From IMG/VR virus record IMGVR_UViG_3300021475_000012, positions 1-62,037 of that record: a DNA stretch of 62,037 nucleotides, one strand, 5' to 3'. A program made the translations under genes and the position numbers. The DNA comes from a virus. Positions 1-62,037 of the stretch are shown piece by piece. How positions within the stretch are numbered: the first letter of the stretch is position 1; each line of letters begins with the position of its first letter. A model generated the notes under the pieces. The model was not told the DNA's origin and searched no databases. It saw nothing but the letters and a program-made list of their open reading frames with translations.

Positions 1-126
1 TTGCCGTCTTCCCAGGTGCCCATCTGGATGGGCTTGCCGGTGTAGTCGTCGCCCATGTCCTTGCGGGTGTTCCGCCGGTCGTCCTTCAGGTAGCAGGTAT
101 AGAGGGTGACGGAGGGAATACGGGGC
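1..126. repeat. Direct terminal repeat, left copy
   Basis: Bases 1-126 are identical to 61899-62024. The next 13 bases differ from the right copy at three positions. The repeat lies inside the portal reading frame and keeps it open. This is what the ends of an assembled circular (or circularly permuted) molecule look like. A true short terminal repeat is the alternative. Confidence 0.93.
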
Positions 127-887
127 AGTTCGGTGTCGGTGGTAGGAGCCTTGCGAAAGGTCCAGATCGGGGAAATGACGTCTGCGGCGGAATCCCGCAT
201 CTTATTCAACCATGTAATGGCAGAGCCGTCACTCTCCGCTTTGACGTCGATGTCGTACTTGTCGCGGATATAGTTGACCGGGACCTTGCGCTTGACGACA
301 ATGCCCTGGCAGGACTCGCAGGACTCGTAGCCCAGGGGGCGTAAAGGGAGGACGTTGCGCGGGTCCTCCGCGCAGGCGTCGATGTCCTCGATGTCCGGGT
401 TCCAGAAGAGGTGTAAGTAGCCGGTGCCGCCAACCACGTAGTACTTGATGGTGTCCGCGAGGCGTAAGTCGATGTTGCGCCGCTGATACCAGAAGGTGGC
501 TAACTTACCGTAGATCTGCGCGTGCTCTTCGAAGCGCCGGTTGGCGACACTGTAGTCCCAGAAGGGGCGGGTGTCGGTCATCATGGCCGCGATATCTTCC
601 GCGATCTTGGCGATCCGGTTGGTGCGCGTGGTGGAGAGGATGCCAGGGGACGTGGAGCGGGTATCGGCGCGGACCAGTTCATCGGTGCTCATGATGGCAT
701 CGATGGCTGCGCTGATTTGATCGAACCCAGGTTGGGAGGAGAGGAAGGCTTCGGATTCGATGACCGCTTCCATCAGCCAGGAGATGGTGGGATTACTAAC
801 GTTGTTGCCGTTGAACTGGGTGCTGGGGACCGGAGAGATCGGCAGGCGAGGCGGGGTCGGAGGACCGGCAACGACAGAAGATCCCAT
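1..887 (-). CDS. Portal protein, N-terminal part (gene continues at the right end)
   Basis: The reading frame is open from an ATG at 887 down to base 1. It begins MGSSVVAGPPTP and contains the stretch TRPFWDYSVANRRFEEHAQI, typical of large P22-type phage portals. A Cys pair (ESCESCQG) lies around residues 189-196. Continued at 61898-60803 on the circular map, it encodes a protein of about 660 residues, a normal length for large portals. The portal forms the dodecameric DNA channel at one capsid vertex and docks the terminase. No strong Shine-Dalgarno precedes the ATG. Portal identity is secure from the combined halves and from the neighbouring scaffold and capsid genes. The exact start is less so. 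Confidence 0.85.
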   Translation of the reverse strand, partial: MGSSVVAGPPTPPRLPISPVPSTQFNGNNVSNPTISWLMEAVIESEAFLSSQPGFDQISAAIDAIMSTDELVRADTRSTSPGILSTTRTNRIAKIAEDIAAMMTDTRPFWDYSVANRRFEEHAQIYGKLATFWYQRRNIDLRLADTIKYYVVGGTGYLHLFWNPDIEDIDACAEDPRNVLPLRPLGYESCESCQGIVVKRKVPVNYIRDKYDIDVKAESDGSAITWLNKMRDSAADVISPIWTFRKAPTTDTELPRIPSVTLYTCYLKDDRRNTRKDMGDDYTGKPIQMGTWEDG

Positions 888-935
888 GGACCGATGGTAA
901 AGGGAAGGGCCTTAGCCCGCTAAATGATCCTGGTG

Positions 936-950
936 GAGTTAGGCTAACTC
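936..950. promoter_or_regulatory. 15-bp perfect palindrome before the portal gene
   Basis: GAGTTAGGCTAACTC has 7-bp arms around one base. It spans the stop codon of the 944-1282 gene, about 50 bp upstream of the portal start. It may be an operator or a small intercistronic hairpin. Function is inferred only from position. Confidence 0.4.
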
Positions 951-1282
951 GAGCCTAAGTCGCGATCTGCGCGGGCGGAATTCAAGTCGTAGTGGGAGCG
1001 CTCGTGGCGCAGGCCGGTCTTGCGCTCGACTTCGCGGATCTGGGAGATGGTGTTCAGTTCCCGGCGCACGTAGCCTTCAGCGGCCAGCTTCGGGTGCATC
1101 GGGCGGTCCCCGCGCCCAGGGATCTTGATCTCGCCATTGGGGCCCTCGTGGATCACTACCTTCTCGTCGTTGCGCAGCTGCGCGTCACCGCTCCAGAAGG
1201 AGCCGGGGGCATGGCCCAGACCGGCGCAGGGGAAGGGCCAGTCGCCCACCTCGAAATGCTTCCCGCAGTCAGGGCAGATCAT
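944..1282 (-). CDS. Small zinc-finger-like phage protein next to portal
   Basis: This 112-residue protein opens with MICPDCGKHFEVGDWPFPC and a following His (C3, C6, C19 and H24 region), a likely zinc site. The rest is charged and probably helical. Its ATG overlaps the stop of the upstream 47-residue gene (ATGA), so the two are probably translationally coupled. Similar short Cys-containing proteins beside portal genes are familiar from other phages, but I know no established function. It could be a portal or packaging accessory protein, which is inference from position. Confidence 0.72.
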   Translation of the reverse strand: MICPDCGKHFEVGDWPFPCAGLGHAPGSFWSGDAQLRNDEKVVIHEGPNGEIKIPGRGDRPMHPKLAAEGYVRRELNTISQIREVERKTGLRHERSHYDLNSARADRDLGSS

Positions 1283-1422
1283 TTCATCAACAGGAGTTCG
1301 GCCAGGACCCAGCAGGCAAGACCGAAACCAATCAGGTTACCGCGAGGAGCAGCGACGTTCAGACCGTTGAGCAGGAAACAGCAGAAGGCCAGGACTAAGA
1401 GGATCAATCGTAAGAGAGGCAT
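1279..1422 (-). CDS. 47-residue membrane protein, two hydrophobic segments
   Basis: A short ORF begins MPLLRLILLVLAFCCFLLNG and ends LACWVLAELLLMK, giving two hydrophobic stretches separated by a short polar turn. A strong ribosome site (AAGGAG, 6 bases upstream of the ATG) supports it, and its TGA overlaps the next ATG. The size and two-segment hairpin topology would fit a small holin-like or spanin-associated protein, but no sequence signature proves that. It deserves attention because no lysis cassette was recognised elsewhere. Confidence 0.65.
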   Translation of the reverse strand: MPLLRLILLVLAFCCFLLNGLNVAAPRGNLIGFGLACWVLAELLLMK

Positions 1423-1431
1423 AGTTACTCC

Positions 1432-1731
1432 TTACCAACCAGCATAGTCATGCAGCTGGCGAATGACCACCTCGCGCAACCAGCGGGGGAAGTTGTCCTT
1501 ATCCAGGCAACGCGACTTGAGACGGGTCAGCAAGCGGTACTCCAGGTTGATCTCGACGCCTTCCACAGAGACCGTGGAGAGATCCTTCATCGCATGAACA
1601 AGAGTCTCCCGGTCGGTGATACGCTTGCCCATCAGGCCGCTCAACTCAGTCAGGTCCTGAATGGTGAGGACTAAGGCGGGATCGAGCAGATCCGGCTCAA
1701 CGTGCTTCATTTTGTTCTTTGTGATTTCCAT
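1432..1731 (-). CDS. Hypothetical protein, 99 residues
   Basis: A mostly helical, charged protein (MEITKNKMKHVEPDLLDPAL...). It includes the segment RWLREVVIRQLHDYAGW at its C-terminus. It overlaps the 3' end of the KTSC-domain gene upstream by 35 bp. Its stop codon lies in the ribosome site of the 47-residue membrane protein downstream, so the three genes form one tight unit. I do not recognise the family. A second ATG (residue 8) is a possible start. Confidence 0.6.
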   Translation of the reverse strand: MEITKNKMKHVEPDLLDPALVLTIQDLTELSGLMGKRITDRETLVHAMKDLSTVSVEGVEINLEYRLLTRLKSRCLDKDNFPRWLREVVIRQLHDYAGW

Positions 1732-1954
1732 GAGAGGGCTTTCGGATCGGGTAGTGGACCCGGATTACACGATGGTAATACTGGCCTACGGAAGGGTGGC
1801 GGGTCATGGCCGCAAAGATATGCGGGGGAACGTTGGAGTGGTGGTAAGTAGATCCGTTGGCGAAGGTAATTTCGAGATCGCGGACATCAGGATCGTAAGC
1901 GAGGTGTCGGACGTGGGAACTGTTGGTTGGCTCGAAAGTGAGGATATCGGCCAT
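1697..1954 (-). CDS. KTSC-domain protein
   Basis: The 85-residue protein fits the short KTSC domain: a Ser-containing start (NSSHVRHLAYDP), then LEITFANGSTYHHSNVP and a final PSVGQYYHRVIR. The domain is found alone in many phage and bacterial proteins and is linked in the literature to lysyl-tRNA synthetase C-termini and RNA/DNA-associated proteins. No precise role is established. The last ~25 residues are a polar tail overlapping the next gene. Family assignment is from memory of the motif pattern. Confidence 0.75.
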   Translation of the reverse strand: MADILTFEPTNSSHVRHLAYDPDVRDLEITFANGSTYHHSNVPPHIFAAMTRHPSVGQYYHRVIRVHYPIRKPSHGNHKEQNEAR

Positions 1955-2011
1955 AAGTTACAGTGTAACAAACGGGAGGATGGGTACAGACCCACCCTCC
2001 CTTCTCCCAGG

Positions 2012-2584
2012 TTACTTAGGCTGGGCTACCGGGGGCGCGGGCTGCGGGGGCCATGTGTCAAGGCCCTTCACAACCAGCCAGCGGTATCCAACACCCACCA
2101 CCCAGATCAGGATAAGGGCCTTGCCCGCGATTCCCGTACCAGGGGGCAACGGGGGCCAGATGGTGGCCGGGGGCATGGGAAGCGTGTTATCCACTTCCGG
2201 GGGTGCGCCAGTGCCGGGAAGAGTGTTATCGGGGCTTCCGGGAACCGGTGGCAAACCCGTATCAGGATGTCCTGGCACCGGAGGTAGACCCGTGTCGGGA
2301 TGTCCTGGGACCGGCGGCAAACCCGTGTCGGGATGACCGGGAGACGGGGGCAAGCCATGACCAGGGCGCACTGGCGGATAGATCACGATGGGATGCGAGG
2401 GGCGCGTGGGACGAGTGGGGGGCCAGACTCCCACCGGGGGGCTGGGCCAGATTCCCGGCGGCAGGGGCGGCAACGAATCCGGGGGCCAGATCTGATCGGG
2501 CGGTCCATCCACACCGAAACCGGGGTCCACGGGTCTCTCCGGCTTCTCGACCGGCGTAATCTTTGCGAAGAAACTATCGGGCAT
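2012..2584 (-). CDS. Proline-rich repeat protein with a C-terminal membrane segment
   Basis: The protein has 190 residues and is extremely Pro/Gly-rich, with recurring IWPP/VWPP words and three consecutive copies of an 11-residue unit (PGHPDTGLPPV). A hydrophobic segment near residues 152-172 (KALILIWVVGVGYRWLVV) predicts one membrane span followed by a short Pro-rich tail. The topology suggests a rigid extended N-terminal rod anchored at the C-terminus, as in some spanin-like or envelope-spanning proteins. That function is inferred, not shown. It lies directly downstream of the terminase genes. Confidence 0.65.
   Translation of the reverse strand: MPDSFFAKITPVEKPERPVDPGFGVDGPPDQIWPPDSLPPLPPGIWPSPPVGVWPPTRPTRPSHPIVIYPPVRPGHGLPPSPGHPDTGLPPVPGHPDTGLPPVPGHPDTGLPPVPGSPDNTLPGTGAPPEVDNTLPMPPATIWPPLPPGTGIAGKALILIWVVGVGYRWLVVKGLDTWPPQPAPPVAQPK
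2241..2339. repeat. Three tandem 33-bp coding repeats
   Basis: Units 2241-2273, 2274-2306 and 2307-2339 are near-identical and encode the 11-residue Pro-rich repeat of the 2012-2584 protein. They keep the reading frame, so the copy number could expand or contract without breaking the gene. Confidence 0.9.
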
Positions 2585-2620
2585 AGAGAATTCTCCTATT
2601 TGTAATCTTACTTACGAGGG

Positions 2621-2633
2621 GTAACTGAGTTAC
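2621..2633. promoter_or_regulatory. 13-bp perfect palindrome upstream of the proline-rich gene
   Basis: GTAACTGAGTTAC lies in the 63-bp gap between the TerL nuclease stop and the proline-rich gene start. A related inverted motif (AGTTACTTTGTAACT) is at 60187-60201 in the structural region. Possible operator. Confidence 0.35.
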
Positions 2634-2647
2634 TTCCTTCTACGTTA

Positions 2648-3490
2648 CTACCAATTGTCGAAAATGCTGTTCCAGCCCTCATGAATTTCTTCCAGGCTCA
2701 TATCGGAGCCCTGCCAGTCCACTGGCTCATGGGTCTCGACTTTCTCAGTGGTGCGCTCGATGTTCATACTCCAGGAGTTAGCGATCCAGAGGGCGAGGTT
2801 GAAGGCGCGGACACGGTCGTCATGGCCGTAGGGGTTTTCGGCATAGTTGCGCTCCATGTCCATGCGGCAGTTGGCGTACTCTTCGGCCAGCCAAGGGGAC
2901 TTGACAACGCAGCGTTGCAGGACCAGATGGCGCGAGGCTTTCACCCAGAGATCCCGGTTGGTTTTGTTCGAAGCGTGCCAGCCCATGGAGCGGGTGGGGG
3001 TGGCCGGGGTGTTGCCGTAGAACTCCCACTTGAAGTGGTTGGTGTAGCCAAGCTCCAGGCACTGCTGCAGGGTGCCCGCACCAGGGCCGGGGAAGACTTC
3101 GATGATCACCTTGCACTGGTCCTCATCGATGCCTGAGTAAGCGCGGCCCAGGAGGTTTACTACGTAGGCTAAGTCGAAGGCGTCAACAGGGGCCGCGTAT
3201 TCGGCCACCTGGATGTCGCGCTTGCCGTCCTTGCCCACCTTGATCACTTCGATAGCGCCGTTATCGGTCTTCGCGTCCTCGCGCACGCGGGAGAAGCGAT
3301 TCCAACCGGTGCGGCCCACGGTGGGATCGCAGCCGATGACGTAAGTGGAGCCCTTGTAGGGAGCGTCCCACATCCAGACAATGCCGCGAGGATCGCCGTC
3401 CCATTCGGCGGGGTGCATCTGCTCCAAGCGGCCCGCGCCAACAATGTTATACAGGGCCGGGAAGCCAAGGTTGCGGATCTCTTCGCTCAT
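2648..3490 (-). CDS. terL: Terminase large subunit, nuclease domain encoded separately
   Basis: This 280-residue protein carries the RNase H-fold nuclease half of a phage large terminase. VIGCDPTVG (D55) gives the first metal-binding Asp, VIIEVFPGPG (E131) the middle acidic residue, and GHDDRVRAF (223-225) the C-terminal His-Asp-Asp motif. The nuclease cuts the concatemer during headful packaging. There is no ATPase domain here. That is the next gene upstream, whose TGA overlaps this ATG (ATGA). A large terminase is usually one ~500-700-residue chain, so this is a split version or the result of a frameshift. The intact motifs and coupled start favour a functional split. Confidence 0.85.
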   Translation of the reverse strand: MSEEIRNLGFPALYNIVGAGRLEQMHPAEWDGDPRGIVWMWDAPYKGSTYVIGCDPTVGRTGWNRFSRVREDAKTDNGAIEVIKVGKDGKRDIQVAEYAAPVDAFDLAYVVNLLGRAYSGIDEDQCKVIIEVFPGPGAGTLQQCLELGYTNHFKWEFYGNTPATPTRSMGWHASNKTNRDLWVKASRHLVLQRCVVKSPWLAEEYANCRMDMERNYAENPYGHDDRVRAFNLALWIANSWSMNIERTTEKVETHEPVDWQGSDMSLEEIHEGWNSIFDNW

Positions 3491-4713
3491 ACTTTGGCCC
3501 TCACTAGCTCCACGTTATAGGGCATGCCCAGCTGCGAGGTGGAGCGCATCCACTCGATAGTCTCCGGCGGCAGGGCGGGACGCGTGGAATGCTGAAAGGA
3601 TTGCTCCGGGGTGGCGCAGTAGTTACTCAGGAAAATGTAGAGGGAGCCTTCCCGCTTGTGCAGGGCATACTCAGTCTCGTACCAATACATCTGGTCCCGG
3701 TTCAGAGTGACTCTCTCCCCGCAGAATTCGGGAGAGGTACGCTCCACCAGTTCAGAGTGCTCGATGGTGGCTTGGTTGGGACGCCAGTTATCGGGGGCGG
3801 CGCGGCGGTACTTCTTGGTCTCGATATACCAGGGAGTAAAGATGTAAATCCAACTCTGAAAGCCTTCCAATTTCCGCCGCACGTTTTCGGTGAAGTCATG
3901 CCAGAAGTTGCCCCGGCCATTGGCAGTCGATTCGAAGGCAACGAAGGTGGTAGGGGATTGGGGGACGGCGGGCAGGAAATCGAACTTCAAGCGCTCCGCG
4001 AATTCCCAGAGGGCGACTTCGGTCATGTGCGAGATGTCGAACTGCTGGCCGGTGCCAACTCCGGCTTTCTGGGAAGACATCTGGTAGATCAGGCGCGACT
4101 TCAGATTCTCAAAAGCGATGTGGGAGTCTTTCACATCGAACTCGATGGCAGGGGTAAGGAACGGCGGCACGTTGTCGATGATGGTCTTGTCCCTGACGTA
4201 TAACTCGTGGATCTTGTCGATGTCCAGGCTACCGGCGATACAACGGGTGTGTTTCCACAAGAGCATGCGGTGGAGAGTGATGAGCCGCATGATCGCGGTA
4301 GCACCCAGCTGGCGCGACTTGTGCCAGACAGAGAGGATGCCGTCACTGAAGCCGTGCTTCTCATACTCGCGCTGGATCTCTTCCTCACGGGCGGCGATTA
4401 AAGACAAGGCTCTCTCCTGGGAGGTCCAGAAAGAGATGGCACTGACGCCCCCGCCCATCGAGGCATCCTGGTCGATGCAGCCGTAGCGCTCCGCGAAGTA
4501 CCTAAAGTCATGCCTGCACAAAATTGTTTCGGAGCGGATGAAAGCTGTTTCGCCTTCCACCAGGGGACGCTTGTACTGGCCGGTCTTGGGGTCCATCAGG
4601 TTGCGCAGGCGAACGGCGATCTCGCGGCACTGGCCGATGTCGCGGCGCTTGGCGATGATCCGCGACTTGGCCAGCTTCCAGAGGGTCTTCTCGACTACCG
4701 CAGCGGAGTACAT
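3487..4713 (-). CDS. terL: Terminase large subunit, ATPase domain
   Basis: The protein has 408 residues. HKSRQLGAT (131-139) is the phage terminase variant of Walker A. FDISHMTEVALW (225-236) is the Walker B/catalytic Glu region, and FVAFESTANG is the following motif usually seen in TerL. It powers DNA translocation through the portal. A good ribosome site (GGAGGAATAG) directly precedes the ATG and includes the upstream gene's stop. The protein ends without a nuclease domain, which follows as a separate overlapping gene. Fusion by frameshifting at the ATGA overlap cannot be excluded from sequence alone. Confidence 0.87.
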   Translation of the reverse strand: MYSAAVVEKTLWKLAKSRIIAKRRDIGQCREIAVRLRNLMDPKTGQYKRPLVEGETAFIRSETILCRHDFRYFAERYGCIDQDASMGGGVSAISFWTSQERALSLIAAREEEIQREYEKHGFSDGILSVWHKSRQLGATAIMRLITLHRMLLWKHTRCIAGSLDIDKIHELYVRDKTIIDNVPPFLTPAIEFDVKDSHIAFENLKSRLIYQMSSQKAGVGTGQQFDISHMTEVALWEFAERLKFDFLPAVPQSPTTFVAFESTANGRGNFWHDFTENVRRKLEGFQSWIYIFTPWYIETKKYRRAAPDNWRPNQATIEHSELVERTSPEFCGERVTLNRDQMYWYETEYALHKREGSLYIFLSNYCATPEQSFQHSTRPALPPETIEWMRSTSQLGMPYNVELVRAKV

Positions 4714-4896
4714 CTATTCCTCCGGCTCCCGGTAGCCATAAGCGATCTCGACTTCATCCTTGATGCCGGGAGTGATGGGGACGATGCCGCGAGTGGCAAG
4801 TTCGAGACGGTAGAGATCGCGGAGTTCTTCCAGGGTGTTGGCGATTCGCAGGAGGGACTTTGCAAAGAGATGAATCGCACGTAAGGCAAGAAACAT
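4714..4896 (-). CDS. Small helical protein directly upstream of terL
   Basis: This 60-residue protein has an amphipathic/hydrophobic N-terminal helix (MFLALRAIHLFAKSLLRIAN) and an acidic end (GYREPEE). Its stop abuts the TerL ATPase start, and its 3' end supplies that gene's ribosome site. No clear ribosome site precedes its own ATG. Function unknown. A packaging accessory role is suggested only by position. Confidence 0.5.
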   Translation of the reverse strand: MFLALRAIHLFAKSLLRIANTLEELRDLYRLELATRGIVPITPGIKDEVEIAYGYREPEE

Positions 4897-4899
4897 GGC

Positions 4900-4910
4900 T
4901 TAGACTCTGA
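4900..4910. promoter_or_regulatory. Degenerate copy of the TTAGASTCTAA operator-like palindrome
   Basis: TTAGACTCTGA differs by one base from the perfect palindromes at 7893, 19219 and 30788. It sits 4 bp upstream of the 60-residue gene that leads the terL unit, where a promoter or operator would be expected. Confidence 0.35.
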
Positions 4911-4991
4911 ATCTGTTTTTGGGGGAGGAGAAAAGATGGCAAGCAATCTCCTCCCCCGCCTTTGATCCCCATCCCCTCATGGGAACCAAGT

Positions 4992-5864
4992 TCAATCCTC
5001 AACGCTTTCGGCCTGGACGGTGATCGGCGCGGGGAGCCGCTCCAGTTCATCGATCACGCTCTCTACTGCGGAGGAGCCGGTGTTGATCGTAATCTGCGTG
5101 CCGGTGTTGGCACCCTTGATGACGCCGGTCGCTTTCAGGACCAGTTCGCGGGCCTTGGCGTCCCCGGCTTTGCGCACAGAACCCTCGCCTTTGCATTGCA
5201 CGCAAGTAAGCCAGTAGGAACCCTTCTTGCCGCCCCGCTGCACATGGATCTCACCGGCACCGTCGCAACGGGGGCAACAGATGGTGGTGCCCAGGGCCGC
5301 TTCCACGGTCTGCGCGGCCACGGCGGGAGCGCCCGCGTACAGCTGGCCGATGGTGGCCGTGAGGCGGTCGCTGCGCCAGATCGCCATGATGTCGGAGAGG
5401 GGAATGTTCTGGCGCATCGCGATGGTCGCCGGATCGAGATCCACGTTCTCCGGGTCCATCAACGCGCAGAGATAATCGAGGGCTTTGTCCGAATCATCCT
5501 TGGCCAGGGCGTACTTCAACTCTTCGATGTTGATCGTCTCCAGGTAGCGCCGGAAACCGGTGAGGCGGGCGTGGCGCATCATGTCGGTATCGTATTGCTT
5601 CCGCGTCATCGACTGGATGGGGAGAGTGAGGGTGGTGCAGCCGCCGTTCTCATCGGGCACCATCTTGTCCTGGAGATCGCGCAGGGGATTGTCAATGGCA
5701 CGCATGCGGCGCTTCTTCACTCCCGCGCCCTGGGTGCCCTGCTCGACACGATATTGTTCGGTCGCCATTTCCAGACGGGTGCGCCGCTTGCGCCGCTTCT
5801 TCTTCACCGGCTCCGGGTGGAATTCGAACGGCTTCTCTTCGGGCTGGATTTCAGGCGTCTCCAT
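4992..5864 (-). CDS. Probable terminase small subunit with a DnaJ-like zinc finger
   Basis: The 290-residue protein starts with an acidic/basic tail (VKKKRRKRRTR). A helical region follows (LDPATIAMRQNIPLSDIMAIWRSDRL) that could be a helix-turn-helix. Then comes a DnaJ-type zinc finger, CPRCDGAG ... CVQCKGEG (CxxCxGxG twice, about residues 195-230). It lies just before the terL genes, the usual place for a DNA-binding small terminase. It could instead be a separate regulatory DNA-binding protein. The zinc finger is seen. The TerS role is inference. Confidence 0.55.
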   Translation of the reverse strand: METPEIQPEEKPFEFHPEPVKKKRRKRRTRLEMATEQYRVEQGTQGAGVKKRRMRAIDNPLRDLQDKMVPDENGGCTTLTLPIQSMTRKQYDTDMMRHARLTGFRRYLETINIEELKYALAKDDSDKALDYLCALMDPENVDLDPATIAMRQNIPLSDIMAIWRSDRLTATIGQLYAGAPAVAAQTVEAALGTTICCPRCDGAGEIHVQRGGKKGSYWLTCVQCKGEGSVRKAGDAKARELVLKATGVIKGANTGTQITINTGSSAVESVIDELERLPAPITVQAESVED

Positions 5865-5870
5865 CGGAAA

Positions 5871-6035
5871 TTACTTGGGAGCCTTCATGGGCAGGCCGCT
5901 GGTCTTGGTGCGGGCGAATTCGCGCAGCTGCGGCTTCTTCATTTTGAGTAGGCCGGAGTTCCGCTTGTAGAGCTTGTCGGGTGCGTGCTCCGCGATTGCC
6001 GTGGCCTCTTGCTGGTCTTTCGAAACAGAAGGCAT
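5871..6035 (-). CDS. Short MPxxSKxQQ-type phage protein (DUF3008-like)
   Basis: A 54-residue protein beginning MPSVSKDQQEA and ending FARTKTSGLPMKAPK matches, in length and both termini, the small family usually labelled DUF3008. Function is unknown. A strong ribosome site (GGGGAGGA) lies nine bases before the ATG at 6035. Another frame overlaps this stretch and is less convincing because it lacks such a site. It is the first gene of the leftward packaging unit, facing the integrase across the putative attP. Confidence 0.7.
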   Translation of the reverse strand: MPSVSKDQQEATAIAEHAPDKLYKRNSGLLKMKKPQLREFARTKTSGLPMKAPK

Positions 6036-6151
6036 GAGAGAAGTCCTCCCCTATTTCTGAGGGTATCAGCGAGGTCAAGAAAAGGCCGCTTTTAAAGGAG
6101 GAGAACCGGAAGCGAAATGACCGGAATCAGGTCGGAATGCTTCCGGTGCCA

Positions 6152-6178
6152 ATCGACAAAATCGACAAAATCGACAAA
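6152..6178 (+). repeat. Three tandem ATCGACAAA units
   Basis: Three perfect, directly adjacent 9-bp copies with the same orientation as the pair at 6324-6341. Probable arm-type integrase or excisionase sites. Confidence 0.8.
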
Positions 6179-6323
6179 GCCATAACGGAAAAAACGGCAA
6201 CAGCGAACTGCAGAGACATCAAAAAGCCCGTAAATGGCGTGTATTTGGCGTTTCTTGAGCTAACCAAGGGCACTGTGTATTGCTGATTATTTTCAATCAT
6301 TTAGAGAAATCTCATATGCCAAA

Positions 6324-6341
6324 ATCGACAAAATCGACAAA
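6324..6341 (+). repeat. Two tandem ATCGACAAA units
   Basis: Two perfect adjacent copies 20 bp upstream of the integrase ATG, in the same orientation as the triple array 146 bp away. Confidence 0.8.
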
Positions 6342-6360
6342 TGCCTGTTAGACTCGATGC

Positions 6361-7659
6361 ATGACCTTGAACTACCACCGATGCCACAGCACAGACTGCG
6401 AGGGCAAGCATCCCGCGAAGACATTTACGAGCGAAACGGAAGAACATGTGAAGGGCTGGAAGCGATGCCACTGCCCCATCGTCGCCAGCGGCACTCTCAA
6501 TCGCGTGGCCAAGCGCAAGGCCACCAAGCAAACCGAATGGGCCGCAGCTGCGGAGGTGATGGTTCCCTACATCGTGGCCAAATCCTGGGTTCTTCCAGAA
6601 GACGAGCCGCCCACTCCACCGGCCCCCAAGGCACCCGTACCACCTCCCCAGACTCCCGCGCCCGCCTCTGATAAAGTCACCGTCAAAGCAGCAACTGAGG
6701 AGTACATCAAGGAACACCAAAAAGCGGAATCGGCACCGACTACGCTCGATGGACACCGGCAACGAATGGCATCGATCTGCAAGTTCGCGGAAGAAACCGG
6801 CTGGCTCTACCTGACCGATTGGGACGCCAAAATCGCCAACCAATACCTGAATCAATTTCGAGTCGCCCCCATCACGGCACGCAAGTACCGAAAGATGGTG
6901 AAGGCATTTTTCGCGTGGTGCATCGCCAAGGAATGGATCGCAACCAACCCCGGCAAGGCCGTTGCCGTGATCAACAATCGCGCCACCAGCCTGCTGAAAG
7001 TGGGGAAGGAAAGGCAACCTCTTGTCGATGCGGAACTGGAACGCATGTATCAGGGATGCCTGCGATACGACGCCCTGTTCCCGGTGCGCAAATGGAGAGG
7101 AGAGGATCTGGCGGATTTCATCGCTCTCTCCGTTCACACCGGCCTGCGAATTTCGGATGTCGCCACCTTCAATATCAACCGGTTGAAAGGCGCGGATGAG
7201 GTCCGCATCCGCACGCTGAAGAGAGGCAAGATGGTCTACACCGTTGTGCCGCCCTGGTTGGCAGAACGCATCCGCATTCGGGCAGAGAAGTTTGGCCCAC
7301 TGATTTTCGGTGCTCATCGTTCCACCAAACTTGACGTCATCACCCACTGCTGGCGGATGCGGTTGAACGAACTCTGGAAGCAATGCGGCTCCTGGGAGAT
7401 CAAGCCTACGCCGCACCGCTTCCGGCATACCTTCTGTCGCATTCTGCTGGAAAGCGGCAGATCCTACGCCGATGTCGCGGACCTGACCGGCGACACAGAA
7501 GCCGTAATCCGGGAACACTACGCATCCTGGGTACCGGGACGGCAAGAACGGGTCTCTAAACTGCTGCGCGAATCCTTCGCGGATGTGCCGGTCCCGGCAT
7601 ACGCCAGATCAAACAAGCCTGCCAGAGTGATCGAGATGGTCAAAGTTAAACGCGGATAG
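6361..7659 (+). CDS. int: Phage integrase, tyrosine recombinase
   Basis: The 432-residue protein has an unusual Cys/His N-terminus (C8, C13, H17 and C36-H-C38), a Pro-rich linker near 83-102, a core-binding domain at about 105-215, and a catalytic domain. Catalytic residues are visible: R263 (TGLRISDV), Lys near 287-290, H352xxR355 (HRFRHTF), and Tyr387 (REHYASW). The usual GH box is GD (D378). It should integrate the phage at attB using the attP just upstream. It lies alone on the plus strand among minus-strand genes, with an excisionase-like gene converging on its 3' end. The N-terminal pattern resembles integrases I associate with Acidobacteriota, a weak host clue. Confidence 0.92.
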   Translation: MTLNYHRCHSTDCEGKHPAKTFTSETEEHVKGWKRCHCPIVASGTLNRVAKRKATKQTEWAAAAEVMVPYIVAKSWVLPEDEPPTPPAPKAPVPPPQTPAPASDKVTVKAATEEYIKEHQKAESAPTTLDGHRQRMASICKFAEETGWLYLTDWDAKIANQYLNQFRVAPITARKYRKMVKAFFAWCIAKEWIATNPGKAVAVINNRATSLLKVGKERQPLVDAELERMYQGCLRYDALFPVRKWRGEDLADFIALSVHTGLRISDVATFNINRLKGADEVRIRTLKRGKMVYTVVPPWLAERIRIRAEKFGPLIFGAHRSTKLDVITHCWRMRLNELWKQCGSWEIKPTPHRFRHTFCRILLESGRSYADVADLTGDTEAVIREHYASWVPGRQERVSKLLRESFADVPVPAYARSNKPARVIEMVKVKRG

Positions 7660-7852
7660 CTGAGCGATTCAAAAGCCGGTCGATCACCGTACTTTCTACG
7701 CGGATGATGGGCTTCTTGGAGCCGGGGGTAAAGAAGCGATGCACCCCTGGCTCATGCTTCAGGACCTTGTACATGCTGGCCCGCTTGAATCCAGTTCTTT
7801 CCTGACATTCCTTCACCGTCAACATCTGCACCTTTTGCACCTTTTCTGACAT
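7646..7852 (-). CDS. Excisionase-like helix-turn-helix protein
   Basis: In this 68-residue basic protein the core MLTVKECQERTGFKRASMYKVLK reads as the winged-helix/HTH of the excisionase (Xis) and MerR-like family. It ends in IIRVESTVIDRLLN. Its 3' end overlaps the integrase 3' end by 14 bp on the opposite strand. A perfect TTAGAGTCTAA palindrome lies 41 bp upstream, so the gene is probably controlled by the same regulator as the early region. Recombination directionality factor is the likely role. A small transcription regulator is the alternative. Confidence 0.72.
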   Translation of the reverse strand: MSEKVQKVQMLTVKECQERTGFKRASMYKVLKHEPGVHRFFTPGSKKPIIRVESTVIDRLLNRSAIRV

Positions 7853-7892
7853 GACTGCAATGTCTCCTTGGTGCGTCCATTCCGTATCGTAC

Positions 7893-7903
7893 TTAGAGTC
7901 TAA
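7893..7903. promoter_or_regulatory. TTAGAGTCTAA palindrome followed by ACGTCGATT (operator-like)
   Basis: A perfect 11-bp palindrome in the 69-bp gap upstream of the excisionase-like gene. The same palindrome plus a conserved flank (ACnnCGATT) occurs at 19219 and 30788. Confidence 0.6.
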
Positions 7904-7921
7904 CGTCGATTTTGGGGATTG

Positions 7922-8227
7922 TCAGCTTTTCGGCGGGGCGTCCGGGTCTGACTCAGACTTCTCCACCGACTCCGCATCCAGCTGGGAACGAAAGTCGCGG
8001 AAAGAGAGCATCAAGGCGGCACCGGCATCTTTAGGGAAGCCCTGCGCGGAGAAGAATTTGTGGATCATGGCATCGGCTTCAGTGCGGGCGCACATCACCT
8101 CGATGTCGCGGGCTATGTTGCGGGCGTCTGCCATGCTGAGTTGAGCCAGCTTGCCGTCGATGTCGATCTGGAGGTAAGGCTGTTTGTCGCGCATGGAGAC
8201 AATGCCGTTGATCAGAATGTTGGCCAT
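7922..8227 (-). CDS. Hypothetical protein of a widespread short family
   Basis: The 101-residue protein reads MANILINGIVSMRDKQPYLQ, then DARNIARDIEVMCARTEADAMI. The short beta-strand start followed by helices with an ARTEADA segment recurs in small proteins of phages and soil bacteria that I have seen, with no known function. The C-terminal 20 residues are acidic and disordered. First gene leftward of the lysogeny module. Confidence 0.65.
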   Translation of the reverse strand: MANILINGIVSMRDKQPYLQIDIDGKLAQLSMADARNIARDIEVMCARTEADAMIHKFFSAQGFPKDAGAALMLSFRDFRSQLDAESVEKSESDPDAPPKS

Positions 8228-8231
8228 AAGA

Positions 8232-8699
8232 TCACCACTCCTGCCAGGGGGCCTCTCCCTCTAATTCGAGCACGCTATCCGCAGCGGCTTTCCCATAACG
8301 GAACACCTTGAATTCGCCCTTGGGGAATAACTGGCGGATGACACGCTCTGGAAGCGTGCCCTGGAAACGGAAGCTCCGGTCCTGGTTATAGACCAGCACA
8401 TGCCGCTCATCGCCTGGAGTGGATTCCACAGGCCGCTGCACCTTGAAGATCTGGGTTCGCCCAATGACTGGGGACGTCTCCTCCTTCCGGCATTCCGTAC
8501 AGAGCACCATGCCGCCCCTGGCATGCTTGAGGTCCCCGTAAGTCTGCACGGTGTGGCCACACGATAACTCGCAGATCTGGCCGCTGCGGGTGCCCTGGAT
8601 GGGCCTAGCGGCTACGATACGACGGTGGTGAGGGGTAAGGCCGGTATCGGGCTCCAGGTTGATGCCCAGCTTCTTCAGATCTTCAAGGGGATCGCTCAT
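8232..8699 (-). CDS. Zinc-ribbon-like hypothetical protein
   Basis: This 155-residue protein contains a Cys/His set (CELSCGHTVQ ... LCTECRKEE) spanning about residues 43-71, consistent with one zinc site. A beta-rich region follows (HVLVYNQDRSFRFQGTLPE). It is downstream of, and coupled by an ATGA-type overlap to, the 59-residue gene. Function unknown. Confidence 0.62.
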   Translation of the reverse strand: MSDPLEDLKKLGINLEPDTGLTPHHRRIVAARPIQGTRSGQICELSCGHTVQTYGDLKHARGGMVLCTECRKEETSPVIGRTQIFKVQRPVESTPGDERHVLVYNQDRSFRFQGTLPERVIRQLFPKGEFKVFRYGKAAADSVLELEGEAPWQEW

Positions 8700-8875
8700 T
8701 TCCTCGCCTCTTTATCCCACCACTCTTTTCTGGCAGCCCAATTCTCCCGCCGGAACTCCTCCGCATGCTCCCGCAGCTTGCTCATGGCCTCAGGGTTGGA
8801 GTAATCTCCATCCAGAGCATCCAGGAGCGCGGCAATGATACTAACAGCCTCGCCCAGCTTTTCATCGCTCTTCAT
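8696..8875 (-). CDS. Small helical hypothetical protein
   Basis: This 59-residue charged helical protein starts MKSDEKLGEAVSIIAAL. An upstream TTG at 8887 would add four residues, but the ATG is preferred. It overlaps the upstream gene's 3' end by 14 bp and the downstream gene's ATG by 4 bp, typical of a compact phage operon. No recognised family. Confidence 0.55.
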   Translation of the reverse strand: MKSDEKLGEAVSIIAALLDALDGDYSNPEAMSKLREHAEEFRRENWAARKEWWDKEARK

Positions 8876-9251
8876 ACATGGTCCCAAGAACAGTCTCCGG
8901 CACTTCCGCCAGACCTACCACTGAGAGATTGCTCAATACCAGGGAGATTGGTTCGCCCAGACGCTGGCCATCTCCATAGGCAATGACTTCCACTCGCTGG
9001 GAATAGTAGGAATCCTTGTCGCGCATGGCAATGCGTGCGTAGAAGGCCTGGGTAAAGATAGCGCGGCCCCGCTCATCGGGGAAGGCTATGTGATGCCCGC
9101 CAAGAGAGACCAGATAAAGCTTGGTGGTGACGGGGTTGGCAGTCTCTTCTTGGGCGCGGGTTACCCGCATCCGCTCCCGGCGTCCCAGGTCCCATTCGGC
9201 AAGGGCTTCATTAATCAAGAGCTTGATTTCTTCTTTATCGGCGTCTAACAT
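8862..9251 (-). CDS. Hypothetical protein, 129 residues
   Basis: A helical N-terminus (DKEEIKLLINEALAEWDLG) is followed by a beta-rich body (TTKLYLVSLGGHHIAFPDERG). No motif that I recognise. Member of the leftward small-gene run. Confidence 0.55.
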   Translation of the reverse strand: MLDADKEEIKLLINEALAEWDLGRRERMRVTRAQEETANPVTTKLYLVSLGGHHIAFPDERGRAIFTQAFYARIAMRDKDSYYSQRVEVIAYGDGQRLGEPISLVLSNLSVVGLAEVPETVLGTMYEER

Positions 9252-9268
9252 TCACTTCTCCTTCACAC

Positions 9269-9532
9269 CTATGCCTCGTACTTGAATTTCCTAGGATCGT
9301 CGATGGCCTTCTCTGCATCCTTGGTCTCCTTGATCCACATGGCCTGCCTTGCATCGATACGGATGCTCTCCAGAAGCCCCAAGATGACATCGAGCATCAG
9401 GGTGGCGCGTTCCTCAGGGGTGCTAGTGACGGCAGTAAGACTGATTGTCTCCTGCACCCGGAAAAGGCAGACGTCTACGATCTGTTTGCGGATGGCATCC
9501 CGCCGGTCACTCTCACTATCGAATCCGGTCAT
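9269..9532 (-). CDS. Hypothetical helical protein, 87 residues
   Basis: Acidic, predicted all-helical protein (MTGFDSESDRRDAIRKQIVD). Its ATG overlaps the stop of the upstream 97-residue gene, indicating coupled translation. No family recognised. Confidence 0.55.
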   Translation of the reverse strand: MTGFDSESDRRDAIRKQIVDVCLFRVQETISLTAVTSTPEERATLMLDVILGLLESIRIDARQAMWIKETKDAEKAIDDPRKFKYEA

Positions 9533-9822
9533 ACTTCCCCCAGGAATTCGTAGATCTTAAAGCTTGCGCCGGTATCATCGGTGATTTGCTCCATATCGGG
9601 GCCGGTGCGGAAAGCAATGAAGTGAAGATTGATTACAGGCATATCGAACATCACCAGCCGGGGCGTGACCTCCTCCACCCATACGCTGGTGAGATGAGAG
9701 CAGGTTCCCTTCTCCAGGACTACGACGGTTCCCGGCTTTAGCTCACTTACCTTGAGTTCACGGCCTATCTCTTGTTCGGGGCTCAATTGCGGCTCCTCCT
9801 TAGGTTGGGACGTGTATCCCAC
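9529..9822 (-). CDS. Hypothetical beta-rich protein, GTG start
   Basis: The 97-residue frame starts at a GTG, with no in-frame ATG nearby. A Pro/Gln/Glu-rich lead is followed by a beta-rich body (KPGTVVVLEKGTCSHLTSVW). It overlaps the upstream Cys-rich gene by 40 bp, so the true start could lie further in. Function unknown. Confidence 0.5.
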   Translation of the reverse strand: MGYTSQPKEEPQLSPEQEIGRELKVSELKPGTVVVLEKGTCSHLTSVWVEEVTPRLVMFDMPVINLHFIAFRTGPDMEQITDDTGASFKIYEFLGEV

Positions 9823-10064
9823 ATTTCCCGGATGATCTCAGAGTCTGAGATCGGAGACGGGGCAAGGTTCACTTCCTCCGGGGGCAGGGCCTTGAAACAG
9901 CGAAGGCAGAGGATGACAAACGAGGGGTTCGCCAACAAGGCCCGCTGGCCGGAAGGGGCTACCATCACGCGGGCTTGGCACTGGCTGCACTTGCGGTCGT
10001 AGCTGGAGCCAAGGACGCTCACCGCGTCATCGGCCATAGCGCAGACAAAGAATGTTTGGCTCAT
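9783..10064 (-). CDS. Zinc-ribbon-like hypothetical protein
   Basis: This 93-residue protein has two CxxC pairs about 30 residues apart (RKCSQCQARV ... VILCLRCFK), the layout of a single zinc ribbon. One of at least a dozen small Cys-pair proteins in this genome. Possible DNA- or RNA-binding or protein-interaction module. Its start overlaps the RHH gene's stop. Confidence 0.6.
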   Translation of the reverse strand: MSQTFFVCAMADDAVSVLGSSYDRKCSQCQARVMVAPSGQRALLANPSFVILCLRCFKALPPEEVNLAPSPISDSEIIREMWDTRPNLRRSRN

Positions 10065-10489
10065 TGGTGTGAATTCTCCAGGGACTCGTGACTGAGATCG
10101 ATGTAGAAGGTCTCTCCTTTGCCAGGGTATAAGAACTTGATGTACTCGCTGAGAGCGACAAGCGCGATGGATTGGTAGGTCTGCCTGCTCTCAAAGGCAA
10201 ACCAGCGGAGAAGGCCGGAGATCTCTTTGTCGAGAATGACTTTCTCAGCGGTGCAGGGAGGGGCCAGCTTCTTGAGGGAGACCGTGGAGAGATGAGCCAC
10301 GATCTCCTTCTGCTTATGCTTGTTGGCCTTCTCGTAGTCCAGGATCAGCTTGTAGATGGCATCCCGCAGGATGGGTTGCTTCTTAAGCCGCGTGTGATAG
10401 GAGATCTCGCGCAGGCGCTCTCTCAGTTTATTGTCCAACCGGACGGTGATGACGTGCCGTTTTTCCTCCGAAGACTTTGTCTGTGGCAC
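10061..10489 (-). CDS. Ribbon-helix-helix DNA-binding protein
   Basis: In this 142-residue protein, residues ~10-55 (KRHVITVRLDNKLRERLREI, then RLKKQPILRDAIYKLILDY) form a clear ribbon-helix-helix (Arc/CopG/MetJ type), which dimerises and binds palindromic DNA. A helical C-terminal domain of unknown role follows. A GTG start is supported by AAAGGAG eight bases upstream. It is the third of three adjacent regulator-like genes (10061-11569) and is a candidate for binding one of the palindromes in this genome. Confidence 0.75.
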   Translation of the reverse strand: MPQTKSSEEKRHVITVRLDNKLRERLREISYHTRLKKQPILRDAIYKLILDYEKANKHKQKEIVAHLSTVSLKKLAPPCTAEKVILDKEISGLLRWFAFESRQTYQSIALVALSEYIKFLYPGKGETFYIDLSHESLENSHQ

Positions 10490-10511
10490 TTCACGCTCCT
10501 TTCAAGGGTTC

Positions 10512-10913
10512 TTACGATGCAATCGAAGCGACTTTGCTGCGCGAGTGGGCAAGAAGACGCATACAGCGGTCGGTGAGTTCGCCTTCATGCTGGCGCTCGT
10601 TCAAAGAGGCTTCGTTGTACGTGCGGAGTTCTTCCTCGCCGGATTTGGTGAGGACGACTTCGGCTTTCTCGCCGGTTCCCTTCTTGACGATCCAGCCGTT
10701 GTAAGCGATAGAGCCAAGAGTATTGGCGTGAGCGTTACGCAGGTACTCGATGGTGACGTGGTTCTGAGCAATGAAGCGCAAGGTGCCGTACTGGTGACGG
10801 CTGAGATTGCGCAAGGGATTCTTCATCATTTCTGACATTCGTTGAGGTTCTCCTTTGTTGATCGATTGAATTCGGTTCTTCATCTGTCGGACGGTCATGG
10901 TTCGAGTCTTCAT
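10512..10913 (-). CDS. Winged-helix-like regulator
   Basis: A 133-residue basic protein. The core VTIEYLRNAHANTLGSIAYN followed by GWIVKKGTGEKAEVVLTKSG has the recognition-helix plus beta-wing layout of MarR-like winged helices. The ATG at 10913 overlaps the upstream stop (ATGA) with GAGG just before it. A second good site (AAAGGAGAACC) precedes an internal ATG at 10838, so a shorter form starting MSEMMKNP is possible. Probably a transcription factor of the leftward operon. Confidence 0.62.
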   Translation of the reverse strand: MKTRTMTVRQMKNRIQSINKGEPQRMSEMMKNPLRNLSRHQYGTLRFIAQNHVTIEYLRNAHANTLGSIAYNGWIVKKGTGEKAEVVLTKSGEEELRTYNEASLNERQHEGELTDRCMRLLAHSRSKVASIAS

Positions 10914-11569
10914 CGAACACCTCGCTGCATGCGCCGGAGGTCATCGATGAAGTTGGTGAGTTGGTCGCGCTTTACTTCCATGGCGAGGATGGCGTCGTCC
11001 AAGGTCACGGGGACGGGAGGGTGAAGAGGTTGAGGTATGAAGGTAGCGCCACCATTCACCGGGGGAGCAGTAAAGGGATGAGCAAGCTTGCGAGATTTAA
11101 GCTCACGAGATTGCCTGCGAGAGATCACTCCAGCCCTGATCTTCATCTCGTGAATCTGTTGATGGTTCAAGCCGTGTTGCTTGAGCCAGTCGCCTTTACT
11201 GGCCTTTGCGCCTTTACCTTGCCAGTCGCTATTAAGCTGCATGTACTCGTTGACCAGTTCAAGAAGTTCCGGCCCTTCCAGCGTGGTGTAAGCTCCGGGA
11301 GATTTCTTAGGTCTGACATAATTCACCGGCTCTAAGCGAACTGCGAGAGCCACGCTGGGTTTATTAGGGTCGAAGTGAGGATGCTCTTCCAGGTAGCGCC
11401 GCCGCATCTGGTAGAACCAGCCATCGGAGACCTTCTTCTCGTCAGTGAGGAAGGTCTTAATCTTTTTGCCGTCTTGATGAACTTGTGCCACCTCGCGGAT
11501 CAGCTGCTCTTTCTCCTGATCGCTCCAAATACGGCGGCGGGGAGTCTTGTCGAATCGTTTTTTGGGCAT
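10910..11569 (-). CDS. Double-HTH, transposase-OrfA-like DNA-binding protein
   Basis: In this 219-residue protein, residues ~12-60 (RRIWSDQEKEQLIREVAQVH ... WFYQMRRRYL) look like the homeodomain-like HTH of IS3-type OrfA proteins. A second related segment around 98-150 (GDWLKQHGLNHQQIHEMKIR) looks like a repeat of it. The C-terminus is a Pro-rich linker and a helix. There is no transposase catalytic gene or inverted repeat nearby, so it is more likely a phage regulator. AGAAGG is the ribosome site, and a perfect 13-bp palindrome lies just upstream. Confidence 0.6.
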   Translation of the reverse strand: MPKKRFDKTPRRRIWSDQEKEQLIREVAQVHQDGKKIKTFLTDEKKVSDGWFYQMRRRYLEEHPHFDPNKPSVALAVRLEPVNYVRPKKSPGAYTTLEGPELLELVNEYMQLNSDWQGKGAKASKGDWLKQHGLNHQQIHEMKIRAGVISRRQSRELKSRKLAHPFTAPPVNGGATFIPQPLHPPVPVTLDDAILAMEVKRDQLTNFIDDLRRMQRGVR

Positions 11570-11582
11570 GCTTTGCCTTCTG

Positions 11583-11595
11583 GTTTAAATTAAAC
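11583..11595. promoter_or_regulatory. GTTTAAATTAAAC palindrome
   Basis: A perfect 13-bp AT-rich palindrome in the 73-bp gap upstream of the three-regulator operon. Candidate autoregulatory operator. Confidence 0.45.
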
Positions 11596-11642
11596 TGCTT
11601 AGCTGGGAATGTATCAGATCAACTCAGAAAGGACAAGACCCC

Positions 11643-12326
11643 CTAGGTAGCATCGGAGTAAGCGGGAAGCAACTGCTGAAATCGAATGACGTCTTTCTGT
11701 AACACTTCAGCCGATAAGCCCTTCTCGTTCTCAAAGAGAAGGGGCAGGCCGCTCTCGACGCTCTTGTCAATTTCGGCGCGGGTGGCGGGCCGTCCCTGGG
11801 ACCAGAAGCTCACGGCTTCGGGATCGCCCAGGTGCAGTAAGGTGCCGCCCCGGCCATCGCTAAATAGCTCATAATCCCGGCAAACCCAGACTAAAGAGAC
11901 GCCGGGATTGCGATCCAGGTGGATGCCGGGAGGTTGCAGGGCACCGGGATACTCAGCGACGATATCTCCCCGGCGCGTCATGTCGGGGCGCGAGAGGAAG
12001 GGGCAGTTTTTGGCACTCCACAAAGCGCAGTCCAGGTGGCAGGCGGGCTCTGAACTAACCCGTGTTATTCCGCACATAGGGCCGATGACAAATGCTAAAT
12101 GGGAACCCAGGCGCTCCCCGCAGACCCAGCAGACCTTACGCCGCAGTGCGAAGTTGCGTTTCGGGGCTTCGATGGCGCGGAACTCCGGCTCCAGTTCTCC
12201 GGTCTCGTTGGGCTCCCAGGCAACGAACCAGGGGACGGGGTAGCCGCGATGCACCGGAAGGCTCTTCATGCGCTCCGGGAGGGGCCCCAGTTCGGGCCGG
12301 AGGGCTGGGTTAGTTGGCGCGGACAT
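11643..12326 (-). CDS. Conserved Cys-containing phage/bacterial protein of unknown function
   Basis: This 227-residue protein starts MSAPTNPALRP. The ATG at 12326 has AAGGAGA directly upstream, better than the in-frame ATG at 12356, which merely overlaps the preceding stop. Features: PVHRGYPVPWFVAW, CWVCGERLG, FVIGPMCGITR, and CHLDCALWSAKNCPFL, probably one or two zinc sites. I recall very similar proteins in many phages and actinobacteria, always without a function. Confidence 0.7.
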   Translation of the reverse strand: MSAPTNPALRPELGPLPERMKSLPVHRGYPVPWFVAWEPNETGELEPEFRAIEAPKRNFALRRKVCWVCGERLGSHLAFVIGPMCGITRVSSEPACHLDCALWSAKNCPFLSRPDMTRRGDIVAEYPGALQPPGIHLDRNPGVSLVWVCRDYELFSDGRGGTLLHLGDPEAVSFWSQGRPATRAEIDKSVESGLPLLFENEKGLSAEVLQKDVIRFQQLLPAYSDAT

Positions 12327-12352
12327 AACTTGTCTCCTTTTTTGATCGGTAT

Positions 12353-12583
12353 TCATGGCTTGGCGTAATCTGCGGCTACCTTACGGCCTTTGTGGCCTTT
12401 GCGGATACAGTCATCTGAGATACAACTACCTTTCTCGTCTACCAGAATGAAACCGCAGCCCTCACAAATGCAGGGGTAGCCGTGGTCAGGCTCCAAAGGC
12501 GGCTGGCCCCTACCAAAGTGATCGAGATCCGATTGGTCTTCCTGGAAGTCTTCCCAGGAACACTGGCGGCAGAACTCAGCCAT
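12353..12583 (-). CDS. Small zinc-binding phage protein
   Basis: This 76-residue protein has CRQCSWEDF at residues 5-8 and CICEGCGFILVD plus SCISDDCIRKGH in the second half, giving seven Cys and a His for one or two zinc ions. The pattern is common in short phage proteins of unknown role. Its ATG overlaps the upstream stop as TAATG. Confidence 0.7.
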   Translation of the reverse strand: MAEFCRQCSWEDFQEDQSDLDHFGRGQPPLEPDHGYPCICEGCGFILVDEKGSCISDDCIRKGHKGRKVAADYAKP

Positions 12584-13044
12584 TAGACGAGCACCGGCTC
12601 TTCTTCCGCTTCGCGCAACAGGGCGTCGATGGCTTCAAGGTCCGCAGGCGCGGGAACCGGAGCCTGGAGTGTTGCGCGGGGCGAGCGAGAGCGAGCCTTG
12701 CCGCGCAAACTGGATTCCTTCGACTTGGGCTCCTCCACTTTCTCCTGGGCAGGCTTGCGGCGCAACATGGACTGCAGGTGCTTCGCTGCTACCTGACGGT
12801 CCTTGCCAGTGGCCCCGAAAGTCATGCCGAAGAGCAAGCGGCCCTCCTGGAGGGGGATGCCCATGGCGCGGGAGACATAGGCCATAGGGCCCATTTCCTC
12901 CAGTTCAGATTCCTCAAGTTTGCCTTCCTGCTTGAGGACCATGAGGCAGTGGCCCGCGATACAGGTGTCCCAGCGGGTCATGTCGAAAGGCTTGGCGGGG
13001 TCCAGGATACTGGCCTGGGTACGCTTAATGAGAGGGCGGTTCAT
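12583..13044 (-). CDS. Hypothetical protein with an IAGHC motif
   Basis: The 153-residue protein starts MNRPLIKRTQ. The ATG at 13044 is ten bases after GGAGG, while ATGs at 13053 and further up are worse placed. PFDMTRWDTCIAGHCLMV resembles the FDM..W...CIAGH word of a family common in phages and bacteria. A variable Arg/Pro/Ala-rich tail follows. Function unknown. Confidence 0.6.
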   Translation of the reverse strand: MNRPLIKRTQASILDPAKPFDMTRWDTCIAGHCLMVLKQEGKLEESELEEMGPMAYVSRAMGIPLQEGRLLFGMTFGATGKDRQVAAKHLQSMLRRKPAQEKVEEPKSKESSLRGKARSRSPRATLQAPVPAPADLEAIDALLREAEEEPVLV

Positions 13045-13106
13045 CGATGGCATTCCTCCATAGGAGTAATTCTGCGGCAGAAATGCGGGAAGCGCAACTG
13101 AGTAAC

Positions 13107-15269
13107 TTAGAGGTAAGCGCCCATGTTCCACAAGGTGGCCTGGATTCCAAGGTTGATCGCGGAGGTCCAGACGGTGGTGGGGAGCAGGGCTTGGCGGTAG
13201 GAGTTGCCCATGTTCACGCCGGTTCCCTTGGCCGGGGAAGTGGGCTGCAGGGATAGGTCCGGGGTGATGGTGGAGGTGAATAAGGGATCGGCGGTGATGC
13301 CGTTCAGCATCAGGCCAGCGGCCTGCACCTGGGCCAGGGTCATGGAGGTGGAAGTCCCGGCCTGATACATGACCTGGGTGCCGTTGGGGACGACGTCGCA
13401 GTAGTCGAAGGTGGAGAAGACGGTCTTGGCGGTGCGGACCTGGACGGGGTGGGTCCAGACCCCGGCAATGATGTTGTTAATCAGGTTGATATTGCCCACG
13501 TTGGTGTCGAGCGACTGGATGCCGAAGCCCTGGGAAGAGGTCCCGGTGCCGTTATAGATGGTGTTGCCGATGATCGTAATACCCTGGGTGTCCCAGACCG
13601 GGATGCCTACATTGACGCTGTAGATCACGTTGTAAGTGATGTAAAGGTTGCTGTTCTGAGTCTGGAAGGTGCCGTAACTGATGGCGTCGATCCCGCCCAT
13701 CACGCAATCGTGGATGCAGTTGTAAGAAGCGATGCAGTTCAGAGTGTTCTCATGGGTGATGCCGATTCCGGCGCAGTTATAGATCAGATTGCCGTAGGTC
13801 TGGCCGTTGGGGATCTGGATGTTCGCGCCGTCCAGGTTGATGCCCATGCCCTGGTTATCGGTGCCCGCAATAATATCGTGAACCGTGTTGTAGCGGCTCC
13901 ACGCCGCGCTGGCACCGTTCAGAATCCAGATGCCGCGATCCGCGAAATGGGACACCGTGTTCAGTTCGATTAAGGCGTTGGTGTTCAGCTGGCCGCGAAT
14001 GATGATGCCGCCCAGGGGAGGGTTCGAGTTGGCGGTCCCGTCGAGCACGTTGTTGTGGACGGTGGTGTTCGGGCCGGAGAGATAGAAGGCTGCGTTGCTG
14101 GCGCAGTTCTGGATGGTCCAGTTCGGGACGGCGAGAAGGTCTGCGGCCCAGTAGTTGTGGTAGATCGTGGCCAGGGTGTTGATGCCAGAGATGGTGCCAG
14201 AAGCGCGGAGGTCCAGGCTATCGATAGTCCAGAAGCCCATGTTGGGGGCGGTGACGGTGATCGCGGGGTTGTTGGGGGCTGCGGAGATGATCGGCTTCGC
14301 GCCGGAGCCGTAAGCGGAGAGGGTAATCTGGCCGGTAGAGTCCCCGCCGATGTGGACGGTGAGAGTGGTATTCAGCCAGGAGTCCCCGCGATTCAAGAGG
14401 ATGCTATCGCCGGGGATCAGGGGAATGGCGGCGGGGATGCCGGTAGCGCTATTCATGCCGGGGGCGTGGGCCCAGCTGTGCGCGGAGTCCAGGCCGGTGT
14501 TGGCGTCACTCCCGGCGTTACTGACATAGAACTGGGTCGGGGCGCGGCTTCCGCTGGAGGTGGTGCGCTTCAGGGCTAACAGGTAGGCAAGCCAAGTCTG
14601 GGAACTCGAATAAGAAGCGGTGGCGGCATAGGGGCCAACGGCGGTTACGTTGCGATCCTCCAGGCCGCGATGGGAGGTAGAGGCGTTGTTCACCTCCAGG
14701 ACATAGCCCGCGCCGGGGCTCAGGGTGCCGCCGCCGGAAGAGGTCACAAAGAGACCGCCCACCAGGAGATCGTTCGCATTGGTGGTGGTGAGATTGCCGC
14801 TGTTGAGGGCCGCGCTTACTGCGTTGGCGGCGACTTCTCCATCGATCACCGCAGAGGTGGCCAAGCCCTGGTATTCGGCAAAGATCACGATGGAATTGAT
14901 CGCTGCGGAGAAAGTGACGGTTACGCCGGTCCCGGCGGCACCCGTGATCTGGGCGGTATAGCACCAGATAAGACGGGTTGCGCCCGTGATGGGGGAAAGA
15001 GGGGTAGGGGTCAGGGTGCCCGAAGTGCCGCCGTTCCAGGCAATGTTGGTGATGGTGGTGCTGGCGTCAGTGGCGTTGAAGATCAGCAGGACGAGCAGGT
15101 TGCCGGGGGTGACATGGGTGGTGAAGGCTTGTGAGTTGGTGGTCGAGCCGCCGGAGCCGCCAGAGGTGCCGGATTGAACGGGGGGAGCGCCGGAGGGGGC
15201 GACAACCACTGACCCGGAGGAAAGGCCGGGACCGAAGCCGGGAACGAACCCCCACCCGTAGAAAGGCAT
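13107..15269 (-). CDS. Tailspike, right-handed beta-helix (probable depolymerase)
   Basis: A 720-residue protein. Residues 1-240 are Gly/Ser/Thr/Ala-rich beta structure, probably the particle-binding and capping part. From ~247 (FYVSNAGSDANTG) begins the signature of right-handed parallel beta-helix proteins such as pectate lyases and tailspikes. Repeating short strands follow (NNVLDG, NTVSHF, NTVHDI, NLIYNC, NCIHDC, NVIYSV, NTIYNG, NNIIAG) to about residue 640. Such spikes bind and often cleave host surface polysaccharide. The start overlaps the preceding stop as TAATG. It is separated from the fibre and hub genes by half the map, unusual for a spike. Confidence 0.82.
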   Translation of the reverse strand: MPFYGWGFVPGFGPGLSSGSVVVAPSGAPPVQSGTSGGSGGSTTNSQAFTTHVTPGNLLVLLIFNATDASTTITNIAWNGGTSGTLTPTPLSPITGATRLIWCYTAQITGAAGTGVTVTFSAAINSIVIFAEYQGLATSAVIDGEVAANAVSAALNSGNLTTTNANDLLVGGLFVTSSGGGTLSPGAGYVLEVNNASTSHRGLEDRNVTAVGPYAATASYSSSQTWLAYLLALKRTTSSGSRAPTQFYVSNAGSDANTGLDSAHSWAHAPGMNSATGIPAAIPLIPGDSILLNRGDSWLNTTLTVHIGGDSTGQITLSAYGSGAKPIISAAPNNPAITVTAPNMGFWTIDSLDLRASGTISGINTLATIYHNYWAADLLAVPNWTIQNCASNAAFYLSGPNTTVHNNVLDGTANSNPPLGGIIIRGQLNTNALIELNTVSHFADRGIWILNGASAAWSRYNTVHDIIAGTDNQGMGINLDGANIQIPNGQTYGNLIYNCAGIGITHENTLNCIASYNCIHDCVMGGIDAISYGTFQTQNSNLYITYNVIYSVNVGIPVWDTQGITIIGNTIYNGTGTSSQGFGIQSLDTNVGNINLINNIIAGVWTHPVQVRTAKTVFSTFDYCDVVPNGTQVMYQAGTSTSMTLAQVQAAGLMLNGITADPLFTSTITPDLSLQPTSPAKGTGVNMGNSYRQALLPTTVWTSAINLGIQATLWNMGAYL

Positions 15270-15550
15270 TAGTGTGTGCCGTAAACCGCAGAGACTTTAT
15301 CGGTGGTGGTGCCGTAGACATAGACGATGGCTAAGTTGAGGTATTGGTCGTCACCGATGGGCGGAAACATCATCCCGCTCCCTGGGGGGATCGCCAGACC
15401 CGAAGCCGCGCCGGTCGTCGAGTCGCCAATGCGGATGGCGGCGGCATTGCCAACGGGGCAGATGACTTGCAGCCAGTTACAGGGAACGCGGGCCGGGGCG
15501 AGAGGCACCGCAACCCCGGCAGGAGTCACATCGGGTATGTTGTGAATCAT
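15269..15550 (-). CDS. Small virion-associated beta protein
   Basis: The 93-residue protein is beta-rich: WLQVICPVGNAAAIRIGDST, then FPPIGDDQYLNLAIVYVYG. Short proteins of this pattern are found among phage structural genes. Its coupling (TAATG) to the tailspike suggests that the two act together, for instance as a spike adaptor. Function is inferred from context. Confidence 0.6.
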   Translation of the reverse strand: MIHNIPDVTPAGVAVPLAPARVPCNWLQVICPVGNAAAIRIGDSTTGAASGLAIPPGSGMMFPPIGDDQYLNLAIVYVYGTTTDKVSAVYGTH

Positions 15551-15891
15551 ACGCCAATTGTAAGAAAAGAAGGGTCTAAGGTAAGCTGATTCTGATGGAA
15601 GCAGTCGGATTTGGAAGGAAGCTTGCGGGGACCGCGAAACAGGCTACTCCCCAGCAACCCTGGTTCGAGATCCCCTCCAGAAAGCCAAGTAACTTACCCA
15701 ACAGTATAACATGGGCGTTTCCCGCCTTTGTTTCATCACCGAAGACACCTTCGCGCCAGCTAAGTGCCAGTCGCGAGTTTTTGCGGCGTACCGGGGTCTC
15801 CCCGGTCACCATACGGCGGGCTCATCCAGATTAGCTCAAAATAAAGGTCGAAAAAGCGCATTTTCGGAGTTTCAGACTTACTTATTGTTGT
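15551..15891. other. Gene-poor 341-bp stretch with a GC hairpin
   Basis: No convincing gene. At 15791-15805 there is a perfect hairpin (CCGGGG TCT CCCCGG). The minus frame across it reads VTGETPVRRKNSRLALSWRE, which resembles the translated phrase of dispersed palindromic repeats known from Planctomycetes, Verrucomicrobia and Acidobacteria genomes. It may be an inserted REP-like element or a two-way terminator between transcription units. Confidence 0.45.
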
Positions 15892-16284
15892 TTAAGCTTC
15901 GGAACCCTCAGAAACAGCTACGCGGGGCTCCTGGCGGGGCTTCGGCTTGGATTTTCGGGCTGCAGGAGCGGCTTTTGCCTTCTCGCGGGCCCTTTGCTCC
16001 CGGTGGTGGCGCTTCCAGCGCAATCGCTGCGCATCCGCGATCCTTTGCCGCGCCGATTTGGAGAGTTGGTGATGCTTGGCGGGTTTGGGGAGGGGTTTGG
16101 TGTCTGGAGAGAGGGAAGAGCGGCGAACGGAGCGGTAACCATCCCCCGCAGCTGCGATTTGACCCTTCAACTCGTTGATTTTCTCTGTTACAGTCCGGTG
16201 ACGAGCTTCCAAACCGGCGTAAATCAGTTCCAGGGCCTCTAGCGCGGAAAACCCTGTGATATGTAGTGTCAACATGGTGAACAT
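15892..16284 (-). CDS. Basic, coiled-coil and Arg/Lys/Ala-tail DNA-binding-like protein
   Basis: Up to 130 residues. A short helical/coiled region (ALELIYAGLEARHRTVTEKI) is followed by a basic tail with LSKSARQRIADAQRLRWKRH. That tail resembles the small basic domain of nucleoid-type proteins in Acidobacteriota and relatives. A TATAAT lies exactly over the first ATG (16284). If it is a -10 element, translation would start leaderless at the ATG at 16275. Probably binds nucleic acid. The exact start is uncertain. Confidence 0.55.
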   Translation of the reverse strand: MFTMLTLHITGFSALEALELIYAGLEARHRTVTEKINELKGQIAAAGDGYRSVRRSSLSPDTKPLPKPAKHHQLSKSARQRIADAQRLRWKRHHREQRAREKAKAAPAARKSKPKPRQEPRVAVSEGSEA

Positions 16285-16299
16285 TATAGCCCTAAGTGG

Positions 16300-16662
16300 T
16301 TACTGGGCTCCAGAATCCGATTTAAGACAAGCTAGGACGTGGTTATGGCCGGTTAGAGCCTGTTCCCAGGTGGTATAGCGGGCAAGGATCTCGCAGCCCT
16401 CGATCTTGCGAAAGAAAGCGGTTTCAAAGAGCAGCGGCGGATGCTGTTTCACCGGTAGATTCATCGCCAGGGCGTGATGGTTGTGATCCATGCCAAGGAA
16501 GATGGTCGAGAGCCGCCAGCCAGGGCCCTCGTCTTCGGCTATGTGCCGTTCGCTCCCCAGGATCTGGCTGAACATCATCGCGCATTCCTGGTAACTGCCG
16601 GTGCAAGGGACGGCAACGTGGCCCTCCAGCCGGTAGAACCGGGGGCGCTTGTGTTTTCCCAT
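16300..16662 (-). CDS. Conserved short phage protein of unknown function
   Basis: The 120-residue protein has GWRLSTIFLGMDHNHHA, PPLLFETAFFRKIEGCEIL, and RYTTWEQALTGHNHV, a motif order I recall from many small phage proteins. No function is known. It starts 24 bp from the divergent 16686 gene, and no ribosome site is visible. Confidence 0.66.
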   Translation of the reverse strand: MGKHKRPRFYRLEGHVAVPCTGSYQECAMMFSQILGSERHIAEDEGPGWRLSTIFLGMDHNHHALAMNLPVKQHPPLLFETAFFRKIEGCEILARYTTWEQALTGHNHVLACLKSDSGAQ

Positions 16663-16685
16663 GAGGAGAAGTCTACAATATTCCC

Positions 16686-17618
16686 ATGCCGAAGTTGATC
16701 GATGATATCCGGCGCAAGAACGCCAGGATCAAGATGCCGTTCATTGTGGCCGAAGAGATGGAACTCTACTGGGCGCGGCAAATGAGAGCGGTGGTGGACC
16801 TGCTGCGCGATCCGCAGCTGCCGGTGCTGGTGATCGACAACGTGGCTGAGTACTTCTATGCGGGAACGGACCAGGAGTTCTGGGATCTGAAGCGCGACTT
16901 CCCGAATCTCGCGCCGCCGTTCCCGCAGTTCTGGTGCGAGTACCGGATGGCGAAGAAGATCAGTTCCAAGCTATGCGGAGATACCGACTTCACGCAAATC
17001 ATGCCGCTGGGGGGCAGGGTGGGCCAGCTGATTACCACACTCGATCCCAAGGAGATTACAGCGGTACAAGTCCCGGAGAACACTAAGTGGGGGCTCTGGG
17101 CTGAGATCTTCATCGACTTCAGCGAGGATGAAATCACCTGTACCGGCCCGCACGGCTCGATGCTCATCTTGGTCGACGCCGAAGGCCGGATCACCGGCCA
17201 CCCGCAGATTCAGAACCTGGGCGGCAAGGACGTCGAGCCGGTGGCGCAGAGCCTGCTTTCCTGGCTGCATCCGGCGCTTCTGACGATCAGTTTCCTGCAC
17301 TGCAAGAATGTCCAGGTGGTGGAGAATCCGGTGCCGCCCAAGCTCCAGAAGAGATACCGCGAGAGGCATCCGGGAGACCAGCTGGCACCGCATAAGACGC
17401 TGGTGATCGAGCCGCTCAAGCAGATACTGAGAACCCAGGGAGGAAGCGGGCAGGTAGGATTGGCGAAGGCCATGCATATCTGCCGGGGGCACTTCAGGGA
17501 TTACCGGGAGGGCAAGGGGCTGTTCGGAAAGTACCACCAGTTAGTCTGGACCCCGGCGATTGTAAGAGGGACCAAGGGGAAGGAAGCGCCGCCCAGAGAG
17601 ATAGAGGTGAAGATATAA
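16686..17618 (+). CDS. Conserved phage protein with an HICRGHF motif
   Basis: A 310-residue protein. Its C-terminal third (HKTLVIEPLKQIL ... AMHICRGHFRDYREGKGLFG, then YHQLVWTPAIVRGT) is a recognisable module of unknown function in phage and actinobacterial proteins. The N-terminal two thirds are mixed alpha/beta. AGGAG lies ten bases upstream, and a TACAAT seven bases before the ATG could also give a leaderless transcript. It opens the rightward cluster of overlapping genes to 19014. Confidence 0.68.
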   Translation: MPKLIDDIRRKNARIKMPFIVAEEMELYWARQMRAVVDLLRDPQLPVLVIDNVAEYFYAGTDQEFWDLKRDFPNLAPPFPQFWCEYRMAKKISSKLCGDTDFTQIMPLGGRVGQLITTLDPKEITAVQVPENTKWGLWAEIFIDFSEDEITCTGPHGSMLILVDAEGRITGHPQIQNLGGKDVEPVAQSLLSWLHPALLTISFLHCKNVQVVENPVPPKLQKRYRERHPGDQLAPHKTLVIEPLKQILRTQGGSGQVGLAKAMHICRGHFRDYREGKGLFGKYHQLVWTPAIVRGTKGKEAPPREIEVKI

Positions 17619-17830
17619 TGCCATTCTTAGACGACGTACAGGTACAGGAGTTACTTGCGCTGGCCTATCTGCACCGCGCCTGTAATGGCTGCGGGCAGGT
17701 TACCGCGATGGACTACTGCCGGAGTTGCGATGAGTTCTACTGGATTCACCAACCGGGGTGCCTGATGTTCGACCCGAAGCACTACGGGCACCGGCTCACG
17801 ATTGTGCCGTTTGTGGAGAGCAGGATATGA
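17618..17830 (+). CDS. Small zinc-binding protein
   Basis: The 70-residue protein has CNGCGQVTAMDYCRSCDEFYW followed by a further Cys, a compact four- or five-Cys zinc knuckle. Start and stop overlap both neighbours (TAATG and ATGA), so it is translated as part of one unit. Function unknown. Confidence 0.65.
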   Translation: MPFLDDVQVQELLALAYLHRACNGCGQVTAMDYCRSCDEFYWIHQPGCLMFDPKHYGHRLTIVPFVESRI

Positions 17831-18033
17831 AGAAGCTACTGACTAAGGCAGATTTTGACGCTCTCGAATGTAATACGCCTAACTGTGACCACAACCAATG
17901 CGTGTGGTTTCTGCAGGCCCTCTGCTGCATGGACGAGGGCCTTGAGGTCCGCTACGACAAGGTTCTGGGGCACCTGATAGTCAGTTGCCACCGATGCGGA
18001 GATGAGGTGGTTAGGATTCAACCGGCGGGATAG
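17827..18033 (+). CDS. Small zinc-binding protein
   Basis: The 68-residue protein starts MKKLLTKADFDALEC. Cys/His residues in CNTPNCDHNQC, ALCCMDEG and SCHRCGDEV form a plausible zinc fold. This arrangement recurs in short phage proteins. The ATG overlaps the upstream stop. An upstream in-frame start exists but would overlap the previous gene heavily. Confidence 0.62.
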   Translation: MKKLLTKADFDALECNTPNCDHNQCVWFLQALCCMDEGLEVRYDKVLGHLIVSCHRCGDEVVRIQPAG

Positions 18034-18035
18034 CT

Positions 18036-18083
18036 ATGGCGACGATGGAAGATCTAGAAGACGTGATTTGGAAGCCGTCATGA
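18036..18083 (+). CDS. Possible 15-residue leader ORF
   Basis: MATMEDLEDVIWKPS ends with a TGA overlapping the next ATG. There is no strong ribosome site. It may be a coupling leader for the membrane protein or chance. Confidence 0.25.
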   Translation: MATMEDLEDVIWKPS

Positions 18084-18328
18084 CCTACGACAAAGACCTG
18101 AACCGGTGCTGTTCGATATTTCGCGTTTTGCTTATGGTCAACCTTACCTCAGGGGGGCTCAACCTCTACCAGCGAAACTGGTCGATTGGGTTGGCTCATG
18201 CGATTTGGGTTTTCTGCTGCTTCCAGATCTTACAAATCATCAAGTGCCAGCAGGAGACCCGCGACTATGCGCGTACCGTACAATCGGCAATCCAGCTTTG
18301 GATGGAAGGCAAGATCCAGAAGCCGTGA
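18080..18328 (+). CDS. Small membrane protein, two hydrophobic segments
   Basis: This 82-residue protein starts MTYDKDLNRCC. The segments SIFRVLLMVNL and then WSIGLAHAIWVFCCFQILQI are hydrophobic, with a charged C-terminal helix. An upstream in-frame start would overlap the previous gene. It could act at the host inner membrane, for example in superinfection exclusion or as a holin-like protein. Neither is demonstrated. Confidence 0.58.
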   Translation: MTYDKDLNRCCSIFRVLLMVNLTSGGLNLYQRNWSIGLAHAIWVFCCFQILQIIKCQQETRDYARTVQSAIQLWMEGKIQKP

Positions 18329-18492
18329 AGTACTGGATCAGCTGCAACCGCTTCACCATCCAGGTGGAGACCGATGCGCGGGAGGTGATTGTGTGGGCCG
18401 CGCCGATTGCCCATAAGTTTCGCGGCCAGCCGCTGCTCAACCTGCTGAATTGGGCCAGGAAATTCGGCGGGTTATACTTCGAGAAGTTATGA
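18325..18492 (+). CDS. Conserved small phage protein, GTG start
   Basis: The 55-residue protein MKYWISCNRFTIQVETDARE ... APIAHKFRGQPLLNLLNWAR matches short phage proteins that I recall with the word APIxxKFxGQPLxNL. The GTG start overlaps the previous stop (GTGA), and the end overlaps the next ATG. Function unknown. Confidence 0.68.
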   Translation: MKYWISCNRFTIQVETDAREVIVWAAPIAHKFRGQPLLNLLNWARKFGGLYFEKL

Positions 18493-18725
18493 TTGCCTTA
18501 AAAGCTATCTTCCGGGTTACCGCCGGGGTGATTCCCGGCACGTTGATTCCAGAACATACCAAGCAGTGGAACTACACCAGCGAGGACTACGAGAAGGATT
18601 GCGCGGCCAAGCTGGATGAGCCCACGATCTTCAGCACGCAGCTGGGCGAGGCGCACGAGTACGCCAAGCGGCTGAGCAATCCGGCGTACCTCAACTGGGT
18701 CAAGGTCGATTGGGTGTGGATATGA
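18489..18725 (+). CDS. Hypothetical protein, 78 residues
   Basis: MIALKAIFRVTAGVIPGTLI opens with a weakly hydrophobic stretch, then Tyr/Glu-rich and Trp-rich parts (VKVDWVWI end). The start at the ATGA overlap is chosen over an upstream in-frame start. No recognised family. Confidence 0.58.
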   Translation: MIALKAIFRVTAGVIPGTLIPEHTKQWNYTSEDYEKDCAAKLDEPTIFSTQLGEAHEYAKRLSNPAYLNWVKVDWVWI

Positions 18726-18735
18726 GAGGCAAGGG

Positions 18736-19014
18736 ATGACTACCCATACACCGGAAAGTAAGTGCCTGAACTGCGGGTACGTGATGGATGCCGCGACGGG
18801 GTTCGGGCCGGATGACAAGCCCAGCGAGGGGGACATCGCCATCTGCTTCCGCTGCGGGGCCGTGATGGCCTTCGGCAAGGACTTGAAACTGCGCGGCCTG
18901 AGTGACCAGGAGATCGCCAGGATCGAAGCGGACTCCTTGCTCGTCCGCGAGTTATCCCTCCAGATCCAGGGAAGGCGCTTACTCCTCTACACAAGGCGGC
19001 AGAAAGCCAACTAA
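18736..19014 (+). CDS. Zinc-ribbon protein
   Basis: The 92-residue protein has CLNCGYVMDAATGFGPDDKP ... ICFRCGAVMAFG, two CxxC pairs in the classic ribbon spacing, followed by KLRGLSDQEIARIEAD. This layout is frequent in small phage proteins. It is the last gene before the 19.0-kb control region. Confidence 0.7.
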   Translation: MTTHTPESKCLNCGYVMDAATGFGPDDKPSEGDIAICFRCGAVMAFGKDLKLRGLSDQEIARIEADSLLVRELSLQIQGRRLLLYTRRQKAN

Positions 19015-19147
19015 GTTAGACTTACCCCAACTTAGATTGTAACCACTTACTTTTTTCTTTTTTGGGGTGTATACGGAATCAGCCCCGCGCCTCGCGGGGG
19101 TAGGGCACCCCCCCTGGACAATTCCGCTAAGTCCTTTAGAATCCACC

Positions 19148-19169
19148 GATGATAATGCACATTATCATC
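19148..19169. promoter_or_regulatory. Inverted repeat with perfect 10-bp arms (operator-like)
   Basis: Arms GATGATAATG and CATTATCATC around a 2-bp centre. An imperfect version lies at 27909-27932 in front of the XRE regulator gene, which makes this a candidate repressor operator. Confidence 0.6.
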
Positions 19170-19218
19170 TCGCGCTTGGTAACCATCCGGGAGTAACCTG
19201 GGACTCAAAGCAAATGGG

Positions 19219-19229
19219 TTAGACTCTAA
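19219..19229. promoter_or_regulatory. TTAGACTCTAA palindrome followed by ACTCCGATT
   Basis: A perfect palindrome sharing its right-hand flank (CGATTGCAGCG) with the 30788 copy (CGATTCCAGCG). Same site family as at 7893. Confidence 0.6.
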
Positions 19230-19248
19230 CTCCGATTGCAGCGGTGAT

Positions 19249-19286
19249 GGATGCGGATGTGGAGGCGGATGTGGAGGCGGATGTGG
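19249..19286 (+). repeat. Tandem GGATGY/GGAGGC hexamers
   Basis: Six hexamers alternate GGATGT and GGAGGC (12-bp period, about three turns) in the control region. Iteron-like, but also compatible with simple-sequence slippage. Confidence 0.55.
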
Positions 19287-19504
19287 TTTGTTATCAGCAC
19301 TATGGGAGTGGTCATAAGAAAAGCTTATGGGCCATAAGGGGAGCTTATTGCATGGGTTCGGGGCTATCTCTTTCCCTTTGTTTCCAACCACTTAACATTC
19401 TCACTCCCCAGTCAACGTTAACTGGAATATTCCTCACTACTATATGTAACGTTTTCCCCGATGTAACGTCTTATCTATTCCGCCGTTACTTGACGCGGAA
19501 ATAG

Positions 19505-19525
19505 CAAGGTGACTTACTCACCTTG
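19505..19525 (+). promoter_or_regulatory. Hairpin before the first start-associated sequence
   Basis: CAAGGTGA, loop CTTAC, TCACCTTG: 8-bp perfect arms. It lies eleven bases before the CTAAGGACAC motif of the 19554 gene. Confidence 0.6.
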
Positions 19526-19553
19526 ACTCCATGACCTAAGGACACTTACCGCA

Positions 19554-20330
19554 ATGAAACGCATTGCCTCAGCTGCTAAGACTCGTCTACCGAAACTCTC
19601 CCAGGGCTATATTCTGTATGAGAACGATTCCATCGTAGTCATCGCCACGGGTATCACCCGCAAATCCACCAACAAAAAGACGGGCGCAATGATCCAGATC
19701 TACATCCTGGTACGGCATACGCACCCCGTCGAAGCCGTTAAGTTAGGGCTGGATCGCGCTATCTGCATTGACTGTATCCACATGGGTACCGAAGGGTTTA
19801 AAGAGCGCAGTTGCTATGTGGACATGAAAGGGCCCATAGCCGTATGGGAAGCGTACCAGCGCGGATCGTACCCCCACATCACAGAGGAACTGTACGCCCG
19901 CGTGTTCACTAACAGGGCCGTCCGTTTCGGCACCTACGGGGAGCCATGCTTGATTCCCCTGGGTATCATTCGCCGCATTGTGCGCGTCTGCAATCGCCAT
20001 AGCGGCTATACGCACCAGTGGGCTAACGGAATTGACGGCGAGTACCTGCAGTACCTCATGGCATCCTGTGACCGTCCCGGTGACGCGGACAAGGCGCATG
20101 CCCTGGGATTCCGTACGTTCCGCGTGGAACCTACTCACGGTGTATCGCCTCTCCCAGGTGAGATCATTTGCCCGTCAGAGTCGCGTGGGCATAACTGCGT
20201 CGACTGTAAGCTCTGTAACGGCGCTGTATCAGGCGCGAAGTCGGTCATGATCACGGTACATGGCGCGGGCGCAAGGCATCTCCAAACCAAGCTAGATCGC
20301 CTCATTCAAATCGAGGGATTCGCCGCCTAA
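19554..20330 (+). CDS. Conserved phage protein (DUF7227-like)
   Basis: A 258-residue protein. GYILYENDSIVVIATGITRK, a ridged N-terminal beta region, then CIDCIHMG, RSCYVDMKGPIAVWEAYQRG, and CPSESRGHNCVDCKLCNG near the C-terminus give several Cys pairs. I recall this as a widespread phage protein, often labelled DUF7227, without a known function. It is the first gene of the early block and is preceded by the hairpin and start-associated sequence. Confidence 0.72.
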   Translation: MKRIASAAKTRLPKLSQGYILYENDSIVVIATGITRKSTNKKTGAMIQIYILVRHTHPVEAVKLGLDRAICIDCIHMGTEGFKERSCYVDMKGPIAVWEAYQRGSYPHITEELYARVFTNRAVRFGTYGEPCLIPLGIIRRIVRVCNRHSGYTHQWANGIDGEYLQYLMASCDRPGDADKAHALGFRTFRVEPTHGVSPLPGEIICPSESRGHNCVDCKLCNGAVSGAKSVMITVHGAGARHLQTKLDRLIQIEGFAA

Positions 20331-20334
20331 CTCC

Positions 20335-20357
20335 TGGGGGAGTAACTTACTCCCCCA
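20335..20357 (+). promoter_or_regulatory. Strong intercistronic hairpin
   Basis: TGGGGGAGTAA and TTACTCCCCCA are perfect 11-bp arms around one base (a folded stem of about 8 bp). There is no following T-run, so it is probably not a simple terminator. It precedes the second start-associated sequence by 14 bp. Confidence 0.7.
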
Positions 20358-20393
20358 TAACTTACCTAACTTATCGACTAAGGACACATACCA

Positions 20394-20570
20394 ATGAAAC
20401 TGACAAGAGAAGAAACCAAGAAACGCGCCGCCCTGATTGCTTCCGTTATTCCAGGGTCAACAGTAGTAGCGAACGCCTGGAATATCACGGTTGTTACCCG
20501 TGGCGGCAAACACGTTGCCATATGGGTTGGGCGTAAAGATGGATTCACCAAAGTGGAGTGGGCACGCTAA
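20394..20570 (+). CDS. Small basic protein, 58 residues
   Basis: MKLTREETKKRAALIASVIP, then VVTRGGKHVAIWVGRKDGF. It has a start-associated sequence ten bases upstream, and its stop overlaps the next ATG (TAATG). Small, basic, beta-rich C-terminus. No family recognised. Typical of early host-takeover or anti-defence proteins only by size and location. Confidence 0.65.
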   Translation: MKLTREETKKRAALIASVIPGSTVVANAWNITVVTRGGKHVAIWVGRKDGFTKVEWAR

Positions 20571-20782
20571 TGAAAAAGCAATACCGCATTCAACGTAGCG
20601 ACTATCTGGGTATCGTTACCCGCGCCTTTGGGGGCAGATGTGCTTCCTGGTCCCCGTGGCGCACTGTGATAGCCCGCGATCATGAGGAAGACGCTACGGC
20701 GCTGTATGACGCATGGTCCCGTAAGGGACTCACCCGCTGGCGGCTGATGTATGGCAAGGAAGTTATCCGCAAGAGTGAATAA
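20570..20782 (+). CDS. Small basic protein, 70 residues
   Basis: MKKQYRIQRSDYLGIVTRAF with Arg and Trp richness. Translationally coupled to the 58-residue gene upstream. A longer in-frame start exists but would overlap that gene. Function unknown. Confidence 0.62.
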   Translation: MKKQYRIQRSDYLGIVTRAFGGRCASWSPWRTVIARDHEEDATALYDAWSRKGLTRWRLMYGKEVIRKSE

Positions 20783-20801
20783 TCGACAAAGGACACCCAC
20801 A

Positions 20802-20843
20802 ATGCACACATTGGATCTCACCCAATACGACGTCACGGTGTGA
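20802..20843 (+). CDS. 13-residue ORF behind a start-associated sequence
   Basis: MHTLDLTQYDVTV has a full start-associated sequence (20781-20796) at normal distance. Directly after its stop comes a long hairpin (20844-20897) and then another start-associated sequence. It could be a leader peptide controlling the genes behind it, or a remnant of a deleted gene. Confidence 0.45.
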   Translation: MHTLDLTQYDVTV

Positions 20844-20897
20844 CTAATAGCCCACTAGGAGCCCACCTATACGGAGGGCTCCCGTGGGGGCTGTTAG
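20844..20897 (+). promoter_or_regulatory. Long ~54-nt hairpin before the 20920 gene
   Basis: The outer stem CTAATAGCCC (20844-20853) pairs with GGGCTGTTAG (20888-20897) with one G-U. The inner stem is GGAGCCC (20858-20864) with GGGCTCC (20876-20882). It ends six bases before TATCGAAAGGACAC. The 24161-24216 hairpin has the same build and the same inner stem sequence in inverted order. Confidence 0.75.
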
Positions 20898-20919
20898 CCC
20901 TCATATCGAAAGGACACTT

Positions 20920-21144
20920 ATGACATACGTAATCAGACTGATCAACGACAACTCGATGCAAACGCTGTACAGCGGCAATTCCGCTAAAGCCGCCCAGAAG
21001 GCCGTGGATATGGCACGCGGCATCCTGATCATCTCCGGCGGCACTGCTGGCATCTATGGGCACGTTTGGGGCAAGACCGCCCTGTTGTGGGAAGTGAACG
21101 ACGGCCAAGCCACATGCCCCGAAGGGACCAGCCCGCTGGCATGA
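20920..21144 (+). CDS. Hypothetical protein, 74 residues
   Basis: MTYVIRLINDNSMQTLYSGN ... AVDMARGILIISGGTAGIYG. Small alpha/beta protein. The first strand resembles that of the 24236 gene (MTYNVTITDSG), so the two may be distant paralogues. Its start is set by the start-associated sequence, ignoring an upstream in-frame start. Confidence 0.6.
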   Translation: MTYVIRLINDNSMQTLYSGNSAKAAQKAVDMARGILIISGGTAGIYGHVWGKTALLWEVNDGQATCPEGTSPLA

Positions 21145-21224
21145 TAGAACTGATTGAAGTCCTGGGCTTTGTCGCGCTAATGATCGTAATCTATATCGGA
21201 AAGAGAAAAGGATTGTGGAAGTAA
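21141..21224 (+). CDS. 27-residue single-span membrane peptide
   Basis: MIELIEVLGFVALMIVIYIG then KRKGLWK: one hydrophobic helix with a positive C-terminus. The ATG overlaps the upstream stop (ATGA). Such micro-proteins often modulate host membrane complexes. Function unknown. Confidence 0.55.
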   Translation: MIELIEVLGFVALMIVIYIGKRKGLWK

Positions 21225-21243
21225 GTAATCGAAAGGACATCTT

Positions 21244-21504
21244 ATGGCATACGTAAAGCAAACCAACGGCACGATTCGCGAAGTACTCAACCTGGGCTGG
21301 ATCTTGCGCCACTGGCAACATGTGGAACGCCTGGAATGGATCTCCGGCCCTGGGGGCTGGAATAACACCTTCCGCGCTTACCTGAAGGATGGACGCGAGT
21401 ACGTCACCGACTACGCTTGCTTCGAAGTCTGGAAGGGCTTTATCAATCGCCCCGTGTTTCGCGGGCTACCAGCCACGGTCGACGGCATCACCGGACGCAT
21501 CTAA
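21244..21504 (+). CDS. Hypothetical protein, 86 residues
   Basis: MAYVKQTNGTIREVLNLGWI with several Trp residues and an alternating beta pattern (TFRAYLKDGREYVTDYACFE). A start-associated sequence ending in ACAT lies three bases upstream. Unknown family. Confidence 0.62.
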   Translation: MAYVKQTNGTIREVLNLGWILRHWQHVERLEWISGPGGWNNTFRAYLKDGREYVTDYACFEVWKGFINRPVFRGLPATVDGITGRI

Positions 21505-21530
21505 CATCAATCGAAAAGGACACTAATACC

Positions 21531-21962
21531 ATGCAAACGACGATCAATAAGAACCTCCTGCAGTACGCGGTCCAGACCGCTATCGCTTGCCCCCGTTGCG
21601 CGAAAGTGCTCGACATGCGCCAAGCGGTTACCACTACCCTGACCGTGCCGGATAACGGCACGCGCCAATTCACCATGTGCTGCGCCTGTTGGGACAAGGT
21701 GCGCCTGGAACTCCATGACCTTGCCATCGGCATCAAGGGCAACCTTGACGTCTTAGATGGCCGCGACTTATTCCCTCCCACCTTGGCCGAAGCTAAGCGC
21801 ATCGTGAAGGCCATGGGGATGACCCTCCGCTATGATCGCGAGTACCAGGAGTACAGCGTCAACTATCCCGGCGGCAAAGAGGCTACCCGCTGCTACACCA
21901 ATGACATCCTCGATGCCATCGGGACCGCTAAGGCCATGGCCAAGGCAAAGGGAGGCAAGTAA
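21531..21962 (+). CDS. Zinc-ribbon-like hypothetical protein
   Basis: The 143-residue protein has ACPRCAKVLD and MCCACWDKV, two Cys pairs in ribbon spacing (about residues 20-53), then a helical C-terminus with Lys/Ala repeats. Start-associated sequence seven bases upstream. Two bases separate it from the next gene. Confidence 0.62.
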   Translation: MQTTINKNLLQYAVQTAIACPRCAKVLDMRQAVTTTLTVPDNGTRQFTMCCACWDKVRLELHDLAIGIKGNLDVLDGRDLFPPTLAEAKRIVKAMGMTLRYDREYQEYSVNYPGGKEATRCYTNDILDAIGTAKAMAKAKGGK

Positions 21963-21963
21963 G

Positions 21964-22668
21964 ATGCAGCTTCTCCGCAATAAGACGAGCAACCGCTACT
22001 GCGGGCCGAATGCCCTGGCCCTGCTCACCGGCCAGCATGTGGACGATGTGACCCGCATGCTGCGCATGGTATCCGGCAGGCCCGCGATCAAGGGCACGCA
22101 TAACCGGCATATGTTAGCCGTCCTGGAGCGCCTGGGCTTTAGCGCATTGCCGGTCCCCCTGGGGGCCGGTGCCGATACCCGGAAGGGCAAGCGCACCTCC
22201 TGCCCTACCCTGGCGAAGGCCCTGCGCACCGTTCTCAAGGACCGCCAAGCCTCTCAACGGTTCCTGGTAGTGGTTGGGCACCACTACGTGTGCATCCAGG
22301 GCCGGAAGGTCTGGGATTACCGCGACTACCCGGAAGGGGAGTTCCTGGGCTCCTGTAAGCTGCGGCGGTGCCGCGTCACCGGCATCTGGGCAGTGAGCCT
22401 GAAGGGGGACCAGCCGGTCCCCCCACCGGCCAAGCCCGCCTCTACCGCGATGCAACGCGCCCGCTTCATTCCGGCCATTGAGAAGCTGGGCCTGGAAGTG
22501 GACGCCGATGTGGTTGATGCCCCCAGGGGCTTTGTGTTCAGCGGCACGGGCAACCATTGCCGCGCCATCACCGGCACTTATGCCGAAGCCCTGGAAGATA
22601 TCCAGAGCATTCTGCCCCTGGTGCCTTGCACAGATCCCGATTGCGACATGTGCCAGGAGGAGAACTAA
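21964..22668 (+). CDS. Papain-like (C39-type) cysteine-peptidase-fold protein
   Basis: A 234-residue protein. RYCGPNALALLTG puts Cys13 at the start of a helix. FLVVVGHHYVCIQGRKVWDYR supplies His106/107 and Asp118. Cys, then His, then Asp, with the CGPxA word, is the order of papain-fold (C39-like) peptidases and relatives. A second half ends in a Cys cluster (CTDPDCDMC). It lacks a signal peptide, so a cytoplasmic role such as cleaving or remodelling host proteins is more likely than lysis. Catalysis is inferred from residues only. Confidence 0.55.
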   Translation: MQLLRNKTSNRYCGPNALALLTGQHVDDVTRMLRMVSGRPAIKGTHNRHMLAVLERLGFSALPVPLGAGADTRKGKRTSCPTLAKALRTVLKDRQASQRFLVVVGHHYVCIQGRKVWDYRDYPEGEFLGSCKLRRCRVTGIWAVSLKGDQPVPPPAKPASTAMQRARFIPAIEKLGLEVDADVVDAPRGFVFSGTGNHCRAITGTYAEALEDIQSILPLVPCTDPDCDMCQEEN

Positions 22669-22669
22669 C

Positions 22670-23092
22670 ATGACGGTATATCACTGCACCTGGACACGGC
22701 TGGTTGACCGCATTTATAAGCAAGGCCTGCGCACTATGCAGGCTTCCAACTGGAAGATAGCCTCTAATGGCACCCGCTACGGGAGTGGGGCTATCTTCGC
22801 CTTCGCCAGTAAGTGGGACGCCATCCGTTGGGCGGCTAAGATGGACTGGCAGTTCTATGGGCGGCACGCCACGGGAGAGGTCACCATTCTCACCCTGGAA
22901 CATGAGGGCCCCTGGATTACCGATGACGCGGACCCGCTTACCCAGGCGCAATGCGAGGGCCCCTGGCTCAAGACATATCATCATATTCCCGGAGCCGCGA
23001 TCACCGATGCGGATCTGTTGACGCAGGATATGGTCAAAGCCCTGGTCAAGCGCGTCAATCAGCCCCAGTTAGCTAGAATCGAAGGCAAGTAA
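22670..23092 (+). CDS. Hypothetical protein with an ADP-ribosyltransferase-like start
   Basis: The 140-residue protein begins MTVYHCTWTRLVDRIYKQGL and continues GSGAIFAFASKWDAIRWAAK. The pattern YHxT...I...GL...IFAF...A..WA is what small ART-fold proteins (YHGT-type) show. The catalytic Glu cannot be assigned with confidence. AGGAGGAGAAC is a strong ribosome site. Could be a host-modifying enzyme. The fold is a guess from motif rhythm. Confidence 0.42.
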   Translation: MTVYHCTWTRLVDRIYKQGLRTMQASNWKIASNGTRYGSGAIFAFASKWDAIRWAAKMDWQFYGRHATGEVTILTLEHEGPWITDDADPLTQAQCEGPWLKTYHHIPGAAITDADLLTQDMVKALVKRVNQPQLARIEGK

Positions 23093-23114
23093 TCTCAATC
23101 GAAAAGGACACCTT

Positions 23115-23474
23115 ATGACAACGAACATTAAAGAGCAGGTATTTCCCAAGAGCAGTCTCTTCTCCCCCGGCAACGGGCGCGACTATCTCAAGACCCCCGA
23201 AGGCGAGATCTTCTCCATCAATGGCCTGTACTGCGACAAGGACGGCAACCAGGACCGTTGGGGAAGCTATACCAAAGTCATCGACATCCGCTGGACGGTA
23301 GTCATCTGGCAGGACTGCTATGTGGGCCTGAATCCCGATTACAGCTATAAGACAGAGCGCCGTCTGGTATTCACAGGCGATAACCGGGATGAGGAGATCC
23401 TGGCACGCTACGGCTACCGGATGGAACGTGACGCGGAAGGCTACAAGAACGTATTCCCCCTGGAGGTCAAGTAA
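23115..23474 (+). CDS. Hypothetical protein, 119 residues
   Basis: MTTNIKEQVFPKSSLFSPGN, a Tyr/Trp/Asp-rich beta protein (RWTVVIWQDCYVGLNPDYSY). Start-associated sequence three bases upstream. No family recognised. Confidence 0.6.
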   Translation: MTTNIKEQVFPKSSLFSPGNGRDYLKTPEGEIFSINGLYCDKDGNQDRWGSYTKVIDIRWTVVIWQDCYVGLNPDYSYKTERRLVFTGDNRDEEILARYGYRMERDAEGYKNVFPLEVK

Positions 23475-23477
23475 GTT

Positions 23478-23753
23478 ATGCCGCGCTTTGTGGTGGGGAC
23501 CGGCCAGCGTTGCCCTATGACAGAGCACTTGAAGATCGCCCTGGTAGCCAAGCGCGTGAACTGGCTGGTCTACCTGGGTTACCAGGGCATCCTCATCACC
23601 GATAAGGAAAGCGGTTGGAAGTGCATTGCCAATGGCAAGGTAACCGCAGAGCAGCTAACTAAGGCTCTGCATGCGGATGAGGTAAGCATCGCCCATCTGC
23701 TGAAGCGTAGAGAGTACCAGAAGAAACAATATCGAAAGGACAAAGAACGATGA
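23478..23753 (+). CDS. Hypothetical basic protein, 91 residues
   Basis: MPRFVVGTGQRC ... GYQGILITDKESGWKC and a strongly basic C-terminus (EYQKKQYRKDKER). It has no start-associated sequence of its own, and a start at the later ATG (23517, MTEHLKI) is possible. Its 3' end carries the next gene's start-associated sequence. Confidence 0.52.
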   Translation: MPRFVVGTGQRCPMTEHLKIALVAKRVNWLVYLGYQGILITDKESGWKCIANGKVTAEQLTKALHADEVSIAHLLKRREYQKKQYRKDKER

Positions 23754-24004
23754 TATTCCCCACAATCCACCTGAACGGCACTAATCCCCAGGACCTCCTG
23801 GAAGACCAGCTGCACATGATCGATAAGTTACGGGACGCCATCCGCGCCATGGAGCACAACGGCCCCAATGGCCGGGACTACTATCCCCAGGGCTCCCAGG
23901 CGTTCCAGCATGCCGTGGAGGAGCACGAGCAGCGGCTCCTGGTATTGCGCAACGTCCTGGCTGAGCTAGAGACGATTGCGGAACATGTGGCGAAGCACGT
24001 TTAA
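23750..24004 (+). CDS. Conserved helical phage protein
   Basis: The 84-residue protein has THLNGT-like start (IHLNGTNPQDLLEDQ), AMEHNGPNGRDYYPQG, and a helical end. The NGT...LL...PNGRDYY pattern recurs in many phage proteins of unknown function. Start-associated sequence seven bases upstream, and overlap with the previous stop. Confidence 0.68.
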   Translation: MIFPTIHLNGTNPQDLLEDQLHMIDKLRDAIRAMEHNGPNGRDYYPQGSQAFQHAVEEHEQRLLVLRNVLAELETIAEHVAKHV

Positions 24005-24026
24005 TCGAAAGGACACCATAAGCAAC

Positions 24027-24164
24027 ATGACGCGCAAACAACTGATCGAGGAAGTCCAGAAGCTGCGGAGGAAGGGTGACCCTCTGGTCCCCTTCGATAA
24101 AGCGGAGCTAGAACAACGCCTGAAGGAATACCAGGAGAGGGAGAAAGCTAAGCCACGGGCCTAA
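24027..24164 (+). CDS. Small charged helical protein, 45 residues
   Basis: MTRKQLIEEVQKLRRKGDPL, then coiled-coil-like ELEQRLKEYQEREKAK. Start-associated sequence ten bases upstream. Its stop overlaps the start of the long hairpin at 24161. Confidence 0.6.
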   Translation: MTRKQLIEEVQKLRRKGDPLVPFDKAELEQRLKEYQEREKAKPRA

Positions 24165-24216
24165 GGGCACCCTGGATCGGGCTCCCATGCCGGAGCCCCT
24201 TCCAGGCTATCCTTAG
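24161..24216 (+). promoter_or_regulatory. Long ~56-nt hairpin before the 24236 gene
   Basis: Three stacked stems: CTAAGG/CCTTAG (24161-24166 with 24211-24216), CCTGG/CCAGG (24171-24175 with 24202-24206), and GGGCTCC/GGAGCCC (24179-24185 with 24192-24198). It ends four bases before TATCGAAAGGACAC, matching the design at 20844-20897. Confidence 0.78.
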
Positions 24217-24235
24217 CCTATATCGAAAGGACACT

Positions 24236-24499
24236 ATGACATACAACGTAACGATCACTGATAGCGGTGCCCGCGTGTCGAGCACCATCGAAGCCGCCGA
24301 TATCGAAGCCGCTTGCGAGTTGATGGAGAAGTCCATGAAGGAAGCGGAGCAAGTCACCGCCGGGAATCCTGGTTGTGAGCCGCGCACCGAATGGATTTGC
24401 TTTGTCCTCGCTGGTTACTACGCTGAGTGCAGTCTGCGCTCCGAAGGCGAACAGGACGCCGCTTGCTGGACTAAGGTCACCATCGAGGAGGTCCGGTAA
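24236..24499 (+). CDS. Hypothetical protein, 87 residues
   Basis: MTYNVTITDSGARVSSTIEA, then helical (DIEAACELMEKSMKEAEQ) and a Trp/Cys-containing end. Start-associated sequence one base upstream of the ATG. Stop overlaps the next start. Possibly a distant paralogue of the 20920 protein. Confidence 0.62.
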   Translation: MTYNVTITDSGARVSSTIEAADIEAACELMEKSMKEAEQVTAGNPGCEPRTEWICFVLAGYYAECSLRSEGEQDAACWTKVTIEEVR

Positions 24500-25011
24500 T
24501 GGGCACTGACGTCACCATGCGTTGCCGCCATTGCGGCTCGACTCGCAAGGAACATACCAAGCACAAGCCTTACCTCTGCCCCACGCGCCTCAGGGACACC
24601 TCCTGGGAGCCGTGGAGCGCCGAAGGATACGAAGCCGCTGTAGAGGCTGGCAAGACCGCTGTGAACCCTGCTAAAGCCGCCCCGGAAATGGAGGATGGTA
24701 TCGTTCTGGAGCCTGATTACCACTTCCTGTTCCGGCGCTTCCTGGAGGACGCCAAGAACGCCGGGGCCAGCCTCGATCTGGACCTCGCCGCCGCCCATTC
24801 CGATGGACGTCAGAGCGTCGATGAACACCTGGGCAACCATGCCAAGGTGCTGCGCGTGGTACAGGGCCTGATCGCGCCCTTGACTATCTGCCTGCAATCA
24901 GCCACTAGCGCAAGCGAGGTCCAGCAGCTGCGCGAAGTGATGGCGAAGACCCTGGAGAAACTGGATCAGGACGCGACTAAGACTGAAGCCCGCTTCTGGA
25001 GGGATATCTAA
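24499..25011 (+). CDS. Zinc-finger-containing hypothetical protein
   Basis: The 170-residue protein starts with CRHCGSTRKEHTKHKPYLC (residues 9-27), a likely zinc knuckle. A helical C-terminal domain follows (EVQQLREVMAKTLEKLDQD). Both ends overlap neighbours by a TAATG-type junction. Function unknown. Confidence 0.6.
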   Translation: MGTDVTMRCRHCGSTRKEHTKHKPYLCPTRLRDTSWEPWSAEGYEAAVEAGKTAVNPAKAAPEMEDGIVLEPDYHFLFRRFLEDAKNAGASLDLDLAAAHSDGRQSVDEHLGNHAKVLRVVQGLIAPLTICLQSATSASEVQQLREVMAKTLEKLDQDATKTEARFWRDI

Positions 25012-25271
25012 TGGCCGGTTCGAAGGTACAAACTCGCGCTATTACGCTTACCCCAGGTTCCCCGGATGAACCTATCCGGCAGGTCCTGGCCATCCGCTCA
25101 AAAATCGGATATGCATGTACCATCCTGGAGGACAACTGCCCCACGTATGCCTTTAAAACTGGCCGTATGGGGCTGTTGAGCCTTGTGCGCTACCTGATCG
25201 AGGTGCTTAAACCAACTGCCGATGAGCGTGCATTCATCGAAAAGGGCTATATGCAGAAGGAGGGTCAGTAG
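25011..25271 (+). CDS. Hypothetical protein, 86 residues
   Basis: MAGSKVQTRAITLTPGSPDE. It shares its first five codons nearly base for base with the next gene (25273), suggesting a duplicated or recombined 5' end. Small alpha/beta protein, unknown function. Confidence 0.56.
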   Translation: MAGSKVQTRAITLTPGSPDEPIRQVLAIRSKIGYACTILEDNCPTYAFKTGRMGLLSLVRYLIEVLKPTADERAFIEKGYMQKEGQ

Positions 25272-25272
25272 G

Positions 25273-25479
25273 ATGGCCGGTTCGAAGACGCGCAGTATCC
25301 GCATTGTCGCCGCTGTAGCGTGTCCTGAGTGTGGTGCCCTGGCGGGGGAGCCCTGCAAGAACCGGGAGCCCCATCGCGCCAACCTGGGGCCGGAAGACCG
25401 CCGGGGGGTGCCTATCCGGCCCCACAACCTGCGGCGGATGGCCTGGATCGAATGGAAGCAGCAGAACGGAATCATCTAA
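25273..25479 (+). CDS. Small zinc-finger protein
   Basis: The 68-residue protein has VACPECGALAGEPCKN followed by PHRANL, matching the short CPxCGAxxGxPC zinc motif found in many phage and actinobacterial proteins. It starts MAGSK like its upstream neighbour. The ATG at 25273 is preferred over an upstream in-frame start inside the previous gene. Confidence 0.66.
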   Translation: MAGSKTRSIRIVAAVACPECGALAGEPCKNREPHRANLGPEDRRGVPIRPHNLRRMAWIEWKQQNGII

Positions 25480-25502
25480 CTAGAATAGAGAGAAGAGGAC
25501 TT

Positions 25503-26555
25503 ATGACTAAACAAACCAGCACTACCCAGAACCAGCTGGTCCCCATGCCGGGACTGCCCAAGAGCGTAAGCGCAGCCGATGCCCTGGTGGAGATGGCCTT
25601 AGCTACTTGCACCAGCGACAACACCCGCCGCGTTTACCGGCTGCGGCTCCGCTACTATCTCGCTTCCCAATTACCCTTCAACCGGGAAGGGGTCGCTGCG
25701 CACTTGGCGCAGCTGCGCCAGGAGGGAAAGGGCGAGTGCGTCACCATGCTGGCCATGGCGGCGATCAAGAAACTCGCCAAGGAAGCTGAGATCCGCCACC
25801 TGATCTCCTATGACGAGTACCGCCAGATCACCGACTTATCCGGCGGCAAGGTGCAACGCCAGAAGACGGGCATGTGGCTCACCGTTAGCGAAGTCGAAGA
25901 CCTCCTGGCCCTGCCTGACCGCACGACTTACTACGGCAAGCGCGATGCCGCCATCCTCTGCGCCCTGGTGGGCACCGGCCTGCGCCGGGATGAGCTACTT
26001 CACCTGAACTGGGACCAGTACCAGTCCCGCGAGGGCCGGATGTGCCTTGTGAACGTGAAGGGCAAGGGAGGGAAGCTGCGCACTGTGCCCGTGCCCCTCT
26101 GGGCCCAGCCGGATATCGACGTCTGGCAAGTCACCATCCAGACCCAGGAGCCGCCCCCGGCTCCCGGCGCTCTGGAAGCCGCCAATCTCATCAGGCGGGA
26201 GCGGCACCCCTTGAACTCCAAACGCTTCTGCGGGCGCTTGGGCTCGACGCGCCTCGCGGAGATCGTCATCGGCTACGGCCAGCGGATCGGCATCGACCTC
26301 CGGCCCCATGACCTCAGGCGCACCCTGGCGAAGATGATGCACCGTGCCGGTGCCGGGATCGAGCAGATTCAGTTCACCCTGGGGCACCAGCACATGCAAA
26401 CCACCACCATCTACCTGGGCTCCCTGCTCGAAATCGCCCCCGGCCAAGCAGGCGTGGACAAGGTCCAGATCGCCATCAACCGCAAGCTGCGCACCAAGGT
26501 AGTCGAGATGGACCGGCTGGACTCCCACCTCGCCGCCGCCGGGGGGAAGGCATGA
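25503..26555 (+). CDS. Second tyrosine recombinase (XerC/D-like)
   Basis: A 350-residue protein. N-terminal SAM-like core-binding domain (~25-110), then the catalytic domain with R161 (GTGLRRDEL), a Lys in VKGKGGKLRTVPV, H269xxR272 (PHDLRRTL), H295 (LGHQHMQTT), and Tyr304 (TIYLG). All six expected catalytic residues are present, and the helix-rich, linker-free form is closer to Xer proteins than to the 6361 integrase. It lies in the early operon, far from the attP repeats. Roles could be multimer resolution, DNA inversion, or an alternative integration site. Confidence 0.88.
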   Translation: MTKQTSTTQNQLVPMPGLPKSVSAADALVEMALATCTSDNTRRVYRLRLRYYLASQLPFNREGVAAHLAQLRQEGKGECVTMLAMAAIKKLAKEAEIRHLISYDEYRQITDLSGGKVQRQKTGMWLTVSEVEDLLALPDRTTYYGKRDAAILCALVGTGLRRDELLHLNWDQYQSREGRMCLVNVKGKGGKLRTVPVPLWAQPDIDVWQVTIQTQEPPPAPGALEAANLIRRERHPLNSKRFCGRLGSTRLAEIVIGYGQRIGIDLRPHDLRRTLAKMMHRAGAGIEQIQFTLGHQHMQTTTIYLGSLLEIAPGQAGVDKVQIAINRKLRTKVVEMDRLDSHLAAAGGKA

Positions 26556-26875
26556 CCTACTGGGATGCCCCCGGATTGAGCCAGGAAGCCCCAGGAGCTT
26601 CTCCCAGGGCCCCATTGGCCGGTAAGACACCCCCCAGGCGTTGCCAGGGCTGGAACGTCTTCAGCCGCGACTCCCTGCGCCCCCGCATGGCCTGCCGGTG
26701 CTGGGCCCGTCCCGGCTCCCCCTTTTGCCGCTACCACCAGCCCCCCGCGAGTGCGCAAGAGCCCCTCCGGGAGAGCGAGTACCCGCAAAGTGAGGCGGCT
26801 CCGCAGGAGCCGCCGGTACGCGGGGACGAGCGGGTGAGGGGGAGAGAAGCGGAAGGAGAACAGGGATGCCGGTGA
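26552..26875 (+). CDS. Cys-containing hypothetical protein with a Glu/Arg-rich tail
   Basis: This 107-residue protein has RCQGWNVFSRDSLRPRMACR, then CWARPGSPFCRYHQ, Cys and His spaced like the small zinc motif of phage proteins (C..C......C..H). A long low-complexity tail follows. Starts at an ATGA overlap with the recombinase. Confidence 0.5.
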   Translation: MTYWDAPGLSQEAPGASPRAPLAGKTPPRRCQGWNVFSRDSLRPRMACRCWARPGSPFCRYHQPPASAQEPLRESEYPQSEAAPQEPPVRGDERVRGREAEGEQGCR

Positions 26876-27039
26876 AACAGCTGAAGTGGTGGGAAGGGGA
26901 GTTCCTCAGAGCCTGCGGTCTAGCCTGCTTGTATGGAGTGGAACTGAGTGTAGACCAGTTCTGTGCCAGCAGGGGCCTGGAGCCGGAAGATAGGGATCTC
27001 CTCTTGCCCTACCTGCGGAAACACTGTATAGCTGAGTAA
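26866..27039 (+). CDS. Hypothetical protein, 57 residues
   Basis: MPVKQLKWWEGEFLRACGLA, a compact helical protein with three Cys in the first half. Strong ribosome site (GGAAGGAG). Last gene before the terminator at 27055. Confidence 0.6.
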   Translation: MPVKQLKWWEGEFLRACGLACLYGVELSVDQFCASRGLEPEDRDLLLPYLRKHCIAE

Positions 27040-27054
27040 CCTCGCAAACCCTAT

Positions 27055-27094
27055 GGGGGCAGAGCCAGTGATGCGGCTCCTGCCCCCTTTTTTT
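27055..27094 (+). terminator. Intrinsic terminator of the early operon
   Basis: GGGGGCAGAGCC, an 8-nt loop, GGCTCCTGCCCCC (one bulged base), then seven T. A textbook rho-independent terminator 16 bp after the last early gene. Confidence 0.93.
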
Positions 27095-27482
27095 GTATCT
27101 ACCAACACAACTCTGGAAACCCGCTTTTCCCTTCATTTCTCTCTAGTGAAAACCTATACATATCATGGGGGTAGTCAGCTACCCTACTTTGCGGGTATCC
27201 GGCCACATAGCCCTATTTCCCGCTATCGCCGGAGCCCCAATAACAACGGGGTCCGCGAGGACATAAGTAGGCCGTGAGCGGCGGCTCGAAAGAGCCGCCC
27301 GAAAGGACTACCTTATGTCTTCTTTCTTTATTTAGCCTCTCTTTTTAACAGGAAATTTCGGTCTTTATTCTGGTTTCTTACAATGGTATATGGCTGGCGC
27401 TATTAATGTACTAGCGGAATGCACTTGTTATTAATGGTTCCCTCTATTGACAAACTTATTCCCATGAAATAGCGTTACTGCC
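27095..27482 (+). ncRNA. Gene-free structured region (possible ncRNA or cis-regulatory RNA)
   Basis: Downstream of the terminator, 388 bp with no gene hold nested structures. There is a GGGTAG/CTACCC hairpin (27169-27184). GCGGG/CCCGC (27191, 27219) and CCGGC/GCCGG (27199, 27228) cross and could form a pseudoknot. A stem GGA-CCCC/GGGGTCC follows (27231-27254). Last is an outer stem GACATAAG/CTTATGTC (27260, 27312) enclosing GGCGGCTC-GAAA-GAGCCGCC (27280-27299). The outer stem buries an ATG (27315) behind a weak start-associated sequence, opening only a 6-codon ORF. After 27336 it is AT-rich promoter sequence. No known RNA family was recognised. Confidence 0.5.
27447..27475 (+). promoter_or_regulatory. 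Promoter with consensus -35 before the RHH regulator
   Basis: TTGACA (27447-27452), a 17-bp spacer, and a weak -10 TAGCGT (27470-27475). The predicted transcript would start at or beside the ATG at 27483, i.e. leaderless, as for some phage repressor genes. Confidence 0.45.
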
Positions 27483-27887
27483 ATGAAGCAACTGCGCAAC
27501 GACTACCGCTGGGGCAACCTCCGGCTGATCAGCGGGTATCAGACTCCCAGTTACGCCGAAGGGCCGAAGGGGCGCTATGTGGCCGATACCCACGGCGGGC
27601 CGTACATGTGGCGGCTCCGCTGCGACTGCGGCTACGAGTGGGAGATCCCGGAGAACGAGTTCCCCGGCAGGAGGGCCCTCCGCAGCTGTGGGCGCAAGGA
27701 ATGCACCGTGACCGCCAAGCCCCCGCGCAAGGTCCGGGTGGTGAAGACCACCCTCTCCCTTTCTCTCGCGGTAGATACCATCAACGGCATCCGCCAATAC
27801 CAGACGGCTAAGAACCTGAGCCTCTCCAGTGCCGCCAACATCCTGCTCGACAAGGGACTGGCCAGCGTCCTGATCGAGGACGACTGA
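27483..27887 (+). CDS. Zinc-ribbon plus ribbon-helix-helix regulator
   Basis: A 134-residue protein. N-terminal WRLRCDCGYEW ... RSCGRKECT is a Cys-rich module of the type seen beside HNH and AP2 phage proteins. The C-terminal half (TTLSLSLAVDTINGIRQYQT then AKNLSLSSAANILLDKGL) looks like a ribbon-helix-helix DNA-binding dimer. Position beside operator-like palindromes and the XRE gene makes it a candidate lysogeny or early regulator. No ribosome site, and a promoter suggests leaderless translation. Confidence 0.66.
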   Translation: MKQLRNDYRWGNLRLISGYQTPSYAEGPKGRYVADTHGGPYMWRLRCDCGYEWEIPENEFPGRRALRSCGRKECTVTAKPPRKVRVVKTTLSLSLAVDTINGIRQYQTAKNLSLSSAANILLDKGLASVLIEDD

Positions 27888-27908
27888 GCGCCCCTGGCGG
27901 CGAATCCC

Positions 27909-27932
27909 TGATGATAATGCCGCTTGTCATCA
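27909..27932. promoter_or_regulatory. Imperfect GATGATAATG inverted repeat
   Basis: TGATGATAATG, 3 bp, CTTGTCATCA. Second copy of the 19148 site, 32 bp upstream of a TATAAT (27965-27970) and 108 bp upstream of the XRE gene. Confidence 0.5.
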
Positions 27933-27964
27933 AGACCCAAAGTTAGGTGCTTTGTTTCACAGTT

Positions 27965-27970
27965 TATAAT
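27965..27970 (+). promoter_or_regulatory. Consensus -10 element for the XRE gene
   Basis: A perfect TATAAT 70 bp upstream of the XRE-family start, without a good -35. With the inverted repeat just upstream it may be an activated or repressed promoter. Confidence 0.35.
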
Positions 27971-28040
27971 TGTTCTTGCCTCCATCACGATAACTCTGAT
28001 ATCCTTCCGGGCAAATCCAACTCCCCAGGCTGGACCGGCT

Positions 28041-28406
28041 ATGCGTACTGTTCCTTTACCGGATCGCCCCTGGGGGCAGATGGAAGTCGCACCTGGAAGG
28101 TTTGCGCCCCAACGGACCAACGGGAAGCGCCTTGCAGGTTGGGAGGACCTGAACGTGACGCTCTTAGCGAACGAGATCGGAGTTTCCTTCCGGTACCTGC
28201 TAGGCGTCCTGCAAGGGCAGAGAAACTGCACCTTGGCTCTCCTCCAGCGAACCGCCCAGGCGCTAGGCGTCAGCCTTGTCGAGCTTATTACCCGGATCGA
28301 GCGTGCCTACCATCTGCGGGCCGCAGCCGTTCCCAAGAGTAAGAGCGAGATCCGGCGGCACCAAAGTGAGCGCAGGGCTTTGCAGTGGAACCGGCGCAGC
28401 ACGTAA
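28041..28406 (+). CDS. XRE/Cro-CI family helix-turn-helix regulator
   Basis: The 121-residue protein starts MRTVPLPDRPW. The central DLNVTLLANEIGVSFRYLLG followed by VLQGQRNCTLALLQRTAQAL and GVSLVELI is a five-helix XRE domain. Basic N- and C-termini flank it. No C-terminal LexA-type cleavage domain, so it is a short repressor or Cro-like protein. The inverted repeats at 27909 and 19148 are its most plausible operators. Start chosen as the first ATG after the TATAAT. Confidence 0.72.
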   Translation: MRTVPLPDRPWGQMEVAPGRFAPQRTNGKRLAGWEDLNVTLLANEIGVSFRYLLGVLQGQRNCTLALLQRTAQALGVSLVELITRIERAYHLRAAAVPKSKSEIRRHQSERRALQWNRRST

Positions 28407-28412
28407 CCCGCT

Positions 28413-29423
28413 ATGCCAGAAAGCCAGCTATGCACGATGTTAAAACGATCTCGCGAGGATGAGCACGATCCAGACAAGCTGTACTTACTCCCCAATGAGT
28501 TCCGCATCGATAAGTTATGCAACGTAAGACCCTTCACCAGTCAACTCTCCGAAAGCGAGGATGAGGCGCTGATCAACCTCGCCCGCAGCATCGAGGAGAT
28601 CGGGCAAGTCGATGACGTGGTCATCACTGAAGGCCACATCATCATCAGCGGCCATCGGCGCGTCAAGGCATTCATCATCATCAACGAGAGGCGCAGCAAG
28701 AATTGCCGCCCCTTACTGCGTGTGCGGTGCCGCATCGACCGTGATCCCGGCGATCTCCGGCGCAAGGCCATCCAGGCTAACTTACAGCGCGATAACCTCA
28801 CCTTGATGGACCAGCTGTACATCATTCTCGACATGCGGCGGAAGCACCCGGAATGGCGCAACGTGGAGCCCATAGCCGATTACCTGGGGATCAGCGTGAG
28901 CAGCGTGCTGAATATCCTGAAGCTCAACAGCGCCTCGCTTCCCCTGCAGCATCAGATCCACGATGGCACCATCAGTTACTCCACCGCGCTTACCGTCATC
29001 CAGGAGACCGAAGACCCCAACCTGCAAGCCGAAATCATCAACAAGGCCAGGACCGCGCAGCTGGAGACCAACACCGAAAAGACCATCGCCCAGGCCGATG
29101 CCAAGAAGATCAGCAGGCGCAAAGCCATGCGCAAGCTGATCCACATGAAAGACGGGCTGAAGATAGAATCTCCGGCGGTCAAGCAGGTAATCCGCGAGAT
29201 GCATCTGGCGGATCGCAATGGTGACTTACAGCCTAAGACTTCGCCGCATACCAAGCGGGAGCGGGCGGAACTCCTGGAGGATCTCGCCACCCTGATCAAG
29301 AGCACCCTCCACCCGCCCCATAAGCACTTCCTCGATCACTTTGTCAATATTCATGCGGCTGGCGGCGGCACGGTGGAGGAGCTTCGCAAGCTCTGGCTGG
29401 TGGCCATCGGGCTTGTGAGCTAG
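28413..29423 (+). CDS. ParB-like protein
   Basis: A 336-residue protein. The ParB N-terminal fold is indicated by EEIGQVDDVVITEGHIIISG followed by HRRVKAF (GHRR, residues 80-83, the CTP-binding C-motif region), and NLQRDNLTLMDQ. A HTH follows at about 150-170 (VEPIADYLGISVSSVLNILK). ParB proteins spread on DNA as CTP clamps to segregate replicons or regulate genes. No ParA-type ATPase is adjacent. The next gene is a different P-loop ATPase. This might support plasmid-like maintenance or act as a transcription/replication regulator. Confidence 0.82.
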   Translation: MPESQLCTMLKRSREDEHDPDKLYLLPNEFRIDKLCNVRPFTSQLSESEDEALINLARSIEEIGQVDDVVITEGHIIISGHRRVKAFIIINERRSKNCRPLLRVRCRIDRDPGDLRRKAIQANLQRDNLTLMDQLYIILDMRRKHPEWRNVEPIADYLGISVSSVLNILKLNSASLPLQHQIHDGTISYSTALTVIQETEDPNLQAEIINKARTAQLETNTEKTIAQADAKKISRRKAMRKLIHMKDGLKIESPAVKQVIREMHLADRNGDLQPKTSPHTKRERAELLEDLATLIKSTLHPPHKHFLDHFVNIHAAGGGTVEELRKLWLVAIGLVS

Positions 29424-29457
29424 TCATACCGGCAGGGGCGGTCATACACTGGTGAGC

Positions 29458-30654
29458 ATGCCAAAACCCCGCTGTATGATTACTCCTCTGCCGGTAAGTC
29501 CCATCGAGAATCTTATCGTGCAATACCGCAACGTCATGCATCTCCCTGATCCTGGACCGCTGTATGTGCTGATGGGGGCCGTGGCCGGTAACATGATCGA
29601 AGGCGCTCCCTGCTGGCTGATGATGGTGGGCGCTCCCTCCTGCGGCAAGAGCGAACTGTTGAACTCGCTTTTGGCCGTGCCCCACATGGTGGAAGCCGCC
29701 GATATCTCCGGCGAAGCCGCTTTCCTTTCCGGCTGCGCAGCCAAGGACATCTCCAAGAACGCAACCGGAGGTCTGCTCTGCGAGATCGGGGATGCCGGGG
29801 GCCTGATCATCAATGACCTCACCAGCATCTTGTCGAAACACGATGAAAAGATCAGCGCCATCATGGCCGTCTTCCGCGAGACTTACGGCGGCAGATGGAC
29901 GCGGCACCTGGGCAGTGAAGGGGGCCGCACCCTGAACTGGACCGGCAGGCTGGCGGTCTTCGCCGGTTGCACCAACGTGGTTGACCAGCGGCATGAAACC
30001 GCTTCCGGCATGGGCGAGAGGTGGATCTTCTACCGCTTCGAACAGCGCGAGGGGGACGAGCAGTGGGCCAGCGTGGATCTGTCGGTGACCGCTTCCCGCC
30101 CGCCCCGCTGGCGCGAGACGCTGAACGCAATCGCAGCCCAGTTCTTTCAAGACCTCAACCTGAGCTTCCGCCAGCAACTGCCCCGCCGCATGCTCACCAA
30201 CCTGGAGCGCATCCGCATCCACCGGTTGAGCGTAGTGGCGGCGCGGTGCCGGTCCAGCGTGCCCAGGGACCGCTACTCGAAAGAGATCATCGCCACCCCC
30301 GAAGCGGAGATGGCCGTGCGCCTCGCCACCGCTCTCGCGCAGCTGTACCTGGGGATGGACGCCATCGGCGTATCCAAGGCCCGCGCCTGGAAGCTGCTCA
30401 CCAAAGTCGCCATGGACTCGATGCCGAAATTGCGCTACGTCCTGATCCAGGCCATTGCCGCGCAGCCGCATTCGCTAGAGGAGTTGCAGGCGCGGCTGGG
30501 CTGCAACCTGAATGTCGTCAAACGCACCGCCGAAGACCTGGAGTTCCACGGCGTGATCCGCCAGGAGAACGGCAAGGTCAGGCTCACCGACTGGATGCAG
30601 GACAAATACCGCAAGCTGATGGCCACGGCGGCTCCCGTCAGCGCCATGTATTGA
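29458..30654 (+). CDS. P-loop ATPase with C-terminal winged helix
   Basis: A 398-residue protein counted from the ATG (a GTG at 29452 is possible). MMVGAPSCGKSEL (58-66) is Walker A, and GGLIINDLTS (114-123) is Walker B. GMGERW (184-189) carries a probable arginine finger. The C-terminus (HSLEELQARLGCNLNVVKRT ... GVIRQENGKVRLTD) is a winged helix. The layout fits an AAA+-like or helicase-like ATPase of phage replication modules. With the ParB-like gene and without a polymerase or primase, it is the best candidate for initiator or helicase loader. Confidence 0.72.
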   Translation: MPKPRCMITPLPVSPIENLIVQYRNVMHLPDPGPLYVLMGAVAGNMIEGAPCWLMMVGAPSCGKSELLNSLLAVPHMVEAADISGEAAFLSGCAAKDISKNATGGLLCEIGDAGGLIINDLTSILSKHDEKISAIMAVFRETYGGRWTRHLGSEGGRTLNWTGRLAVFAGCTNVVDQRHETASGMGERWIFYRFEQREGDEQWASVDLSVTASRPPRWRETLNAIAAQFFQDLNLSFRQQLPRRMLTNLERIRIHRLSVVAARCRSSVPRDRYSKEIIATPEAEMAVRLATALAQLYLGMDAIGVSKARAWKLLTKVAMDSMPKLRYVLIQAIAAQPHSLEELQARLGCNLNVVKRTAEDLEFHGVIRQENGKVRLTDWMQDKYRKLMATAAPVSAMY

Positions 30655-30655
30655 C

Positions 30656-30817
30656 ATGAAACCGGGGCCGGTCATGCTGCTCTGTCCTCAATGCCAGCGC
30701 TACTTCCAGGTGCCGGTGGGCGAGGACGAGGACGGCTATTTCTGGCCCTCCCTTCCTCCGCACGAGCCCTGCAGCCAAAAACATGGTTTAGAGTCTAACT
30801 GCGATTCCAGCGAATAA
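30656..30817 (+). CDS. Small zinc-binding protein, 53 residues
   Basis: MKPGPVMLLCPQCQRYFQVP ... PHEPCSQKHG gives CxxC and CxxxH for one zinc. One base separates it from the upstream stop. Its last codons overlap the operator-like palindrome at 30788. Confidence 0.58.
   Translation: MKPGPVMLLCPQCQRYFQVPVGEDEDGYFWPSLPPHEPCSQKHGLESNCDSSE
30788..30798. promoter_or_regulatory. TTAGAGTCTAA palindrome followed by ACTGCGATT
   Basis: Third perfect copy of the 7893/19219 site, inside the 3' end of the 53-residue gene and 270 bp before the recombination operon. Confidence 0.55.
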
Positions 30818-31070
30818 GCCCAACCGGTGGGCGCTCCCCGCGCCGCCCCACAAGCGGCGGGGGTCCGCTCCCCCGAAAGCCTGGCCCTAATTCAGACTCC
30901 GCGGTCTGAATCGGCCGGCACCGGACCAAGTCAACTTACCCCACTTACTCTATGTGCCAAATCATCCGCATAAGTCGACTTATGCAGAACGGTTGAATTT
31001 CAACTAGCACGGGCGTACACTGGCCTTTCGCGAGTTATTCTGATTTCCAGAAAGAAGAGAGGACAAAGTT
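30818..31070. promoter_or_regulatory. Control region of the recombination operon
   Basis: 253 bp without a gene. A GC stem (30836-30863) lacks a T-run. ATTCAGAC/GTCTGAAT arms span 30890-30911. GCATAAGTCGACTTATGC (30968-30985) is a perfect 18-bp palindrome. GTTGAATTTCAAC (30992-31004) is a 13-bp palindrome overlapping a -35-like TTGAAT (30993-30998), paired at 17 bp with TACACT (31016-31021). The last palindrome lies exactly where a repressor would block polymerase. Confidence 0.62.
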
Positions 31071-31925
31071 ATGCCGAAAGCACAAGGCTTGATGAACCCG
31101 GAGAATGCTTCCAAGGGTGGCGGGGTATTCAAAGAGGGGATAGCAAGAATCGATGCCAATTACTACACGGTCCACCAGGGCAAGCCAGGAGAGGGTGAGT
31201 CTCCGGTGCCTGCCACTAAGTGGCTATGGGAAGTAAGCCGTCTCCAGGAGAACGGCGAGGACCCGATGGTGGACGAGCACGATGAGCCAGTGAAGGAAGA
31301 GTTAGTCTTTTCCTTTGGCGGTAAGTGCCTGCCCTTTGTCCACCCCGGCAAAGCCGATGGGCCCGATGATGAAGAGCCCGAAGACCTGGGGACGACGCTA
31401 GGCGTCAAAGGCAACACGATCTACCTGAACGCTGCGGACTGGAAGCCCAACGAGCGGAGCGGCCTGATGACTCTCACCAAGAGCATGCAGAGCCTGGGCA
31501 TCAAGCCCGAATTCCTCAACCGCTGCTGGGCCCCGGACTGGAACGGCTGCGTGTTCGAGATGAAGAGCCTGCCCTCTACCGGCGCGGACGGCAAGACCTT
31601 CAACTACAAGATCGTCTCGCGCATCCTGGTGGGCCCCGGCGGCAAGAGCAAGAGTAAGAGCACCAACGGCAAGGCCAACGAAGTGGAGACCTATCTCGCG
31701 CCTATCCTGCACGCCATCAGCCAGGAGTTGGACGGCACCCAGGTGACGCGCAAGGTCTTCCTGAATCGCGTGCGCGGGGCGCTCGACGCCGGTCACGTCG
31801 ATAGCAAGCTCCTGGTGCCGATGCTCAGCTTGTGCAAGGACGATAAGTGGCTCCTGGAGCACGGGCAGACCTTCGACTTCATCCTCGACCCCGGCCAGAA
31901 CACCATCACGTTCGGCACGGTCTAA
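31071..31925 (+). CDS. Phage recombination-module protein (SSB-like candidate)
   Basis: A 284-residue protein starting MPKAQGLMNPENASKGG with GAGAGGACAAAG upstream. Features: YYTVHQGKPGEGESPVPATK, a beta-rich core, KSMQSLGIKPEFLNRCWAPD, then WNGCVFEMKSLP, and a Lys/Ser linker before a helical end. Proteins of this type sit next to Sak4-like ATPases in many phages and have been considered single-strand DNA-binding or recombination accessory proteins. Here the ATPase is three genes downstream. The role is inferred from that pairing. Confidence 0.58.
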   Translation: MPKAQGLMNPENASKGGGVFKEGIARIDANYYTVHQGKPGEGESPVPATKWLWEVSRLQENGEDPMVDEHDEPVKEELVFSFGGKCLPFVHPGKADGPDDEEPEDLGTTLGVKGNTIYLNAADWKPNERSGLMTLTKSMQSLGIKPEFLNRCWAPDWNGCVFEMKSLPSTGADGKTFNYKIVSRILVGPGGKSKSKSTNGKANEVETYLAPILHAISQELDGTQVTRKVFLNRVRGALDAGHVDSKLLVPMLSLCKDDKWLLEHGQTFDFILDPGQNTITFGTV

Positions 31926-32039
31926 GTTCGCCGCCGGGGGTTTTGCGTCCATTTCCCCCCAGTGCGAAGCGGGGATCGCAGGTTTAGTGGCCCTTTGCCT
32001 GCGGTCCCTTTCCCTCTACTAAGTCCCAGGAGAAGTAGT

Positions 32040-32567
32040 GTGCCCGTGCTCATAATCGGAATGGAATACGTGCTCGACAAGGAAGACCAGGATCTTGCAA
32101 TTCACATCGCCAAGATCAGAGTCTCAGCCGCGAAAATGCATGGCCATACATTCCGCCCGTTCAATGACGATACCCCCATGGAAGTCAACGTCGAAGGGGC
32201 TGCGGGCGAGATCGCCTTTTGCCGCTTGGTGGGAATGGAGCCCGATACCAGCACTCCCGAAGCAAACCGTTCTTCCATGCAGGGCAGAGACAAGAAAGAT
32301 CTGATCTATCACGGCAACCGAATCGACATCAAGACCACCTGGGCCTATCACTTATGCGACAAGCCGGTCCCGGTTGAGTATCTTCCCGATTACTACGTGA
32401 TGATGCGCGGCTATTGGCCGCAATACCAATTCATGGGAGCGATCAGCGGACTCGACTTCAAGAAGAAGTGTCACCGGATGAAACAGTTCCGCAATGAAAT
32501 GTACGGCGTGGGGATGGAAGAGTTATCCGCTGAGATCCTTTGCAAAGCAGGTTGCGTGCATGCCTAG
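32040..32567 (+). CDS. PD-(D/E)XK-type nuclease
   Basis: A 175-residue protein with a GTG start eight bases after AGGAG. NVEGAAGEIAFCRLV supplies the first Glu, and DLIYHGNRIDIKTTW the Asp...(D)xK pair with an Ile-rich strand, the restriction-endonuclease-like core. The later YYVMMRGYWPQYQFMGAISG strand fits the same fold. Probably a DNA-processing nuclease of the recombination/repair cluster. Overlaps the next gene by 8 bp. An ATG at 32061 is an alternative start. Confidence 0.66.
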   Translation: MPVLIIGMEYVLDKEDQDLAIHIAKIRVSAAKMHGHTFRPFNDDTPMEVNVEGAAGEIAFCRLVGMEPDTSTPEANRSSMQGRDKKDLIYHGNRIDIKTTWAYHLCDKPVPVEYLPDYYVMMRGYWPQYQFMGAISGLDFKKKCHRMKQFRNEMYGVGMEELSAEILCKAGCVHA

Positions 32568-33171
32568 ACTCCTGGAGCAACGCGAGATCCACCTAGAGTT
32601 CTCCGACATCGACCGCATGCTGGAGAAGCGGCGGATCGGCGGCATGAAGCGCTCTAGCGGGATCCACCTGAGCGGGATCATCAAGCATGTTCTAACGGCG
32701 GCGGGCCAGCTTACCGGCGAGGACCTGGGCGACATGATGCCCCTGCGCATGGCCGTTGGCATGGCCTGGGAGATGTTCTGCGTACAGCTGTGGCCGGAGT
32801 TGGATTGGCAACCCGGAGAGGTCACCAGGGACAACGTGATCGGCTCCCCGGACGGCGTGAGCGGCGATGTCCTGGAAGAGATCAAGGCCACCTGGATGTC
32901 GCGTCTGGAGAAGACCGAAACCAAGGGAGTGATCCCCCCGCCGCGCAACATTATCGAGATCAAGCGGTGGATGCTGCAGCTGGCCGGTTACCTGTACATG
33001 ATGGGGCTGAATAAGGCCAGGATGCATGTGCTCTGGGTGAATGGGGACTACCGCAACAGCGGGCCCCAGTATTTCACTTACCTGTTGGAGTTCAGCCAGC
33101 AGGAATTGGAGCGGATCTGGAACAACTTAGTTCTCCCGAATAGGGCCGGAGCGAAGGCAGAGGAGCACTAA
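32560..33171 (+). CDS. Cas4/RecB-like exonuclease
   Basis: A 203-residue protein. AVGMAWEMFCVQLWPELDWQ, GSPDGV followed by VLEEIKATW (Asp...ExK), and RWMLQLAGYLYMMG (the conserved Gln-Tyr helix of RecB-family nucleases). Lacks the four-Cys iron-sulphur cluster of full Cas4. Likely acts with the Sak4-like ATPase in phage recombination. The ATG at 32560 overlaps the upstream gene. Confidence 0.75.
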   Translation: MPRLLEQREIHLEFSDIDRMLEKRRIGGMKRSSGIHLSGIIKHVLTAAGQLTGEDLGDMMPLRMAVGMAWEMFCVQLWPELDWQPGEVTRDNVIGSPDGVSGDVLEEIKATWMSRLEKTETKGVIPPPRNIIEIKRWMLQLAGYLYMMGLNKARMHVLWVNGDYRNSGPQYFTYLLEFSQQELERIWNNLVLPNRAGAKAEEH

Positions 33172-33462
33172 ATGGAAGTAACACCAGAGATGGCTGAATT
33201 AGCACAACGCAGTATTGCGTTGGCATTTCTGGAAACACGGCATTCGGACAATTTGATGGACCGTGTACAGCAAACGGCGGAATACCTTCTTGCCTCGCGA
33301 GATGTTATGGAACTGATATCAAAGTGTCTTGCGGATACAACAGCCTCTGACGCCAGTCGAATCCTACAGTGTATGGCGATTGCATTTATAGCTGGCGGAT
33401 CATGGGGAGTCCAAATGCAGAAATTAGCGGGAAAGGCAACTAATGAAACAAATCACCATTGA
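33172..33462 (+). CDS. Hypothetical helical protein, 96 residues
   Basis: MEVTPEMAELAQRSIALAFL. All-helical, with a Gly/Ser/Ala-rich hydrophobic stretch (MAIAFIAGGSWGVQMQK). Codon use looks less GC-rich than its neighbours. Starts directly after the previous stop and overlaps the Sak4-like gene by 20 bp. Unknown function. Confidence 0.58.
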   Translation: MEVTPEMAELAQRSIALAFLETRHSDNLMDRVQQTAEYLLASRDVMELISKCLADTTASDASRILQCMAIAFIAGGSWGVQMQKLAGKATNETNHH

Positions 33463-34294
33463 AGGTTTCAGTTTTAACTCGACTCCTGAGAACCGCCCCG
33501 CGATCTGCGTCTTTGGCGAGGAGAATGTTGGTAAGAGCCGCTTCGGCTGTACCGCGCCCCACGAGGACGGCCTGATCGGCTGGCTGGCGCTCGACAAGAA
33601 CTCCAAGGGAGCCGTGGACGAGTACAAGCGGGTTCACAAGGCGAACCACATCATGGTCAACGCCAAGCCGCTGATGACCAATTCCGAAGCGATCAAAGTG
33701 GCCATGGAGGACGATCCCAAAAAGACCAAGGTCACTTACAAGGAGATCCTCAATCGGGTCTTCGAACTGGGCATGGCCATCGCGGACCACAAGGATGTGG
33801 AGAGCGTGGTGGTCGATGACGGGAGCCAGCTGTTCGACTGGATTCTGTTCAGTCACTTCGGACGCCGCAACCAGATCGAGAGCTTCATGCGCGGGGCTCC
33901 CAACAACGACTTCATCGAGTTTGTGAATGCCATGGGCAGTAAGAACTTGGTCATGATCTGCCGGGGCACCGATGTCTGGGCCGATACCGGCGAGGTGGAC
34001 GACAAGGGCAAGAAAAAGCAGGCCCCCACCGGCAAAATGAAACCGGAGGGTTTCGGCAAGATCGGTAAGTTCATGACTGCCGTATTGGAGTTGACCGCAG
34101 CCAGGAAGAAGCCCGCTACCGATGCAAATGGGGAAGTGGATGTAAAGAAGGCTTTAGCGGCGAAGTACCGCTGCAAGGTAGTTACCTGCAAGGGAGACAC
34201 GCTGCTAGAGGGCCAGGACCTGGAGCCCTTCGGAGTCTGCGGCGAAGCCATCAACTGGGAGAACGTGATGGAAGTTATCAAGGCAAAGGAGTAG
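33443..34294 (+). CDS. RecA-like P-loop ATPase (Sak4-type recombinase)
   Basis: A 283-residue protein. ICVFGEENVGKSRF places Walker A at 25-32. VESVVVDDGSQLFD (119-132) is Walker B. A basic, lysine-rich region (KKKQAPTGKMKPEGFGKIGK) follows. This is the compact RecA-core ATPase family called Sak4 in phages, which promotes single-strand annealing with an SSB partner. It sits amid nuclease genes, as usual. Confidence 0.78.
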   Translation: MKQITIEGFSFNSTPENRPAICVFGEENVGKSRFGCTAPHEDGLIGWLALDKNSKGAVDEYKRVHKANHIMVNAKPLMTNSEAIKVAMEDDPKKTKVTYKEILNRVFELGMAIADHKDVESVVVDDGSQLFDWILFSHFGRRNQIESFMRGAPNNDFIEFVNAMGSKNLVMICRGTDVWADTGEVDDKGKKKQAPTGKMKPEGFGKIGKFMTAVLELTAARKKPATDANGEVDVKKALAAKYRCKVVTCKGDTLLEGQDLEPFGVCGEAINWENVMEVIKAKE

Positions 34295-34296
34295 CT

Positions 34297-34458
34297 ATGG
34301 CTATATTCATGGTGGAAGCGAGACGCACTTACGAATGGGGCGGCTACTACGAAGCCGATACCCCGGAAGAAGCCAAGGAAGTGGCCGGGATCGACATGCA
34401 GTTCGACGTCATCGTGGACGAGCAGATGATCGCCCTGGTGGTGGAGGACGAGAGCTAA
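34297..34458 (+). CDS. Small acidic protein, 53 residues
   Basis: MAIFMVEARRTYEWGGYYEA then acidic strands (IVDEQMIALVVEDES). Two bases after the Sak4-like stop. A DNA-mimic-like charge (many Asp/Glu) is visible, but function is unknown. Confidence 0.55.
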   Translation: MAIFMVEARRTYEWGGYYEADTPEEAKEVAGIDMQFDVIVDEQMIALVVEDES

Positions 34459-34638
34459 ATGGAAAACCAGGACCAATTGCTCGTGGACGTTGAAGAACCG
34501 CACCAGGACCCAATCACCATTCCCTTGTCCCAGGCGATCAACGAATACATGCTCGACGCCGAAGACGTGAACAACCTGATGGAGGGCTGGATCGTCTGGT
34601 TCAAAGACATCGCACTTACGCTGCACAAGGAGGAATGA
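34459..34638 (+). CDS. Small acidic protein, 59 residues
   Basis: MENQDQLLVDVEEPHQDPIT ... WIVWFKDIALTLHKEE. Starts on the base after the previous stop. Strongly acidic. Its 3' end carries the GGAGG for the next gene. Unknown. Confidence 0.55.
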   Translation: MENQDQLLVDVEEPHQDPITIPLSQAINEYMLDAEDVNNLMEGWIVWFKDIALTLHKEE

Positions 34639-34639
34639 T

Positions 34640-34792
34640 ATGGACAACGAAATCGACTATCAGCCGTTGCTTACTGAGTTGAGCGGCTTCCTGGCGCGGA
34701 TTGCCGCTGCGCTCGAAACCCTGGCTTCAGCCGTTGAAAAGCTTCCAGACGGCACCTGGGTAATCAATGTGTACGATGAAAACGGCGGCTGA
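34640..34792 (+). CDS. Small acidic helical protein, 50 residues
   Basis: MDNEIDYQPLLTELSGFLAR, an amphipathic helix followed by a short beta end (TWVINVYDENGG). AAGGAGGAATGAT upstream is a strong site. Three short acidic proteins in a row (34297-34792) sit between recombinase and ERCC4 nuclease. Confidence 0.55.
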   Translation: MDNEIDYQPLLTELSGFLARIAAALETLASAVEKLPDGTWVINVYDENGG

Positions 34793-34795
34793 AAC

Positions 34796-35569
34796 ATGAT
34801 CGCCATCGACACCAGGACCGGCAGTAAGGAACTGGCACCGCTTTTCCGCCCCTATGGGATTCCCATAGAAGTACGCAAGCTCGATTTTGGGGACCTTGCG
34901 TTCGAGGGCAACGGCCCCAGGGGAAGGTGCATGATTGCCGTCGAGCGCAAGACCATCACTGAGTTGGTGCAGAGTATCGAGAGCCGCCGGTTGAGCGGCC
35001 ACCAACTGCCGGGGATGGCCGATGCGTACGACTACTGCTATCTGGTGATCGAGGGGATGTGGCGTCCGGGAACCCAGGGGGAATTGATCGTAGGCCACGG
35101 CACGCTCGACCATGGCCGCACTTTCGGGGGCACCTGGAGCCCCGGCTACGGCCAGGGGATCGGCTACCGCGCCGTGGACAACTACCTCGCCACCATGGAA
35201 CTGCATGCCGGGGTAATCTTCCGCAGGACGTTGACGCCAATCGAAACGGTGGCGATTACGGTGGACCTTTTCCACTGGTGGAATGACAAGCCCTGGGAGA
35301 AACACAGCGCCCACCTGGGGGTCTATGCGCCCGCCGTGGCGCTCACCGGCAGGAGCAGGCTGAATCTGGTGCGCCGGGAGATCCCGCTGCGCGAGAAGTG
35401 GGCCATGCAGATCGACGGCATCGACATGGTGATCGCGGAGCGGGCGGCGGCGCGGTTCGAGAGCGCCTGGGCTCTGGCGGCGGGGACCGCAGCCGATTGG
35501 CAGGAGATCCGGGGCATCGGCAGGCCCACCGCGCAACGGATTGTGAGGGATATCAATGCTTCGCTATAG
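34796..35569 (+). CDS. ERCC4/XPF-family nuclease with C-terminal HhH
   Basis: A 257-residue protein. DTRTGS at the start (D5), KLDFGDLAF (GD at 32-33), and AVERKTITELVQSI (VERK at 49-52) form the ERCC4 nuclease site. The C-terminal EIRGIGRPTAQRIVRDI is a helix-hairpin-helix for DNA binding. Such nucleases cut branched or flapped DNA at ss/ds junctions. It completes the recombination module. Confidence 0.82.
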   Translation: MIAIDTRTGSKELAPLFRPYGIPIEVRKLDFGDLAFEGNGPRGRCMIAVERKTITELVQSIESRRLSGHQLPGMADAYDYCYLVIEGMWRPGTQGELIVGHGTLDHGRTFGGTWSPGYGQGIGYRAVDNYLATMELHAGVIFRRTLTPIETVAITVDLFHWWNDKPWEKHSAHLGVYAPAVALTGRSRLNLVRREIPLREKWAMQIDGIDMVIAERAAARFESAWALAAGTAADWQEIRGIGRPTAQRIVRDINASL

Positions 35570-35810
35570 GGTTCTGTTGATCGATACGGAAAGCAACTAC
35601 CGGCGTCCCATCCAGGCGTACTTCAACAGCATGGAACAGGTGGACGACTGGACCAGCAAGCTCTTGAAGGCCACTCCGGGGAAGGACGCCTGGGTGGAGA
35701 TCTACGAGTCGGTGGAGAGGGAAATCGGGCGCGTCAACAAGAAAGACTTGCCCCTGAAGAGCCGGAAGGAAGTGGAAGGCAGTGACCCGCTCCCAACACA
35801 GGGTGTATAA
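35556..35810 (+). CDS. Hypothetical protein, 84 residues
   Basis: MLRYRVLLIDTESNYRRPIQ, small alpha/beta with a basic C-terminus. Overlaps the ERCC4 gene 3' end by 14 bp and the next gene by 29 bp. No family recognised. Confidence 0.55.
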   Translation: MLRYRVLLIDTESNYRRPIQAYFNSMEQVDDWTSKLLKATPGKDAWVEIYESVEREIGRVNKKDLPLKSRKEVEGSDPLPTQGV

Positions 35811-36087
35811 CCGGCTGCGCAAGAAGCAGGTAAACCATGTGATCGACGTGGTGGAAGTTACGGAACGCTATGCCGTGTTCCATGTACCCTTTCCTGGGCT
35901 GTACCTGACTTACGACACGGTGGGGAACCTGCTGCACACCGAAACCGAAGCGGAGCGCAAGGCCGGGAGCAGGCCGCTGTTCAAGCCGGGGCAACAGCCG
36001 GTGTTTACCGGCGAGATGGGAAGCGATACGCGGGGGCTGAATGAGAGAGAGCCCGCACCTGATTTGGATGATGATGTTCCTTTCTAG
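35782..36087 (+). CDS. Small protein ending in an SSB-type acidic tip
   Basis: A 101-residue protein with a GTG start. Beta-rich body (VIDVVEVTERYAVFHVPFPG), then a disordered tail ending DLDDDVPF. The last residues match the C-terminal tip of bacterial SSB (DDDIPF-type), which docks SSB partners such as RecO, RecQ and PriA. The body is not a recognisable OB fold from sequence but could be a diverged one. Likely an SSB-like protein or a decoy/recruiter using the same tip. Confidence 0.6.
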   Translation: MTRSQHRVYNRLRKKQVNHVIDVVEVTERYAVFHVPFPGLYLTYDTVGNLLHTETEAERKAGSRPLFKPGQQPVFTGEMGSDTRGLNEREPAPDLDDDVPF

Positions 36088-36097
36088 GAGGAAAGAG

Positions 36098-36238
36098 ATG
36101 AAGAGTTACGATCCCAAATGTTATGAACTGGCTGAGTATTTCCTGGCCAACGCGCCGGATAACGGAGTGCCGCGCATTGAAGCCCTGGCCGGGATCATTC
36201 AGCAGGCCATCGAGGACTTCCTCGCGCTGGAAAACTAA
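36098..36238 (+). CDS. Conserved small phage protein, 46 residues
   Basis: MKSYDPKCYELAEYFLANAP ... LAGIIQQAIEDFLALEN, a pattern (YDPxCYxLAxxFL...IQxxIE) recurring in short phage proteins. AGGAGG seven bases upstream fixes the ATG, against a longer in-frame start. Function unknown. Confidence 0.7.
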   Translation: MKSYDPKCYELAEYFLANAPDNGVPRIEALAGIIQQAIEDFLALEN

Positions 36239-36239
36239 G

Positions 36240-36734
36240 GTGGCTGAAGATACCAATCGCTGGGGGGAAGCGGAGCGCCGCCGCCGCAGCTTCGCGGCGT
36301 GGCTATGGAGGGTATGGGAATGGGCCGAAGAGAACAGCGGCAACGTCCTGGCCGGGAAGATCGCGGAACTCATGGCGCATGCCGATGAACCGGACTACCC
36401 GATGTGGGAAGAGGCCAAGCGGATCGGCATCCTGAGGGAAAGCATGTTGAAGGAAGGCAAGCTGGCGAAAGAGGTCCGCGACGACTGCGGGATTCCGGTG
36501 GACGGGCCTAAGCCCGATGGGTGGGAGCGCCAGATCAACTTCTCCCCGGCGATCAACCTGGACCTCGACACCTGGGAGTTCCTCTACCGCTCGTTGGGAT
36601 GGGCCAACCGCAACGTCGATCCCAAACTGCCGGGGAGGAACTTCTATCTGTGGAGTCCCGCTGGCAACCTCGTCTACTTCATGGTGCGGCCACCGGTACG
36701 GATGGAAGCGGAGCCGGAGCCGGAAACGGAGTAA
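36240..36734 (+). CDS. Hypothetical protein, GTG start
   Basis: A 164-residue protein with a Trp/Arg-rich N-terminus (FAAWLWRVWEWAEENSGN) and a Pro/Glu tail (RMEAEPEPETE). An upstream in-frame start would overlap the 46-residue gene. Unknown function. Confidence 0.58.
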   Translation: MAEDTNRWGEAERRRRSFAAWLWRVWEWAEENSGNVLAGKIAELMAHADEPDYPMWEEAKRIGILRESMLKEGKLAKEVRDDCGIPVDGPKPDGWERQINFSPAINLDLDTWEFLYRSLGWANRNVDPKLPGRNFYLWSPAGNLVYFMVRPPVRMEAEPEPETE

Positions 36735-36736
36735 CT

Positions 36737-37105
36737 ATGGCGGAAGACAAAGAGCGGCTGGAGTTCAAGAAACTGCCCAGCGTAAGCGATCTGGAGACGC
36801 AGCTGCGTAAGCGCGTCATCGAGACCCTGGAAGCGCTCGACCAGATCGTCATCGAGAAGAACAAGCTGGCCATTCAGGAAGACGAGATGAAGGATGAACT
36901 GGAGCGGCTGCAGAAGGAATCCGGCAAGACCGGCTTCCGCCACGGGTGGCTGTGCTTTACCGCGCAGGCCGTCGCGGGCCGCAAGACGCTCGACACCATG
37001 ATGCTGATGGAAGCGGGCGTACCGGCGGCGACGATTCAGTCCTGCTACAAGGTGGGCAGGCCCACCACACGAGTTACATTTAAACACCTGGACGAGGAAG
37101 TATGA
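36737..37105 (+). CDS. Coiled-coil phage protein
   Basis: A 122-residue protein. A long charged helix (ALDQIVIEKNKLAIQEDEMK DELERL region), then GFRHGWLCFTAQAVAGRKTL and LMEAGVPAATIQSCYKVGRP. I recall this order (coiled coil, GxRxG, GRKTLD, LIExGVP) from numerous phage proteins without assigned function. Overlaps the next ATG. Confidence 0.68.
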   Translation: MAEDKERLEFKKLPSVSDLETQLRKRVIETLEALDQIVIEKNKLAIQEDEMKDELERLQKESGKTGFRHGWLCFTAQAVAGRKTLDTMMLMEAGVPAATIQSCYKVGRPTTRVTFKHLDEEV

Positions 37106-37338
37106 CGCTGAAAGAACAGGTCGATCTCATCGACGCCCTGCCGGAAGCGGAGCGCAACGGCCTGGGGAACGTCTGCATCGGCTTCGACCGGGAGGTCCCG
37201 AAGAAGATCCTGAAGAGCCTGCAGAGCCGGGGGCTGATCGTCAGGAAGACCGATGGCAGATACGAGGTGGTCTCCCACTGGGTTCACTTCGCATGGTGCC
37301 GGTGGTGCAGCCGCCGGGAGGAAACAGGACCAACATGA
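37102..37338 (+). CDS. Winged-helix-like small protein
   Basis: The 78-residue protein has VPKKILKSLQSRGLIVRKTD followed by GRYEVVSHWV, the recognition helix and wing of a MarR-like fold. The C-terminus has a Cys pair (WCRWCSRRE). ATGA overlaps on both sides. Probable DNA-binding protein. Confidence 0.56.
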   Translation: MTLKEQVDLIDALPEAERNGLGNVCIGFDREVPKKILKSLQSRGLIVRKTDGRYEVVSHWVHFAWCRWCSRREETGPT

Positions 37339-37544
37339 CCATGATCAACCGCAACCCGCGCAAGGACCCGATGATCGTGCTTTGGGCTTCGGCGCACCGC
37401 AACGTCCTCAGCGAACTGGCGCGGCAATTCAACGTCACCCCCCAGTTCTGCCACATGGTTCTGTACGCCCACCGCAAGAGCCGGGATGGCCGGATCGAGC
37501 GGGCCCTCAGAGAATTGGGGGCCCCGATTAAATTCCAGGGATAG
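37335..37544 (+). CDS. HTH protein, 69 residues
   Basis: MTMINRNPRKDPMIVLWASA, then HRNVLSELARQFNVTPQFCH, a single helix-turn-helix, and RKSRDGRIERALRELGAPI. Similar short HTH proteins occur in many phages as regulators. Late-operon position suggests a late activator role, unproven. Confidence 0.62.
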   Translation: MTMINRNPRKDPMIVLWASAHRNVLSELARQFNVTPQFCHMVLYAHRKSRDGRIERALRELGAPIKFQG

Positions 37545-37553
37545 GAGACGACG

Positions 37554-37814
37554 ATGGAACGAGGATCGCCGGAGTGGATTTTGTATCACGCTACCCAGGC
37601 CAGCAAGAACTCTTCGGACCAGCTGATGGTGATTGCCGAAACCGCCACCAAGCGCAACAAGGTGGACCAGATCCAGCTGAGCCAGGAGGACATCATGAAG
37701 GTAGCCCTGACCCTGAGCGAGATCCAGCACCAGAGCTTCATGCTGGGCATCCAGGTAGGCCTGGAGACGGCCAAGCTGATGGTCACCCAGGACGGCGAGA
37801 CCCCACCGGCTTGA
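37554..37814 (+). CDS. Hypothetical helical protein, 86 residues
   Basis: MERGSPEWILYHATQASKNS with long helices (DIMKVALTLSEIQHQSFMLG). Strong ribosome site (GGAG) upstream. No family recognised. Confidence 0.6.
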   Translation: MERGSPEWILYHATQASKNSSDQLMVIAETATKRNKVDQIQLSQEDIMKVALTLSEIQHQSFMLGIQVGLETAKLMVTQDGETPPA

Positions 37815-37877
37815 CCCCCATTTGGTTTAAATGTAACCATGTGATTGGCCAGACTTTTTTGGGGCCCCGGAGAGAAC

Positions 37878-38075
37878 TTGACCGACACGCAGCTTTACCT
37901 CGCCATTGGCATCCCCATCGTCTTCAACTTCGGGATCACGCTGGCGTTCTTTGTGATGATCAACAGTAATATCGCCACCCGCTTTGAAGCCATGGAGAAG
38001 CTGTTCACTGAGAAGCTCTTCCGCGTGGAGCAGGTAATGGATGCGCGGCTGAAACACCTGGAGGAGAAACAGTAA
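37878..38075 (+). CDS. Membrane-anchored coiled-coil protein (holin-like candidate)
   Basis: A 65-residue protein with a TTG start behind CCGGAGAG. One membrane span (YLAIGIPIVFNFGITLAFFV) followed by a coiled coil (EAMEKLFTEKLFRVEQVMDA). Short TM-plus-coiled-coil proteins occur as phage holin-, XhlA- or spanin-related proteins. The next overlapping gene also encodes a membrane protein, so the pair is the best lysis-timing candidate here. No endolysin is adjacent. Confidence 0.5.
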   Translation: MTDTQLYLAIGIPIVFNFGITLAFFVMINSNIATRFEAMEKLFTEKLFRVEQVMDARLKHLEEKQ

Positions 38076-38230
38076 TGCTGCTACTGAAAGTTGCTTTTGA
38101 ACTCGCCATTGCTTATGCCATTCTCTGGGTGATTGGGACGGTGGTAGGAACCATCGTTATGGCATTCCTGGGCCTGAAGTATCCTTCCCAGGAGAGCGGT
38201 GAACAGCGGTTGAGAAAACTGGGCTACTGA
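38075..38230 (+). CDS. Small membrane protein, 51 residues
   Basis: MLLLKVAFELAIAYAILWVI, then GTVVGTIVMAFLGLKYPS and a charged tail. One long or two short membrane segments. Its ATG overlaps the previous stop (TAATG). Its 3' end overlaps the convergent internal-virion gene by 7 bp. Confidence 0.55.
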   Translation: MLLLKVAFELAIAYAILWVIGTVVGTIVMAFLGLKYPSQESGEQRLRKLGY

Positions 38231-40638
38231 GCCTTCAGCAGTTGCCGTAGTTGCTGGCCCACCATGTCATGCAAGGGAGCGCGGTCCCCTGGGCTCAACT
38301 CCCCCAGGACCATGTTGATGTAGGCCCGTTGCTCCAAGTCCGATTGCCTCTCCCACCACCCAGGATCTTCCACATCCCTTGAATCGATCAGCCATCGGGC
38401 AACCTTGGTAGCGCGGGTTGCAGCCTTCCCAGGCGCAGCGGCGGCGGGAGGTGTGGCCGGTGGAGCAGCAGTTGATTTCGGTGCAGGCTTAGGCTCCGGC
38501 TTAGCCGGTGGAGGTGCTGCTTCCGGCTCCGGCTCCGGCGCTCCCTTCTCAGCCATCAACTCCCGCATCCGCATCTCGATGTGATCGCTGGCTACGTCTG
38601 GCTTCCTTGCCCGCTTTCCTCCCTTACCCAGGTCCCGGCTCTTGGGACGCGCCAGCTTCACCCACTTGTTCTTATCGCTAATGTCCATGTCCCTCCAGTC
38701 TCCTGGAGTCTTCTTGTTATCGAGTAAGTACTGGGCGATGTCGGTATCTTTGTTCAGCGTGTCCCTGGCTCCATCCACGCCATGGGGCTCGACCATGTCC
38801 TGGTAACGTTGCGGCCAACTATCCTGCTCCTTCGGTTCGGGCTTCGGCTCAGGCTTTGGTTCAGGCTTCGCTTCTACTTTGGGTTCCTCTGCCTTCGGCG
38901 GGTTCTCCATGGGGTTTGCCACGGGGGCCGGGGGCATGGGTGCCGCCGGGGGCGCGGGCGCAGCGGGGGCGGCTTCCCTTCCGAAACGGTTAAACGCTCC
39001 GCTCTTCACGTCATCGAGCGTGGGCACCCGCTGGTTCTTGGCAACGAAGGCATCGAGGTTGGCCTTCGCCTGGGGATTCAGCGTTCCGTAATCGGAGCCG
39101 TACATCTCATTCGCGGAGACGTTGAGTAGAGCCGGTGCCGGAGCCGGTGGAGAAGCCAGGGTTCCTCCAGCTGCGCCAGGAGGTGACGTCATCGGCGGCG
39201 GCTCAGGAGTCTTCGGCGCGGCTCCGGTCTTGCTGGCGATCTGCGCCTCGATCTGCGCATCGGTGACCGGCGGCAAGGCTCCAGCTGGTGTTGGCAGGGG
39301 GCCCTTGATCTTGGGTAAAGGAAGATCAGGATATTGAGCCGCGTATTGCCGCAGCCATTCATCACTGCCGAATACCGGAGGAGGGGAACCGGGAGGTGGC
39401 ACCGCAGGTTCTCGCGGCGCTCCCGAAATGTCAACGGACTGTGGCGGCGGCGGCAACGTAGCAGGCTGGCCCATCAACTCAGGCCGGGGTTCTATCAGCG
39501 TAGGCTCCGGGGGTTCCGGGAGCGAAGTCACCGGAGCGGCCTGTTGCTTGGGGACCTGACTGCCACCGAAGCCGCCCACCCGCTTGGTGGGGAGCGTGTC
39601 CGGTGCCGGGGGCACCACTGTTGGACTCACCGGAGGTGGACCCATGATCTCAGGCCGGGGTTCTACTCCCGGAACATCGGGGACCGTCGTAGGATCAATC
39701 GACGTGGTAACGGGAGTATTCTGCCGGGGGACTTTGCTGCCACCAAAACCTCCCTTTCGCATAGTGGCGAACAGGTCCGGTTGCGATGTTGGCGGCTGCG
39801 GTTTCTGCGACTGGTTCCGCAGCTTCCGCTCCATGTCCTCGAACTTGAACGACTGCAGAGTCTTCAGCCAATCGGGAGGAGGATTCATTCCTCCCTTCGG
39901 TCCCACGCCAAGACCTAAACCCCAATTCCCAGGCTCAGGCTCACTGCCATGCTTCAGAAACTCTTCGGCTCCGGCAGTGGACTTAGACGGGGGCGTCATT
40001 CCATAAGCCTTTAAGGCCAACTTAACCGTCGAAGGAATCCCAGGTATCTTAGCAATCCAGGGAGCAACCGCTCTTAGGTTGACCTTCTCCGGCAGTTTGC
40101 TTGCGCCATATCCGGTCAACCCTCCAACTACATCGCCCACGGCATGAGAGACACCCTCAGGAAGACCCAGCCCCTGGGGACCGGAAGCAAACTGGGCGGC
40201 TCCTGCGGCGGGGATGGCCGCAGCCGTACCGACTAATGCGGGCAAGCTGCTCAGCGATAAGGCCGCAGCATAAGGGTATGCCATGCCAAGACCGCCCCGG
40301 AAGATATCGCTCAGCCCGCCGATGGTGTCGCTAACATTGGTGCCCAGCTTACCGACACCTTCTTCCAGCTGCTTCTCCCCTTCCACCATGGGGCCGAAGA
40401 AGCCGCCGGGGCTTGGCGTACCCTTAGCCCTAGCACCGGTCTTACCGGTTCCGGCAGTGGCGGCAGGCTTCACAGAGAGAAGCTTGATGATCTCATCAGA
40501 ACCATAGCCGCCCTCTTCCTGGGCCGCTTTGATCTTAGGCGCAAGCTCCGGGTGAGAGCTTCTCAGGAAGTCGATGATCTCGTCATTCGAGTAACCACCC
40601 TTCCTCGCGTCTTCGATCTGGGAAGCGATATCGGCCAT
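38224..40638 (-). CDS. Large internal virion (ejection-type) protein
   Basis: An 804-residue protein. The start carries two GYSNDEIIDFL/GYGSDEIIKLL repeats common in phage internal proteins. Residues ~115-190 are Gly/Ala-rich and hydrophobic, as in proteins that form a trans-envelope channel. A long Pro/Ala/Glu-rich low-complexity middle contains a ~58-residue duplication (GGFGGSKVPRQ..., GGFGGSQVPKQ...). A helical C-terminus follows. Most likely ejected with DNA. Homology not certain because of low complexity. Confidence 0.62.
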   Translation of the reverse strand: MADIASQIEDARKGGYSNDEIIDFLRSSHPELAPKIKAAQEEGGYGSDEIIKLLSVKPAATAGTGKTGARAKGTPSPGGFFGPMVEGEKQLEEGVGKLGTNVSDTIGGLSDIFRGGLGMAYPYAAALSLSSLPALVGTAAAIPAAGAAQFASGPQGLGLPEGVSHAVGDVVGGLTGYGASKLPEKVNLRAVAPWIAKIPGIPSTVKLALKAYGMTPPSKSTAGAEEFLKHGSEPEPGNWGLGLGVGPKGGMNPPPDWLKTLQSFKFEDMERKLRNQSQKPQPPTSQPDLFATMRKGGFGGSKVPRQNTPVTTSIDPTTVPDVPGVEPRPEIMGPPPVSPTVVPPAPDTLPTKRVGGFGGSQVPKQQAAPVTSLPEPPEPTLIEPRPELMGQPATLPPPPQSVDISGAPREPAVPPPGSPPPVFGSDEWLRQYAAQYPDLPLPKIKGPLPTPAGALPPVTDAQIEAQIASKTGAAPKTPEPPPMTSPPGAAGGTLASPPAPAPALLNVSANEMYGSDYGTLNPQAKANLDAFVAKNQRVPTLDDVKSGAFNRFGREAAPAAPAPPAAPMPPAPVANPMENPPKAEEPKVEAKPEPKPEPKPEPKEQDSWPQRYQDMVEPHGVDGARDTLNKDTDIAQYLLDNKKTPGDWRDMDISDKNKWVKLARPKSRDLGKGGKRARKPDVASDHIEMRMRELMAEKGAPEPEPEAAPPPAKPEPKPAPKSTAAPPATPPAAAAPGKAATRATKVARWLIDSRDVEDPGWWERQSDLEQRAYINMVLGELSPGDRAPLHDMVGQQLRQLLKAQ

Positions 40639-42678
40639 CTATTTGAAGTACTCTGCCAACGGCTTGCGGCCCTTAGGGGTTCCTGCCGGTGGGTTATTCA
40701 TCGCTCCCCCGGCGTCAACGGCTCCAGGTCTGTTGGCTCCCATATCGGCGTAGGTATTAACCCAGGATTTTAATTCCCCAAAGTTAGACTTGAGAGTTTC
40801 AGCATTTAACTTACCGGCATCGGCCATCTCCTGGAAGTGGTTCATGATCTGAATACCCTTAGTCTGGTGGGCCACGCCAAGAGCGGTTGCAAACATCTTC
40901 AGGTTGGTTTGAAGCGCGGAGAACCTGGGGTCACCGGCTCCCACCTTCCCCGCCATGAAATCCTTCCAGCGGCTGGCAATCACGCCCAGCTGGTTCCCCT
41001 TCGGATCGTTCTCCAGCGAGTTGATTAACTCCTCAATCCTGGGAACATGCTTCTGAACAGTCTGGGCGAATTCGGCGGAACGCTGGGTAGCGGCGGTAAG
41101 CGGCTTCGGAAAGGACGCCACCACACGGGGCCCGCCACCGGCCCCCGCCGGAGCGGCTGGCGCAGCTGTAGCAGGCGCAGCGGCACCCCCAGTCCCCGCA
41201 GCCGGGGCAACCACACGCCCGCCAGGAAGACTCTTTTGAACCTTGGAAGTAACCGGGACCTGGATAATGCTGGTGGTTGGTTTGCCGCTCTTATCTACCG
41301 TGATAATCGTCCGGTTCTCCAGTGCGGAGCGTACCGTTGCCAGCATGCGGGGATCAACGATGGGAGAGTTATCGGCTTCGCTAATCACATGATCAATATC
41401 ACCCCGTGGATCGGTGAACGCCAACAACGCTCTTCCATCCGCAGTAAGCACCCTGGTCTTAGTGAGAGTAGGAGTGGTTGGAATGCCCCGGACTTCGTTG
41501 TTACTAATGTCCTGCTGTTGCGTGTACCACCTGTTAGAATCGATTGGATTGCCGTCAACGGTTAAGGAACCGGGAGGAAACTCATCACCTTTAATCACAC
41601 TGTGCGGCAGAATTGTGGGGCGGGCATAGTTGCTCATCTGCCCCTGCACGCCCATCAGCCGCAGCCGCATTTCAGCTTTCTGCAGCGGGTTCAGAGAGTC
41701 GTAGACCTTCTTCAGTTCCGGGTCATTCTGAACCAGATTGGTCATACGTTGCTCTTCTGCAATCCTATGTTGCAGCTGTTGCTGGTAGAGGGCATCGCTT
41801 TGCTGTAGAGCCAGCTGGTTCGCCTGCTCCAGCGAAGGCCGCTCCTTGGCGGCGGCGGCTGCGCCGATATCCCCAGGACCGCGTCCCGCAATCCAGAACT
41901 CTGGAGGAGCATCCGGGTACTTCAATGGCGCAGGCTGCGCCGGAGCCGGAGCCGCCGCCGGAGCGGCAGTGGAAGGGGCCGGTGGAATCGGTCCCGTAGC
42001 AGGCCCGCCGAAGCCGGTGGTGCTAACTTGGGAGCCCATCTGCATGGCCGGTTTTTCGCCTGGGATCGGAGCAGGACCGGTACCTACTCCGTTAGCGAAA
42101 GGGACAAGAGGGGAGATCAAGGGATTCCCCGCGAAGGCGCTCCCTGGGGGCGCACCGGGAACCGGGGGCCGCGCTACCGGAGCCGGTTGGGCAAAGGCCA
42201 CCGGAGGTGGCGCGGGGGGCACGATCCCGGCCCCAGGCGGCTGCGGCATGCCGGGGATCGACACGGGCGGGGCTGGCGCGGGAGCCGCTGCAGCTGGGGC
42301 GGGCGTAGGAGCGGGAGCCGGAGCGCCGGGGGTCATGGTGGGAACCCCCTTGTCCTGCCCGCCACCGGCACCGCCGCCGATGGCACCCCACGGGTTCCCC
42401 TGGAGACGGTTCATCACCTCCAGGTTTCGAGCGGCCTGCCACTTGCTCTTGCCCGCCTCGATCATGGGGCCGATGACGCTCTTGAAGTCCTTGGGGAAGT
42501 AGTTCATCTTCATCCCGGCTTCAAGGGCTTGGTCCACTTGCTCCGGGGTGTACTGCGAAGATGCAGCGTCCCTGAGATAGCTGGCCACGGGAGCGAAGGT
42601 CAGTTGCCGTGCGGCTTGATGCTGCTCTTCGGTGTGCGCCAGATGTCTGCCGATTAGTGCTCCAATGATTCCACCCAT
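40639..42678 (-). CDS. Internal virion protein with Ala/Pro-rich linkers
   Basis: A 679-residue protein. Short hydrophobic start (MGGIIGALIGRHLA), a helical domain, a long Ala/Pro/Gly linker, a beta-rich middle with repeated small-residue strands, and a C-terminal helical domain (RIEELINSLENDPKGNQLGV ... HQTKGIQIMNHFQEM) that resembles the tail of known internal/ejection proteins. Its stop is adjacent to the next ATG. Probably acts with the 804- and 273-residue proteins during DNA delivery. Confidence 0.6.
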   Translation of the reverse strand: MGGIIGALIGRHLAHTEEQHQAARQLTFAPVASYLRDAASSQYTPEQVDQALEAGMKMNYFPKDFKSVIGPMIEAGKSKWQAARNLEVMNRLQGNPWGAIGGGAGGGQDKGVPTMTPGAPAPAPTPAPAAAAPAPAPPVSIPGMPQPPGAGIVPPAPPPVAFAQPAPVARPPVPGAPPGSAFAGNPLISPLVPFANGVGTGPAPIPGEKPAMQMGSQVSTTGFGGPATGPIPPAPSTAAPAAAPAPAQPAPLKYPDAPPEFWIAGRGPGDIGAAAAAKERPSLEQANQLALQQSDALYQQQLQHRIAEEQRMTNLVQNDPELKKVYDSLNPLQKAEMRLRLMGVQGQMSNYARPTILPHSVIKGDEFPPGSLTVDGNPIDSNRWYTQQQDISNNEVRGIPTTPTLTKTRVLTADGRALLAFTDPRGDIDHVISEADNSPIVDPRMLATVRSALENRTIITVDKSGKPTTSIIQVPVTSKVQKSLPGGRVVAPAAGTGGAAAPATAAPAAPAGAGGGPRVVASFPKPLTAATQRSAEFAQTVQKHVPRIEELINSLENDPKGNQLGVIASRWKDFMAGKVGAGDPRFSALQTNLKMFATALGVAHQTKGIQIMNHFQEMADAGKLNAETLKSNFGELKSWVNTYADMGANRPGAVDAGGAMNNPPAGTPKGRKPLAEYFK

Positions 42679-42681
42679 AAG

Positions 42682-43503
42682 TTAACTCCCCCAGATGCTC
42701 TTCGTGGTGTTGTTATTCATGCCGGTGGTAACACCACTGGTGATACCGCTTTCCAGGCCGGAAGCCAGTTGACCGGCCATGCTCATGCTGGCGTTATGTT
42801 CTCCCACATCCTGCCCCCTGCCGGTCATCAGGCTATCGTTAGCGGTTTGCAGCCCAGTGAGTCCCAGCTTGCTGATATCCACGCCCAGGCTGGAGAGCCA
42901 GTTGGCCAACTGCCCCTGGATACCGGCGATGTTACTCTGCGTTCCGCCGATGGCGTTGCGTGTCTGCGCAATCGTGTTCAGGTTAGTGGCCGCTGTGGGC
43001 TGCAGGGAATACAGCTGGTTATTCACCTCCCTGGCTTCAGCCTGCGGGAGCCCCGCGCTTACCACACCGGCAAACCCGCCGCGAGGCGTGTTCTGGTTGA
43101 TGTTGGTGTTGGCGTTGGCATAGTTCAGACCGGCCTGGGTGATGGTGGGGGCCATGGCTGCGTTGGTGGTGGCTGTGTCCCCGCTGAGCAGCTTGCTCCA
43201 ATAGCTCTGCGCGGGGTCCAGGGTGGAGGAAGCCGCCTTGGTGGTGTCGAGGGCCGTGCCGGTGGTGTCGCCCGCCGTCCCGAAGCCGGGGATGCCAGCG
43301 GCGGTGACGCCCTGCCCAGTCTGGTAGGAGCCGGTCCCCGAAGTGGAGAGCCAGTTCTGCAGGCTGCGCATCATCTCCGTAAGCGAGTTGCCGCCCAGGT
43401 TCTGCGTGGCGATCCCGCCCTGCATTTGGTTGTCGCCGCTCAGGCCGCTTGAATTGACCGGCGGCGCTCCAGGAGTCTTCAGATTGGTCAGACCGGGAAA
43501 CAT
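42682..43503 (-). CDS. Small-residue-rich virion protein (ejection module)
   Basis: A 273-residue protein rich in Gly, Ser, Thr, Asn and Gln. SYWSKLLSGDTATTNAAMAP, QNTPRGGFAGVV, then helical ANWLSSLGVDISKLG. The YWxxLLSGD...PRGG pattern recurs next to internal virion proteins in phages. Likely a third component of the ejection apparatus. Confidence 0.66.
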   Translation of the reverse strand: MFPGLTNLKTPGAPPVNSSGLSGDNQMQGGIATQNLGGNSLTEMMRSLQNWLSTSGTGSYQTGQGVTAAGIPGFGTAGDTTGTALDTTKAASSTLDPAQSYWSKLLSGDTATTNAAMAPTITQAGLNYANANTNINQNTPRGGFAGVVSAGLPQAEAREVNNQLYSLQPTAATNLNTIAQTRNAIGGTQSNIAGIQGQLANWLSSLGVDISKLGLTGLQTANDSLMTGRGQDVGEHNASMSMAGQLASGLESGITSGVTTGMNNNTTKSIWGS

Positions 43504-43524
43504 AATAAGCCCCCTCTATATTAT

Positions 43525-43546
43525 GGGGACCAGTCTTCCAGTCCCC
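43525..43546 (-). terminator. Intercistronic hairpin
   Basis: GGGGAC, a 10-nt loop, GTCCCC in the 65-bp gap between the 95- and 273-residue genes. No T-run, so at most a partial terminator or mRNA stabiliser. A good GAGGGGGC ribosome site follows for the next gene. Confidence 0.4.
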
Positions 43547-43568
43547 TAACTACGTCCATCAGGATCAG

Positions 43569-43856
43569 CTACATCATCTTGTTGACCGTGACTTCCACGC
43601 TAGCTTGCAGATCCGTATCACTGATCGTGGGACCATCGGCCTGCACTGCGGCATCCATCACGGTGGGCGGCTGCACCTGTGAGGCAACCATATCCGGTTG
43701 CTGCATACAGTTTGCGGCCCAACGCAAGCGCGTGTTGTGGGCCGCAGTGCCGGTGGGCTCACCGATAATGCTATCGGCATATTTGAGGCAGGCAACCTTG
43801 ATCCTGCCCCGGAACTCCGGGTCCATCATGAGTGCTGCTGATTCGGTGTAAGTCAT
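43569..43856 (-). CDS. Conserved small virion-region protein
   Basis: The 95-residue protein MTYTESAALMMDPEFRGRIK ... YADSIIGEPTGTAAHNTRLR matches a short protein found in many phage structural clusters. It ends in helical VEVTVNKMM. Function unknown; possibly a tail or capsid accessory. Confidence 0.7.
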   Translation of the reverse strand: MTYTESAALMMDPEFRGRIKVACLKYADSIIGEPTGTAAHNTRLRWAANCMQQPDMVASQVQPPTVMDAAVQADGPTISDTDLQASVEVTVNKMM

Positions 43857-43870
43857 AGTTTGATACCCTT

Positions 43871-46264
43871 CTAAGAATATTCAACCCAGGTCTGAACAGA
43901 TATTCCCGTGCCAACATTCTGGAGCCGATAGTAATTCCCTGGTAGCACCCACAACGAGATCACCGTTTGAAATCCATTACTACTAACCGGATTTGTCGCC
44001 ACTGTAATTGCCGTCCCAGGCACGGTGCCTGAATCACTATAAGCGGTAACCGATGTGCCGCTATTTGGAAGACTGAGCATCACAGTCACCCACATAGCTT
44101 TGCCGGTGGAGTTCGGATAGTTAGAGCCAAGCGCCCGCGAACCGGTAACCACACTCTGGGTGGAGAGACCACCGCTGATCGGCGTTCCATTGATGCGGTA
44201 CACGCCTGTGCAGTTCACGTCACCAGCGGCATCTACGGCGTAAGCAGGGGTTTTGCCAATGCCTATTTTGCCAGAAGTAACAACCAACGTACTGGCAACG
44301 GAACCGGAACGGATCATCTGGATTACGCCGGAAACCAAACCAAAACAGCCAATGCTCATATTTCCTGACGCATCAGAATTGATATCGACGGTTTGTCCAG
44401 GAACACCGATTTCCAGATATGAAGCGTAACCTGCGGCACAGGTCAAGAACGTTTGAGTGAGTCCAGCCGAATTATGTACGTTAAACTGCCCACTTGGTGC
44501 CGCCGTTCCTATCCCCACACTGCCGCCCGCAGAATTAAGTAGCAGCGATGCCCAGCCCGTGCCAACATGCTGCGCCTGTAACCAGCCATAATCCCCGGTG
44601 GCACTATAGCCAAAGGCCAGCCTTGAGTTACTCGTTGGGCCAGCAACAAGTAACGTGCCCCCTCCACTGCTTGGCGCAAGGTCTGTACCGATAATTTCTA
44701 CGTTGCCATTTGGGGTACTGGTCCCAATGCCGATACGTCCAACACTCGTGATCCGCATCCGTTCCCCAAGAGTGCCGGTGCTCATCGTGTAGAACACAAG
44801 GTTGCCTGAATCAATCCCTCCAACTGCATTGCCTGTGATCGCCGCAAGCCGCTTGTCTGTCGCAGAGATTGCGTAATTCGGGAAGCCCAGCAGGCCCACC
44901 GCATTACCTGAAACTGTGGCGCGTCCAGCGATGTGAAGTTCAGTGGCGACGTCAGTTGCCGATGCCGTATTGCCAATGAGTACCTGAAGGTTGTTGGCTG
45001 CCGCATCCGGCAAGGTTGTCATCGTGTTGCCGATGCCCACATTGCCGCCCAGAGTTTGCAAGCAAAGCGGATTACTACCAAGAGACTCTACCGTCATATA
45101 CGCAGAGGCTGGAGTCGCGTTGTAGAACCATAACATGCGTCCACGGTTCGCATTGCTCTGGCCTATGCTGATACCGCTATTTGCAACGTTACTGGTAACT
45201 GTAGCTTGAACACCACCAACCGCGCCAATCGCGCCAGTACCAACATCCAGCAAATTTGCAGGTATGCAGCCGATGCCCACATTGCCGGTTGCGGTAATCC
45301 GCATGCGCTCTGGCAACGCAACCGTTCCAGGTGCAATGGTGTAGAAAGCAATGTAACTGCCATGGCCCGTCGCGCTAAAGGTTTCCGCCGCCCTGATTGT
45401 TATCTGACTTGATCCGCCCCAAGCTGAGGTATCCCACCCTGCGCTATTCAAACCCAAAAGAACATCGTCTAACTGCGGTGGTGTTGGTGCGGCACTCGTA
45501 CTCCGCGCAGAGCGGCCCTGGATATAACCGCCCGCTCCACCAAAGCCCTCGAACAGCCCAACAGCGGCTCCAGAAGAGCTTACGTGAAGCGGCCAGATAG
45601 GTGCAGTGGTCCCTATACCAATCCGGCCTGCGTTGCTGAGGTTGAATGTTGCGCCGTCAATGTTACTCAGCCATGGGGTCTGCGATCCAGCCCCTATCGA
45701 TTCCCACCATGTGGGAGAGCTTGCCGGGGTGTGTCCTACATTGCCCGATTGCAGGGAAATATAGGCCACATTGAGATCACTGACCATGTCGCCTTGAGCG
45801 TAAGTGGTGCCCACTGCCCATGCGCCTTTGGGAGTATAGGCCACACCGGGAGGGCCTTGTGCTCCCGTGGCCCCAGTGGCTCCTTTGATGTTACAGACCA
45901 CACCTCCCCAGGAGCCGCCGGTCTTAGGGCCGTAGACATTACTCGTGGTTGAGTCGATGTACATATCCCCATTGGCCCCGGTAGCTGGTGAAGGAGGACC
46001 GGCGGCGACAATGTACTGTGGCGAGTAACCGGGGGTTCCGGTAGGGCCCTTGATATTACAGACGATGGGCCCCCAGACTCCACCCGCCTTTGGACCATAG
46101 ACGTCTCCCGTCAGATTGTTCAGGTACATGTCCCCGTTCGAGCCCAGCGTATTGGCGGGGACTCCAGCGGCGACGATCCAGACCGGCGAGACTCCGGCAG
46201 GACCGGCTGGACCAGGAGGGCCTTGAGGGCCGGGAGTGGCTACGGTCGCAAAGACGGTGCTCAT
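43871..46264 (-). CDS. Tail fibre with collagen-like start and carbohydrate-binding module
   Basis: A 797-residue protein. Gly-X-Y start (TPGPQGPPGPAGPAG). Two tandem ~55-residue modules (GDMYLNNLTGDVYGPKAGG, GDMYIDSTTSNVYGPKTGG). A CBM5/12-like module (GAWAVGTTYAQGDMVSDLNV ... WWESIG). A long shaft with recurring RIGIGT/NVGIG/SVGIGT motifs follows, typical of trimeric phage fibres. A beta-sandwich-like C-terminus (GYYRLQNVGTG end) could bind the receptor. No S74 autoprotease seen. Confidence 0.82.
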   Translation of the reverse strand: MSTVFATVATPGPQGPPGPAGPAGVSPVWIVAAGVPANTLGSNGDMYLNNLTGDVYGPKAGGVWGPIVCNIKGPTGTPGYSPQYIVAAGPPSPATGANGDMYIDSTTSNVYGPKTGGSWGGVVCNIKGATGATGAQGPPGVAYTPKGAWAVGTTYAQGDMVSDLNVAYISLQSGNVGHTPASSPTWWESIGAGSQTPWLSNIDGATFNLSNAGRIGIGTTAPIWPLHVSSSGAAVGLFEGFGGAGGYIQGRSARSTSAAPTPPQLDDVLLGLNSAGWDTSAWGGSSQITIRAAETFSATGHGSYIAFYTIAPGTVALPERMRITATGNVGIGCIPANLLDVGTGAIGAVGGVQATVTSNVANSGISIGQSNANRGRMLWFYNATPASAYMTVESLGSNPLCLQTLGGNVGIGNTMTTLPDAAANNLQVLIGNTASATDVATELHIAGRATVSGNAVGLLGFPNYAISATDKRLAAITGNAVGGIDSGNLVFYTMSTGTLGERMRITSVGRIGIGTSTPNGNVEIIGTDLAPSSGGGTLLVAGPTSNSRLAFGYSATGDYGWLQAQHVGTGWASLLLNSAGGSVGIGTAAPSGQFNVHNSAGLTQTFLTCAAGYASYLEIGVPGQTVDINSDASGNMSIGCFGLVSGVIQMIRSGSVASTLVVTSGKIGIGKTPAYAVDAAGDVNCTGVYRINGTPISGGLSTQSVVTGSRALGSNYPNSTGKAMWVTVMLSLPNSGTSVTAYSDSGTVPGTAITVATNPVSSNGFQTVISLWVLPGNYYRLQNVGTGISVQTWVEYS

Positions 46265-46470
46265 TGGTGGTTTCCGTTGGGCTCGATCTTGACCAGCTTG
46301 TCACCCACGAGGTTCCAGTTACCCTGTAAGTTACGCAGGCGAGTGATGGCGCGGAGCACGGCCTGGGTCTCCTTCTGCATGGTCTCCACGGCTTCAATCA
46401 TGGGCTTGATCATGCCCAGTTCATCGGTTGTTAGTTCGTATTCGTTCTGTACGTTTTCCATAAGCGTCAC
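46261..46470 (-). CDS. Small helical protein between fibre and long tail protein
   Basis: A 69-residue protein from a GTG (46470) that overlaps the upstream stop as GTGA. An ATG at 46461 (MENVQNEY) is a plausible shorter start. A coiled-coil region (AVETMQKETQAVLRAITRLR) follows. ATGA-coupled to the fibre gene. Possibly a fibre-assembly chaperone, by analogy with other phages. Confidence 0.55.
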   Translation of the reverse strand: MTLMENVQNEYELTTDELGMIKPMIEAVETMQKETQAVLRAITRLRNLQGNWNLVGDKLVKIEPNGNHQ

Positions 46471-49400
46471 ACCACATTGAGAATCAGACCACCGCAGACA
46501 TAAGCCGTTCTTCCATCACCAGTGAGGAAGGTACGCACGGTTCCCTGAGCCAAGCCAGGGCCATACCCTCCCGGCGGAACAGGGGAGCCGCTTGCGGCTG
46601 TTTGCGGCCAGCCAACGGAGATACTGCTAATCCCAAAGTCATTCCCGAATATGTGATCGGTACACTGCACACCCTGTGTCCAGATCTGACCGGCGCTAAT
46701 CACGGTCTTGCTACCGATATGCATCGAGCCGTCATTCGCATTTAAGCCGATAGTGAGAATAGTAGGGGCAATACCGCCCCGCCCCACAAGTAGCGTGGTT
46801 GGAGATAGTTCAGAGCCAACAGCCCCACTGTAGATCGAGATCACCGTGGACCCAAGGTGGGTGATATTCGATCCGCCGCCACTCGATACCTCAACGCCGC
46901 TGGTTGAGTTAGAGATGTTGACGATGTTCCCGCCGCTGGTCGTAACGCTCAGCGAGGTGCCGGTGATCGAGCCACCGCTGATCGACGGGGAGTTCAGGCT
47001 TCCGTTGGTGATCTGCACAGAGCCTGCGGTGATCAGCACCTGACTAGTGTTATTGCTGATATTGATCGTTGTTGGGGTGATTACAACGCTGGCGGCACCA
47101 CCGTTAGAAACTGTAATGCCATTAGTAGCATCAAGCAGAATCTGGGAGACGTTGTTCAGCTGCAGCTGGAGTTGGCTTGGGGTGATCACCATCTTATTAG
47201 TGCCATGGGAGAGGGTGACCCCAGCGGTACTCATGTTCAACACGTTGCTGTTGCTGCCATCCACAAAGGCCAGCGCGTTGCTGTTGATGGTGACGCTGTT
47301 GGGGCCGTTGACGAATGTCAGCGCCGTAGCAGTGACGGTGAAGTAGGGGTGAGTGGTGTCTCCCTGGACCGTCCAGATGGTAAGCCCCGTTGAAGCCAGG
47401 AGGACTTGAGGACCGGTCCCTCCAGAGAAGAAGGAGAGACCACCGCTCTGGAATACGGCATAGGGGTGAGCGGTGAGTCCAGCAGTGCCGGTGGAGGGAT
47501 CGCTCTGCCCGAATAGGTAGATGCCGGTTGGGTTCTGCGCGGGGTCAGAGCCAGAGGTTGCAGCTTTCAGATAGATGACCGGCTCCCCTGGCCCGCGAGT
47601 GAGCACTACGTCTCCCGCGAATACGCTCGTGCCATAGGTGACTTTGTTGATGCCAAGACTGACGATCTTAGGGTCTACCACTGAGCCCGCAGCCAAGGCA
47701 TCGTTGCTTACAGTGATCGCAGCTGCAGCCATGTTATTGGCATGGACTACTTGGTCTCCCAGATAGATGTTGCTGATCTCTCCAGGTCCAATCGTCAGAG
47801 GCTGGCCGTTGCCGCCGGTAAGGGGCAGGGTGATCGTCGCTGGGTTGGCCGCTTTCATATTGAGCGCGGCACTGGGAGACTGAGGAATTAGGATGAAGTG
47901 ATCCGCGCCCCCCGGCCAACACTGCGTCTCCAGGGTGTAAGTGCCAGCACCGCCGGAGCCCGAAGAGTCGGTGCCCAAACGCGACACGTTATAGATCAGG
48001 AAACGAAACTCGCGATAGATGTTGGGAGTGCCATCCGGGTTCTCTGTGGGAGGGATGTCCCAGGTGGCAGGGCTATGGCCGTACTTCTGTAAGAGCGCGG
48101 TCTGATCCCGCGCCAGACCGGGAAGCTGCGTAATCTCGTCATGCACCCGCCCCAAAAATTGGCCGGTGGGGTCTGTGTTAGCGCCTTCCGGGTCGGGAGC
48201 AGGATGCCAGACGCCACTTACCGTTGCGCCCTTTTGAACCGTGATCAAAGTGAACCAGAGGTTGGGATCGACCGACACGGGCGGCGGCACCCACTGCAGC
48301 ATGTAATACTCCCAGTGCCAGATGCCGGGATCGTACAGGCTGTAGTCGATGATGTCGTTGGTGGCTGGGTTATTGACAAACTGCGCACCCGTGGTGCCGG
48401 TGGGAGAACAGGGGCCCACCGGGGGCACCGTGAAATGCACCGTGGCATAGATGGTGGGGTCGATGCCGCTAGAGATCTTGCCCGCGCCGCAGTAGCAGAT
48501 CCAGTTGCCCTCGCCGGTATTCATCGGCACCCAGACATCGCCGCTCTCGCGGGTGCCGTCAGTGCCCAGGTTGGAGTCCCCGATGCGGATTACCTGCCCT
48601 GCTGCGGTCAGGCTGTACCAGCCCTGCCAGACTGGCGTCTGCTTGCCGTAGTACAACCAGATGGTCACGGTGCGCGGGCTGGAGTAATCGTGGTCGATGA
48701 CGGGGATGATACCCACCGTGGTGTGCAGGCCTTGCTTGATGTCCTGATAGCGGGGACCAACCTCAGAAGCCGTCACCGACAGAACGTTAAAGGCGTCCCC
48801 TGGGTCAATGGGGGTGAACGGCGGAATGGTGATCGGAACGTCGTAGTGGTTGGCCAGGGTGGGGTTGCCGTTGAAAGCCACCATCTGGAGCGTGTTGGTG
48901 GTGGTGTTCGTAAAGTCCCCGGCACCTTGCGAGTTACGGTTGGCTACATAGAAACGGAAGCGAATATAGGCGAGACCGGAAATGTAGGTAACGGGAAGAT
49001 CGTGCAGCGTGTGACTGCCCCCGGTGATCTGCGTGCCGCCATAAGGCTGTTCGGGAACGATGGAAACATTGGCTGCGTTGAAATTCTCCACCGTGACGCG
49101 GACAAAGAAGTAGTCGCCAATGACCGGATCGGTGTAGGTCAGGCCGGGGATGATGCCGTACTGGGAGAAGCCGTCTGCGGAGATGACGTTGTATTGGGAG
49201 CCGATGGTAGCGGTGATCCCGGTGCTGGCGAGGGGCGTACTCAGGCCCAGCACCTGGAAGGGAGTCGAGCGGATTGCGCCAGGATACAGGGTGTTCAACT
49301 GGCTATCGGGGAACGGGGCGGGGTTGCCGCCCAGACTGCCTGCTACCGCCGCCACCATCCAGTTGCCGGTCTGCGCGGGGGCCAGCTGGTCCAGCTTCAA

Positions 49401-49781
49401 GGTCTGACCCACGGTGAGCATGCGTTGGGAACCATTCCAGGTCCAGCTTCCGCCGCCGTCCTGGGAGACCAGGAGGGTGACGCTCTGCGGCACCGGAACG
49501 ATAGGGACGACGCCAAGCGTCATGTGGACCAGCCGGTCCTGGTTCCCGGCATAGCGGGTGCCTATCTCCCCTGCCGAAGTGAAGCCGGTAACCGGCCCCG
49601 TCACATCGGTGCCGCCGCCCCCGCCGCCACCACCACCTCCACCTCCCCCACTCGCCGCCGTACCGTTCTCGCTGGCCGCGAGATAGTCGTAGGCTTTGCG
49701 GATGGCCTGGATCAGCGACACCGGCAGAGTCCGGTCCTCGTTGATCTTCACGCCATCGAGTTGGGGATAGATGATGCTCAT
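46467..49781 (-). CDS. Very long beta-rich tail/fibre protein
   Basis: A 1104-residue protein. A helical head-binding-type start (MSIIYPQLDGVKINEDRTLP), then a run of 13 Gly (residues ~45-57) as a flexible hinge, several Ig-like/beta-sandwich stretches, and a C-terminal shaft of short repeats (NGITVSNGGAASVVITPTTI, NSNALAFVDGSNSNVLNMST). Repeats of V(T/N)xSNG and xxITPxxL give fibre-like triple beta-helix rhythm. Probably a fibre or tail-side protein joined to the hub. Confidence 0.66.
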   Translation of the reverse strand: MSIIYPQLDGVKINEDRTLPVSLIQAIRKAYDYLAASENGTAASGGGGGGGGGGGGGTDVTGPVTGFTSAGEIGTRYAGNQDRLVHMTLGVVPIVPVPQSVTLLVSQDGGGSWTWNGSQRMLTVGQTLKLDQLAPAQTGNWMVAAVAGSLGGNPAPFPDSQLNTLYPGAIRSTPFQVLGLSTPLASTGITATIGSQYNVISADGFSQYGIIPGLTYTDPVIGDYFFVRVTVENFNAANVSIVPEQPYGGTQITGGSHTLHDLPVTYISGLAYIRFRFYVANRNSQGAGDFTNTTTNTLQMVAFNGNPTLANHYDVPITIPPFTPIDPGDAFNVLSVTASEVGPRYQDIKQGLHTTVGIIPVIDHDYSSPRTVTIWLYYGKQTPVWQGWYSLTAAGQVIRIGDSNLGTDGTRESGDVWVPMNTGEGNWICYCGAGKISSGIDPTIYATVHFTVPPVGPCSPTGTTGAQFVNNPATNDIIDYSLYDPGIWHWEYYMLQWVPPPVSVDPNLWFTLITVQKGATVSGVWHPAPDPEGANTDPTGQFLGRVHDEITQLPGLARDQTALLQKYGHSPATWDIPPTENPDGTPNIYREFRFLIYNVSRLGTDSSGSGGAGTYTLETQCWPGGADHFILIPQSPSAALNMKAANPATITLPLTGGNGQPLTIGPGEISNIYLGDQVVHANNMAAAAITVSNDALAAGSVVDPKIVSLGINKVTYGTSVFAGDVVLTRGPGEPVIYLKAATSGSDPAQNPTGIYLFGQSDPSTGTAGLTAHPYAVFQSGGLSFFSGGTGPQVLLASTGLTIWTVQGDTTHPYFTVTATALTFVNGPNSVTINSNALAFVDGSNSNVLNMSTAGVTLSHGTNKMVITPSQLQLQLNNVSQILLDATNGITVSNGGAASVVITPTTINISNNTSQVLITAGSVQITNGSLNSPSISGGSITGTSLSVTTSGGNIVNISNSTSGVEVSSGGGSNITHLGSTVISIYSGAVGSELSPTTLLVGRGGIAPTILTIGLNANDGSMHIGSKTVISAGQIWTQGVQCTDHIFGNDFGISSISVGWPQTAASGSPVPPGGYGPGLAQGTVRTFLTGDGRTAYVCGGLILNVV

Positions 49782-52700
49782 CTAGATCCTGGCTCCCACC
49801 ATGCGCGACTCAGCGCCGAATGGCGTATGCGAAGTGAAGGCAGAGGGGTAGTTGCCCTTGTCAGTCCAGTTCTTACAGCGCACTTCGCAGTCCTTCAGGA
49901 AGAGGCGGATGCCGCCGGTCGAGGTGATCGAGTAAGACTTCCACTTGGACTTCTGCGGGTTGAGCAGTAAGTAGGCTCGAGTATAGACGCCGTTCGACAC
50001 CGGCAAGACATAAGTGATGCTCCCGTATTCAGTGGTCACGGTAAAGTTAGGAGCGTCCGCGGAACCTATGTAGGCTATATAGCAGTCGAAGAGGTAGTTA
50101 TACCCAGGTAAGTCATGGTCGGTGGGCTGGGTGGTGTAAGTGGTAACCAGTTCGGGCTCCGGCTCCCAGACCCACTTGACCTCGTCGTAGAAGACACTGC
50201 AGGGAGTGCGCGGGGTCAGTTGCAGGTTGTGGCAGATGAAGGGAGTGGGGAAGCTGAAGGCCATGGTTGTCTTCTGACCGGCAGGGGTGGTGAAGGGGCC
50301 CACGGGGAAGGTGCCCACATCCGTAGTCAGATCGAACATCACCGATTGCCCGCCCGTGTCCATGGGGAAGACAACGCCCTGCATGAACTTCGCGCCCTGG
50401 TAACCGGCATCTGTCCAGGAGGAGGATTCGGTCTCTTTCTCCGGCCAGGGGTCCGCATCCCACTTGATCTCGCCGTACCAGACGCGGGCTGAAGTGCGCG
50501 GCTGGATGCGGAACTGGTGGATCACCAAGGGGACCGGGAAGCTGCAATAGACTGACGTCTTCACTGAAATAGCAGTGGTAAAGGGACCGAAGGGCACCGC
50601 TTGCCCCGTATCGGTATATAAGTCGAACATCACCGGCTGGCCGTTGGTCTCGATGGGAAGCGTAATCCCCCGGATGTACTTAGCGGAGGGGGTGCCGTTG
50701 TCTAGCCAGCCTGAGGACTCCACCTCTAACTCAGGCCACTCATCGGCGTCCCACTTGATCTCCTGCTCCCAGATGCGGCACTGGGCCCTGGGCGTGATCT
50801 GGCACTCGTGGAAAATCAGGGGGACGGTGAAGCCGCAATAGACAGAGGTCTTCACAGCGGCTGTGGTAGTGAAGGGCCCGAAGACGATGTCCGCGCCGGT
50901 ATCGGTGTGGAGATCGAACAGGACCGCCACGCCACCGGTATCCACGGGGATAGTGATGCCGCGAACAAACTTAGCTGAGATCGTACCGGCGGTATACCAG
51001 GGGCTGCGCCCCGTGCTGAACTCCGGCCAGGGTTCGAAGTCCCACTTGATCTCGCTATACCAGAAGCGGGCGGGTTGCTCACTGCGCAGCTGGAACTCAT
51101 GCGCGATGATCGGCGGAACGGGGTTCACCGGGAAGACATTCTTACTCAGCGAGTCGGTGCTCAAAGGAGCGAAGTTCACAGACTGGGTATTGCCGGTGCC
51201 ATCTGTGGGTTGCTGGTCATACAGGATAGACATCGTCACCGGATTGCCGTTGGTCTCAATGGGCAATTCGAAGCCGCGCAAGTATTTGGCACCGCTGGTG
51301 CCCAGGTTCTCCACGGGGCCGTAGAGGATGGCGCTTTCCGGCCACTCTTCGCCATCCCATTTGATCTCCTCGTACCAGACGCGGCAGGGGCTGGAAGGGA
51401 CCAGCTTCAGCTGATGCGCCAAGATAGGCGGGCTGAAAGAGTATTGGGCGGCGCTCTTGATAGTAAGAGATTGGGGAGAGACTGGGGCGGTGACATAGAC
51501 GTTCTCAGTGCCATCGGCGTTGTAGTAGCAGGCGAAGCCCAGCGCAGGAGCGGCGGGCCCTGAGACCGGCACGGTGAAGGCGCGGATGTACTTGGGCTTG
51601 GTGGTGCCCAGGTCGAGCCAGCTGCTCTCGATAGCAGTTAGATCAGGCCACTTCTCCCAAACCCACCGAATGCTAAATAACTCCCAGGTGTTGGCGTCTG
51701 TGGGCTGCAGCTGCATCTCTGAGCCCACGGCGGGGGTGATTGCAAAAGGCAGTTCCTGCTGGCCATTGGCGGTGACTGAGAGAGTGGCGACGACTGTGTC
51801 GTCGAGCAGGACGTTGACGACGCGGGGGGAGTTGAAGGTGTTCGCCTCGATGCACAAGCCGCGCAGATACTTGGCTCCCAGGTAGCCGTCATCGGTCTTA
51901 TCAGTGGCCAGAAGAGTGGTGATAATCGGCTTGGGAACATAGGTGTACTCGTACTGGTATAAGACGGCGGTTGCGTTTCCGGCGCTTACCCACTCGATGT
52001 CGAAGCCCCAGCTGGTGGAGAGAATCCCCAGCCCGTTCGGTTCGGTGGAATAGATCGCCTGGGTACGGTTGATGGCACCCAGGTTCTGCGAGGTCAGGCT
52101 ACTGCCGGAGATGTCGATCCAGGGGGTAACGCGGATACCGCTCAGGATGCTTCCGGCGGCGGCATCGATCATGTAGTCGCCATAGAGCTTGCGCACGCGG
52201 GGATCGCCCAGGTCGTCCTGGCGGGTGATCAGCCTGCAGTCCATTCCGGCCCCGGCGTCGTCGAAGGTGGGGTTGCGGTAATTCATCAGGTCGGTCCCCA
52301 CGCCGATGAGCAGGTTGTTCCCCGCGATCTCGATGCCGTGGCAGACGGGTGTCATTGAGACCCCTGAAGTGGCACTGGCGTATTGGTCGATACTGACCCA
52401 GCCGTTGGCCTGCTTGGAGTCGAAGACCAGGGTGTTATAGACGTTGCTGCTCAGGTCGTTACTCAGGCAGACATAGTCGTAGAACAACTCCCCCATGAAC
52501 CAGCAGAGCCGGTGGTAGCGCATCTGGTTGGAACTGGAGTAATCGGGCGGGTTGACGGGACGCGAGGGCGGCTCCGCGATCATCGGGAACAGCGTCGAGA
52601 CGGGGACTCCAGGCTGGTCATCGTGGGGGAAGAAGGGGTAGAGGTCACGGTCGGTCAGGGAGACCAGACCGGCGGAAGTGGACCAGTCGTAGATGCCGTC

Positions 52701-54287
52701 CTTGCCTACCCAGGTAATGCTCTGGTCTGCGGGATTGCCAGTGCTCTGGACGGTGAGAGAGTATTCGGCCCAGAGACCCTTGCCGCCGGGGACCTCCTGC
52801 ACGGTGAACTGACCGGCAACTGAGGAGGGGTAGATGCGGAACATGCGCTCTGTCGAGAAGACAAAGGGGGTGCCGTCATAGACACAGCCACCGCGCAGGG
52901 GCTCTGAGGGGCTGGTAACGATCAACGAGTTGGGAAGGTCGGTGGAGTCCGGGTCGTTGCCGTTGGTCCAGTAGAGAGTGCCGGAATCGGCATGGGTGCC
53001 ACCACAACCGAAGATGTAAGCGCCGCCCGTGCCGCCCGTGCCATAGGGGCCCCACATGTGAGGCAAGGCGGCTCCGGCTTTCAGGGTGCCCGTCGCCGTG
53101 GCCCAGGGGTAATACTGGGAACTCACCAGGAAAGCACTGACATCCTCAGTGATCTCTAGCTCCGTAGGGCTGATTACCTGATAGATCGTATAGGCTTGGT
53201 TGTCGATGGAGATCAGACTGCCGGGGAGCCAGTTGACATCGAACTGATCATTCGCACTGGTCAGGACCCAGGTACCATTTGCCTGCTTAAAGATCTGGTC
53301 CGGGGATACGCTATAGACCGCGTTCACCTGGACCACAAAGGGCCGGAGCAGGTTGGGACGGGCCACGCCGGTTATCGGGTCGAGCACGCTGGGGGGCCGG
53401 GGAGCGGTGGCGATCTGCGCGTCCGGGAGGTTGTCGTAGAAGAGCGTGTTGCCGGGGCCGTTCACCGTACCCACATAGCGATAGTCGAAGATCGTGCCGC
53501 CCCAGCGGTAGATATCGATCAGGATGTTAAAGTCCGGGTTTCCGGTCTGCGGGTCGATGGGAGTAGAGGGAGCCTGCACCACACCGACACCGTGCGTGGT
53601 GCCGTCCAGGACCAGTCCGGGAGTGGCCAGGGAGACGCGGGTCAGGGCCGATGGGTTGCTCTTCGCGCCGGTCCACTTGTTGCGATAGGCGAAGGCCCAC
53701 TGGTAGGAGCCCACCAGGGGGCCGGGATCGCCGGGGGTGGGGATTGTAGTGTTGATTGGCGGGGTGATGCCCTGGGTGATGGCCCGCGCCATGTGCGCCG
53801 TGGTGTCGCCGGGGTAATAGCCTATCGAGAAGTTGAGGTTGGCGTCTCCCACATACTTCCACCCGATGTTGGTTCCCACCGGGGCCATATCCACAAAGGA
53901 AACGGGGTTGCCGGAGAGCACGTTGTTGGTCGAGACCGGAATACGGATCGGGTTCAAGCTGGTGTTGAGCAGATCGGCTGGCGTGGCTCCCACATAGAAC
54001 TGGTTGAAGGTTCCGCCCTCGTTGACTCCCAGGGTGTAGACCTTGGTGAAACCGACTAAGTCAGTGTTGGAGTTGTTGAGGACCGCAATCGAATGGATGA
54101 AGCGGCGTCCCCCTCCAGCGAGATTGGCGAAATCGGCAAGGCCGGGACGGGTCTCTATGGTTTCCTGCTGGGTGATGCGGACATTCTTCGCATAGAGAAC
54201 CTGCCCGTCCGGGATGGTGTCGATGGTGCGGTTCCACTGCATGCCCTTGTGTGTGAAACGGGATGGCTTCCTCTGGAATTCCGGCAT
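49782..54287 (-). CDS. Giant tail hub/nozzle protein with tandem C-terminal repeats
   Basis: A 1501-residue protein. The start (VRITQQETIETRPGLADFAN) and beta-propeller-like first ~600 residues resemble P22 gp10-type or T7 gp12-type hub proteins in podoviruses. From residue ~785 to ~1395 there are six to seven repeats of ~95-115 residues, each with AKYIRGITLPIETNG, a D.G strand, and closing EIKWDADEWPE. The final domain has Cys and Arg-rich ends. The longest gene of the phage, so probably a large six-fold tail ring. Both the fold and role are inferred. Confidence 0.7.
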   Translation of the reverse strand: MPEFQRKPSRFTHKGMQWNRTIDTIPDGQVLYAKNVRITQQETIETRPGLADFANLAGGGRRFIHSIAVLNNSNTDLVGFTKVYTLGVNEGGTFNQFYVGATPADLLNTSLNPIRIPVSTNNVLSGNPVSFVDMAPVGTNIGWKYVGDANLNFSIGYYPGDTTAHMARAITQGITPPINTTIPTPGDPGPLVGSYQWAFAYRNKWTGAKSNPSALTRVSLATPGLVLDGTTHGVGVVQAPSTPIDPQTGNPDFNILIDIYRWGGTIFDYRYVGTVNGPGNTLFYDNLPDAQIATAPRPPSVLDPITGVARPNLLRPFVVQVNAVYSVSPDQIFKQANGTWVLTSANDQFDVNWLPGSLISIDNQAYTIYQVISPTELEITEDVSAFLVSSQYYPWATATGTLKAGAALPHMWGPYGTGGTGGAYIFGCGGTHADSGTLYWTNGNDPDSTDLPNSLIVTSPSEPLRGGCVYDGTPFVFSTERMFRIYPSSVAGQFTVQEVPGGKGLWAEYSLTVQSTGNPADQSITWVGKDGIYDWSTSAGLVSLTDRDLYPFFPHDDQPGVPVSTLFPMIAEPPSRPVNPPDYSSSNQMRYHRLCWFMGELFYDYVCLSNDLSSNVYNTLVFDSKQANGWVSIDQYASATSGVSMTPVCHGIEIAGNNLLIGVGTDLMNYRNPTFDDAGAGMDCRLITRQDDLGDPRVRKLYGDYMIDAAAGSILSGIRVTPWIDISGSSLTSQNLGAINRTQAIYSTEPNGLGILSTSWGFDIEWVSAGNATAVLYQYEYTYVPKPIITTLLATDKTDDGYLGAKYLRGLCIEANTFNSPRVVNVLLDDTVVATLSVTANGQQELPFAITPAVGSEMQLQPTDANTWELFSIRWVWEKWPDLTAIESSWLDLGTTKPKYIRAFTVPVSGPAAPALGFACYYNADGTENVYVTAPVSPQSLTIKSAAQYSFSPPILAHQLKLVPSSPCRVWYEEIKWDGEEWPESAILYGPVENLGTSGAKYLRGFELPIETNGNPVTMSILYDQQPTDGTGNTQSVNFAPLSTDSLSKNVFPVNPVPPIIAHEFQLRSEQPARFWYSEIKWDFEPWPEFSTGRSPWYTAGTISAKFVRGITIPVDTGGVAVLFDLHTDTGADIVFGPFTTTAAVKTSVYCGFTVPLIFHECQITPRAQCRIWEQEIKWDADEWPELEVESSGWLDNGTPSAKYIRGITLPIETNGQPVMFDLYTDTGQAVPFGPFTTAISVKTSVYCSFPVPLVIHQFRIQPRTSARVWYGEIKWDADPWPEKETESSSWTDAGYQGAKFMQGVVFPMDTGGQSVMFDLTTDVGTFPVGPFTTPAGQKTTMAFSFPTPFICHNLQLTPRTPCSVFYDEVKWVWEPEPELVTTYTTQPTDHDLPGYNYLFDCYIAYIGSADAPNFTVTTEYGSITYVLPVSNGVYTRAYLLLNPQKSKWKSYSITSTGGIRLFLKDCEVRCKNWTDKGNYPSAFTSHTPFGAESRMVGARI
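50110..51930 (-). repeat. Array of ~300-bp coding repeats in the hub gene
   Basis: Successive copies each encode one ~95-115-residue beta module ending E(I/V)KWD..(P/E)WPE: SIRWVWEKWPD, EEIKWDGEEWPE, SEIKWDFEPWPE, QEIKWDADEWPE, GEIKWDADPWPE, DEVKWVWEPEPE. Similarity is high enough for unequal recombination, most visibly between the 4th and 5th. Confidence 0.78.
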
Positions 54288-54289
54288 GC

Positions 54290-55588
54290 TTATGCGGCAG
54301 GGGCTTCCTGCTCCTCCTTCTGGGACTGGCTGAACAGCGGAGTTAGGTAGCGGGCCTTGTAAGTGATCAGCTTGCTGCGCTGGGTCGCGCCTTTCAGGAA
54401 GTTGTCCAGGAGGGGCATGGACTGGACAAACTCGACGCCACCGACTTTGATCTGCAAGACGTGCCTGCAGTAGTCGAAGATGTAGGGCATCTCTTCGGGG
54501 CCTAGCTGGATGAAGTCGCCGGGAAGGTGGGGGATGGGCGCGGACTGCACCAGATCGCAGGTAATCGTGTAAGCGCTGTTGGGCACCTTGTAGAAGGCTA
54601 AGAGGTCGTAAGCGCAGGCCGCGATCTGCGGGATGCCCGTAGCCGTCTGCCAGTAGGGCTTGTGCGAGTCCAGGCTGGCCAAGGTGTCCAAAGGCATCAG
54701 CTTGTTGCTCACACGCACCTGGATCACTGAGCGGTGCAGGACGGCCAGATCCAGGAGAGAGCTATAGCGCTCCTCGCAATACTTGCTGCGGATCGGATCG
54801 AAGCCCTGCGAGTTGGTGCAGAGCACATCGTTCAACGCGCCATACTTCAGAGCGCACACCAGTTCATCGGGGACCAGGAAGGGGGTAGCGGCGGCTACGC
54901 TCAGCTGCAGAGTCTGGGCATAGGTGAGATGGATGCTACCCGCAGCGATGGGAGGGGGAATCACGTTCATGGTCCCCGGCATGGCTTCCACCTGGGAGTA
55001 GCCGTAGGGCTTGGCCGGGGTCAGGTTCCAGTTGGGCCGGTAAGACTGGGCCGCGAAACTATCGGTGCGGCGCAGGGGCGTAATCTTGCCCGTGGCTGTA
55101 TCGATCCAGGCGGCGCGGGCGATCAACGCCACCGACTGGGAAAGGGTCACTTGATTGGCCGGGGGCACGGGACCGGGGATCACGGCGAAGGTCAGGGGGA
55201 TGCGCGAGTCGATGACAAACTCGTTGCGGCGGCGGGATAGGGAATTGGTGATCTGGCCGATGGTGAACTGATCGGTCATGCCGGTGCCCGCCACGCCGCT
55301 AGGGGGCTCCAGGAGGTGGTACTGCATCTCCTTGGTTAAGTCATCGAAAGTGTAAGTGCGGGCGCGGAGCGCAGGGAATTGCGCCGCGAGGTCGTAAAAG
55401 GGGGCTCCTGAGGAAGTGGTGAAGGTAGAGCGGATGGTCCAATAGCTGGTGATGGCTCCCCACAAAAGCATGGCCTCGTTGAGAGCCCTCACCAATTCAT
55501 CCTGGGCCCAATACACATGGTTCGGATCACTTAGGATCTGCGCTAGTTCCGCAGTGAAGCTCGACTGGGTGTATTGGGTGTACGGCAA
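54290..55588 (-). CDS. Head-tail connector/tail adaptor protein
   Basis: A 432-residue protein. SSFTAELAQILSDPNHVYWA, then DELVRALNEAMLLWGAITSY, a helical connector-type N-terminus. The middle is beta-rich, and PKPYGYSQVEAMPGTMNVIP leads to the C-terminus. The order (MCP, adaptors, hub) matches podovirus tails, where such proteins sit under the portal. Exact equivalent not determined. Confidence 0.62.
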   Translation of the reverse strand: MPYTQYTQSSFTAELAQILSDPNHVYWAQDELVRALNEAMLLWGAITSYWTIRSTFTTSSGAPFYDLAAQFPALRARTYTFDDLTKEMQYHLLEPPSGVAGTGMTDQFTIGQITNSLSRRRNEFVIDSRIPLTFAVIPGPVPPANQVTLSQSVALIARAAWIDTATGKITPLRRTDSFAAQSYRPNWNLTPAKPYGYSQVEAMPGTMNVIPPPIAAGSIHLTYAQTLQLSVAAATPFLVPDELVCALKYGALNDVLCTNSQGFDPIRSKYCEERYSSLLDLAVLHRSVIQVRVSNKLMPLDTLASLDSHKPYWQTATGIPQIAACAYDLLAFYKVPNSAYTITCDLVQSAPIPHLPGDFIQLGPEEMPYIFDYCRHVLQIKVGGVEFVQSMPLLDNFLKGATQRSKLITYKARYLTPLFSQSQKEEQEAPAA

Positions 55589-55596
55589 GTCATCCT

Positions 55597-55839
55597 CTAG
55601 TACTTACCGGGTTTGTTAGAGCCTTTGATGTCAATCTGCGTGTCCCAGTTGCCGTTCTCGCCGGGGCCAAAGATATCCGCGCCGCCCTCTCCAGTGGCGT
55701 TCTTGGTGATGCTCTTATAGGAGTGGGTCGAACCTCCGTTCTTGTCTCCCACGTTGGCACTGCACATCGGAGTGTCGATCTGGCCCACGGTGGTGCCGTC
55801 CTCTCCGGGTTCGCGTCCTTTCATCTTCTCGTCAGCCAT
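55597..55839 (-). CDS. Small Gly/Asp-rich protein
   Basis: The 80-residue protein MADEKMKGREPGEDGTTVGQ ... DIKGSNKPGKY is predicted disordered and polar. It has a good AAGGAGA site upstream. It sits between two connector genes; structural accessory or unknown. Confidence 0.55.
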   Translation of the reverse strand: MADEKMKGREPGEDGTTVGQIDTPMCSANVGDKNGGSTHSYKSITKNATGEGGADIFGPGENGNWDTQIDIKGSNKPGKY

Positions 55840-55849
55840 ATAAGTCTCC

Positions 55850-57091
55850 TTAGTAGTCGGGATAGAATGCGTGCCGCTGCAGCCAGGAGCCGTCCCGCCA
55901 GGGCCCCATATACGGTAGACCTTGGTAAGTCAGATTCTTGATGCCGGTGTCGTCATCCTTCTTTTCGAGTTCATAGATCAACCGCTCCGCAGTGGTGCGA
56001 TGGATGTTGGCCACGTTGACATCGCGGTAGGGGTTGGGTGAATCGGCGGTCCCCGGCCAGAGCGCCAGATTGGTAAGGGCCATCTCCACCAGGACATCGC
56101 CGCGCCGCGCCACAAAGTTCGGCAGGGCCGGATTCTCGTCGCTCAGGGCCGGAAGCTTGCAGGCATACTGGTAGGGATAGACATAGGGGGAGTTGATGGG
56201 CCGGGGCCACATCTCAAAGCGCGGCAGGCCGCTCGTGGCATCGGCTTGGCAAGAGATCACAAAGACATCCCCGGCAACGTAGACGCCAGCCGGGAAGAAC
56301 ACCTGGACCCCGTTAGAGAGGTCGATGGGGTTGAGGCTCGTTATAACTCCGGTGCCTGACGTAGTCCCGGTGTCTTGGAGCCACGAGAATTGAGCAGTCC
56401 CGGAGTTGCCCCCCTGCGTGATCGTAATAGAGTAGATTGAGTCTTCGGGGTAGCTGTAGCCAACTGCTGTTGTGGTGACTGGGGTCGAGCCGCTCCCTTG
56501 GATGCGAAGGGCTGGTCCAATAATCCCTTGGTGGTTTTGCGTAGTGTCATAGTAAGCCATTGCGTAAGCGATACCGGACTGGGAACGCTGCGGGTCGTAA
56601 GAATCCAACTCCGCTTGCGTGGCGTCATGGTTCAGCCGGTAGTTGCCGCTGGGGTTGACCACCGAATAAAAGTACTGGAAGTCGGTGGGAACGATGAAGT
56701 AGCACTGGAAGACGACATAGGCTTGGGTGGAGAGGCTGGGCCCCACCCAGGGCCGGTCCAGGACCAGCATGTTCGGGCTCACTACCTGGGTGATGGTATA
56801 GGTCGGGTAGGAAGAGCCGCCTATCGCGCCGATGCGGATCTGCTTGGTGACCATGTCCTGGATGAAGGTGGTGCCCACGCCGGTAACTACAGCGGAGTTG
56901 TCGATGGCAGAAACTGTGCCACCGGTTACGTAGATGGGCGAATAGAAGGAATTGGTCTTCATCAGCCACGTCCACTCCCGGCGTTCCGCCAGCTGATTGA
57001 AGGCGTCCCGGATCAGGTCCTGAGACAAATCGGGCCCCGCCGCCGGTACGCGCAGCAGAACCCGATTCCAGCATGTGGTGAAGTCGTCCAC
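55850..57091 (-). CDS. Head-tail adaptor protein with inserted beta domain
   Basis: A 413-residue protein. Helical start (CWNRVLLRVPAAGPDLSQDL, then NQLAERREWTWLM) like P22 gp4-type connectors. An inserted beta domain follows (TGGTVSAIDNSAVVTGVGTT ...), then a helical C-terminus with VEMALTNLALWPGTADSPNP. Most likely the ring bound directly to the portal. Confidence 0.66.
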   Translation of the reverse strand: MDDFTTCWNRVLLRVPAAGPDLSQDLIRDAFNQLAERREWTWLMKTNSFYSPIYVTGGTVSAIDNSAVVTGVGTTFIQDMVTKQIRIGAIGGSSYPTYTITQVVSPNMLVLDRPWVGPSLSTQAYVVFQCYFIVPTDFQYFYSVVNPSGNYRLNHDATQAELDSYDPQRSQSGIAYAMAYYDTTQNHQGIIGPALRIQGSGSTPVTTTAVGYSYPEDSIYSITITQGGNSGTAQFSWLQDTGTTSGTGVITSLNPIDLSNGVQVFFPAGVYVAGDVFVISCQADATSGLPRFEMWPRPINSPYVYPYQYACKLPALSDENPALPNFVARRGDVLVEMALTNLALWPGTADSPNPYRDVNVANIHRTTAERLIYELEKKDDDTGIKNLTYQGLPYMGPWRDGSWLQRHAFYPDY

Positions 57092-57094
57092 AAG

Positions 57095-57349
57095 TTAGTT
57101 ACCCAGGACCTCAACGATTTCATTCACCATGGCGGCGCTAGAGGTGAACGTGATGATGCTGGTGCCGGGGATGGTCCCCTGGGCGGAAACAGCGGCAGTG
57201 ATCAGGCTGCCGGGGTTGGTGTCGATCTTCATCACGTTGAAGTAGCCAATCTGGAGAAAGTCCCCGCTATTGCCGGAGATGTTATAGATCTGGTCCCGTA
57301 AGCTTCCATCGACGTTGTATTTGACTTTGTTGACGGTGACTGCGGCCAT
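57095..57349 (-). CDS. Small structural protein
   Basis: The 84-residue protein has an alternating beta pattern (VNKVKYNVDGSLRDQIYNIS ... FLQIGYFNVMKIDTNP). It lies between the decoration-like protein and connectors, and small proteins of this pattern are common there. AAGGAGAAAGAT supports the start. Confidence 0.63.
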   Translation of the reverse strand: MAAVTVNKVKYNVDGSLRDQIYNISGNSGDFLQIGYFNVMKIDTNPGSLITAAVSAQGTIPGTSIITFTSSAAMVNEIVEVLGN

Positions 57350-57360
57350 AATCTTTCTCC

Positions 57361-57891
57361 TTATGGGATGTTTCCGATGTCGATATCCGCGCCGCAGTTG
57401 CCGCCGGTAGTGGCAGAGACCACAACACCGATAACCTGGGTGCCGGGGTAGGTAGCTACCGCAGTGCCAAGGGCATCGGCGTTGGTGCCGGTGTTGGCAG
57501 TGAGCAGCATGCCGCCCGCCGCCGCGCCCGCTTCCTTCACCGGGATGTTGTATCCCCGGATCAGGATGAAGAAGCCAGCACCAGGAGGAACCGTGCCGCG
57601 AATGATGCCAGCCACGTTGTTGCGGAAGCTGGTGGCCACGCCACCCAGGTTGGCCTGGGTACTGACGTTGGTCACGATATAGTTGGCGCGGTCAGCCCAG
57701 AAGCACAGCTGGTTCGCCGCCCCGGCATTGGAGCCAGCGGCGAGGGTGACCTTCATGTAGGTCCGGTTGTTATAGTCCCAGGCCGTGCCAAGATCGCCAC
57801 CGGCATAACCGGGGGTTGATGTTTCCACGGCGGTATCGGGATTGCCGGTCTGGCCAAGAAAGGGAACAAGGGATCGATTTACGTTTGGCAT
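57361..57891 (-). CDS. Capsid decoration-type protein
   Basis: The 176-residue protein has a Gly/Ala/Thr-rich beta structure (GGDLGTAWDYNNRTYMKVTL, then GFFILIRGYNIPVKEAGAAA). It lies directly after the major capsid gene, and GAGGAGA supports its start. Consistent with a head decoration or cement protein. No direct homology known to me. Confidence 0.62.
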   Translation of the reverse strand: MPNVNRSLVPFLGQTGNPDTAVETSTPGYAGGDLGTAWDYNNRTYMKVTLAAGSNAGAANQLCFWADRANYIVTNVSTQANLGGVATSFRNNVAGIIRGTVPPGAGFFILIRGYNIPVKEAGAAAGGMLLTANTGTNADALGTAVATYPGTQVIGVVVSATTGGNCGADIDIGNIP

Positions 57892-57906
57892 GTTAGTCTC
57901 CTCTCC

Positions 57907-59016
57907 TTAGCTGGCGAATCCATAGATCTGTTTGTGGTAACGGGGGTGGACCGTTAAGTTATGGGCTAAGAGGACTTGGCCCACGAGAGTCGTGTTGTTC
58001 GCCGCTGGAACGAAATCGCGGAAGCCGCCGCCGAAGGTGGCATCGGTCGAGACGTAGTAGTTCAGGAAGGGCTTGCGGGCATTGAGGATGAACAGCACTT
58101 CCCGGTTGTTACTGAGCAGGCCGTCCGGGTAAGCGGTGATCGCGCCATTAGAGGTTTCCGTAAGGAAAGTGGTCGCCACCGGATCGTTGGTGCCCGCACC
58201 GGCAGGACCGGTCAGGTAGGAACCGGGGCAGTAGCGGGAAGCCACCATGACCGCGCCATTGAAGCTCAGGCCCCGGAAGCCCACGCCCACGTCCAGCTTC
58301 ACGTCCTGGAAGCGTTGCTGCGTCTGGAACTTGGTCTTCACATAGGAGAAGCCCTTGGGCGTGGTCACCATGATATTGGCTTCGTATTGGCCGGAGCCGT
58401 AGAAGCAATCCATGTAACCGGAGTCGATGATGTCGTACTCGATGGAGCCGCCGTTCAGGTTGACGGGGACCGAAGTGAGGGAGGGACTGTAAGTGGCGCG
58501 GGTCAGGCTACCGTAGGTGGGGTAGACGTTGTTGTCCCAGCTGAAGGTTGAGCCGTCGTTGAGGGCTTCGGCCAGACCGTTGATGTTGGGGACAAAACCG
58601 GCGGTGATTCCGTTCATGTAGGTGCCGATAGAGACCATGGCACCAAGAGACATGTAGCCCTGGTCCACGCGGGCCTTCAGGAGCTTGATGGCCGCGAGGT
58701 CGCCCTTGTTCAGGACCTGGATATCTTCCTGATAGAGGGTTACGGAAATCTGCTGGTACTTCAGGTCGAAGCGCAGCTGCTGCTCAGTCTGACGCTGCGA
58801 GACGTTGAAGTTCTTGCCCTTCAAATACGCCCCGCCAATCATACTGGCATAGAGGAAGTCTTCGTTGATCGTGGAGCCGCCGGTGAAGTCTTCCCGCAGG
58901 TTCTGGCGCAAGAAGTAATTCAACGGGTCCTGGTTATAGATATCGTCCACCAAAGCCGGGTTTTTACGGATATAGCGTCTGGTGGTGACGTTAATCTGGT
59001 CTAGATTGTCAGGCAT
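57907..59016 (-). CDS. Major capsid protein
   Basis: A 369-residue protein. N-terminal RRYIRKNPALVDDIYNQDPL, DFLYASMIGGAYLKGKNFNV, a beta/alpha core, and C-terminal HNLTVHPRYHKQIYGFAS fit an HK97-fold coat of the family seen in podovirus-like phages. The gene lies next to the scaffold gene, which strengthens the call. A clear ribosome site (GGGAG) precedes the ATG. Confidence 0.85.
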   Translation of the reverse strand: MPDNLDQINVTTRRYIRKNPALVDDIYNQDPLNYFLRQNLREDFTGGSTINEDFLYASMIGGAYLKGKNFNVSQRQTEQQLRFDLKYQQISVTLYQEDIQVLNKGDLAAIKLLKARVDQGYMSLGAMVSIGTYMNGITAGFVPNINGLAEALNDGSTFSWDNNVYPTYGSLTRATYSPSLTSVPVNLNGGSIEYDIIDSGYMDCFYGSGQYEANIMVTTPKGFSYVKTKFQTQQRFQDVKLDVGVGFRGLSFNGAVMVASRYCPGSYLTGPAGAGTNDPVATTFLTETSNGAITAYPDGLLSNNREVLFILNARKPFLNYYVSTDATFGGGFRDFVPAANNTTLVGQVLLAHNLTVHPRYHKQIYGFAS

Positions 59017-59058
59017 TTAGATTCTCCCAAGCCCCGGCTTCGGTGTCACCAGGACTCA

Positions 59059-59781
59059 CTAAGGTTTCGCGGGAACGCTGCGCCAAGCGTTCAGTAAGTC
59101 TTGATCCATATCCTTGGGCGCTTCCTCCCCCTTGCGATAGAGGGGGGACTGTTCGGCGGGGACCGTCTCCGTAGGAAGCTGGTAGCGGGAGCGGAGGTCG
59201 CGTTCGATCTCCTCGCGCTGTTGCTTCTTCCACTCTTCCTGGGACGCCTTTTCCTGCTCCTGGACGCGGGGTTGTATGTACTTCTCATAAGCCGCAGTCA
59301 GGGGAAGATTGTTTTCCATCGCAATCTTGTCGATGGCCGCGAAGTCGGGCTCGTCCTTGAAGCGGACGGTGTGGCGGGCGGTGATTGCGGCAGTGTCCTT
59401 GATGACGCTGGCGAAACGCTGGCCTGCTTCGGCGCGTTCCTGCAACATGATACGGGCCATGTCTTCGCGGGAGATGTACTTAGTCGCGTCGAACTGGGGC
59501 TGGCCACCGGTTGCCCGATAGGCAGTCAGTTCCTCCATGGCTTTGGTGTATTCCGCAGCCATGCGGTCGTACTCGCCCTTCGCCTGGGGATACCAGTCCT
59601 GGTATTGCTTCACGCGCCCTACCTGGGCGTTGTAGTCCTCAGTCGCGGTTTTCACCAGGGCGTTGAGCTTCGGGCTGAGCTTCTCGTTCGCATAGATCTT
59701 CTCCAGCGCGGCGGTGACCTGATCGTCAGAAAGGCCAGCGGCGGCTAGTTCGGAGACCATCAACTCTTTAAAAGTGTTCAT
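59059..59781 (-). CDS. Scaffolding protein
   Basis: A 240-residue protein. Long charged coiled coil (ALEKIYANEKLSPKLNALVK ... QEKASQEEWKKQQREEIERD), acidic and basic stretches, no membrane segment or Cys. It precedes the capsid gene immediately, the normal scaffold place. Typical length. Confidence 0.8.
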   Translation of the reverse strand: MNTFKELMVSELAAAGLSDDQVTAALEKIYANEKLSPKLNALVKTATEDYNAQVGRVKQYQDWYPQAKGEYDRMAAEYTKAMEELTAYRATGGQPQFDATKYISREDMARIMLQERAEAGQRFASVIKDTAAITARHTVRFKDEPDFAAIDKIAMENNLPLTAAYEKYIQPRVQEQEKASQEEWKKQQREEIERDLRSRYQLPTETVPAEQSPLYRKGEEAPKDMDQDLLNAWRSVPAKP

Positions 59782-59787
59782 AAGTTC

Positions 59788-60120
59788 CTATTGCGTTGGG
59801 GGAGGCGGCGGAAGCGCAGTCGGATTCTGGCCCATCCCAGTGATCGCGGGACCAGTGGGACCTCCAGCCGGGGACGCGCCTGCGGCGGCTCCTAACGCAT
59901 CGGGTACGGCCATGCGCAGCTGGGAGATCATCTGCGCACACATGGGGAGAAGAGAGGGCATGCCAGAGGCAAGCTTCTTCAACCCGTCTTCGACTTGCTG
60001 CACTGCCTGCATGGAGGTGGACATGCCACCAGAGAATGCAGACGCGCCGGAAGGGGTGTCCGGGTCGCCCTTGGAAGTATCTCCGATATCCGGGGGCAAC
60101 GGTGGTAGCGAGGTAGGCAT
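59788..60120 (-). CDS. Hypothetical Pro/Ser-rich virion-region protein
   Basis: The 110-residue protein has Pro-rich ends and a helical middle (QAVQQVEDGLKKLASGMPSL). Disordered tails suggest an assembly factor. It lies between the 198-residue gene and the scaffold. Unknown function. Confidence 0.58.
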   Translation of the reverse strand: MPTSLPPLPPDIGDTSKGDPDTPSGASAFSGGMSTSMQAVQQVEDGLKKLASGMPSLLPMCAQMISQLRMAVPDALGAAAGASPAGGPTGPAITGMGQNPTALPPPPPTQ

Positions 60121-60186
60121 TTCGATGTTACTGAATTGATTTATAGCGTGGGGAGGAACGGGGCTTAAACTTACAGTAGTAGGGGA

Positions 60187-60201
60187 AGTTACTTTGTAAC
60201 T
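60187..60201. promoter_or_regulatory. AGTTACTTTGTAACT palindrome
   Basis: 6-bp perfect arms around TTT, in the 83-bp gap between 60120 and 60204. A TATAAA lies about 40 bp further along the minus strand. Candidate promoter/operator for the capsid unit. Confidence 0.35.
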
Positions 60202-60203
60202 GG

Positions 60204-60800
60204 CTATTCCGGCGGGGGCGGCAGGTAATTCACCTTGGATCGAACAAAGGGAATAGGCTGTTCCAGCGTCCTGAAGTCTGTCAAGTGCTTGATCACGGCA
60301 TCCCTGGACTTCTTGTCCTGCAAGAGGTTTCGCAGGTTGGAAAGAACCGCACGTTGGTAGGTAGCGATGGCTTCAGACTGGGGGCTGCGCACCATCTCCG
60401 CATCCTGCGGCCTCACCAGATTCTCAAACCAGGGCATCTTCCTGGTCAGCACATCGTTAACGTAGGAATCCGCATTGGAGTTAACAAGGTGATGCACCAT
60501 GACATCGGTGAGCCCACGGCGAACCGGATTCGACTGTTTGTATTTGACATAGTGGTGCAAGATGTCATCGGGATCGATGCCCAGTGCGCCGGTAAGCATT
60601 CCCTGAGCCTGCTCCCGCGTATTCTGGTCCGGTGCTGGACCAGCCAGGGCTTCCATGAAATTGTTGATCTTGTCATCCATGATCGGGCGCAACCGGTCCA
60701 TCTCCTGCCCATAGGCGCTAACAGGTGGGTCGTTGCCAGCCAGAGTATTCGCTATGCCGGATTGCTGGTCGGGAGGTGCGGGCATGCCCTGCGGCGACAT
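60204..60800 (-). CDS. Hypothetical protein after portal
   Basis: A 198-residue protein. Disordered start, then helices (DRLRPIMDDKINNFMEALAG, LTDVMVHHLVNSNADSYVND). C-terminus basic with PPPPE. Located between portal and scaffold, where some phages encode a minor capsid or assembly protein. AAGGAGAGC precedes the ATG. Confidence 0.58.
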   Translation of the reverse strand: MSPQGMPAPPDQQSGIANTLAGNDPPVSAYGQEMDRLRPIMDDKINNFMEALAGPAPDQNTREQAQGMLTGALGIDPDDILHHYVKYKQSNPVRRGLTDVMVHHLVNSNADSYVNDVLTRKMPWFENLVRPQDAEMVRSPQSEAIATYQRAVLSNLRNLLQDKKSRDAVIKHLTDFRTLEQPIPFVRSKVNYLPPPPE

Positions 60801-60802
60801 AA

Positions 60803-62037
60803 CTAGCTCTCCTTAGTAACTACTCGCGGGGGAGCCTGGGCCGAAGCCTTGCGCCCAGCGGCGTTGATATCGCCGGAAAGGCCCATCTGTTGCTGGTAGA
60901 GGATGCGCTCCGGGATGGTTCGCACGTTGTCCGGGAGGACGCCGATGTTGGGGATGCCCAGGACTTCCCAGAGGGTGAAGATGTCCATCCAACCGGCGCG
61001 GGTGAGTTGCAGGTAGATCATCTTCTGCTCCACCTGGGCTGAGTTCAGCCAGGAACCGGGAGTGATCTTGAAGACGAAGCGCCGGAGGAATTCCTTGGCA
61101 CGGTCCCAGCGCGGCATAGGGCCGCGCAGGATGGCTTCGGGGCTGATCGAGCCGTCTGCCCCGTAATCGGCATCGTGAACGAAATCGGGGATCATGGAGC
61201 CGGGGTCGAAGTCGAAGTCGTCCTGGGTGACGCCACCGGGGCCTAGCTCTACAACCCGCATGGGCAGGGTGTAGAACTGCGAGAAGTTATATGCCAATTG
61301 CATGGCTAACTCGCGGGTGAAGGCTTCCAGGATGCGGGAACGCATGCGGATCGCCGGGGTCATCTGGTGGATGATGGCTTCGACAGAGTCGTTAGAAGGA
61401 AGCTGCTTCAGCCCCATCAGCTGCTCGATGGCGCTAACTCCGCTTAGCTCGTCCATTTCAGTCTGAATCCACTTGATGTGCTCCCAGATCGATTGGTCGA
61501 GAGGGGGCGGGGTGATGATTTGGATTCCCTTACCGGCGAGGGGGTTTTGATAGATCTTATAGCCCGCTCTCCTGGTGTCGAAGCTATCGAACTGGGAGCG
61601 CGAGACGCTGTTCTTATCATGAATCGACCCCGGCTGGGCCACCTGCGCCGCATGGTCGTCCACCACCCGGAGGAGACGGTTGAGCGATGTCTGCAGCCGC
61701 AGGAGGTCCCAGACCGGAGCCTTCCCTAGCCATGTCCAGGGGTAGGGATTCAAGGTCAGTTTCAGGATCGGGAAGTGGCCATGCCAGTAGTAACTGGGGC
61801 CGTCATAAAGCATATGCTGGCCTACCCAGGAAATGGTGCGGCGGTTGGGATAGAGCTTGTCGCCCAGTTCCACTTTGTAGGACCAGTTGTTGACCGGCTT
61901 GCCGTCTTCCCAGGTGCCCATCTGGATGGGCTTGCCGGTGTAGTCGTCGCCCATGTCCTTGCGGGTGTTCCGCCGGTCGTCCTTCAGGTAGCAGGTATAG
62001 AGGGTGACGGAGGGAATACGGGGCGGTTGGGTGGCGG
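60803..62037 (-). CDS. Portal protein, C-terminal part (gene starts at the left end)
   Basis: This frame enters from the right edge and ends at 60803. From 61898 it continues the left-edge portal without a break. Motifs: DLLRLQTSLNRLLRVVDDHA, LSGVSAIEQLMGLKQLPSND, and RAGWMDIFTLWEVLGIPNIG near the C-terminus, matching large P22-type portals. Bases 62025-62037 (three differences from 127-139) change three residues and probably reflect an assembly edge or strain variation. Confidence 0.9.
   Translation of the reverse strand, partial: ATQPPRIPSVTLYTCYLKDDRRNTRKDMGDDYTGKPIQMGTWEDGKPVNNWSYKVELGDKLYPNRRTISWVGQHMLYDGPSYYWHGHFPILKLTLNPYPWTWLGKAPVWDLLRLQTSLNRLLRVVDDHAAQVAQPGSIHDKNSVSRSQFDSFDTRRAGYKIYQNPLAGKGIQIITPPPLDQSIWEHIKWIQTEMDELSGVSAIEQLMGLKQLPSNDSVEAIIHQMTPAIRMRSRILEAFTRELAMQLAYNFSQFYTLPMRVVELGPGGVTQDDFDFDPGSMIPDFVHDADYGADGSISPEAILRGPMPRWDRAKEFLRRFVFKITPGSWLNSAQVEQKMIYLQLTRAGWMDIFTLWEVLGIPNIGVLPDNVRTIPERILYQQQMGLSGDINAAGRKASAQAPPRVVTKES
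61899..62024. repeat. Direct terminal repeat, right copy
   Basis: Identical to 1-126. Marks the circular overlap of the contig; the remaining 13 bases diverge from the left copy at three positions. Confidence 0.93.

Follow-up and report, generated by a model that had tools for sequence, protein, structure and literature searches.

The tag and its place in the early gene block

The window, by which we mean the whole 62 kb stretch of viral DNA analysed here, contains 12 occurrences of AAGGACA on the + strand, ten of which are located within 19538-24227. Each of these ten copies is followed by an ATG at most 18 nt downstream. On the - strand AAGGACA occurs four times, two of which represent one site seen twice at overlapping contig ends. 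This amounts to 10 occurrences in 4.7 kb on one strand, against approximately 6 in the remaining ~119 kb on both strands. The first-pass annotation had reported ten copies directly before start codons within 4.7 kb, including one before a 13-codon ORF, and both statements are confirmed (19538-24234, with the short ORF at 20802-20843; Table 1).

The same annotation described the tag as ATCGA joined to the core in a single string. The string is not fixed: in nine of the ten copies AAGGACA(C) is preceded by ATCGA, with 0 (five copies), 1 (two copies) or 2 bases (two copies) between. Copy 1 (19538, CATGACCT) has no ATCGA, and the 3' end deviates in two copies (ACAT in one, ACAA in one). Because of the variable spacing, a 15-mer search with 3 mismatches allowed recovers just two true copies. 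The distance from AAGG to the ATG of tagged starts is loose as well (8 to 18 nt), and an optimised ribosome site would be expected to show a narrower range, which counts against a role in initiation.

Up to the integrase gene (25503), which is untagged despite a gap of 23 nt, all + strand genes of the early block with a gap larger than 4 nt carry the tag. The claim that nearly every early gene free of overlap coupling is tagged thus stands for these gaps, with the addition that the tag at 23731 precedes a gene overlapping its upstream neighbour by 4 bases. Of 21 tagged ORFs, 10 follow a gap below 40 nt. A relaxed tag pattern is found elsewhere in the window only at 34806, 50914 and 27867 (- strand), never before a start, in agreement with the suggested confinement to the early block. 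A degenerate look-alike, CCGAAAGGACTACC, is present at 27299. The tag with its ATG has one orientation, takes the position of a ribosome site and precedes many non-structural genes, as in the functional class of start-associated sequences (SAS).

The tagged early genes are probably read as one operon, and the sigma-70-like match upstream of the block is a possible promoter for it; the number of such matches is not above that in shuffles. None of the promoter- or terminator-like sites coincides with a tag or leader, which leaves a plain sigma-70 promoter reading of either element unsupported.

Table 1. Positions of the tags, two leaders and an upstream promoter-like match in the window.
Feature	Sequence or composition	Before ORF	Position	Strand	Remark
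Tag 1	AAGGACAC, without ATCGA	19554-20330	19538-19545	+	ORF is a DUF7227 / phrog_2554 relative
Tag 2	ATCGACTAAGGACAC	20394-20570	20373-20387	+	
Tag 3	ATCGACAAAGGACAC	20802-20843	20782-20796	+	overlaps stop of previous gene; 13-codon ORF
Tag 4	ATCGAAAGGACAC	20920-21144	20905-20917	+	
Tag 5	ATCGAAAGGACAT	21244-21504	21228-21240	+	
Tag 6	ATCGAAAAGGACAC	21531-21962	21510-21523	+	
Tag 7	ATCGAAAAGGACAC	23115-23474	23098-23111	+	
Tag 8	ATCGAAAGGACAA	23750-24004	23731-23743	+	within end of previous gene
Tag 9	ATCGAAAGGACAC	24027-24164	24004-24016	+	overlaps stop of previous gene
Tag 10	ATCGAAAGGACAC	24236-24499	24222-24234	+	
Leader 1	arm A 20844-20853, hairpin B 20858-20882, hairpin S 20884-20904, then tag 4		20844-20919	+	
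Leader 2	arm A ~24161-24167, hairpin B 24179-24198, hairpin S 24204-24219, then tag 10		24165-24235	+	arm A includes TAA stop of previous gene
Sigma-70-like match	TGGACA-16-TAGAAT, 10/12		19115-19142	+	upstream of block; consensus match only

Conserved flanks and open start regions

The flanks of the tag reach up to 2 bits per base, whereas 174 ordinary ribosome sites from the same phages carry next to no information there; the proposal that the tag is more than a ribosome site is supported by this difference. The base after GGA is C in the tag and usually G in the 174 control sites, and where control sites share the GGA core their flanks are random. Conservation extends beyond the bases that can pair with 16S, as both ATCGA and CAC lie outside the core, again as in the SAS class. 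Shine-Dalgarno pairing at tagged starts is weaker than or equal to that at other starts. Start-region RNA is much more open, with a mean of -1.3 kcal/mol for tagged starts versus -6.5 kcal/mol elsewhere and -4.2 kcal/mol for GC-matched uncoupled starts.

Conservation among relatives

Two relatives, G003 and G004, carry 12 further copies. The first-pass annotation had named relatives with AAGGA alone conserved amid random flanks as the observation that would speak against it; in both phages the flanks are kept. The copies precede genes of different families, another property of the SAS class. Tagged genes are mostly non-homologous between the phages, and among orthologues the tag comes and goes (that of 21531-21962 is tagged in G004 and untagged in G003), and therefore the tag marks positions rather than genes. 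In G003 most copies read ATCA in place of ATCG (p 1e-4), a systematic change of one block that had not been anticipated, and two G003 tags have the ATCAAA block repeated (ATCAAAATCAAATCAAAGG). A few tagged genes (20920, 24236 and G004 58650) share their first codons, ATGACATAC. Two observations count against the initiation reading: only three phages carry the tag, and G006, a true relative of the group, is without it.

Scans for tag plus ATG in IMG/VR and prokaryote genomes gave single chance-level matches apart from G003 and G004. Two tag copies were seen in L008. Among named phages no relatives were found for the late or early DNA and TerL matches were weak only; DUF7227 matches many phages and is too widespread to help place relatives. 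A TerL search against ~1,800 genomes gave one strong match, in an Acidobacteriota genome. Since its 34.5 kb contig looks all phage, this gives just a weak hint of a host in that phylum. The 16S 3' end was not found in the assemblies of this genome and four others of the phylum.

Structured leaders in the longer gaps

Six tagged gaps hold a leader of 71-78 nt that begins at the stop codon of the preceding gene and reaches to the tagged start, an extension of some tag copies that the first-pass annotation had not foreseen. Two hairpins are predicted, together with a competing fold in which the stop-codon region pairs with the second one; the leaders differ in sequence and share this layout. Overall, RNA structure is stronger in tagged than in untagged gaps (mean z -3.2 versus -0.4, p 5e-5). 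Two similar, paralogous leaders in G003 fill the whole interval between unrelated genes, stop codon to start codon, and double changes between them preserve pairs. Slid controls favour the G003 leader structures; letter-shuffling, which with two sequences is uninformative, reaches the observed values in 137/500 and 135/500 cases.

Since the loop of hairpin S is a pairing partner of arm A, which also competes with the stem of S, a mutually exclusive switch may fit the leaders at least as well as a pseudoknot. Three points count against the initiation reading as far as it includes the leaders: their grammar was defined only after they had been seen, 3/7 of the single A:A' pairings are weak, and the tag stays exposed in both predicted folds. 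A MAFFT alignment of the six leaders, taken from three phages, is too divergent for covariation counts. Rfam gave no match at gathering score in the window, and in the relatives, searched by E-value, one sub-threshold match outside the leaders.

Interpretation and alternatives

We consider it fairly probable that the tag is a start-associated sequence that works at the initiation of translation, and that in the longer gaps a leader adds coupling. It would consist of ATC(G/A), an A-rich spacer of variable length and AAGGACAC, such that the modest Shine-Dalgarno core AAGGA sits in a conserved A/C-rich unstructured stretch, through which ribosomes could load at genes that have no overlap coupling. 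Conservation outside the core together with the shared change in G003 suggests that the 16S tail is not the only reader of the flanks; a factor from phage or host, or a different part of the ribosome, may read them too. Terminating ribosomes on the upstream gene would cover the stop-codon region and set the leader fold, and the downstream start would thereby be linked to upstream translation.

Possible, though unlikely in our view, is that an RNA-binding protein of phage or host, or a small RNA, binds the tag and represses or activates translation of the early set, like the RegA operators of T4; the flanks would then be recognised and the core covered. The two conserved blocks around the core, the phage-wide one-base change in G003 and the repeated ATCAAA block are all in line with such a site. 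No candidate regulator was identified, however, the 0-2 base spacing between blocks speaks against one rigid site, and openness alone could account for part of the conservation.

Building on initiation at the tag, the leaders might be a modular RNA element of a new kind, which would sense the upstream stop codon and act as a switch, reusable as a coupling cassette between any two unrelated genes. Here the ribosome ending the upstream gene would either release or prevent pairing between the second hairpin and the stop-codon region, and would thereby set initiation at the tag. We regard this extension as rather doubtful. The compact leaders give a concrete prediction, namely that initiation at the downstream gene should require the upstream gene to be translated.

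Exchange between phages is an improbable source of the pattern. Tags and leaders would then be short shared sequences for gene swaps by homologous recombination, conserved through exchange and not expression. Tags do persist while the tagged genes differ among relatives, the similar G003 leaders lie between unrelated genes, and 33443-34294, a weak match, may encode a Sak4-like annealing protein. Nevertheless, 13 bases are short for recombination, neither the single orientation before ATGs nor the open start regions would be predicted, and the double changes in leader stems imply selection on structure. Moreover, the integrase (25503-26555) is an Xer-like tyrosine recombinase, far below the integron cut-off, with orthologues in relatives that have no tags; its non-IntI type rules out an integron attC cassette reading.

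Little credence can likewise be given to RNA processing, with the hairpins as nuclease sites as in T7 early mRNA and the tag as the 5' end of processed messages: long imperfect hairpins do lie shortly before starts in six gaps, but hairpins are missing from half of the tags and cleavage needs no fixed tag. Very improbable is an ordinary Shine-Dalgarno site whose flanks are alike merely through recent duplication of genes or leaders, as the common first codons of a few tagged genes might suggest; the relatives already contradict it, the flanks are retained from phage to phage ahead of unrelated genes, and sites that share the GGA core show random flanks.

Comparison with known systems

The early RNase III sites of T7 and the translational operators of T4 put RNA structure or conserved sequence immediately ahead of early genes. 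The tag and leaders take a similar place and have no sequence in common with either system. Reports of SAS date back to 2011 and concern a few actinobacteriophage clusters.

The resemblance to the SAS of cluster K mycobacteriophages, GGGATAGGAGCCC (PMC3203893), as put forward by the first-pass annotation, is supported. Both are asymmetric 13-base sequences found in one orientation before non-structural genes of unrelated families; in both a subset is extended upstream, and the upstream element sometimes occurs without the tag. The sequence itself is different (core AGGAG in cluster K, ATCGAAAGGACAC here): the tag does not match the cluster K consensus within two deviations, and cluster K phage Anaya has no copy of it. 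Whereas the cluster K SAS is mainly found in gaps above 50 bp, the tagged ORFs do not follow this preference and about half of the tags lie in gaps below 31 nt. The cluster K ESAS are imperfect inverted repeats of 17 bases, and in Adephagia they hold SigA-like hexamers (PMC11373665). The leaders do not fit this description: they form two hairpins from the stop codon onwards and contain no promoter-like hexamers. For the known SAS an effect on expression is not established (PMC12699233).

The closest parallel is found in the cluster EF Microbacterium phages AnnaSerena and Krampus, with GGGAAAGGACCCC as SAS (PMC7302621). As with our tag, there are approximately ten copies at the position of the ribosome site, the flanks are conserved beyond the core and an extra conserved element lies upstream. 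Only the core GAAAGGAC.C is common to both. The outer GGG...CCC of cluster EF is absent from our tag, its upstream element centres on GTAGAG whereas our leaders are without GTAGAG, and the RNA around its starts shows no particular openness (mean -6.7 versus -1.3 kcal/mol for the tagged starts here). The tag therefore falls outside the cluster EF family as defined by GGGAAAGGACCCC plus upstream GTAGAG. By analogy, the present phage would carry a comparable tag that works like the SAS and ESAS of clusters K and EF with another sequence and leader. This third case, with the overlapping core AAAGGAC and in a phage group that has no cultivated member, suggests that the device arises repeatedly.

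Genome and gene layout

No named relative of the 62,037-base virus record was found at the DNA level. Its ends (1-139 and 61899-62037) repeat each other over roughly 140 bases with a few small differences, so the sequence most likely represents one circular or permuted genome; the portal gene is divided between both ends. Genes were called with a home-made gene caller, which places late genes on the minus strand and early genes on the plus strand. Two tyrosine recombinases are encoded, the second of which is Xer-like. The octamer TGCCGGTG, counted together with its complement, is in strong excess: the window has 36 copies where about 3 would be expected, and the IMG/VR relatives G003 and G004 have 54 and 22. 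Just 5' of the early block, beside other short inverted repeats, lie tandem repeats of GGATGTGGAGGC, a possible origin or regulator region.

A conserved tag before early genes

Ten ATGs are preceded by AAGGACA(C), and in nine of these copies ATCGA stands 5' of it with 0, 1 or 2 bases between; only the first copy is without ATCGA. This bears out the ten copies directly before start codons that the first-pass annotation had noted and proposed as a start-associated sequence (SAS). All plus-strand genes of the early block with a gap of more than 4 nt are tagged, except the integrase at 25503 (gap 23), which has only AGAGGACTT; the overlapping start 23750 is also tagged. Elsewhere in the window genome the pattern was found before no start, in line with the proposed restriction to one gene block. 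In an alignment on AAGG, seven bases in a row carry 2.0 bits each and the base after them 1.1 (the ATCGA signal is smeared here by the variable spacing), against 0-0.4 bits outside the core in 58 untagged GGA-containing control sites from this genome. The tag is therefore more than a ribosome site, as had been suggested.

Two side observations concern sequences around the tag. The tagged genes at 20920 and 24236 and one in G004 (58650, locus L123) share their first nine bases, ATGACATAC, without detectable homology. Furthermore, a 10-bp hairpin with a stem of the GGCGGCTC-GAAA-GAGCCGCC type directly precedes CCGAAAGGACTACC, a degenerate tag, after which come TT and the ATG of a 6-codon T-rich frame (MSSFFI); the arrangement looks like an operon end mimicking a tagged start.

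Positions of tags, leaders and other features
Feature	Phage	Position
Tagged ATGs	window	19554, 20394, 20802, 20920, 21244, 21531, 23115, 23750, 24027, 24236
Leader	window	20844-20919
Leader	window	24165-24235
Leaders	G003	before 57328 and before 57879
Leaders	G004	before 56691 and before 57061
DUF7227 gene, tagged on both sides	window / G003	19554 / 56252
Pair tagged on both sides	window / G004	21531 / 57541
Tyrosine recombinase	window	6448-7659
Tyrosine recombinase, Xer-like	window	25503-26555
GGATGTGGAGGC repeats	window	about 19245-19285
Hairpin and degenerate tag	window	27283-27334

The tag in related phages

A search with a conserved late protein yielded nine IMG/VR loci, and the three records near the window length were fetched: G003 and G004, both 63.2 kb long, and G006 with 61.7 kb. 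G004 carries five tags of the form ATCGA(GA)AAGGACAC and G003 seven, mostly ATCAAAGGACACC or ATCAAAAGGACACC, one being degenerate (AAAAGACACC before 60198); the flanks are thus kept in both relatives rather than random. In G006 we found no repeated tag, only one partial look-alike. The fourth base of ATC(G/A) is G in all 14 copies of the window and G004 and A in six of seven in G003 (p 1e-4). Two G003 tags, preceding 56252 and 61318, contain a repeat of the ATCAAA block (ATCAAAATCAAATCAAAGG; L109 16221-16244 and L110 1285-1302).

Together the three phages have 21 tagged ORFs, among which just two orthologous pairs carry the tag in both members. G003 is the one phage with a tagged integrase, and it has no tag at its orthologues of 21531 and 23750. 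The tag thus follows position in the early block.

Structured leaders and open starts

Six tagged gaps contain a leader of about 71-78 nt, running from the previous stop codon to the ATG. In each, an arm A lies at or overlaps the stop codon. Two hairpins come next, B being GC-rich and S smaller, and 2-8 bases separate S from the tag. In G003 the gap of 75 nt before 59162 holds a related leader with AGGAG in place of the tag. Since arm A is complementary to the loop and part of the stem of S, a long stem A:A' enclosing B is predicted to compete with S; imposing S has an energy cost of 0 to 4.6 kcal/mol. Structure is more pronounced in tagged gaps than in the other gaps (mean z of -3.2 and -0.4; p 5e-5 by Mann-Whitney test). 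Of the long gaps, 5/11 tagged and 3/71 untagged ones have a hairpin with five or more pairs located 7-45 nt 5' of the start. A three-helix grammar score of at least 42.8 is reached by 6/21 tagged and 2/262 untagged starts, a result that is descriptive because the grammar was written after the leaders were seen. With the S loop fixed, testing arm A complementarity against the genome background gives p 4e-6 for the leaders combined, but 0.002 to 0.46 for single leaders; dinucleotide shuffles were less favourable than this background.

The two G003 leaders are paralogous, and comparing them shows one double change in each of hairpin B, hairpin S and the long stem, with all pairs kept, against about half at most in a slid-partner control. 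The base at column 45 of S changes in step with both its S partner (53) and its arm A partner (7), which is what a pair of alternative folds would demand. The structured leader appears to be new.

Tagged starts are predicted to pair less strongly than other genes with one anti-Shine-Dalgarno tail (CCUCCUUA) and equally well with another (CCUCCUUUCU); with neither tail is their pairing stronger. Predicted folding from -20 to +20 averages -1.3 kcal/mol at tagged against -6.5 at untagged starts; 46 ATG starts that are uncoupled and comparable in GC average -4.2 (p 1e-5). In these models it is an open start region, not a strong core, that accompanies the conserved flanks.

Beyond the directly established position, conservation, openness and leader architecture, we infer that the tag acts at translation initiation, where the 16S tail would not be alone in reading its flanks. 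The leader fold in long gaps may respond to the ribosome finishing the upstream gene. A role in transcription lacks support. Promoter-like sites were no commoner than in shuffles, terminator-like sites exceeded them in G004 only (13 against 8.1), and none of either kind was found to coincide with tags or leaders. This does not disprove such a role, since the promoter types of the host may differ from the sites sought.

Candidate host

Among 347 Acidobacteriota genomes searched with a TerL profile, one gave a strong match (E 4e-52). Under the thresholds applied, no match came from 1,445 genomes of Alpha-/Gammaproteobacteria, Gemmatimonadota, Actinobacteria and the phylum of an Opitutaceae genome. 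The matching 34.5-kb contig (L160-L161; G305 contig 38) encodes TerL, portal and a late protein related to the window group (about 30-39% identity). It offers a possible host lead, though a binning error is also possible since the contig seems entirely phage.

Comparison with known start-associated sequences

Cluster K mycobacteriophages carry 11-19 copies of the SAS GGGATAGGAGCCC, about half with an extended element (ESAS) of 17-base inverted repeats (PMC3203893), which in Adephagia contain SigA-like hexamers (PMC11373665). Microbacterium cluster EF phages have ten copies of GGGAAAGGACCCC with an ESAS centred on GTAGAG (PMC7302621). As late as 2025, a survey covering 188 genomes was calling for functional tests of SAS (PMC12699233).

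We compared AnnaSerena (EF) and Anaya (K) directly with the window-group phages. The likeness to cluster K proposed initially holds for tag position and layout, in which both phages resemble the window group. The window group lacks the promoter-bearing inverted repeats of K. The GTAGAG element of EF is likewise absent, as is the outer GGG...CCC, whereas GAAAGGAC.C is common to the EF sequence and our tag. The starts of AnnaSerena and Anaya show no special openness, with means of -6.7 and -5.6 kcal/mol. By analogy, the tag can be said to behave like an SAS while belonging to neither described sequence family. We conclude that it is real, and an independent case of a known, unexplained kind.

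Follow-up and report, generated by a model that had tools for sequence, protein, structure and literature searches.

A nested hairpin behind an integrase terminator resembles an outlying copy of a phage hairpin and ribosome-site module

The early mRNA of phage T7 carries ribonuclease III sites, which are intercistronic hairpins of ~20 bp with an internal loop, located just upstream of a ribosome site. In the mycobacteriophages of cluster K, the SAS/ESAS repeats comprise many copies of one exceptionally conserved ribosome-site sequence just upstream of the starts of non-structural genes; in a subset, the wide gap before the site also contains an inverted repeat that directly adjoins it. The class is defined by a 13-bp consensus (GGGATAGGAGCCC, with two or fewer mismatches) in multiple copies directly before starts, and by a 17-bp imperfect inverted repeat having its own consensus. 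Pope et al. reported no support for RNA pairing in the ESAS arms of cluster K and favored DNA-binding sites, and a later paper placed putative promoters in ESAS; protein-binding DNA and promoters are the functions proposed for these repeats (PMC3203893, PMC11373665). SAS/ESAS-like motifs with the consensus GGGAAAGGACCCC occur also in Microbacterium phages of cluster EF (PMC7302621), with an intergenic motif immediately upstream of the site that is centred on GTAGAG and is not described as a hairpin. The phage described here and one relative carry repeats that are laid out much like these start-associated repeats of actinobacteriophages but differ from them in sequence.

We analyzed the whole of a 62,037-base record of a soil phage (IMG/VR IMGVR_UViG_3300021475_000012; hereafter, the window). 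Its first 126 bases recur exactly at 61899-62024, so that the repeat lies near both ends of the record, which suggests that the genome is circular, near-complete and about 61.9 kb long. The window codes for a large terminase, a portal protein, a major head protein, a ParB-like protein and two tyrosine integrases (6361-7659 and 25503-26555). Two Tunturiibacter phages have a head protein with 27% identity to that of the window, a weak hint that the host may belong to the Acidobacteriota. The structured stretch is located between the terminator of the integrase operon and a regulator operon (27483 onward), whose genes near the stretch are ribbon-helix-helix-like (by eye) and HTH-like. A search for close relatives of the flanking genes recovered a single record, G003, which is syntenic with the window, has its genes in the same order, keeps both integrases and carries an exact 127-base terminal repeat. 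The second integrase of the window probably starts at 25503 (AGAGGACTTATG) and not at 25329, in agreement with the start at 61318 in G003. The elements of the stretch are as follows.

27055-27087, + strand: intrinsic terminator hairpin (12-13 bp), followed by a run of seven T, the element extending to 27094; ends the integrase operon
27169-27184, + strand: 6-bp hairpin GGGTAG-TCAG-CTACCC
27191-27233, + strand: hairpin TCCGGC/GCCGGA stacked with ATAGC/GCTAT (predicted fold)
27234-27252, + strand: hairpin CCCC/GGGG with a loop of 9-10 nt
27257-27322, + strand: nested hairpin with outer stem GAGGACATAAGTAG/CTACCTTATGTCTTC, inner stem and internal loop
27300-27308, + strand: ribosome site CGAAAGGAC, the sixth + strand copy of a start-associated site of the early genes
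27315-27335, + strand: six-codon ORF, ATG TCT TCT TTC TTT ATT TAG (MSSFFI*), with its start codon inside the outer stem

All the elements named in the original prediction were recovered from the sequence at the positions given, among them the perfect terminator at the beginning of the stretch, the 6-bp hairpin, and the nested element with its outer 8-bp stem (GACATAAG/CTTATGTC at 27260-27267/27312-27319) and inner stem (GGCGGCTC-GAAA-GAGCCGCC at 27280-27299). The ribosome site is embedded in this hairpin and is at the same time a recurrent sequence of early-gene starts, and the ATG at 27315 within the outer stem indeed opens only six codons. The internal loop is GUGA/GAAA, flanked by a few pairs. 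The fold of the nested hairpin has a z of -6.9 against dinucleotide shuffles, none of which (0/200) matched it, and the segment 27201-27320 has the second lowest fold z among 774 + strand windows. The stretch is probably free of genes, as first described. It is spanned by an ORF of 74 codons (27053-27277), whose codon-usage z is 1.3, compared with values of mostly 4-6 for the clear genes of this phage. A hidden protein gene at these positions was rejected on account of this weak codon signal.

On balance, we favor reading the nested element as an outlier among the copies of a phage module in which a hairpin is followed by a start-associated ribosome site. This would make it a modest variation on a feature already known from phages, and not a new type of RNA switch. 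The clue to this reading is the ribosome site. In the 62-kb phage there are six copies of the 9-mer CGAAAGGAC, each on the + strand; 0.48 would be expected for the two strands together, and a count of six was reached in 0/100 shuffles. Five of the copies start genes of the early operon between 20.9 and 24.2 kb (20920, 21244, 23750, 24027 and 24236), and five variants of the site start genes or ORFs at 19554, 20394, 20802, 21531 and 23115. These ten sites, counted without the one at 27300, have the consensus (A/T)ATCGAAAGGACAC, whose GAAAGGA part is able to base-pair with the 16S rRNA 3' end. An ATG always lies 4-13 nt downstream of the GGA. Six starts of the corresponding G003 operon are preceded by ATC(A/G)AAAGGACACC or by a sequence close to it, and the consensus is common to the ten window sites and the six G003 sites, all in this + strand operon. 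A family-wide ribosome motif was not seen in the more distant relatives G005-G007 and Tunturi_1, and the exact pattern ATATCGAAAGGACACN(1-2)ATG was not present in other viral contigs. Upstream of the early operon, AACGTTA/TAACGT-type motifs are repeated at 19380-19500 and are possible operators.

Sites with a wide preceding gap, and hence room for a hairpin, have one upstream; sites that directly follow coding sequence have no unusual fold. At all five window sites judged roomy (19554, 20394, 20920, 24236 and 27315), the upstream folds have z of -2.5 to -4.1 (5/5), a grouping that was made by inspection after the folds had been seen, the automatic gap estimate being distorted by chance ORFs. 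The fold upstream of G003 site 57328 has a z of -3.3. The comparable modules in the window are listed below.

19505-19556, + strand: palindromic hairpin where the early operon begins, followed by AAGGACACTTACCGCA-ATG
20335-20396, + strand: perfect palindromic hairpin, then AAGGACACATACCA-ATG
20841-20925, + strand: stop codon of a 13-codon ORF, then a long hairpin and ATATCGAAAGGACACTT before the ATG of a 74-codon gene
24165-24238, + strand: hairpin and ATATCGAAAGGACACT before the ATG of an 87-codon gene; recovered with the G003-built model

The 13-codon ORF (20802-20843; MHTLDLTQYDVTV*) has its own start-associated site and is followed by the long hairpin and the next gene. It is possibly a leader peptide, and it means that short frames behind the site are not unique to 27315.

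The window hairpins upstream of this subset of sites have no single arm sequence in common. In several of the copies, the pairing is kept through compensatory changes. Between the aligned G003 hairpins that precede 57328 and 57879, none of the 12 pairs is broken and there are two double compensatory changes (GGGCATT/AATGCCC to GGGCACT/AGTGCCC, and CCGGT/ACCGG to CCGAT/ATCGG); a shuffle control reached this in 126/500 cases, and with two sequences only it is a weak control. A model built from these two copies has a match in the window at 24173-24241, with an E of 6.4e-6, and recovers a third copy in G003, with an E of 0.0035; the E-values are rough, and part of the scores is due to the shared ribosome site. 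The stems of the copies found by the model are GGGCTCC/GGAGCCC and GGGCTCT/AGAGCCC, with positions that are altered yet still paired. Pairing kept in this way in some of the hairpins would make an RNA-level role of such repeats testable.

When compared with the described systems, the module resembles the SAS/ESAS of actinobacteriophages in how it would work. Like the cluster K repeats, it has multiple copies directly before starts (ten window sites and 27300, with six in G003) and, at a subset of them, an inverted repeat in the wide gap directly ahead. However, we do not class it as a member, because the defining sequences differ: the window consensus does not fall within two mismatches of the 13-bp consensus of cluster K, and the hairpins do not conform to the 17-bp inverted repeat. 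The departures in the cluster K arms do not support RNA pairing, whereas several window and G003 copies keep theirs. With the cluster EF motifs the window phage has in common the core GAAAGGAC and an intergenic motif immediately upstream of the site, a likeness at the level of the motif. An interrupted intercistronic hairpin before a ribosome site is also the arrangement of the T7 ribonuclease III sites, the likeness here being one of predicted fold.

We propose that the module is an intercistronic leader in the early operons of the window phage and G003, in which the gap behind a gene contains a strong hairpin, followed by the conserved site ATCGAAAGGACAC and then the start codon. In the mRNA, it would most likely serve as a translation-initiation leader. 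The hairpin, which could be a site of ribonuclease III-type processing, may insulate or stabilize the end of the downstream mRNA and may present the ribosome site in its internal loop. The copy at 27257-27335 would be a minor and possibly relic member of the module, its transcription, processing, translation and function being inferred. As this copy drives only the six-codon ORF, it may be the start of a leader peptide or a relic whose gene has been lost.

The nested hairpin has the core of the module, CGAAAGGAC with an ATG at a spacing of 6 past the GGA, and in other respects it is an outlier. The site is located 3 kb beyond the last regular one, behind a strong terminator, and fronts six codons only. 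Outside the 9-mer core, its flanks fit the consensus poorly; with a weight matrix made from the other ten sites (15-nt consensus, leave-one-out), it ranks 57th of 124,046 positions. The G003-built hairpin model (GGGCNNN...NNNGCCC), run with filters off, gave no match at 27257-27322 and so lends no support to homology of the nested hairpin with the G003 hairpins. At the syntenic gap, G003 has a terminator of like form at the same place, although the local alignment score of the two terminators is not above shuffles, and then ~180 bp of unstructured, unalignable DNA, whose homology to the post-terminator DNA of the window is likewise not above shuffles. The structure may, as judged from this one relative, have been gained in the window lineage or lost in that of G003.

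A second part of the original prediction was a possible pseudoknot. Both crossing 5-bp stems are present (GCGGG/CCCGC at 27191-27195/27219-27223 and CCGGC/GCCGG at 27199-27203/27228-27232). Such stems, however, arise in 98/100 shuffles of 27096-27258 and in 46/1000 shuffles of the exact 56 nt, and in the minimum-energy fold CCGGC/GCCGG stacks with ATAGC/GCTAT in a competing nested helix that excludes the crossing stem. The pseudoknot was therefore rejected.

The stretch had further been thought to be a translation switch or a stand-alone ncRNA. What remains of this proposal is a ribosome site in a real hairpin; a dedicated switch or stand-alone ncRNA is possible but unsupported, given the chance-level pseudoknot, the absence of structure in G003, the failure to find a consensus promoter and the start occlusion predicted at ordinary genes too. 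We consider unlikely a stand-alone small RNA of ~160 nt that would start near 27165 and comprise three or four hairpins, with its end at the nested hairpin and UUCUUUCUUUAUUU. It would account for the low fold z of the whole 27055-27335 stretch (-5.8 over 281 nt) and of 27160-27245 alone (-3.6), and is consistent with the lack of a clear coding signal and with the U-rich tail (TTCTTTCTTTATTT) that follows the nested stem, the base of which is A/T-rich. An intrinsic-terminator scan did not list this stem, and the same scan missed the obvious terminator at 27055 too. Against the small RNA, a scan for sigma-70-type promoters found none, the structure is missing in G003, Rfam yielded no match, and the consensus ribosome site with its ATG would have to be coincidental. 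The Rfam search gave no gathering-level match, the best sub-threshold one being the terminator, in agreement with the earlier view that no known riboswitch or ribozyme is present. No tRNA or tmRNA was found, nor did searches for the same DNA in phages and plasmids, or for the exact pattern of elements in collections of viruses and genomes, return a match. Hammerhead, twister and HDV-like ribozyme cores, compared by eye, did not fit.

To the same degree, we doubt a cis-acting switch or attenuator of the regulator operon, in which ribosome entry at the AUG at 27315 would open the nested hairpin and alter read-through. The ribosome site in the internal loop, the start codon in the outer stem, the six-codon ORF and the U-rich run after the stem would suit such a device, but the analysis turned up no mutually exclusive second fold, no conserved core of the ligand type and no comparative support for it. 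The start codon at 27315 is predicted to be fully paired, and the same occlusion is predicted at genes 19554 and 31071. The predicted openness of site 27300 (0.64) falls among those of the other sites (0.43-0.84, except 31071 at 0.17). Gene 31071 has a GAGGACAAAG-type ribosome site, and two strong consecutive hairpins (30790-30925, z -3.4) lie in the gap ahead of the gene.

A phage-specific translation regulon in soil phages, with a host possibly among the Acidobacteriota, appears quite improbable to us; here a phage factor would recognize the hairpins and the invariant ribosome site, and 27257-27335 would be a regulatory leader-peptide switch for the regulator, the parB-like and other early genes. 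Very unlikely is a role of the hairpins at the DNA level, such as that of dyads in an operator or attachment site: the position between the integrase and the regulator genes, the DNA palindromes that the compensatory changes preserve as well, and the proposals for the analogous ESAS repeats speak for it, but every site is on the same strand, within an operon, and has a start codon directly after it and a stop codon before it.

The palindromic hairpin GGCGGCT(N6-7)AGCCGCC is present in near-identical form at 26794-26814 and 27280-27299, less than 500 bp apart, and nowhere else in the window or in the relatives searched; 49/50 shuffles of the window contained none. The first of the two copies lies inside ORF 26552-26875.
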